IMG/VR virus record: IMGVR_UViG_3300048032_000456
Location: 1 to 23,323 of that record
Direction: 5' to 3' (one strand)
Source: a virus
Length of the DNA stretch: 23,323 bases
Shown here: positions 1-23,323 of the stretch, piece after piece
Numbering within the stretch: position 1 is the stretch's first letter
How the letters are laid out: each line of letters begins with the position of its first letter
Made by a program: the position numbers and the translations under genes
Notes under the pieces: generated by a model
What the model was told of the DNA's origin: nothing
The model's input: the letters and a program-made list of their open reading frames with translations, nothing else
The model's database searches: none

Positions 1-26
1 CAGCAGCTGATTTTAATACTTTGTAA
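1..26 (+). CDS. Possible 3' end of a gene cut by the left window edge
   Basis: Reading codons from base 3 gives a short open stretch (AADFNTL) ending at TAA 24-26. Eight codons are far too few to identify a protein or to exclude chance. The same frame would continue the portal gene that runs off the right end if the molecule were circular (see findings). It is listed only so that the edge is not lost. Confidence 0.22.
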
Positions 27-75
27 TTTGATGAATTGTTCATAATATATAAAATTAAATTAGTATGTATGCGAC

Positions 76-580
76 TCTCGCACACACTTTGATTCGGTAA
101 ATAAAGTCAAGGTAAGCGATAGCTTTCCGCAGATAATATTCCACTAGTCAAGACCGACTGTCTGATTGTGATAGCAATCTGACGGAGCGTGGGCGAGGCT
201 TCGGAGAGTGTTCCTCTTCGAAGACTGTCTTTACTTGTAGAATATTACGAGAGCTCAGCTCGATGCTTTTTCTTGGGAAGAAGTGTGTGTGAGATTTAGG
301 ACGAGGCTGGCGAGTCAAGCAGGGGTTCCCCCGCAGAAATGAACGTAGTGAATACTTCTGCGCTTGACGAGAAGCGCACTCATTTACGAAGTAAATATCT
401 AAGTGTGCGCGAACCAACGAGCTCCGTTCCGTTGGAGAGCTTGAAGGTCGAAAGCAACGTTAGTTGCGCTGAACCTGAAAGCATTGACGAGGCGAAGTAC
501 GAAGTACTTAGCAGAACGAAGTTCCGAGTACATACGCAAGACGATACTTGCGACGGGGACAAGCAATGCTTGGCAACGAA
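76..580 (+). ncRNA. Probable large structured noncoding RNA
   Basis: No credible protein is encoded here, yet complementary segments are packed end to end. A 14-bp long-range stem (76-89 with 281-294) encloses a domain that nests 134-141/240-247, 150-154/227-231, and hairpins 89-93/106-110, 111-117/122-128, 160-168/175-183 and 199-208/214-223. A second part carries serial hairpins at 332-338/356-362 (alternative 360-365/372-377), 374-379/405-410 around 382-387/391-396, 414-419/430-435, 454-458/463-467, 495-500/504-509, 514-517/521-524, 535-540/547-552 and 560-564/568-572; 315-320 can also pair with 439-444. G-T wobbles in several stems (G80-T290, G204-T218, T93-G106) are G-U pairs only in a + strand transcript, which gives the strand. 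The segment is also visibly richer in G+C than its flanks. Phages are known to carry large ornate RNAs such as GOLLD and ROOL; I cannot assign this one to either. A structured DNA element such as an origin is the main alternative. Confidence 0.6.
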
Positions 581-603
581 TTATCCAGCAGTATATATAT
601 AGA

Positions 604-986
604 GTTAATTGTAGTGTTAGTGGTTGCTAAATGTTTATGATTGTTATAGGGATAACTGTGGTTATCTTATGATTGTGAACAAGTAAAACAAATATCCCCC
701 CCTATATATACGGGGCCTGCAAAGATTTCCGCAGGAAATCGCCAAAGCGAGCGAACGAAGTGAGCGAGCGATAAAGGATAGTTGTTGTAAAATATTAGCT
801 GTAGAAAAAAGCTAAAAAATTTGAGTAGTAATGCAAAAAACAATACCCCCGTGGGTTGAAGTAAAACGTTTAATAATAGTGTGTAGTGTCTGTATAGTAG
901 AGGTTACCCAAAACCTAAATACATCTGTGGCATTTTTTTGGAAAAAGCTCTTACACTAAATAATGGTCAGTATTAATTTACAAGAA
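604..986. other. Gene-free stretch with further hairpins and short repeats
   Basis: No supported gene is present. It contains a hairpin 651-656/661-666 (GATAAC, loop TGTG) flanked by a 10-base direct repeat TTATGATTGT (635-644 and 667-676). Next is a C7 run followed by GGGG (about 695-715), and then two mutually exclusive hairpins, 716-720/731-735 and 724-730/734-740. A GCGAGCG direct repeat lies at 747-753 and 764-770, with weaker hairpins at 795-800/810-815 and 901-905/912-916. It may be the 3' part of the same structured transcript. I see no tRNA: no convincing T-arm or CCA-ending acceptor stem. Confidence 0.5.
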
Positions 987-1028
987 TGCGCCACGTTAAG
1001 ACTATATATCATATGTGGTGCAGTTTTT
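987..1028 (+). terminator. Candidate intrinsic terminator
   Basis: TGCGCCAC (987-994) pairs with GTGGTGCA (1015-1022), an 8-bp stem with one G-T pair, and is followed at once by GTTTTTC (1023-1029). The 20-base loop is larger than usual, which lowers confidence. The position suits it: after the structured noncoding stretch and before the promoter-like element and gene that follow. The single wobble is a G-U only in the + transcript. Confidence 0.45.
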
Positions 1029-1044
1029 CATTTGTTTTTATTGT

Positions 1045-1052
1045 TATATTTG
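1045..1052 (+). promoter_or_regulatory. Possible Bacteroidetes -7 element (TATATTTG)
   Basis: TATATTTG matches the Bacteroidetes TAnnTTTG consensus. A start near 1059 would give a leader of about 42 bases for the gene at 1102. No TTG lies at the preferred -33 distance (the nearest, 1032-1034, is only 10 bases upstream), so it is weaker than the element at 1489. Confidence 0.35.
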
Positions 1053-1101
1053 CATATGGATGTCCAAAAGACCTCCTTAACCCTTGTTGTATTCTAAAGC
1101 T

Positions 1102-1452
1102 ATGGCTAAACAAAAAACAAAACCAACTCAAACTACAGACTCTATACCTTCTCCAACATACAAGAACCTAAAGCTAGGTATCGGTATGGAACACAAAATG
1201 ATGGGTGGGGCAATGAATCAAGTTCCAAAGGCAACTAAGGCCGATAGCACATTGTATAATATGGGGTATCAGCATGGAGTGAAAAATTGGAGAAACGCTC
1301 CAGCAAATCCTCCACTTAATGAAAACCAAATCTACCAAAAGGGAAGATGGGAAGGTCAGAATACTGGTAAGGCTATAGACTTCAAAACAGCTACAAGACC
1401 AAGTATCACGCAAAGAGCTATAAACGCAATAAGCGACTTCTTCAACGATTAA
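1102..1452 (+). CDS. Hypothetical protein, 116 residues
   Basis: I do not recognise this protein. It starts with a Lys/Thr/Pro-rich, probably disordered segment (residues 1-20), has a Met/Gly-rich patch (about 28-40), then a more ordered part with a WRNAP motif and an amphipathic C-terminus. There is no signal peptide or membrane segment. I chose ATG 1102 over the in-frame TTG at 1084 because it gives the MAK-type start common in this window. It follows a candidate terminator and a TATATTTG element, so it may head a new transcription unit. The frame is clean to TAA and codon use looks like that of its neighbours. Confidence 0.75.
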   Translation: MAKQKTKPTQTTDSIPSPTYKNLKLGIGMEHKMMGGAMNQVPKATKADSTLYNMGYQHGVKNWRNAPANPPLNENQIYQKGRWEGQNTGKAIDFKTATRPSITQRAINAISDFFND

Positions 1453-1465
1453 TCTTTTTACATTT

Positions 1466-1496
1466 TTGCGCCACATTGTTTTTTTTCGTATCTTTA
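1466..1496 (+). promoter_or_regulatory. Bacteroidetes-type promoter (TTG-N20-TATCTTTA)
   Basis: TTG at 1466-1468 and TATCTTTA at 1489-1496 are 20 bases apart, the geometry expected of the Bacteroidetes -33/-7 promoter, with A in place of the last consensus G. Transcription would begin about 1500-1503, at or next to the ATG at 1501. The message would then be leaderless or nearly so for the first small gene, or would serve mainly the gene starting at 1589. Confidence 0.55.
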
Positions 1497-1500
1497 CGGT

Positions 1501-1602
1501 ATGAAAAGAGATTATTCAAAATTAATAGCATGGTCAATAATTGCACTTATAACAGTTGCAGTATGGACAACTGTGTACGGTGTGCTCTATGAGATATTGT
1601 AA
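1501..1602 (+). CDS. Small single-span membrane peptide, 33 residues
   Basis: It has a short charged N-terminus (MKRDYSK) and then one hydrophobic stretch spanning roughly residues 8-30, rich in Ile, Val, Ala and Trp, ending in TAA. It is too short to assign by homology. The ATG sits directly at the promoter, and the stop overlaps the next gene (ATG 1589) by 14 bases, which suggests translational coupling. Such peptides may be holin-like, superinfection-exclusion or regulatory, but nothing in the sequence decides this. It could also be a chance frame inside the leader of the next gene. Confidence 0.5.
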   Translation: MKRDYSKLIAWSIIALITVAVWTTVYGVLYEIL

Positions 1603-1927
1603 TAAATGTTTGAAAAACAAAACTGACGACAAGTTCAAGCACAAAGGAAAGCTAACTTGTAAGAAGTGTGAGTATCGTTTCAAACAAAGAATCCTAAGGT
1701 GGGTGGTAGAAGACAGAAAAATGTCTATTCAAGAAAAGCTATCGTCTAGAATTGGATATCTTGGCGCTGGACTACTCATCTCAGCACAGTGGACTATCGA
1801 GCCTGTGCTCTATGTACTAGGGTTTATATGCGTAACTGTTCAAGTTGCATTTAGAAAGCAATGGAATCTTGTTGCTTTAAACCTCAACGGCTTGGTTGCA
1901 TGGATAACTCATTTCTTAAAAGGGTAA
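1589..1927 (+). CDS. Membrane protein with N-terminal Cys4 zinc-finger-like motif
   Basis: The start ATG 1589 gives 112 residues. The N-terminus has two CxxC pairs (CNKC at residues 4-7 and CKKC at about 25-28), the layout of a small zinc ribbon, set in a Lys-rich segment. Hydrophobic stretches follow at about residues 50-90 and 93-110, with Trp at the membrane edges, suggesting two or three membrane spans. A longer frame to a TTG at 1556 is possible but would overlap the 33-residue gene almost entirely. I do not recognise the family. A membrane-anchored zinc-ribbon protein could sense, bind nucleic acid or tether a partner; none of these is shown. Confidence 0.65.
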   Translation: MRYCNKCLKNKTDDKFKHKGKLTCKKCEYRFKQRILRWVVEDRKMSIQEKLSSRIGYLGAGLLISAQWTIEPVLYVLGFICVTVQVAFRKQWNLVALNLNGLVAWITHFLKG

Positions 1928-1928
1928 T

Positions 1929-2054
1929 ATGTGGGTAACTAACTATAGTATAAATGTCACGACTAATAACACGTCTGTGTCAGGAGATTATTTCACTCAA
2001 ACGACGACCTGGGACGAAGCTTTTAATACAAAAACTTCAACAGAAAATCGATGA
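1929..2054 (+). CDS. Hypothetical small protein, 41 residues
   Basis: ATG 1929 lies one base after the previous stop and the frame runs to TGA 2052-2054. The product is polar and very rich in Thr, Asn and Ser, with a WDEAFNTKT patch, and has no membrane span. The tight spacing supports a co-translated gene, but it is short and its family is unknown, so a chance frame is possible. Confidence 0.45.
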   Translation: MWVTNYSINVTTNNTSVSGDYFTQTTTWDEAFNTKTSTENR

Positions 2055-2140
2055 AATTGAGCGACAAGCAAGCGACAAGCAAGCGACAAACAAGACATCC
2101 TGACAGTCAGGCACTTACGGCACAAATTTTGGCCTTATAA
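2051..2140 (+). CDS. Doubtful small basic frame, 29 residues
   Basis: ATG 2051 overlaps the previous stop in an ATGA arrangement, typical of coupled phage genes, and the frame ends at TAA 2138-2140. Most of it crosses three 11-bp tandem repeats (2061-2093); since 11 is not a multiple of 3, the peptide does not repeat. That suggests DNA-level rather than protein-level function, and the frame may be fortuitous. Confidence 0.25.
   Translation: MKLSDKQATSKRQTRHPDSQALTAQILAL
2061..2093. repeat. Three 11-bp tandem repeats (GCGACAAGCAA)
   Basis: Copies lie at 2061-2071, 2072-2082 and 2083-2093, the last with one change (GCGACAAACAA). One helical turn per copy would place bound proteins on the same DNA face. 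They lie 127-159 bases upstream of groEL and just before a perfect 13-bp palindrome (CCTGAC-A-GTCAGG, 2099-2111). A regulator or replication-protein binding array is possible; slippage in a dispensable spacer is the alternative. Confidence 0.7.
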
Positions 2141-2158
2141 AAAAATAAGGGCTAAAAT
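2126..2158 (+). promoter_or_regulatory. Stem-loop upstream of groEL
   Basis: ATTTTGGCCTTAT (2126-2138) pairs with ATAAGGGCTAAAAT (2145-2158), with one bulged G, one G-T pair and an A6 loop. No clean T-run follows, so a simple intrinsic terminator is not certain. It could be a leader hairpin or an attenuator controlling groEL, 61 bases downstream. It is not the CIRCE element (TTAGCACTC-N9-GAGTGCTAA). No good TAnnTTTG element was found between here and the groEL start. Confidence 0.4.
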
Positions 2159-2219
2159 CGACATGCCTATATAAAAAGAAGAGAAGAAAAGAATAAAAAT
2201 TTAATTAAATCTAAATATT

Positions 2220-3821
2220 ATGATAGAAAAAGAGATAGTTTTTGGCGTTGATGGGCGTGAAAAACTAAAAAAAGGAGTAGATATCCTAGCTGATGCCGTT
2301 TCTTCTACACTTGGAGCGTCAGGAAAGACAGTAATCATCGAAGACCAGTTCGGAAACCCGCATATTACTAAAGACGGGGTTACAGTGGCTAATAGTATAC
2401 TACTATCGGACCCTGTAGAGAACTTAGGATGTAGTATCTTAAAGCAGGCAAGTCAAAAAACAGCTACTGAAGCTGGTGATGGAACTACCACATCGTGTGT
2501 TTTAGCTGCAAAACTTATAGACGAGTGTTTTAAGAATATTTCAAACATAGAAAATGTAACACAAGCCAAATCTGGCATCGAAGCAGCGGCAAAAGACATC
2601 GTAAAAGAGCTTGAAAAGCTAAAAGTAGACGTAACTGACGAAAAATTACTTGAAGTTGCGAGGATTTCAGCCAACGGAGACGAGTATATTGGTAAAATGA
2701 TATCAGATGCCTACATAAAAGTAGGAAAGGACGGTGTTGTAACTATGGATGAGTCCACCACAGGCGAGGATTACACCGAAATAACTAATGGAACCAAGAT
2801 AAAACGTGGCTATGGGACGCCATTTAGCGTAAATAACCTTAGAAACAAGTCAGTGGAGTACCAAAACCCACTAATTGTGATAAGCGACATGAAAATTGAC
2901 ATGCACGAGAGGCTACATTTCGCTTTTGAGCAGTCAATCAAGCAAAAACGCCCACTTCTAATTATTTCAGACCTCGACGATAGAGTTAAGTTATTTATAG
3001 CACAGAATATCAATAAAAAGAACCTTACAGCTAATTTTATTACTCCTGAAGGTATCGGTATCAAAAAGTTTGAACTTCTTGAAGATTTGTGTCTTATGAC
3101 AGGCGCCAAGATGATTTCAGAGATGTCTGGAGATTCTAAACAGAATATCGACGAAAGCTATTTAGGCACATGTCGTCAAATGATTTCAAACTCATCTGAA
3201 ACAGTTTTAGTATTTGATGAGGAAGAAAACCAAAAGAAAGCAGAGGTTATTGAGTGGATTAACAATGAGATTCGATTAACGAAGAATAAATCCGATAAAT
3301 GGCACTTACAAGACAGATTGTCCAAGTTAGCTGGAGGAGTTGCAACTATAAAGCTTGCAGGAAACTCTGAAGTAGAGCTTAAGGAGAAAAAAGACAGAGT
3401 GGATGACTCCATCCATGCAACTAAGGCTGCCTTAGAAGAAGGAATAGTTGCTGGTGGTGGAATTGCGCTAATTGATGCGGCTAGAAAAATATCGCAAAAA
3501 CCTCCTCGAAGTAGTGATTCATTTAACTTAGGGTACAAAATGATGGTTTCCGTGCTGTCTAGTCCTTGGAATAAGATTATGTCAAATGCAATGGATATAA
3601 TTGACCAAGAAATGATTGATGCTATGGAAAACAAACGCAAAAACTACGGATTTGATGTCAAGAATAAAAAATATGGGAACATGTTTAAAATGGGAATAGT
3701 AGACCCGTTCAAGGTTACAAAGAATGCAGTTCTTAATTCTGCATCTGTTGCCTCTACCATACTAACAACATCATGTGTAATTTCAAACAAAAGAGCAAAA
3801 AGAGATGAAAGCAGTAGGTAG
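2220..3821 (+). CDS. groEL: Phage-encoded chaperonin GroEL (Hsp60)
   Basis: The 533-residue product aligns by eye with GroEL along its whole length. It should form the ATP-driven double ring that encloses unfolded proteins in the cytoplasm. Visible landmarks are ITKDG at 49-53, the GDGTTT nucleotide motif at 86-91, a GYGTPF apical-domain entry at about 198-203, the LSKLAGGVA segment near 368-376, DRVDD at 392-396 (its Asp matches the catalytic D398 of E. coli) and the family signature AALEEGIVAGGG at 403-414. YGNMFKMGIVDP near 485-496 matches the late equatorial segment. Two things are odd: the usual LGPKG P-loop reads LGASG (31-35), and the C-terminus ends in a charged KRAKRDESSR tail instead of Gly-Gly-Met repeats. 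It overlaps the GroES-like gene by 17 bases in the order groEL-groES, the reverse of the usual bacterial operon. ATG 2220 matches the family N-terminus. Confidence 0.95.
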   Translation: MIEKEIVFGVDGREKLKKGVDILADAVSSTLGASGKTVIIEDQFGNPHITKDGVTVANSILLSDPVENLGCSILKQASQKTATEAGDGTTTSCVLAAKLIDECFKNISNIENVTQAKSGIEAAAKDIVKELEKLKVDVTDEKLLEVARISANGDEYIGKMISDAYIKVGKDGVVTMDESTTGEDYTEITNGTKIKRGYGTPFSVNNLRNKSVEYQNPLIVISDMKIDMHERLHFAFEQSIKQKRPLLIISDLDDRVKLFIAQNINKKNLTANFITPEGIGIKKFELLEDLCLMTGAKMISEMSGDSKQNIDESYLGTCRQMISNSSETVLVFDEEENQKKAEVIEWINNEIRLTKNKSDKWHLQDRLSKLAGGVATIKLAGNSEVELKEKKDRVDDSIHATKAALEEGIVAGGGIALIDAARKISQKPPRSSDSFNLGYKMMVSVLSSPWNKIMSNAMDIIDQEMIDAMENKRKNYGFDVKNKKYGNMFKMGIVDPFKVTKNAVLNSASVASTILTTSCVISNKRAKRDESSR

Positions 3822-4083
3822 TTTTATAATTGTAAGAGATGAGGAAGTCGTTCAAAAGAACGAGCTAGGCCTTATAATGACTGAAAAGTCAGACAACAAC
3901 ATACGTTACGTTATTGGAGAGGTTGTAACTGTCGGAGACGACGTAAAAGAAGTTTTTCCTGGACAATTCGTTTACTTTGATAAAATCTCTGGCTCTGAAC
4001 TTAGGCTAAAAGGAGAAAAGTTCAAAGCTATACGTGAAAGAGACGTAGTTGTAACTATGGATGATGTTGATTCCGCTATTTGA
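3805..4083 (+). CDS. groES: GroES-like co-chaperonin
   Basis: At 92 residues it has the usual length of GroES (about 95). The N-terminal strand FIIVRDEEV is followed by a mobile-loop-like segment (residues 13-33) whose ELGLIM replaces the GGIVL hydrophobic tripeptide region that docks on GroEL. Then come GEVVTVGDD (38-46), the PGQFVYFDK strand (52-60) and a C-terminal part resembling the GroES barrel end. Identity to bacterial GroES is low, so this is a fold-level call supported strongly by the 17-base overlap with groEL. It should cap the phage GroEL ring, or possibly replace host GroES as T4 gp31 does. The next gene overlaps its end by 23 bases. Confidence 0.82.
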   Translation: MKAVGSFIIVRDEEVVQKNELGLIMTEKSDNNIRYVIGEVVTVGDDVKEVFPGQFVYFDKISGSELRLKGEKFKAIRERDVVVTMDDVDSAI

Positions 4084-4810
4084 TTACGACAAGCATCGTA
4101 TCATAATGCAGACACCTTTCAGGTTTAAGGGTAACGATTACCTTTATTTTCCTGACGGGTGTAAGTTTTACTCTCTTTACAGGACAACTAGGAAGATAAA
4201 CTCTTTTTCAGAGCTGGAGTATATCGCAGAAAAGTTCATACACCTCAACCCAGGATTCGATATTGGTTTGATGAAGAAACTATTCGTTGATTTATCAGAT
4301 AGAGATACAGGCCACATTATACGAACTTATGGGTCGAGCAGGGTTGAAGCTATGATTGAAAAGGTTTTCGATAAGAAAACAAATCCATACTGCCCTAGAC
4401 TAAGGAAAATTATATTCAATCCATCAAAAATGATAGATAGAAAAGAAAAGATGCGTATAGTAGCATCTATAATTCACACCAAGAATAAACCAACGGAATC
4501 AGAGATTGATGCTGTTGTGGAAGAACTTTGGCTCAATAAAGAAAAAATAACAATGAGTAAGGTGGCTGATAAGCTAAACACATCAAGATACCTTACAAGC
4601 TGGTATTTTCAAGACGACAGAAAGAAAGCTATTGAAAATGCAAACAAAGAAATAAAAGAAACAAACCTCATCAGTAGGGCTATAGAAGCTATAGACGTGT
4701 TGACAGACAAAGGAAATAAGTTAAAAATGAGGGAGCTAAAGAAATTAACGTCAATTAGAAACTACCAACTTCTTAAAAATGCAGTTATGCAGTACCAGAA
4801 TCAGATTTAG
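4061..4810 (+). CDS. Hypothetical protein with possible helix-turn-helix, 249 residues
   Basis: I do not recognise this protein. The N-terminal half is mixed, with aromatic-rich strands (DYLYFPDGCKFYSLYR near 26-41). A later segment, ITMSKVADKLNTSRYLTSWY (about 164-183), has the spacing of a helix-turn-helix, and the C-terminal third is Lys-rich and helical. There is no membrane segment. ATGs at 4061 and 4064 overlap groES by about 20 bases; an internal ATG near 4106 would avoid the overlap and is possible. It is the last gene of the groEL unit, and its 3' end overlaps the convergent gene by 26 bases. A DNA-binding role is an inference from the HTH-like segment alone. Confidence 0.72.
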   Translation: MMLIPLFDYDKHRIIMQTPFRFKGNDYLYFPDGCKFYSLYRTTRKINSFSELEYIAEKFIHLNPGFDIGLMKKLFVDLSDRDTGHIIRTYGSSRVEAMIEKVFDKKTNPYCPRLRKIIFNPSKMIDRKEKMRIVASIIHTKNKPTESEIDAVVEELWLNKEKITMSKVADKLNTSRYLTSWYFQDDRKKAIENANKEIKETNLISRAIEAIDVLTDKGNKLKMRELKKLTSIRNYQLLKNAVMQYQNQI

Positions 4811-5273
4811 CTCTGTTCATCTTTTCTATGACTTTCTTGTAAATCTTATCTGTGTAGGTTTGTTTTTTGAATATTGGGTTTGAACGTGGCTCCTCAGAAA
4901 TCGGCTCCTCTCTAAGAAGCTTTTTGTATGCAAGTGAACAAATAGTCTTAGACTTATGAGATAGCTCCCATAATTTAGCCCTACCGTACTTTTCTCCTCC
5001 AGGCCTCCACTCCTTGATTAAACCCTTGTTAACCATGTCAAAGAAACGCTTTTTATCCCAAGACATTGTGTTTCCGTAGTAATTAAAATCTTCTTTTCTG
5101 AAGTAAGGCATGTCATAGAGATATAGTAACATATCTAGCTCCATAGCACTAAGCTCATACTTTCGCTTGATGTAATATTGCACCACTCTAAGATACTTGA
5201 GGAAGTTGTGCTCACGCTCTCTGTGTTGTTTTTTTACAGTTTTATGCGAGCCTCTTTTGTATGTTTTAATCAT
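4785..5273 (-). CDS. Probable winged-helix transcriptional regulator
   Basis: This is the only minus-strand gene in the window (162 residues). A Lys/Arg-rich N-terminus is followed by a segment patterned like a MarR-type winged helix, about residues 40-120: ELSAMELDMLLYLYDMPYF, then a recognition-helix-like MSWDKKRFFDMVNKGLI, a wing containing a GGEKYGRAKLWELS stretch and a helix KTICSLAYKKLL. The C-terminus is basic. It is transcribed divergently from the structural run, with a TATTTTTG element just upstream (5301-5294 on the minus strand), so it may control itself and the opposite unit. Assignment to MarR is by pattern, not by search; another wHTH family is possible. Confidence 0.68.
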   Translation of the reverse strand: MIKTYKRGSHKTVKKQHREREHNFLKYLRVVQYYIKRKYELSAMELDMLLYLYDMPYFRKEDFNYYGNTMSWDKKRFFDMVNKGLIKEWRPGGEKYGRAKLWELSHKSKTICSLAYKKLLREEPISEEPRSNPIFKKQTYTDKIYKKVIEKMNRAKSDSGTA

Positions 5274-5293
5274 CTATTGGATTGAATTTATAG

Positions 5294-5301
5294 CAAAAAT
5301 A
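5294..5301 (-). promoter_or_regulatory. Minus-strand -7 element (TATTTTTG)
   Basis: Read on the minus strand, 5301-5294 is TATTTTTG, matching TAnnTTTG. A start near 5287 would give a leader of about 14 bases before the ATG at 5273. No TTG is present at the -33 distance. It lies 17 bases from the opposing + strand element. Confidence 0.45.
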
Positions 5302-5318
5302 CGAAAAACATTTTTTGG

Positions 5319-5326
5319 TATCTTTG
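5319..5326 (+). promoter_or_regulatory. Plus-strand -7 element (TATCTTTG) for the structural run
   Basis: TATCTTTG matches the Bacteroidetes -7 consensus exactly and recurs identically at 10162. A start near 5332 leaves about 13 bases before the ATG at 5345. The -33 TTG is not evident. It heads a run of + strand genes extending to 10134 with almost no gaps. Confidence 0.6.
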
Positions 5327-5344
5327 CTGTATTACAATCTAGCT

Positions 5345-5506
5345 ATGGCAAGAGAGAAGAAAAAACGAAAAGGAAATAAGATTTGCGCATCGGGTATAGC
5401 TTGGGCAAAAAGAACTTTTGACACATATCCATCAGCATATGCGAATATGGCTGCAAGCAAATACTGTAAAGACCCTAACTATGCAAAAAAAAGTAAAAAA
5501 AAGTAA
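5345..5506 (+). CDS. Small basic conserved-type protein, 53 residues
   Basis: It begins MAREKKKRKGNK and ends in a KKSKKK tail, around a core ASGIAWAKRTF plus YPSAYANMAASKYC. The PSAYA-type core resembles small proteins often seen in marine phages and large algal viruses; the function is unknown. Its 53 residues carry about one-third Lys+Arg, suggesting nucleic-acid contact. Two A8 runs (5484-5491 and 5495-5502) lie just before the stop, and the next gene overlaps by 26 bases in another frame. Start ATG 5345 follows the promoter directly. Confidence 0.75.
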   Translation: MAREKKKRKGNKICASGIAWAKRTFDTYPSAYANMAASKYCKDPNYAKKSKKK

Positions 5507-5609
5507 AAAGCTTTCTCCATCGCAAATGAAGATAGCTAGACTAGCTCCACCGTTTGATAAGATAACAGGAGCAGATTTCAAAAAATTAAGAAAAAATAAA
5601 AAAGGATAA
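5481..5609 (+). CDS. Small basic protein of the SQMKIA type, 42 residues
   Basis: The product carries LSPSQMKIARLAPPFDKITG followed by ADFKKLRKNKKG, a pattern I associate with a small phage and large-virus family of unknown function. I chose ATG 5481 because the conserved-looking part starts right after it; a longer frame to 5418 would be translated entirely within the previous gene. It overlaps that gene by 26 bases across A-runs. Virion location is plausible from context only. Confidence 0.7.
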   Translation: MQKKVKKSKKLSPSQMKIARLAPPFDKITGADFKKLRKNKKG

Positions 5610-5611
5610 TC

Positions 5612-5698
5612 ATGCCATACGGAGGAAAAATCAAGTACACGCTTAAGTCAAAGAAGAAAAAGAAAACAGCTGCTAAGAAAAAAGCTAAAAAGAAATAA
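5612..5698 (+). CDS. Very basic Lys/Ala-rich peptide, 28 residues
   Basis: It starts MPYGGKIKYTLKSKKKKK and continues with Lys and Ala only, resembling a histone H1 tail in composition. It fits exactly between neighbours (ATG two bases after the previous stop; next ATG two bases after its own TAA), which supports it being real. The likely role is DNA binding or charge neutralisation in the virion, by inference from composition alone. Confidence 0.6.
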   Translation: MPYGGKIKYTLKSKKKKKTAAKKKAKKK

Positions 5699-5700
5699 TT

Positions 5701-6018
5701 ATGCCAGATTACGAAAAATACGGATTCAGAAACACTGTTGTTGATAGACTTATTAATAGACCTGTTTTTAATGCAAATAAAATGCCTACTAAAAGAGTTG
5801 CTCAAGCAAGAAACTTAGAACAGGAGGAGAATCTAAGGAGTTTCTCTCAAACCTTAAATGTACCTGTATCAGAGACAAGAACGAATCTTGGCGATAATAG
5901 CGTTATGACATATGCAACTGGAGTAGTTGGTTCTGGCATAAAAGCCCTGTTAAAGTTAGCTGGAAAAAATTTAGCCAAAAAAGCAGCTGCAAAAGGAGCT
6001 TCAAAAGTAATGGAATAA
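5701..6018 (+). CDS. Hypothetical protein, possible minor virion component, 105 residues
   Basis: I do not recognise it. The N-terminus is polar (MPDYEKYGFRNTVVDRLINR); the C-terminal third has a weakly hydrophobic Gly/Ala/Lys helix (GVVGSGIKALLKLAGKNLAK, about 75-94) that could lie along a membrane. Its TAA overlaps the next ATG (TAATG at 6016-6020). The context of small basic proteins and fibres suggests a virion or ejected protein, without direct evidence. Confidence 0.7.
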   Translation: MPDYEKYGFRNTVVDRLINRPVFNANKMPTKRVAQARNLEQEENLRSFSQTLNVPVSETRTNLGDNSVMTYATGVVGSGIKALLKLAGKNLAKKAAAKGASKVME

Positions 6019-6368
6019 TGGATAAAGAATATAACAACATAGGATTTAAGAATAGTGATATAAGTTACATTACATCAAAAAGTTCGTATAGTCTCAAAAA
6101 CAGAATGACTAGAAATGGGCATGTGAATAAAACAAAATATAGAAGAGAAGTTATATCTACAAACCCAGATGGTTCTTCTGCAAGCAGAACAAAACTGAAA
6201 AATAAAAACGAAAAGAGTACTTCTGTTTATAAGCAAATAAACATTACGCCTGAAGGTGGTACTGTTTTAAAAAATAGAAATGAAAGAAGCTCTGAGAGAA
6301 ATATATCAAGAAGAGCTGCTGAAAGAAAAATAAAAAGACTTCAGCGCAGACAACGGAGAATGTTATAA
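6018..6368 (+). CDS. Hypothetical basic protein, 116 residues
   Basis: The product is Ser/Asn/Lys/Arg-rich with few hydrophobic residues. A central polar region holds two related stretches (LKNKNEKSTS and LKNRNERSSE), suggesting an internal duplication, and the C-terminus is strongly basic (RRAAERKIKRLQRRQRRML). It is probably largely disordered and nucleic-acid binding. It is joined to both neighbours by TAATG start-stop overlaps (6016-6020, 6366-6370). Confidence 0.7.
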   Translation: MDKEYNNIGFKNSDISYITSKSSYSLKNRMTRNGHVNKTKYRREVISTNPDGSSASRTKLKNKNEKSTSVYKQINITPEGGTVLKNRNERSSERNISRRAAERKIKRLQRRQRRML

Positions 6369-6622
6369 TGGGTGAACTTAAAAAATGGCGTGAAGAAAAA
6401 TGGGTGAGAATAGGAGCCGATGGCTCTATCCTTGGGGCGTGTGGAACGAGCAAGGACAAGAAGAATCCAGACAGATGTCTTCCACTAAAGAAAGCAAAAA
6501 GCATGAGCAAGTCCGAAAGAGCTGCAACTGCAAGAAAAAAGAAAAGGGAGGGCAGAAAAGGAAAAACTGTTGTTTCGAATACGAAAGCGGGAAAAGTAAC
6601 TAAAAAATTTACAAAAAGATAA
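6368..6622 (+). CDS. Small basic KWV/CG-type phage protein, 84 residues
   Basis: It reads LKKWREEKWVRIGADGSI, then LGACGTSKDKKNPDRCLPLKKA, then a Lys/Arg-rich tail. The order KWV, CG, K-rich, RCxP, basic tail is a pattern I know from small proteins of cyanophages, other marine phages and large DNA viruses; its role is unknown. The two Cys (in CG and RCLP) might bind metal, but there are only two. TAATG overlaps link it to both neighbours. Confidence 0.75.
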   Translation: MGELKKWREEKWVRIGADGSILGACGTSKDKKNPDRCLPLKKAKSMSKSERAATARKKKREGRKGKTVVSNTKAGKVTKKFTKR

Positions 6623-7623
6623 TGGCAAACATAAGTTTATATCAATTGGATACCGCAATAGACGGTTTAGACAAAGTTATAGGGACTGATGGAACTACAG
6701 GAGCAGACCAAGGCAAGACCAAAAACTTTACCGTATCTGCTCTTGGAGCGCATATACTACATACTAGTACGCTTACTGGGGGAACCAATGTAAATGGAAA
6801 CCTAACAATTGAACAAGACCAAGCTGACGCCACGCTAACGATAATTTCAGACACAAGCAACATAACTCCTGGCGGAGAGCAACACAATCCATCTATACAC
6901 TTTATACAAGATGGAGGAGCTCAAAATGCAGCTATAGGATTTAATATTATTGATGATACGGCTGGCGGGACTATAGATGGAGCAGGAAACAGATTCTGGA
7001 TTGTAAATTCTATGGAAGACAATCTTGGTGAAGGCGGTATTACCTTTGGAACAATAAACCAAGATGGATGGGAGAACGCTATAGCTAGGTTTATGATTCG
7101 TGGGGACGGGAAGGGATTGTTTGGTCATCCAAATGAAAACTACACAGGTAGCTTCGACTCTATGTTTGAAGTGTATGACGATAGAACTGAAAACACAACT
7201 ACTGATTTTTCAATGTCAGTTTATGGTTTAGTAGATGTTGCAGAGTATCCACCAGCTCAGGGAGCAGGAGGTATTGTAAGTAGAATAAGAGTTTTAGACG
7301 GAGATACTGACAGTGGGGTATTCTCAATAGGACTTGTACCAGGGACAAACTCTTCGGAGATTATCACAAGCACCCCACTTGCTTTTTATGCTAATTCAGA
7401 CATGAATACTCATAGTGCCACTGGATTTTCTGGCAATATAGGAACAAACGGAAATTGGAATATAAGCGACACTTTTTCTGCAACGCCACCATCTGAATTA
7501 TCAGTTAAGGGAGATGTGGAAGTTACAGAGAGTGCTAACGGAGTGATATTAAAATCACCAAACGGAACTAGATATAGAATTACAGTAGATGATTCGGGTA
7601 ATTTAACAACTACAAGCTTATAA
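6622..7623 (+). CDS. Fibre-like virion protein, 333 residues
   Basis: The N-terminus MANISLYQLDTAIDGLDKVIG, with a TKNF segment near residue 34, is the same module that opens the protein at 10190, and probably docks on the virion. The rest is Gly/Asn/Thr/Ser-rich and beta-patterned, with very few Lys and no catalytic motif, as in tail-fibre or spike shafts. The C-terminus (SPNGTRYRITVDDSGNLTTT) is a short beta motif common at the end of phage appendage proteins. It overlaps the previous stop by one base. The host-receptor-binding role is inferred. Confidence 0.75.
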   Translation: MANISLYQLDTAIDGLDKVIGTDGTTGADQGKTKNFTVSALGAHILHTSTLTGGTNVNGNLTIEQDQADATLTIISDTSNITPGGEQHNPSIHFIQDGGAQNAAIGFNIIDDTAGGTIDGAGNRFWIVNSMEDNLGEGGITFGTINQDGWENAIARFMIRGDGKGLFGHPNENYTGSFDSMFEVYDDRTENTTTDFSMSVYGLVDVAEYPPAQGAGGIVSRIRVLDGDTDSGVFSIGLVPGTNSSEIITSTPLAFYANSDMNTHSATGFSGNIGTNGNWNISDTFSATPPSELSVKGDVEVTESANGVILKSPNGTRYRITVDDSGNLTTTSL

Positions 7624-7624
7624 T

Positions 7625-7915
7625 ATGGCAGATAAAAGTAAAATGGCGTGTAACAAGCCAAGACCTTCAGACAGAGCTGGAAAGAAAAAAATGGTTAAAG
7701 CCTGCCAAGGTGGAAAGGAAAAACTAATTCATTTTGGTGCGAAAGGCTATGGACATAACTACTCAGCTGCTGCTAGAAAGTCATTCAAAGCACGTCATAA
7801 ATGTTCAAGTGCTACTAATAAACTAACTGCTCGTTATTGGGCTTGTAAGAATTTGTGGGCAGGTAAAGGCGGAAGCACCAAGTCTTCTCCAAAATCAAAA
7901 AGAGGTAAATACTAA
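7625..7915 (+). CDS. Small basic Cys-containing protein (RKSFKARHKC type), 96 residues
   Basis: The core IHFGAKGYGHNYSAAARKSF, then KARHKC, then TARYWACKNLW matches a pattern I associate with small proteins of marine phages and large algal viruses, of unknown function. Four Cys (residues 8, 25, 59 and 73) and His residues could form a metal site. The C-terminus is a Lys/Ser/Gly-rich tail. ATG 7625 lies one base after the previous stop. Confidence 0.78.
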   Translation: MADKSKMACNKPRPSDRAGKKKMVKACQGGKEKLIHFGAKGYGHNYSAAARKSFKARHKCSSATNKLTARYWACKNLWAGKGGSTKSSPKSKRGKY

Positions 7916-7927
7916 AAACACATAATT

Positions 7928-8617
7928 ATGCCACCAGGAGATAAAAAGAAAAAACAAACAAATCAACAAACAAGCTCTAACATTCAAACAGCATTGTCTA
8001 ACACTGCGTTAAGTTTTTTTAAAAGCGATAGTAGGAAAAATCCATATCTATCAAGTAGATTTAATACAGGTAATGTCAATGTTTTTAACCCAATGAAAAA
8101 CCAGGGACCGACACAAACAGGGTATACCTACTCTGTAAATGACGGTACAGGAACATCTAGAAGAGGTCAAAACACCCATTATAATGAAGCTAAGTACAGA
8201 CAAGACCAATCTCTAAAAAATTATTTTGGAGGTCCTAAAAAGTATGTAAAGGGTGCGGAAAAAGGAGCTAAAAGAGCAGCTTCTATTTCTTCTAATTTAC
8301 AGAAAAGTATGTATGAGGCTTCTAAGCTTTTAGCTCAAGGAAGAGAAGAGGAAGCTGATTCTTTAGCGACATCTGCTAAGAAAACAGCTTTTTATGAGCA
8401 ATCAAAAGGTGGGTTTGGAGCTTCTGATGTGGCTAGATTACAAAACAGAAGCATAACTCGTATATCTGACGCATACTTTAATAATAGAACTAGCCAGCAA
8501 ATAAGAAACTTGACTAAAGGTGTTTCTAAATTAACTTCTACTGCTAAAATTACTGCTCCTGACGCAAAAGAAATAAACGCTTCTTTAAGAAGTTTAACAT
8601 CTAGAAAGAGAAATTAA
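7928..8617 (+). CDS. Hypothetical virion-type protein, 229 residues
   Basis: I do not recognise it. The N-terminus (about 1-95) is polar, Asn/Gln/Ser/Lys-rich and probably disordered; the C-terminal half (about 105-225) is helical, with heptad-like stretches such as LQKSMYEASKLLAQGREEEA. Length and composition suit an internal or ejected virion protein. It has no signal peptide or membrane span. It is not a credible major capsid protein: too short and too disordered. Confidence 0.72.
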   Translation: MPPGDKKKKQTNQQTSSNIQTALSNTALSFFKSDSRKNPYLSSRFNTGNVNVFNPMKNQGPTQTGYTYSVNDGTGTSRRGQNTHYNEAKYRQDQSLKNYFGGPKKYVKGAEKGAKRAASISSNLQKSMYEASKLLAQGREEEADSLATSAKKTAFYEQSKGGFGASDVARLQNRSITRISDAYFNNRTSQQIRNLTKGVSKLTSTAKITAPDAKEINASLRSLTSRKRN

Positions 8618-8618
8618 C

Positions 8619-8720
8619 ATGGGAAAATTTTTCGTAAATTTGGGACTTAAGATACAGGCTTTATGGAAGAAGTTTGTAGTAGGATACAATAAATGTATCG
8701 AAAAACTAAAGATAAAGTAA
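8619..8720 (+). CDS. Small amphipathic peptide, 33 residues
   Basis: ATG 8619 follows the previous stop by one base, and the next ATG (8722) follows its TAA by one base. The product is an amphipathic basic helix (starting MGKFFVNLGLKIQALWKKF) with one Cys. The perfect fit between genes supports it. The function is unknown; membrane-surface binding is possible. Confidence 0.55.
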   Translation: MGKFFVNLGLKIQALWKKFVVGYNKCIEKLKIK

Positions 8721-8721
8721 A

Positions 8722-8877
8722 ATGGCTGATAAAGGACTAGGCGATACTATAGAGAGATTCACTACAGCTACTGGTGTGAAAAAGGTTGCTGAAACTATTT
8801 CAAAGAAAATGGGTAAACCTTGTGGTTGCGGAGAAAGACGTGACACACTTAACAGAATGTTTCCATATAAAAAATAA
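8722..8877 (+). CDS. Small CGCGERRD-type protein, 51 residues
   Basis: The N-terminus resembles an amphipathic helix (GDTIERFTTATGVKKVAETI) and the C-terminus carries KPCGCGERRDTLNRMFPY. The CxC-x-RRDxLNxxFP pattern recurs in small phage proteins, and its paired Cys suggest metal or iron-sulphur binding, possibly with a partner. Its TAA shares a base with the next ATG (TAATG 8875-8879). The function is not known to me. Confidence 0.75.
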   Translation: MADKGLGDTIERFTTATGVKKVAETISKKMGKPCGCGERRDTLNRMFPYKK

Positions 8878-9122
8878 TGTTAAGTAGAACCGCTAAATAT
8901 TACCGTGATAATCCTAAGGCTAGAAAAAAGCATAGGAAAACCTCTGCGAAGGCTCAGAAGAAAAAAGAAGCTGTTCGCAAAAGAGTTGAATGTAATTTAT
9001 TTAATAGAAAAAACAAAAAGTCGAAAAAAGGAGATAAATTAGATTGCTCACACAAAGGCGGACGTTTGGTTCTGGAATCACAGAAGAAAAACAGAGCTAG
9101 AGGGGGTGGAAAAAAGAGATAA
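8877..9122 (+). CDS. Small basic protein with degenerate HNH/treble-clef-like core, 81 residues
   Basis: It starts with KYYRDNPKARKKHRKTSAKA, continues through a Lys-rich helix, and ends with DCSHKGGRLVLESQKKNR. The D-x-SH-x-GG-x-(V/L)xE-x4-NR ending resembles the histidine-containing end of HNH folds and is a known small-protein pattern in marine phages. Without the full set of catalytic residues, nuclease activity is doubtful; DNA binding is more likely. It is coupled to both neighbours by TAATG overlaps. Confidence 0.75.
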   Translation: MLSRTAKYYRDNPKARKKHRKTSAKAQKKKEAVRKRVECNLFNRKNKKSKKGDKLDCSHKGGRLVLESQKKNRARGGGKKR

Positions 9123-9304
9123 TGGATTTGGATAGTAAAATATCATTTTTTGCAGGATACGTATTTACGGCGGTATCATCAATAAGCATTTTAGGGATAG
9201 TTCAGGCTGCTTTAATTGGTTTTGTTGGTGGTTTTTTTGGTCTTTTAGGAAAAGAGCTATATTATAGCTTAAAAGACAAAATTAAAAATGAGAAAGATAA
9301 ATAA
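9122..9304 (+). CDS. Small membrane protein, holin-like
   Basis: The 60 residues hold a hydrophobic stretch at about 8-43 with a Gly-rich centre (GFVGGFFGLLG), enough for one long or two short membrane spans, followed by a charged C-terminal tail (KDKIKNEKDK). Small size, N-terminal hydrophobicity and a charged tail fit a class II/III-type holin that opens the inner membrane. The next gene, the amidase, overlaps it by 17 bases. A second membrane protein lies on the far side of the amidase, so which of the two is the holin is open. Confidence 0.62.
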   Translation: MDLDSKISFFAGYVFTAVSSISILGIVQAALIGFVGGFFGLLGKELYYSLKDKIKNEKDK

Positions 9305-9695
9305 AATAATTGTTCACTGCTCTGCAACACCAGAGGGGAGAAACGTATCTGCAGCTACTATTGATAAGTGGCACAAGGAAAGAGGTTGGTCAGGTATTGG
9401 TTACCACTATGTAGTTAAACTAGACGGCTCTATTGAGTATGGTAGAATGGTGGATAAGGTTGGAGCTCATTGTAAAGGACACAACAAGTCATCTATTGGA
9501 ATTTGCTACATAGGGGGTTGTGATTCTGACATGAAAGCCAAAGACACTAGAACACCTCAGCAGATAGCTAGTATGCTAGAACTTATCAGAATATTAAAGA
9601 AACTGCATCCAGGCGTAGAGGTGTTTGGACATAGAGATTTCTCTACTAAAGAGTGCCCAAGCTTTGATGCTAAAAACGAATATTGCAATGCCTAA
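9288..9695 (+). CDS. Endolysin: N-acetylmuramoyl-L-alanine amidase, T7 lysozyme type
   Basis: At 135 residues it is slightly shorter than T7 lysozyme (151). Predicted zinc ligands are H10 (IIVHCSAT), H115 (FGHRDF) and C123 (ECPSFD). The catalytic Tyr and Lys counterparts are Y39 (GIGYHYVVK) and K121, and VGAHCKGHN (58-66) matches the T7 VGSHAKG region. It should cut the amide bond between N-acetylmuramate and L-alanine in peptidoglycan during lysis. There is no signal peptide, so a holin is needed for release. It starts inside the holin-like gene and its end overlaps the next membrane protein by 8 bases, forming a lysis module. It lacks an obvious extra N-terminal extension, so polymerase inhibition as in T7 cannot be judged. 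Confidence 0.93.
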   Translation: MRKINKIIVHCSATPEGRNVSAATIDKWHKERGWSGIGYHYVVKLDGSIEYGRMVDKVGAHCKGHNKSSIGICYIGGCDSDMKAKDTRTPQQIASMLELIRILKKLHPGVEVFGHRDFSTKECPSFDAKNEYCNA

Positions 9696-10134
9696 GAAAA
9701 AATTTAAAGACACTAAAGTAGGTCAGTTTATACTTAAAAAGCTGCCTGGGTTTGTTGGAGATGTTTTGCCAGACAAAGGTGTTTTGGGCGTTGTGAAGAA
9801 TCTTATAGATAATGACCCAGAGGTAAGCCCAGAAGAAAAAGCTAAAATGCACGACGAGCTTGTTGAGCTTTATAGCCTTGAGGTTGCAGATAGGGACTCC
9901 GCAAGAAAGCGTGAAGTTGAAAAAGCAAAGACAGGAGGGTTTGACCTTATGTTCAACCTTACTGGCATTATAGGCCTTTTTGCTTTTGCTTTTATTATAT
10001 ACGCTATTGTATACCTTGAGGTTCCAGAAAACAACAAAGAAGTCTGGATACATCTTATTGGGATATGTGAGGGAATTGTCCTTAGTATATTTGGGTATTT
10101 CTACGGGAGTGCAGTTCGGAATAATAAGGACTAG
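9688..10134 (+). CDS. Holin-like membrane protein with cytoplasmic helical domain
   Basis: I chose ATG 9688 (148 residues) because a longer in-frame start at 9625 lies wholly inside the amidase gene. A basic N-terminus and acidic/helical section (PEEKAKMHDELVELYSLEVA, then DRDSARKREVEKAKTGG at about 68-84) precede two strong membrane spans at about 88-111 and 119-141, with a short charged tail. The DRDSARxREV helix before two or three spans is a feature of the GTA-type 3TM holin family. With the amidase it forms a holin-endolysin-holin sandwich. A spanin or pinholin role is the alternative. Confidence 0.72.
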   Translation: MPKKKFKDTKVGQFILKKLPGFVGDVLPDKGVLGVVKNLIDNDPEVSPEEKAKMHDELVELYSLEVADRDSARKREVEKAKTGGFDLMFNLTGIIGLFAFAFIIYAIVYLEVPENNKEVWIHLIGICEGIVLSIFGYFYGSAVRNNKD

Positions 10135-10143
10135 CTTAAATTT

Positions 10144-10169
10144 TTGCTTTTATTAAAATATTATCTTTG
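10144..10169 (+). promoter_or_regulatory. Promoter with exact TATCTTTG element
   Basis: TATCTTTG (10162-10169) is identical to the element at 5319. A TTG at 10144-10146 lies upstream but only 15 bases away, shorter than the typical spacer. A start near 10175 would give a leader of about 15 bases to ATG 10190. It heads the fibre-gene block and sits in one of the few intergenic gaps of this part. Confidence 0.6.
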
Positions 10170-10189
10170 CATAAAAGTACTCAACATTT

Positions 10190-10858
10190 ATGGCAAGAAT
10201 AAGCACATATGCTTTAGATACCAATGTAACCAAGAACGATAAGGTAATTGGAACGGACTCGGCGGGTCTAGTAACAAAAAACTTTAGTCTCACTGATATA
10301 TCGGCAATAGCCAATCAAGAGATTACTGTAGCTGGACAATTAACTTATCAATTCAAGACTAGTATTTCGGAGGGCTCATTAACTGGTCCAAGTGATGGAA
10401 CTGGTTTTTCATCTCTTAGTAGTTTTAGACTAAGTGAAGTTGATGTTCCAGGCCACAATGTAGAGAACTTTTTACAAGAGTATAAAAACAAAAGAGTCTT
10501 ACTAGTAGATATATCCGATAAAGATAAATATGGAATATACGACGTTGTTAGTGTTCAGGAAGACCAAAACAACTCTAACTACTATCTTTTTACTTTGGAT
10601 TATCATGGAGGAAATGGAAGTCTTGTTTTAGACAATTATTATGTATTCGCATTATACTCTCAAGACGCAACATATAAGCACAGCCAAACAAGCGCAAGTA
10701 CTACTTGGGATGTTGTGCATAACTTAAACAAGTTCCCATCTGTTTCAGTTACTCTTTCTACAGGAAAGCAGGGGCAAGCAGATATTACATTCATAAACAA
10801 AAACAGATTAACAATAAATTTTTCAGCAGCAAAAAGCGGTTCTGCATACCTAAACTAA
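10190..10858 (+). CDS. Tail fibre/appendage protein, 222 residues
   Basis: The N-terminus MARISTYALDTNVTKNDKVI, with TKNFSLTD near residue 30, is shared with the protein at 6622 and probably attaches it to the virion. The middle is beta-rich. The C-terminus (WDVVHNLNKFPSVSVTLSTG, then INKNRLTINFSAAKSGSAYL) is a module frequent in marine phage appendage proteins, where it forms a small beta-sandwich tip. It is a structural, non-enzymatic protein. Its own promoter-like element lies just upstream, and the next fibre gene follows by 6 bases. Confidence 0.82.
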   Translation: MARISTYALDTNVTKNDKVIGTDSAGLVTKNFSLTDISAIANQEITVAGQLTYQFKTSISEGSLTGPSDGTGFSSLSSFRLSEVDVPGHNVENFLQEYKNKRVLLVDISDKDKYGIYDVVSVQEDQNNSNYYLFTLDYHGGNGSLVLDNYYVFALYSQDATYKHSQTSASTTWDVVHNLNKFPSVSVTLSTGKQGQADITFINKNRLTINFSAAKSGSAYLN

Positions 10859-10864
10859 AAAACT

Positions 10865-12382
10865 ATGGCTATTCCTTTTTTAAATCACTTAGACCTCAAT
10901 CAAAACGAGCTAAGAAATTCATCACTACACAACACAGAGGCTACTGACATTACATCACCAGTATCTGGTCAGATTATATTTGACAACGGGACGGGAGTAA
11001 ATAAGTTAAAATATTACGACGGAAGTAACTGGCTTGCTTTGAGTGGAGACTATTCGCACCCTTCTCATACTGCTCTTACAATAGACCTTGACGCCACTGG
11101 CGCTTCGGTTATAAGCACCATTGATTTTACAAGTGATGGTCTTGGCCATGTGACTTCTGCAACTGCAACAACTAGAACTTTAGCATTAAGTGATTTAGGT
11201 TACACGGGCGCAACAGACGCAAATAACTACGTTCACCCTAATCACACAGGCCATGTTACGTCTACAGGAGATGGGGCGACAGTGCTAACTGTATCTGCAA
11301 TTACAGGTCAAACCGAAGAAACAAATAGTACCAACTTAAACTTAACTGATGAGTTTGTTATGAATCTTGGAGGTTCTATTAAAAAATTAGACCTTTCTGT
11401 GTTGCAAAGCTATTTTCAAAACAATCTTTCATTTACTACTGATACAAACACAGATACTCTTCAAACTATCTCTTCAGATAGTTCAAATGCAGACAGGTAT
11501 ATTACTTCTGTAGCAAATGCCACAGGAGCTCAGGAAGGACTATCTCATAGTACACTTACATATAACCCAAGTACAGAAACACTTAATGTAACTAATTTAG
11601 TTGTTTCTGGAACCTCAACTACAATTAACACTGAAGAGATTAACCTTGCTGATAATATTATTCTTTTAAATAGTAATTATGCAGGGGCAAGTCCAACTGA
11701 AAATGCTGGTATTGAAGTTGAAAGAGGTACTAATGATGATAATGTAAGTTTAGTTTGGAATGAAAGCTCTAATAGATGGACATTCACAAACGACGGAACT
11801 AATTTTTATAACATTCCAATCTCTTCAGAGTACGATAACTTTAACTTTAGCGTTAGTGATGGAACTAACACACAAGAAGTAGGCGATGGAGGCACTTTAA
11901 CCTTTGCTCAAGGAGGCGGACTAACTGTTGCTGTTTCTGGGGACGATACAGTTACATATACTCACGCAGATACATCTGCTCAGAGCTCTGTAGATAACTC
12001 AGGAAGAACATATATTCAAGACATTGCGCTTGATGATTACGGGCACATTACAAGTATTACATCTGCTACAGAAACTGTAACAAATACAGATACTCAGTTA
12101 GAAACAAAAGAAGCTGATATTGATGTTTCAAACTCTACATTTATATCTAATAAAAGAGCTACTATAAACCATGCTCTTAACTCTGAAAATGTAGTTGTAC
12201 AAATGTATGATAAGGTTACAGGACAAGTTGTTCATGCTGACGTCGAGCACACAAGCAACGGCAGTTCTATAAGTAAAAATCATGTAAGAATCGAGTTTGG
12301 AGTTGTTCCAGCTAACGATATTAGAGTAATTATGATTGACGCTAAAGACGGCGCAGCATCAGTTACTCCATCTTACTCATAA
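10865..12382 (+). CDS. Tail fibre protein, 505 residues
   Basis: It is Thr/Ser/Asn/Asp-rich with low Lys content. The N-terminal SPVSGQIIFDNGTGVNKLKY then YDGSNWLAL is a known opening of phage fibre heads; repeated beta motifs follow, such as LSHSTLTYNPSTETLNVTNL, then NTEEINLADNIILLNSN. The latter resemble trimeric shaft repeats of cyanophage and T4-type fibres. The C-terminal part (about 410-505) is a distinct beta domain that could be the tip. It lacks an S74 chaperone, so it may need the neighbouring fibre or the phage chaperonin to fold. It ends in two consecutive in-frame TAA codons. Confidence 0.82.
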   Translation: MAIPFLNHLDLNQNELRNSSLHNTEATDITSPVSGQIIFDNGTGVNKLKYYDGSNWLALSGDYSHPSHTALTIDLDATGASVISTIDFTSDGLGHVTSATATTRTLALSDLGYTGATDANNYVHPNHTGHVTSTGDGATVLTVSAITGQTEETNSTNLNLTDEFVMNLGGSIKKLDLSVLQSYFQNNLSFTTDTNTDTLQTISSDSSNADRYITSVANATGAQEGLSHSTLTYNPSTETLNVTNLVVSGTSTTINTEEINLADNIILLNSNYAGASPTENAGIEVERGTNDDNVSLVWNESSNRWTFTNDGTNFYNIPISSEYDNFNFSVSDGTNTQEVGDGGTLTFAQGGGLTVAVSGDDTVTYTHADTSAQSSVDNSGRTYIQDIALDDYGHITSITSATETVTNTDTQLETKEADIDVSNSTFISNKRATINHALNSENVVVQMYDKVTGQVVHADVEHTSNGSSISKNHVRIEFGVVPANDIRVIMIDAKDGAASVTPSYS

Positions 12383-12396
12383 TAATTAAATAAAAT

Positions 12397-15300
12397 ATGG
12401 CCAAGAAGTTTTTAAGCGACATAGAGCTTGATGCAGGATTAGTAGATGTAAATGGTAATACAGGTACATCTGGCCAGATACTTTCATCTACAGGAACAGG
12501 TGTTGATTGGATAAGCCAAGATGACATAACAGCTGGACAAGTTGACAAGGCTCTTTCACTTACGTTACAAGTAAAAAACACAGAGTCTGTGGCACTAACA
12601 AAAGGACAAGTTGTTTGTGCAGCTCCTACCGCTACACCACCGTCTGGAAATGTCATTGAAGTAAAACTTGCAGATAACAACGGTACAGATAGTATGCCAG
12701 TTATCGGTATTTTAAACGAAGGTTTGGACGCAGCAGGTGGTGCAAATGATGAAGGCGAAGCTATTATGTTTGGCCGTATTTCTGGTATAGATACATCCGC
12801 GTTTTCTGTAGGCGATGAAGTTTTTGTTTCAGATACGCCTGGTGGGTTAACCGCCACCAAACCAACTGGAGTAAAATACATTCAGAAGGTTGGAGTTATA
12901 ATGCGTGATGACGCTTCCAATGGTACAATAGAAGTATTTGGTGCAGGAAGAACAAACGACGTTCCAACCCCATTGTATATAGACCACGCCAATCAACGTT
13001 TAGGAATTAGAAAAACATCCCCAAGCTCAGAGCTTCACATAAACAACGACTCTGCATTACCACAATTAACATTGTCTAATGCGCCAGCTACTGGATATGG
13101 AGGTGGTGGTAAAATTATAATTGAAGGAGGTACTAACGACTTTGTTTACGGTTCAATAGAGTTTGAAAATGGAGGTAGTAGAGACGCTAGATTCGCCTAT
13201 TCTGCAGCGTCCAGAGAAATGTCTTTCAGAGTAAACGAAAGAGGTATATCTGGTCAAGGATACTTTAGGTTTTATAACGAAACTATTGAAATTGCAGAGA
13301 TAAATGCATCGGGAATATACGGAAACGTATTCTACGACCAAGGAAACTCAGGTTACTATGTAAATCCTGCTTCAACTGGAAATTCATTCAATGCTTTAGG
13401 GTACGCACATATACGTGGAGGAATCACTACAGACGGAAGTGCAAGAAGTTACACATGGAGAGCGTTAGATAATACTGCAAGTTCTAGCACTAGATATCAG
13501 AAGATAGCCAGAATAACAAGTAGTCAATCATCTAGATTTATTATAGAGCTTGCTGGAAGAAGCACCTCTTATGATGATGTGTCGTTACCAGCAATGGGAT
13601 ATATTGTTGGTCAATTAAATAACGATAACAACTACGACTTAGTGTTTTACAACCACAGTGGTGAAGACACGGTTGTTGATGAAGTAGGACAGGTGGACGT
13701 TAGCACAACGGCTACTGATATATATATAAAGGTTTCTTTTTTTTCAGAAGTAACAGCTCATGCTCATATAAGTGATGGGACTATTGCTGTAGACAGCACA
13801 AGTGCTGGAAGCACAGAACCTAGTGATTATATAGCTGCAACAAATATAACAGTATGGAATAGTAGAAACGACGGTTCTGGCTCAGGTCTTGATGCTGATT
13901 TGTTAGACGGTAACCACGCCTCAGACTTTGCATCATCATCACACAACCACGACGGAGATTATGTTGAGCTCACGGGAGATACAATGTCTGGACCGCTAAT
14001 TATTGATGAAAGCGACACTACAGATAAGTGGTTGTTTAGAGTTGATAATAACGGAAGCAACTTTTCAGGATTCTGGTCGGCGTCTCAAGATATTCAGTTG
14101 TATTTAAGAGATGATGCTGGAAATGTAAGAGTTCAGTTGAGACCAGATGCAAGAAGCCTTTTCTATGATGGTTTAGAGGCTGCAAACCTATACGATTCTG
14201 ACAACACCTCATATTACGTAAACCCAGCATCAACTTCAAATTTACAAGAGTTAGAAATATTAAGAAACTCAAGTAACTATACAGTTAATTTAACTGATGC
14301 TCACGATAGAGCAGGGTTGATGATTAAATCATCTACTAACTTTGATAGTAAACTTGCGTTTAGTTCTGGAGCAAACTCTATACAATATATACAAGCTTTA
14401 AATAATGCTCACACAACAGGAAGAGATATTGGAATTAACCCATTCGGCGGCAATGTCGGTATCGGAACTACTAGTCCTGGCGCTAGATTGCACGTATCAT
14501 CTGGAACGGCTAATGAAGATTGTGTTGTTATAATAGAATCTGATACTGATAATAACGATGAAACCTCTAACCCCAGACTAGAATTAAGACAAGATGCAGG
14601 CGGAGTTGTTGGAAGATTAGGCTACAGAAATAATACTAATAGCTTAGAGCTTATAAACCAATACGCGGAAGCCTTATATTTAGGCACTAGCAATACTACA
14701 GATTTAACAATACTTAGTAACGGCAAAGTCGGGATTGGAACAACTAGTCCAAACCAAAAACTAACTATAAAAGGCACAGACCAATACGTCGCGGCTGAAC
14801 AGACAAATTATGTTTGGGGAGGCACAACCACCATAGGCGTAAGAATGGGTACTGATGCTACTGCGGGTTTATTAGATTTCAGGCGCTGGACTGGGTCAGC
14901 CACTACTCACGGGACTGCTTTAATCACTCAAGCTAATTTAGACGGTGGTTATGGTCTTGATTTTAGAGTAGATACTAAATCATCAAACACTGTGGCTACG
15001 ACTAGCAGAATGTTTTTAAGTGCATCTGGAGAAGTCGGGATTGGGACTACGAGTCCAAGTCAAAAACTACACGTTTCAAGTGGCGACCAATCAACGGCAA
15101 GAATAAGATTATCTAATACAAACACATCCAGCGGAGGCGATAATATAGAGTTAGTAGCTGGAGTGCACAATGTTACCCAAGATGGATTTAGTATATACAA
15201 CGCTTCAGGTGGTGTAACTCAATTTGTTATCCAAGGAGGTGGTAACGTTGGTATTGGTAAAGAGGCTCCTTCTGAGGCTTTAGACGTAGACGGAAGCATA

Positions 15301-16692
15301 ACATCTAACGCTACTATATGGACAGGGTATGACGCTGGAGTTACTAACTCTATTTCATGTTCTGGTTGGTTTAGAAGTTCTGGAAGCACTGGCTGGTATA
15401 ATGCAACCTATGGTGGTGGAATATACATGGTTGACTCAACTTGGGTTAGAGCATATAATAATAAGAAGTTTTTTGCGGATAACACTATAGAATCTAATTC
15501 AGGAATGTATGCTCCTATATTCTATGACAGAAATAACACTGGGTATTTTTTTAACGGAGATGCTTCTAAAGACAATGTAGATTTAGTTACAGGTTCAAAT
15601 TACGCTATTAACGTTTTAGGAACCATCTCAGGAGGCCATAGAAAACATGGAAACTTAGAAACTCCTGAAATGCAATTTAGTGTTGGTGGAAGCACTGACC
15701 TTAACTGGAAAAAGCTTTTTGATGTTGTTACAGGCGACGCTAGCTACTCTGGATGGGGTGCTGAAATAGAAATAACAGACTTTAGCGGAAACTTTGGTAG
15801 CGCAACGTATTCAGGTGGAGAGCTTTATAAAGGAGCGCTAAGTATATATCACTGGGGAGGGACAGGAACCACACCAGAAACTCCATACGCAAATATACCT
15901 TATGCTCTACGAAATAATGTAAGGTGGTACAAAATACAAGAATCTGGTCAAAACAGATATCAACTTCAAGTTAAATCTGTAGGAAACTATCAACAGTTAT
16001 ACATAAAAGTTAAGCCAGGAATTGGAAATCAGGTTGCTGATATTATATCATATGCTAATGATACAAATGGAGCGACTTCTGGGGGAACTGCGTATACCTC
16101 AACTCAAGCCGTCAACTTTAATCACGAATTTGCAGGGGGTATTTGGACGAACGATGGTCGAATTATAGGTTGGAAAAATGCTTATGGAAGTCCATATTTA
16201 TCAAGTTACTACGGGTCTATATTTACAAGTACAAGTTTTTATGTTGGTTCGCCATTTTCTACGACTACCCAACTTTATGCTGGCCCTGTTTCTGGGACTA
16301 TTTACTATGATAGGAACAATACCACCTATTATGTGGACCCAAACAGCACTGGAGATTCTATCCGTGTTGCTGGTGATGTTGTAGCATATTACTCTTCGGA
16401 TAAAAGGCTTAAGGATAACATCAAGCCAATAGAGAACGCATTAGACAAAGTTAAGGCAATAAGCGGGGTTACATTTGAATGGAATGAAAAGTCACACAAG
16501 ACCACAGGCAAAAAAGATGTAGGGGTTGTTGCTCAAGAAATAGAAGCTGTTCTTCCAGAACTTGTAGAGACAAGAACTAACGGATATAAGGCTGTAGATT
16601 ATCAAAAACTAACAGCTGTACTTATTGAATCTGTAAAAGAGCTTACGGCTAAGGTTGAAGCTTTAGAGAATAAGCAATGTAATTGTAAATAG
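12397..16692 (+). CDS. Giant tail fibre with C-terminal S74 intramolecular chaperone, 1431 residues
   Basis: A virion-binding N-terminus (LSDIELDAGLVDVNGNTGT) leads into about 1,300 residues of Gly/Ser/Thr/Asn-rich beta structure. Five GIGTTSP-type repeats occur near residues 200, 685, 776, 878 and 949, and four YYVNPAST-type repeats near 311, 598, 1043 and 1303. The last 100 residues are a peptidase S74 domain: SSDKRLKDNI puts the catalytic Ser and Lys at S1334 and K1339, five apart as in endosialidase tail spikes, followed by ISGVTFEWN, VGVVAQEIEAVLPE, VDYQKL and a terminal coiled coil ending QCNCK. The domain drives trimerisation and then cuts itself off just before its Ser, so the mature fibre would be about 1,333 residues. 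The spacer before the ATG is AAATAAAATATGG, typical of Bacteroidetes starts. Confidence 0.93.
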   Translation: MAKKFLSDIELDAGLVDVNGNTGTSGQILSSTGTGVDWISQDDITAGQVDKALSLTLQVKNTESVALTKGQVVCAAPTATPPSGNVIEVKLADNNGTDSMPVIGILNEGLDAAGGANDEGEAIMFGRISGIDTSAFSVGDEVFVSDTPGGLTATKPTGVKYIQKVGVIMRDDASNGTIEVFGAGRTNDVPTPLYIDHANQRLGIRKTSPSSELHINNDSALPQLTLSNAPATGYGGGGKIIIEGGTNDFVYGSIEFENGGSRDARFAYSAASREMSFRVNERGISGQGYFRFYNETIEIAEINASGIYGNVFYDQGNSGYYVNPASTGNSFNALGYAHIRGGITTDGSARSYTWRALDNTASSSTRYQKIARITSSQSSRFIIELAGRSTSYDDVSLPAMGYIVGQLNNDNNYDLVFYNHSGEDTVVDEVGQVDVSTTATDIYIKVSFFSEVTAHAHISDGTIAVDSTSAGSTEPSDYIAATNITVWNSRNDGSGSGLDADLLDGNHASDFASSSHNHDGDYVELTGDTMSGPLIIDESDTTDKWLFRVDNNGSNFSGFWSASQDIQLYLRDDAGNVRVQLRPDARSLFYDGLEAANLYDSDNTSYYVNPASTSNLQELEILRNSSNYTVNLTDAHDRAGLMIKSSTNFDSKLAFSSGANSIQYIQALNNAHTTGRDIGINPFGGNVGIGTTSPGARLHVSSGTANEDCVVIIESDTDNNDETSNPRLELRQDAGGVVGRLGYRNNTNSLELINQYAEALYLGTSNTTDLTILSNGKVGIGTTSPNQKLTIKGTDQYVAAEQTNYVWGGTTTIGVRMGTDATAGLLDFRRWTGSATTHGTALITQANLDGGYGLDFRVDTKSSNTVATTSRMFLSASGEVGIGTTSPSQKLHVSSGDQSTARIRLSNTNTSSGGDNIELVAGVHNVTQDGFSIYNASGGVTQFVIQGGGNVGIGKEAPSEALDVDGSITSNATIWTGYDAGVTNSISCSGWFRSSGSTGWYNATYGGGIYMVDSTWVRAYNNKKFFADNTIESNSGMYAPIFYDRNNTGYFFNGDASKDNVDLVTGSNYAINVLGTISGGHRKHGNLETPEMQFSVGGSTDLNWKKLFDVVTGDASYSGWGAEIEITDFSGNFGSATYSGGELYKGALSIYHWGGTGTTPETPYANIPYALRNNVRWYKIQESGQNRYQLQVKSVGNYQQLYIKVKPGIGNQVADIISYANDTNGATSGGTAYTSTQAVNFNHEFAGGIWTNDGRIIGWKNAYGSPYLSSYYGSIFTSTSFYVGSPFSTTTQLYAGPVSGTIYYDRNNTTYYVDPNSTGDSIRVAGDVVAYYSSDKRLKDNIKPIENALDKVKAISGVTFEWNEKSHKTTGKKDVGVVAQEIEAVLPELVETRTNGYKAVDYQKLTAVLIESVKELTAKVEALENKQCNCK

Positions 16693-16694
16693 TT

Positions 16695-17252
16695 ATGGCA
16701 GTACCAGCAAGCGGACCGTTATCTTTAAGGGGAATAAGAGCGGAAGTTACTTATAGCGACTACACGCAACTAAGTTCTATTGTAAACATAAGTTTATCAG
16801 ATGTATCTACTGGGGTTAATGGAACTTTGAACACTTCAAGTTTAAGACCTGATGGTAACACACCTCATAAGATGAGTGAATGGCGTAGTTATGACCACGA
16901 TTATTCAGCAACAACCGCTCCAAGTGTTTCAACTGGAATATGTGGTTGGAATAGTACAAATAACTGGATAGACGCTTTTGGAAGCGTAAGTAGTGATGGT
17001 GGAGCAACTATAACACAAAGAGGGTTTGTATACTCAACGTCCAACACATCGCCAACAACAGGTAACTCTGCTATGAGGTCTGTTAGTGGAACAACAGGTA
17101 TTATGAGTGCTACTATATACGTGATTCAAACTTCATCATCATATAATATGTATGTTAGAGCTTTTGCTACAAATAGCGTTGGGACAAGTTATGGAGTAAC
17201 TAGAACTGTAACTATACCAGCGGGTAGTGGTGGTGGGTTTATTAGTCCTTAA
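16695..17252 (+). CDS. Virion protein with Ig/fibronectin-like domain, 185 residues
   Basis: The N-terminus (SGPLSLRGIRAEVTYSDYTQ and a later MSEWRSYD) is a structural-protein opening seen in marine phages. The C-terminal half (about 80-175) carries ITQRGFVYSTSNTSPT then YNMYVRAFATNSVGTSYG, a fibronectin/Ig-like pattern very common in Bacteroidetes surface proteins. Such domains decorate phage virions and bind glycans weakly. It follows the large fibre by 2 bases, so it may be an accessory tip protein. Domain capture from a Bacteroidetes host is plausible but not shown. Confidence 0.75.
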   Translation: MAVPASGPLSLRGIRAEVTYSDYTQLSSIVNISLSDVSTGVNGTLNTSSLRPDGNTPHKMSEWRSYDHDYSATTAPSVSTGICGWNSTNNWIDAFGSVSSDGGATITQRGFVYSTSNTSPTTGNSAMRSVSGTTGIMSATIYVIQTSSSYNMYVRAFATNSVGTSYGVTRTVTIPAGSGGGFISP

Positions 17253-17263
17253 TAAAAAATTAG

Positions 17264-17271
17264 TATATTTG
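17264..17271 (+). promoter_or_regulatory. -7 element (TATATTTG) before the packaging block
   Basis: TATATTTG matches TAnnTTTG. A start near 17277 gives a leader of about 13 bases before ATG 17291, as for the other promoters in this window. It lies in a 38-base gap between the fibre block and the packaging block. No clear -33 TTG is visible. Confidence 0.5.
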
Positions 17272-17290
17272 CAATATAAATATTTAAGTT

Positions 17291-17662
17291 ATGAATATAT
17301 CATATGAATGGAAGATTACGGCTTTGAAGAAAGCGCCATCACTAGACGAATTGTCAGATGTAATCACTCACGTAAGATTTGACTATACTGGAACCGATGC
17401 TGATTCTGGTGAGTCCTACACATTTAGTGGCGCATGCCCTATATTACCTCCAGACCCTAATGTATTTACTCCTCTAACAGAGGTTTTAGAATCTGATGTA
17501 ATTTTATGGGCACAAGCAAACCACCCAACAGACCACATGAATTATATTATTGAGAAAAACATCTCAGACAAAATCACTCCTAAAAATGAGGAGGTAAGTG
17601 TTGATGAGGTCTCTTGGTTGACATCTCTAGAGGAGCAGGTCGATGAAGAAGAAACAGAATAA
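17291..17662 (+). CDS. Conserved-type phage protein of unknown function, 123 residues
   Basis: The opening ISYEWKITALKK, the HVRFDYTGTDADSGESYTFS section and the later VLESDVILWAQA segment fit a pattern I know from small cyanophage proteins of unknown role (YEWKI start, beta segments with a TGTD loop, then a W-containing helix). The C-terminal 25 residues are very acidic (EEQVDEEETE). There is no membrane span. Location before the packaging genes suggests a virion or scaffold role, unproven. Confidence 0.72.
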   Translation: MNISYEWKITALKKAPSLDELSDVITHVRFDYTGTDADSGESYTFSGACPILPPDPNVFTPLTEVLESDVILWAQANHPTDHMNYIIEKNISDKITPKNEEVSVDEVSWLTSLEEQVDEEETE

Positions 17663-17686
17663 CAGTAATAATTAAAATTAAATAAA

Positions 17687-17965
17687 ATGACAAAATCAGT
17701 TAAGGACATTCCTGTCCAAGCAACAATTCAAGTCGACGAAAAAATTATAAACAGTATTCGTCAAATCAGACAAGTTCAATCCAACATACAAATGGAGGTT
17801 GGAGCTATGGAGGCTCAAAAACACATAGCACTTCACAAGCTACATGAAGAAGGTGAAAAGTTACAATCTATTATGGTTGAGCTCGAAAAAGAGCACGGCA
17901 AGGGAAGTATCAACTTAGACACTGGAGAGCTTACTCTTGATTCACCTGATAATGGAAATTCGTAA
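17687..17965 (+). CDS. Coiled-coil protein, 92 residues
   Basis: Residues about 20-72 form a long heptad-patterned helix (IRQIRQVQSNIQMEVGAMEA and so on), followed by EKEHGKGSINLDTGELTLDS, a short beta motif recurrent in marine phage proteins of this size. It probably forms a dimer or trimer. The ATG follows an AAATAAAATG-type A-rich leader. It overlaps the next gene by 14 bases. The function is unknown; a small structural or assembly protein is a reasonable guess. Confidence 0.7.
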   Translation: MTKSVKDIPVQATIQVDEKIINSIRQIRQVQSNIQMEVGAMEAQKHIALHKLHEEGEKLQSIMVELEKEHGKGSINLDTGELTLDSPDNGNS

Positions 17966-18176
17966 GATATCAATAGGAGCAGACTACAAGGGTAGCGCTA
18001 TGCATTACATCTTAGGACAAGATGTTTTGAATGGAAGCCATGCTATTCATCTTATTGATTTTAATAAAGAAAAAGAATCTTATCTTATATATATAGAAAA
18101 AGATAATGAGGTTTTTCTTTGGAAGGAATTTAACAAGAACATACCTGTATCCATAGAGTACAACATTTATTTTTAA
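17952..18176 (+). CDS. Hypothetical protein, 74 residues
   Basis: ATG 17952 is preferred to the in-frame TTG at 17937 because it gives MEIRKISIGADYKGSAMHYI as a natural start. The product is beta-rich, without Cys or membrane span, with alternating hydrophobics (SYLIYIEKDNEVFLWKEF). Its TAA abuts the ATG of the next gene at 18177 with no gap, suggesting coupled expression. I do not recognise it. Confidence 0.65.
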   Translation: MEIRKISIGADYKGSAMHYILGQDVLNGSHAIHLIDFNKEKESYLIYIEKDNEVFLWKEFNKNIPVSIEYNIYF

Positions 18177-18734
18177 ATGAAATCACCGTATTACTTCATC
18201 ATTAAACCTGTTGGAGATGAATACGTGAACGAGGTCGATATAGCTGGGAAAAAGATAATTGTAAATTCAAGTGTAGAAGACCACAAGCACGTAAATCGTC
18301 TTGGAGAAATAGTGCATATCCCTGGCAGATATAAAGGAAGTATATCGGTTGGGGATATCGTCATTGTACACCATAATATATTCAGGATTTACTATGACAT
18401 GAAGGGTAGGCCTAAAAAGTCACCAAACTTCTTCAAAGACGGTCTTTATTTTATTGATGAAAGTCAGTTTTATCTTTATCATAATGGAGATAGATGGAAC
18501 TCTGTAGACAACTTCTGCTTTGTTAAACCTATCGACAAAGAAAATTCGTATCTTTATGAGGAGGGAGAAGAACTAAATACAGGCGTTTTGGTTTATGGTA
18601 ATGAGAATCTGAGCAAACTAGGCGTTAGCGAGGGAGACAAAATAAACTTTACAAAAAACAGCGAATATCGTTTTGACGTAGATGGAGATATTGTGTATAG
18701 AATGAGGACAAATGATATATGCACATTATTATAG
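18177..18734 (+). CDS. Protein with two tandem GroES-like domains
   Basis: Domain 1 (about residues 5-100) has YYFIIKPVGDEY, a GKKIIVNSS segment, LGEIVHIPG and then VGDIVIVHHNIFR. Domain 2 (about 113-185) repeats the theme: FCFVKPID, LNTGVLVYG, then EGDKINFTKNSEYRFDVDGD and YRMRTNDI. Both follow the GroES order: N-terminal strand, loop, GEVxxVG, VGDxVxF, and an end with an acidic turn before a short hydrophobic strand. I recall similar two-domain proteins near terminase genes in marine phages, sometimes annotated as co-chaperonin. It could cap GroEL in a modified way or be a structural use of the fold. It lies between small genes and the probable small terminase. Call by fold pattern only. 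Confidence 0.65.
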   Translation: MKSPYYFIIKPVGDEYVNEVDIAGKKIIVNSSVEDHKHVNRLGEIVHIPGRYKGSISVGDIVIVHHNIFRIYYDMKGRPKKSPNFFKDGLYFIDESQFYLYHNGDRWNSVDNFCFVKPIDKENSYLYEEGEELNTGVLVYGNENLSKLGVSEGDKINFTKNSEYRFDVDGDIVYRMRTNDICTLL

Positions 18735-18735
18735 T

Positions 18736-19014
18736 ATGAGCAATATAATAGAAATAAAAGAAAGAATTATTCAGGCTGGGCACGAGGCTGTAAAACAACT
18801 AATCAAGGTTGCTGAAGAGGAGATTATAAAACCAGACCCAGATGATGAGTTGGCAGCTGACAGATTAAAAAATGCAGCAGCCACAAAAAAACTAGCAATA
18901 TTCGACGCTTTCGAGATTCTAAATCGAATTGAAAACGAAAAGAATATGCTAGAAAACCCAGAAGAGGAAAAGAAAAACTTAACAGGAGGATTTGCAGAAA
19001 GAAGGTCTAAATAA
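18736..19014 (+). CDS. terS: Probable terminase small subunit
   Basis: The 92-residue protein is helical: an N-terminal helix (IIEIKERIIQAGHEAVKQLI), then IKPDPDDELAADRLKNAAAT and KKLAIFDAFEILNRIENEK. This acidic DDELAADRLKNAAxTKKLAIFDA pattern with a short coiled coil, directly before a large terminase gene, fits a DNA-recognition terminase subunit. It is smaller than many TerS proteins (about 140-180 residues), so it may lack a classic HTH. ATG 18736 follows the previous stop by one base; a TTG start further upstream is possible. The stop overlaps a TAATG (19012-19016). Confidence 0.6.
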   Translation: MSNIIEIKERIIQAGHEAVKQLIKVAEEEIIKPDPDDELAADRLKNAAATKKLAIFDAFEILNRIENEKNMLENPEEEKKNLTGGFAERRSK

Positions 19015-21241
19015 TGATTTATGCGTAGTTTTAAAGGACTTTATACCGTCTAAGGTATTGATATCTAGAAACAGAAAAAAGTCTTTTAAATATGGTTATG
19101 ACGCAGATTTAGACATGATTGTGATATCCAGGGACGGCATGGTTGGTGATGTTGTTCGTATCAATAGCCTAAACATAGCACTTCCAAAAAAACCAAAAGA
19201 AGTATACAGAAGGTCATCTGAAAAAAAAGACCAATATTGGGAAGCTTCCGAGTATCCAAAAGCACTTAAACCATTGCAGACCATATTTCAATGGAATGAA
19301 ATGAATAAGGATTTCAAGGAGACTTGGGTTCCTTATATCGAGAATGAGTTTGACAGAAGGGAGAATGGGTTTTGGTTTATGAACAACGGAAAACCCGTGT
19401 ACATAACTGGTACACACTACATGTACTTGCAGTGGACAAAGATTGATGTGGGTAGGCCAGAATACAGGGAATCAAACAGAATATTCTTTATATATTGGGA
19501 AGCGTGTAAAGCAGATGATAGATGTTACGGAATGTGCTATTTAAAAAACAGACGTTCTGGTTTTTCGTTTATGTCTTCTGCTGAAATAGTTAATCAAGCA
19601 ACAATAACGTCAGACTCTAGGTTTGGAATACTATCCAAAACAGGTAGTGATGCTAAAAAAATGTTTACAGATAAGGTTGTGCCTATATCAGTGAACTACC
19701 CATTCTTTTTCAAGCCAATACAAGACGGGATGGATAGACCAAAGTCAGAGCTTGCTTACAGAGTTCCAGCTTCTAAACTCACTAGGAAATCTATATCAAA
19801 CACCAGCGTCACAAATGACCTGCAAGGATTAGATACTACTATCGACTGGAAAAACACAGGGGACAATAGTTATGATGGGGAAAAATTAGCTTTATTAGTG
19901 CATGATGAAAGTGGTAAGTGGGAGAAACCTGACAACATCTTAAATAACTGGCGTGTAACAAAAACTTGTTTGCGTTTAGGTAGTAGGGTTATAGGTAAGT
20001 GTCTTATGGGCTCTACTTCTAACGCCTTAGACAAAGGAGGGGAAAACTTTAAAAAACTATATTACGATTCAGACCCAACCACAAGAAATTCAAATGGACA
20101 GACAAAAAGCGGGCTGTATAACCTATTTATCCCGATGGAGTGGAACATGGAGGGTTTTATTGATATGTATGGTCAGCCTGTTTTAGATTCTCCGAAATTA
20201 CCAAAAGTTAGTACCAATGGTGATTACATTCACCAAGGGGCATTAGAATATTGGCAAAACGAGGTAGATAGTCTTAAAAACGACCCTGATGCGCTAAACG
20301 AATATTATAGACAGTTCCCTAGAACAGAGTCTCATGCTTTTCGAGATGAATCTAAAAACACCATATTTAACCTAACTAGAATATATGAGCAAATAGACTA
20401 CAATGATTCTTTTGCTATAAAGTCCACAGTGTCAAGAGGTAACTTTCATTGGAGAAATGGACAAAGAGATACCGAAGTTGTATTCAGCCCAGAAACCAAA
20501 GGAAGGTTTTTCTTGTCATGGATTCCTAGCAAGGATTTAATGAATAATGTAACAGAAAAGAACGGTAGGAAATATCCTGGTAATGCACACATGGGTTCTT
20601 TTGGTTGCGACTCCTATGATATATCTGGAACTGTAAACGGAGGAGGTTCTAAGGGGTCTTTACATGGAATGACTAAGTTTCACATGGAAGATGGTCCAAC
20701 AAATATGTTTTTTTTAGAATACATATCAAGACCTCAAACTGCTGAGTTATTCTACGAAGATGTATTGATGGCTTTACATTTTTATGGTATGCCGATACTT
20801 GTGGAAAATAACAAGCCAAGGTTGTTGTATTATTTAAAAGAAAGAGGATATAGAGCGTTTTCTTTAAATAGACCAGATAAACACAAAAACGTTTTATCTA
20901 AAGCAGAGCGAGAGTTAGGAGGTATTCCGTCATCGTCTGCCGTAATCTCTGTTCACGCAGAAAGCATAGAAAGTTATATAGAAAACCATGTGGGAGTACT
21001 TAGAGACCAAGCAAATATGGATTTTGGAAGCTGTGGTAATATGTTTTTCAACAGGACTTTGCTTGATTGGGCTAACTATGACATCAACAATAGAACAAGG
21101 TTTGATGCCACTGTAAGTTCTGGGTTTGCTATTATGGCAAATCAGTCACGCAAGAATATAGGACAAGAAAAACGTAATCAAATAAATATTAACTTTGCAA
21201 GATACAGTAACAAAGGTTTTGTTAGTGAAATTATTAAATAA
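18992..21241 (+). CDS. terL: Terminase large subunit (DNA-packaging ATPase/nuclease)
   Basis: The 749-residue frame carries an ATPase domain with a variant Walker A loop, LKNRRSGFS (184-192), a Walker B-like LALLVHDES (D305, E306) and a coupling-motif-like CLMGSTSN (337-344). The nuclease half has MGSFGCDSYD (Asp of an RNase H-like fold), FFLEYISRPQTAELFYED and PILVENNKPRLLYYL (Glu). It pumps DNA into proheads and cuts it at headful or specific sites. It precedes the portal by 2 bases. Its start is odd: the only clean in-frame codon is TTG 18992, whereas TAATG at 19012-19016 gives an ATG one base out of frame with the conserved DLCVVLKDF start. A one-base error there, or a non-ATG start, would explain it. 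Confidence 0.93.
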   Translation: MQKEGLNNDLCVVLKDFIPSKVLISRNRKKSFKYGYDADLDMIVISRDGMVGDVVRINSLNIALPKKPKEVYRRSSEKKDQYWEASEYPKALKPLQTIFQWNEMNKDFKETWVPYIENEFDRRENGFWFMNNGKPVYITGTHYMYLQWTKIDVGRPEYRESNRIFFIYWEACKADDRCYGMCYLKNRRSGFSFMSSAEIVNQATITSDSRFGILSKTGSDAKKMFTDKVVPISVNYPFFFKPIQDGMDRPKSELAYRVPASKLTRKSISNTSVTNDLQGLDTTIDWKNTGDNSYDGEKLALLVHDESGKWEKPDNILNNWRVTKTCLRLGSRVIGKCLMGSTSNALDKGGENFKKLYYDSDPTTRNSNGQTKSGLYNLFIPMEWNMEGFIDMYGQPVLDSPKLPKVSTNGDYIHQGALEYWQNEVDSLKNDPDALNEYYRQFPRTESHAFRDESKNTIFNLTRIYEQIDYNDSFAIKSTVSRGNFHWRNGQRDTEVVFSPETKGRFFLSWIPSKDLMNNVTEKNGRKYPGNAHMGSFGCDSYDISGTVNGGGSKGSLHGMTKFHMEDGPTNMFFLEYISRPQTAELFYEDVLMALHFYGMPILVENNKPRLLYYLKERGYRAFSLNRPDKHKNVLSKAERELGGIPSSSAVISVHAESIESYIENHVGVLRDQANMDFGSCGNMFFNRTLLDWANYDINNRTRFDATVSSGFAIMANQSRKNIGQEKRNQININFARYSNKGFVSEIIK

Positions 21242-21243
21242 AT

Positions 21244-23323
21244 ATGATAAATAAGCCAAGATTCAATTCGGGTAGTGGTTTTCCTAATCAATTTGTTCCA
21301 GACATCGAGAAGGACACATATGAGTATGGACTTCGAGTAGGTCATGCTATTGAGTCTGAGTGGTTTTCAAGAGACTACGGCAGTAGCATGTATGGTGAAA
21401 TCCGTTCTGAGTTTTTATCCAGACGTTTGTATGCTAGAGGAGAACAGCCAGTAGATAAATATAAAAATGAATTAGCCGTAAATGGCGACCTATCTTACCT
21501 CAACCTAGATTGGACACCTGTTCCGATTATTCCAAAGTTTGTTGATGTTGTTGTAAACGGTATATCTAACAGGCTTTTAGATGTTAAGGTAGAGGCAATA
21601 GACGACCTTTCTTCTATGAAGAGAGAGTATTTTAAACAGGAGGTTGCTGCTGATATGATATCTAAACCAATCTTGTCTGAAATAAAAAACACAACTGGCG
21701 TAGATGTATTTAACTTCCCTGAGGACCAACTTCCTGAATCAGAGGAAGAGCTGAGCTTATACATGAAACTTAAATATAAGCAAGGCGTTGAGGTTGCAGA
21801 GGAATCAGCTATAACAACGATACTAGAACTAAACAGCTACGATGAAATAAAAAGACGTATAGATGAGGATAATGTTGTTTTGGGTATATCTGCAGTAAAA
21901 CATTCTTTTGACCCACACGATGGAGTGAGAGTAGAGTATGTTGACCCTGTGAACTTTGTATATTCGCCAACAGAAGACCCCTACTTTAATGATTGTTATT
22001 ATTTCGGAGAGGTCAAATCCGTACACGTTACAGAACTAAAAAAAATAAATCCTGGATTGACTCAAGAAGATATTGAGGAAATATCTAAGTTAGCCAGTAG
22101 GTTTGATGGTTATAGAAGTACACAAAATATGCAAACACAAAGTGGTTTAGACAAATCAAATGTGTCTCTACTATATTTTTGTTACAAAACAGATAGAGAA
22201 GTTGTATATAAAGTAAAAAAGAATGCAAATGGTGGTGAAAAACCACTAAAGAAAAATAATTCATTCAACCCTCCAAAAACGGAGCAAGCTAGATTTAAAA
22301 AAGTATCTAGAAGAATAGATGTTTGGTATGAAGGAGTTTTGGTTTTAGGAACAAACCACTTAATCAAGTGGGAGCTTATGCAGAATATGGTTAGACCAAA
22401 ATCTGCTTTTCAAAAAGCCTTGCCACCATATATTGTTTCAGCTATTAAAATGTCAAAAGGAAACATAGATTCTTTGGTTAAAAGAATGATACCTTTTGCA
22501 GACCAAATACAGCTCACTCATTTGAAGCTTCAACAAGTAGTTGCTAAAATGATACCAGATGGTGTATTTATTGATGCTGATGGATTAAATAGTGTTGACT
22601 TGGGTAATGGAGCGTCCTATAACCCTTCTGAAGCTTTATCAATGTACTTCCAAACAGGTAGTGTTATTGGTAGAAGCTATACAGAAGACGGTGACTTTAA
22701 TAACGCTAGAGTGCCGATTCAAGAGCTTACAAGTAGCGGCTCTAACGCTAAGATAGCTAGTCTTATCAATATGTACAATTATCAGCTGAACATGATTAGA
22801 GCTGTGACAGGTATTAATGAGGCTAGAGATGGGAGTAATCCAGACCAATATGCTTTGGTTGGAATACAAAAGCTTGCTGCACTAAACAGCAATACCGCAA
22901 CAAGACATGTTGTTTTATCTGGTATATCAATCACAAAAAAACTAGCAGAGGCTTTATCTTATAGAATATCTGACATACTTCAATATTCTGATTTTGCTGA
23001 GGATTTTGCTAAAATGATTGGAAAAAACAATTTCGAGATAGTAAGCGAGATAATGTCGTTGCACCTACATGATTTTGGTATATTCATAGAAATAGAGCCA
23101 GATGAAGAGGAAAAACAAAAACTAGAGCAAAATATTCAACAATCTATTCAAGCTGGTCAAATAGGACTAGAAGATGCTATAGATATTAGAGATGTCAAAA
23201 ATGCAACCTTAGCTAATTCTTTACTCAAGATAAGAAAAATAAGGAGAGAGAAGAGGGAGATGGAGAAACAGAAACAAGCTATCCAGATGCAAACTGAGTC
23301 TAATACTCAATCTGCACAAGCAG
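21244..23323 (+). CDS. Portal protein, truncated by the window end
   Basis: ATG 21244 lies two bases after the terminase stop and the frame is open for 693 codons to the end of the window. Landmarks are LNLDWTPVPIIPKFVDVVV (about 83-101), YVDPVNFVYSPTEDPYFNDC, WYEGVLVLGTNHLIKW, then GINEARDGSNPDQYALVGIQ followed by ATRHVVLSGIS, which resemble portal motifs of marine and crAss-like phages. The C-terminal portion becomes a Gln/Lys/Glu-rich helix, as in portals with a long coiled-coil end, so the missing part is probably small to moderate. The dodecameric portal sits at one vertex, gates DNA and joins the tail. Position after TerL is canonical. Confidence 0.88.
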   Translation, partial: MINKPRFNSGSGFPNQFVPDIEKDTYEYGLRVGHAIESEWFSRDYGSSMYGEIRSEFLSRRLYARGEQPVDKYKNELAVNGDLSYLNLDWTPVPIIPKFVDVVVNGISNRLLDVKVEAIDDLSSMKREYFKQEVAADMISKPILSEIKNTTGVDVFNFPEDQLPESEEELSLYMKLKYKQGVEVAEESAITTILELNSYDEIKRRIDEDNVVLGISAVKHSFDPHDGVRVEYVDPVNFVYSPTEDPYFNDCYYFGEVKSVHVTELKKINPGLTQEDIEEISKLASRFDGYRSTQNMQTQSGLDKSNVSLLYFCYKTDREVVYKVKKNANGGEKPLKKNNSFNPPKTEQARFKKVSRRIDVWYEGVLVLGTNHLIKWELMQNMVRPKSAFQKALPPYIVSAIKMSKGNIDSLVKRMIPFADQIQLTHLKLQQVVAKMIPDGVFIDADGLNSVDLGNGASYNPSEALSMYFQTGSVIGRSYTEDGDFNNARVPIQELTSSGSNAKIASLINMYNYQLNMIRAVTGINEARDGSNPDQYALVGIQKLAALNSNTATRHVVLSGISITKKLAEALSYRISDILQYSDFAEDFAKMIGKNNFEIVSEIMSLHLHDFGIFIEIEPDEEEKQKLEQNIQQSIQAGQIGLEDAIDIRDVKNATLANSLLKIRKIRREKREMEKQKQAIQMQTESNTQSAQA

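Follow-up and report, generated by a model that had tools for sequence, protein, structure and literature searches.

In the Pseudomonas phage tf, 14 nicks lie in the sequence TACT/RTGMC, all on one strand, and 11 of them fall in the half of the genome proposed to be packaged first; the recognition sites of its terminase contain palindromes (PMC3517423). Rembedalsseter carries 13 nicks at WACTRTGAC, also on one strand, and 60 related phages show enrichment of the motif, which clusters near one end and is found both in and out of genes; the purpose of such site-specific phage nicks has been unexplained for about 50 years (PMC11780129). Localized nicks of a similar kind occur in other LUZ24-like phages, T5 and phiKMV-like phages. 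Regarding structured RNA, GOLLD and ROOL are large structured noncoding elements of phages, the 5' part of GOLLD being less conserved (PMC12286853), and phage mRNAs may carry structured 5' leaders. The locus described below brings together a folded domain, probably RNA, and a one-strand array of the 9-mer TGATTGTGA.

The window, meaning the whole stretch of DNA analysed, is a virus record of 23,323 bases with GroEL/GroES, an amidase and a terminase. The terminase is 64% identical to that of the spring-water podovirus MW202828 and 43% to those of Flavobacterium elemo phages, and the phage is an unclassified Bacteroidota phage of a previously undescribed group. No DNA relatives were found among 50,697 phage records; searches with groEL, a neighbouring gene and the core motif gathered about 14 viral contigs as relatives. 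L078, L080, L083 and L084 proved unrelated. Among the relatives covering the place, as well as in L026, a noncoding region of ~0.65-1 kb separates a leftward, early-like arm (primase-helicase, DnaD-like loader, exonucleases, resolvase) from a rightward arm with groEL, tail genes and terL. L026 is a copy of the phage region within a Maricaulis MAG, likely misbinned phage DNA. The landmarks of this region in the window, outside the folded modules, are as follows.

1-44, minus strand: 5' end of the first leftward-arm gene, cut by the contig end, with its ATG at 44; gene order as in L002, L003 and L010
651-680, plus strand: conserved core GATAAC-TGTG-GTTATC-TTATGATTGTGAAC, the best conserved stretch of 12 aligned sequences
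927-994, unstranded: invariant inverted repeat GTGGC (927-931) / GCCAC (990-994), arms 58 bp apart, shortly before the rightward promoter
1045-1052, plus strand: Bacteroidota-type -7 promoter box TATATTTG, which most relatives share in the equivalent position, at the start of the rightward arm

Homologues of the first leftward gene have 216-247 amino acids in L002, L003 and L010, and a PHROG search with the shorter gene that L005 has there gave no match. In the core, a short inverted repeat precedes the 9-mer copy that anchors the polar array (670-678), and the consensus of the core across relatives is GATAN..NTATCGAATGATTGTGAA. The GTGGC/GCCAC repeat is probably regulatory DNA. Runs of G or C stand at corresponding places (~690-860 in the window, L002:8890-8910, L015:1545-1590, L007:65-85), sometimes on opposite strands between relatives, and some could form G-quadruplexes, for example GGGTTGGGTGGGTGGGG. 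Genes for tRNA-Glu(TTC) were found in the leftward arm, ~1-2 kb from the noncoding region, in L002 (6974-7046), L003 (7169-7241), L005 (7673-7747), L009 (3311-3383) and L010 (83-154). Three contigs (L007, L033 and L008, each at position 1) end within 40 bp of the core; this could reflect a genome end or an assembly branch point, and as a sign of a terminus it is suggestive only. The control region is a probable terminus region of the genome.

An earlier note, made from the window alone, had proposed that 76-294 forms a nested + strand RNA domain closed by a long-range stem. Its parts, together with the neighbouring junction, are listed here.

76-89, plus strand: 5' strand of the closing stem, pairing with 281-294
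281-294, plus strand: 3' strand of the closing stem, pairing with 76-89
111-128, plus strand: small hairpin GGTAAGC-GATA-GCTTTCC, without mismatch in L002 and with one in the window and L003
134-247, plus strand: long internal helix 134-154/227-247 with conserved mismatches; pairs change among relatives
160-183, plus strand: hairpin holding one TGATTGTGA copy (163-171); L003 has a different, longer, still paired hairpin
199-223, plus strand: 10-bp hairpin, invariant in sequence in all three homologues
251-261, plus strand: short hairpin GAGC/GCTC, lengthened in L003 by CACCC-GAGA-GGGTG
314-368, plus strand: three-way junction of stem 314-320/362-368 and hairpins 322-332 and 333-361, recurring in L016

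All helices listed in that note are present in the sequence, and RNA folding of 70-300 recovers 76-89/281-294, 134-154/227-247, 160-168/175-183 and 199-208/214-223 in the minimum free energy (MFE) structure; helix 89-93/106-110 is absent from it, and the domain is best described without this helix. The fold reaches -82.1 kcal/mol, compared to -63.0 +/- 4.3 for dinucleotide shuffles (z -4.48), and none of 200 shuffles was as stable, as expected if the structure is selected. However, this high stability is not specific to the + strand: RNA of the minus strand is about as far from chance (z -4.59) and so is the segment under single-stranded DNA parameters (z -5.82), thus stability alone cannot pick the molecule. 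Longer segments are unusually stable too (60-620, z -4.1; 60-960, z -5.2), structure continues beyond 294 with the junction at 314-368, and a further closing stem is predicted at ~62-71/531-540. The domain 76-294 is one module of a noncoding region of ~1 kb between the divergent gene arms.

When the window was aligned with L002 and L003, 96.2% of the pairing was kept over the 62 pairs compared and four pairs had changed on both sides, while sliding the partners by 1-3 columns as a control kept 33-49% and gave no double changes. The covariation score was reached in 19 of 500 column shuffles, so that the covariation from these three sequences is good but not overwhelming. Pair 141/240 is C-G in the window and G-C in the relatives, pair 144/237 is C-G against U-A, and G80 of the closing stem pairs as G-U in the window and as A-U in L002 and L003. 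L003 has replaced hairpin 160-183 by an unrelated hairpin with the pairing kept, and its extension of hairpin 251-261 carries a GNRA-type tetraloop (GAGA) on the + strand. At the level of sequence comparison, these data show the domain structure to be under selection, compensatory changes having preserved it among the closest relatives, as the earlier note had suspected. In the three sequences, variation that passes through G-U affects five pairs on the + strand reading and no pair on the minus strand reading, whereas variation through A-C affects none and three pairs, respectively; the comparison of variable wobbles hence favours the + strand in the window group, which upholds this part of the earlier proposal. 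For L004-L006, whose domain is analogous, the same comparison favours neither strand.

The exact domain is known in just three copies, which leaves few sequences behind the covariation. A covariance model of 118-263 matched, on the + strand, only the window, L002 and L003 among 26 sources, and its weak minus-strand matches fall at the same three places. Other strong folds stand at the corresponding place in L004-L006, L015 and L016, those of L009 and L010 being weaker on the + strand; altogether, most of the nine sequences folded have a strong fold there. The junction 314-368 keeps the same architecture in L016 with compensatory stem changes (GTCAAGC/GCTTGAC vs GACAAGT/ACTTGTC), and tandem GA/AG is found in the junction stem of L009 and L010. 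It is missing from L002 and L003, indicating that modules come and go. To the right of the core, the 12 aligned sequences gave no covariation-supported consensus fold, the invariant GTGGC/GCCAC repeat apart. Long open reading frames across the domain are broken by stops in relatives, in agreement with the earlier claim that no gene explains the segment. In the more distant relatives, then, the domain is replaced by unrelated folds, and no protein is encoded.

Regarding its identity, the earlier note had named GOLLD and ROOL as candidate families. Rfam searches of the window and seven relatives at the gathering score returned no family but tRNA, GOLLD, ROOL and OLE gave no match on either strand even at E<=10, and the domain itself matches no Rfam family at that threshold. 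Pattern matches in the genome contigs L023, L024 and L025 and in the viral contig L013 look like chance, as they lie in unrelated, gene-bearing DNA. The domain is thus a real, narrow and fast-changing structured element, not GOLLD or ROOL, and probably RNA.

In 12 related contigs (496,249 bases), all 107 copies of the 9-mer TGATTGTGA are on the same strand and the opposite strand has none, compared to expected counts of 3.5 and 2.6; the reversed control is near 0. Its copies in the window are at 163-171, 670-678 and 19116-19124, and it is likewise confined to one strand in L002, L003, L005, L009, L010 and L015. Fuller genomes have 11-19 sites. By gene context, 31 of the 107 sites are sense, 54 antisense and 22 intergenic, and the letters of TGATTGTGA are fixed while flanking third positions vary. 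The flanks of 93 distinct sites hold no conserved box beyond ATGATTGTGAA and a weak preference for C after it.

The array is densest at the core (651-680), and the gaps grow roughly geometrically away from it, about 1.2-fold per site. One case is G004, a circle of 60,777 bp through the core that closes by terminal overlap, where the first seven gaps leftward from the core are 750, 715, 1325, 903, 1369, 2225 and 2613, and the next seven are 2089, 4113, 3972, 3069, 10091, 9515 and 18028. The growth is 1.26-fold per site in G004 (Spearman 0.96), and 1.22-fold in G008 and 1.48-fold in G009, both assumed circular; the Spearman correlation of gap on order is 0.93-0.96 in these three. Partial contigs give weaker trends: 1.07 in G001, 1.19 in G002 and 1.16 in G011, with Spearman values of 0.51, 0.81 and 0.43. 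This array was not found in MW202828 or elemoA. MW202828 (L036) has other repeats at 43754-51777, CGGTGTCGT and ACGACACAA, which are hairpin-capable and crowded near the divergence point; since they begin at that point and lie mostly just upstream of early genes, they are not counted as the same thing. A leftward-arm protein (L047:12610-13182) matches the C-terminal, box-binding domain of DnaA just under the Pfam cut-off and is a candidate reader of a 9-mer.

The same fold could be read in other ways. Placed on the minus strand, at the 5' end of the mRNA for the leftward early genes, it would be a leader that tunes stability or translation for the first early gene. The position suits such a role: in the leftward direction the closing stem is followed by an A/T-rich spacer and, ~30 nt after its end, by the start codon. 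Most relatives resemble the window in having a strong stem whose near edge lies ~25-35 nt upstream of the leftward start, even though the sequence differs; the minus-strand stability agrees too. However, the variable wobbles fit the + strand and break on the minus strand, and a leftward promoter box is not consistently found to the right of the domain, which makes the leader unlikely. On the + strand, no conserved Bacteroidota-type -7 box was found upstream of 76. The selected object could also be DNA, forming hairpins or binding protein near a genome end for terminase cutting, packaging or nicking. This would suit the single-stranded DNA fold, the density of the polar array at the domain's region, as near the tf end proposed to be packaged first, the three contigs ending by the core and the palindromes in the tf terminase sites. 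The G-U pairs, the GNRA-type loop and the tandem GA in stems are nonetheless features of RNA, the assembly of G004 runs circularly through the core, and strain variation in a hypervariable region could also produce contig ends there; a DNA element is again judged unlikely. A diverged GOLLD, ROOL or other described large RNA is barely credible: the phage locus is large and noncoding and a tRNA-Glu gene lies ~1.2 kb off in L002 and L003, but this gene is on the opposite strand in another operon, and the family searches were empty.

For the array, Chi-like sites shielding the phage from host RecBCD/AddAB that enters at a packaging cut at the core would need the polarity seen relative to the core, and partial recognition at each site would select geometric gap growth. 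A host Chi should be abundant, but none of 148 Bacteroidota genomes, a set outside which the host may fall, is rich in the 9-mer, the maximum being 94 copies in 4.2 Mb on both strands; this reading is thus not supported and is improbable. Pairing of a core RNA with early mRNAs, the 9-mer acting as a small RNA seed, was rejected as sole cause: the polarity runs on through the late arm, whose mRNA carries the same word and not its complement. A promoter role was rejected as well, the flanks of the 93 distinct sites showing no further conserved box, and evasion of type III restriction would account for the polarity but not for the 30-fold enrichment.

The explanation preferred, tentatively and at somewhat under an even chance, joins a selected, fast-evolving + strand RNA module in the control/terminus region with a TGATTGTGA array of nickase sites. 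During infection, + strand transcription of the domain would yield a noncoding RNA built of modules or a long RNA leader with structure. The function of this RNA would depend on its fold and not on its sequence, which would allow the sequence to change with architecture and location maintained. By analogy with tf and Rembedalsseter, the array would consist of recognition sites of a phage nickase, and its dense region would be the neighbourhood of the physical genome end packaged first. The RNA domain and the array share a place and may be functionally linked. One such link, that a control-region RNA exposes GAAUGAUUGUGAA through the short inverted repeat and pairs at every genomic site, guiding or priming nicking or replication, is highly improbable; as this word is the one repeated on one strand, it could pair with the complementary strand at the sites.

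If transcribed, the domain would represent a new structured phage RNA that keeps its fold and place and not its sequence, of a kind that current family models miss. With the array, the signature of site-specific nicks extends to another phage lineage, unrelated to the first, and gap growth of ~1.2-fold per site from an anchor provides a quantitative rule for any explanation of the nicks, directly testable in phages already sequenced.

Comparing the locus with the described systems, GOLLD and ROOL, known as large RNAs made while the phage grows and assembling into homo-oligomers, are likewise large structured noncoding elements in phages; however, the sequence-structure match is lacking, and the domain lies in a divergent control region instead of a tRNA island. 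It adjoins a start codon as structured 5' leaders of phage mRNAs do, but the strand evidence is opposite and it is longer than 200 nt. For the array, tf and Rembedalsseter differ in host phylum and in consensus (TACTRTGMC and WACTRTGAC there, ATGATTGTGAA here, with GATTGTGAA sharing 6 of 9 letters); because of the consensus, the array is regarded as analogous in its working, without being a LUZ24-like member. In tf the motif is oriented away from the dense end, here towards it, and the nicks are proven in those phages and putative here. On the side of likeness, each array consists of a 9-mer restricted to a single strand, with 13-14 sites per genome in those phages and 11-19 in the fuller genomes of the window group. 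The sites gather near one end (a putative physical end here) and occur within genes, of either coding strand, as well as between them. The gaps widen from the dense end in tf, 1.14-fold per site by our calculation (Spearman 0.75), as they do here (1.22-1.48 in the three longest contigs), and in both tf and the window group the early arm starts next to the crowded end. Judged by analogy, then, the array matches those nicked experimentally in its polarity, its one-end crowding and its indifference to genes.
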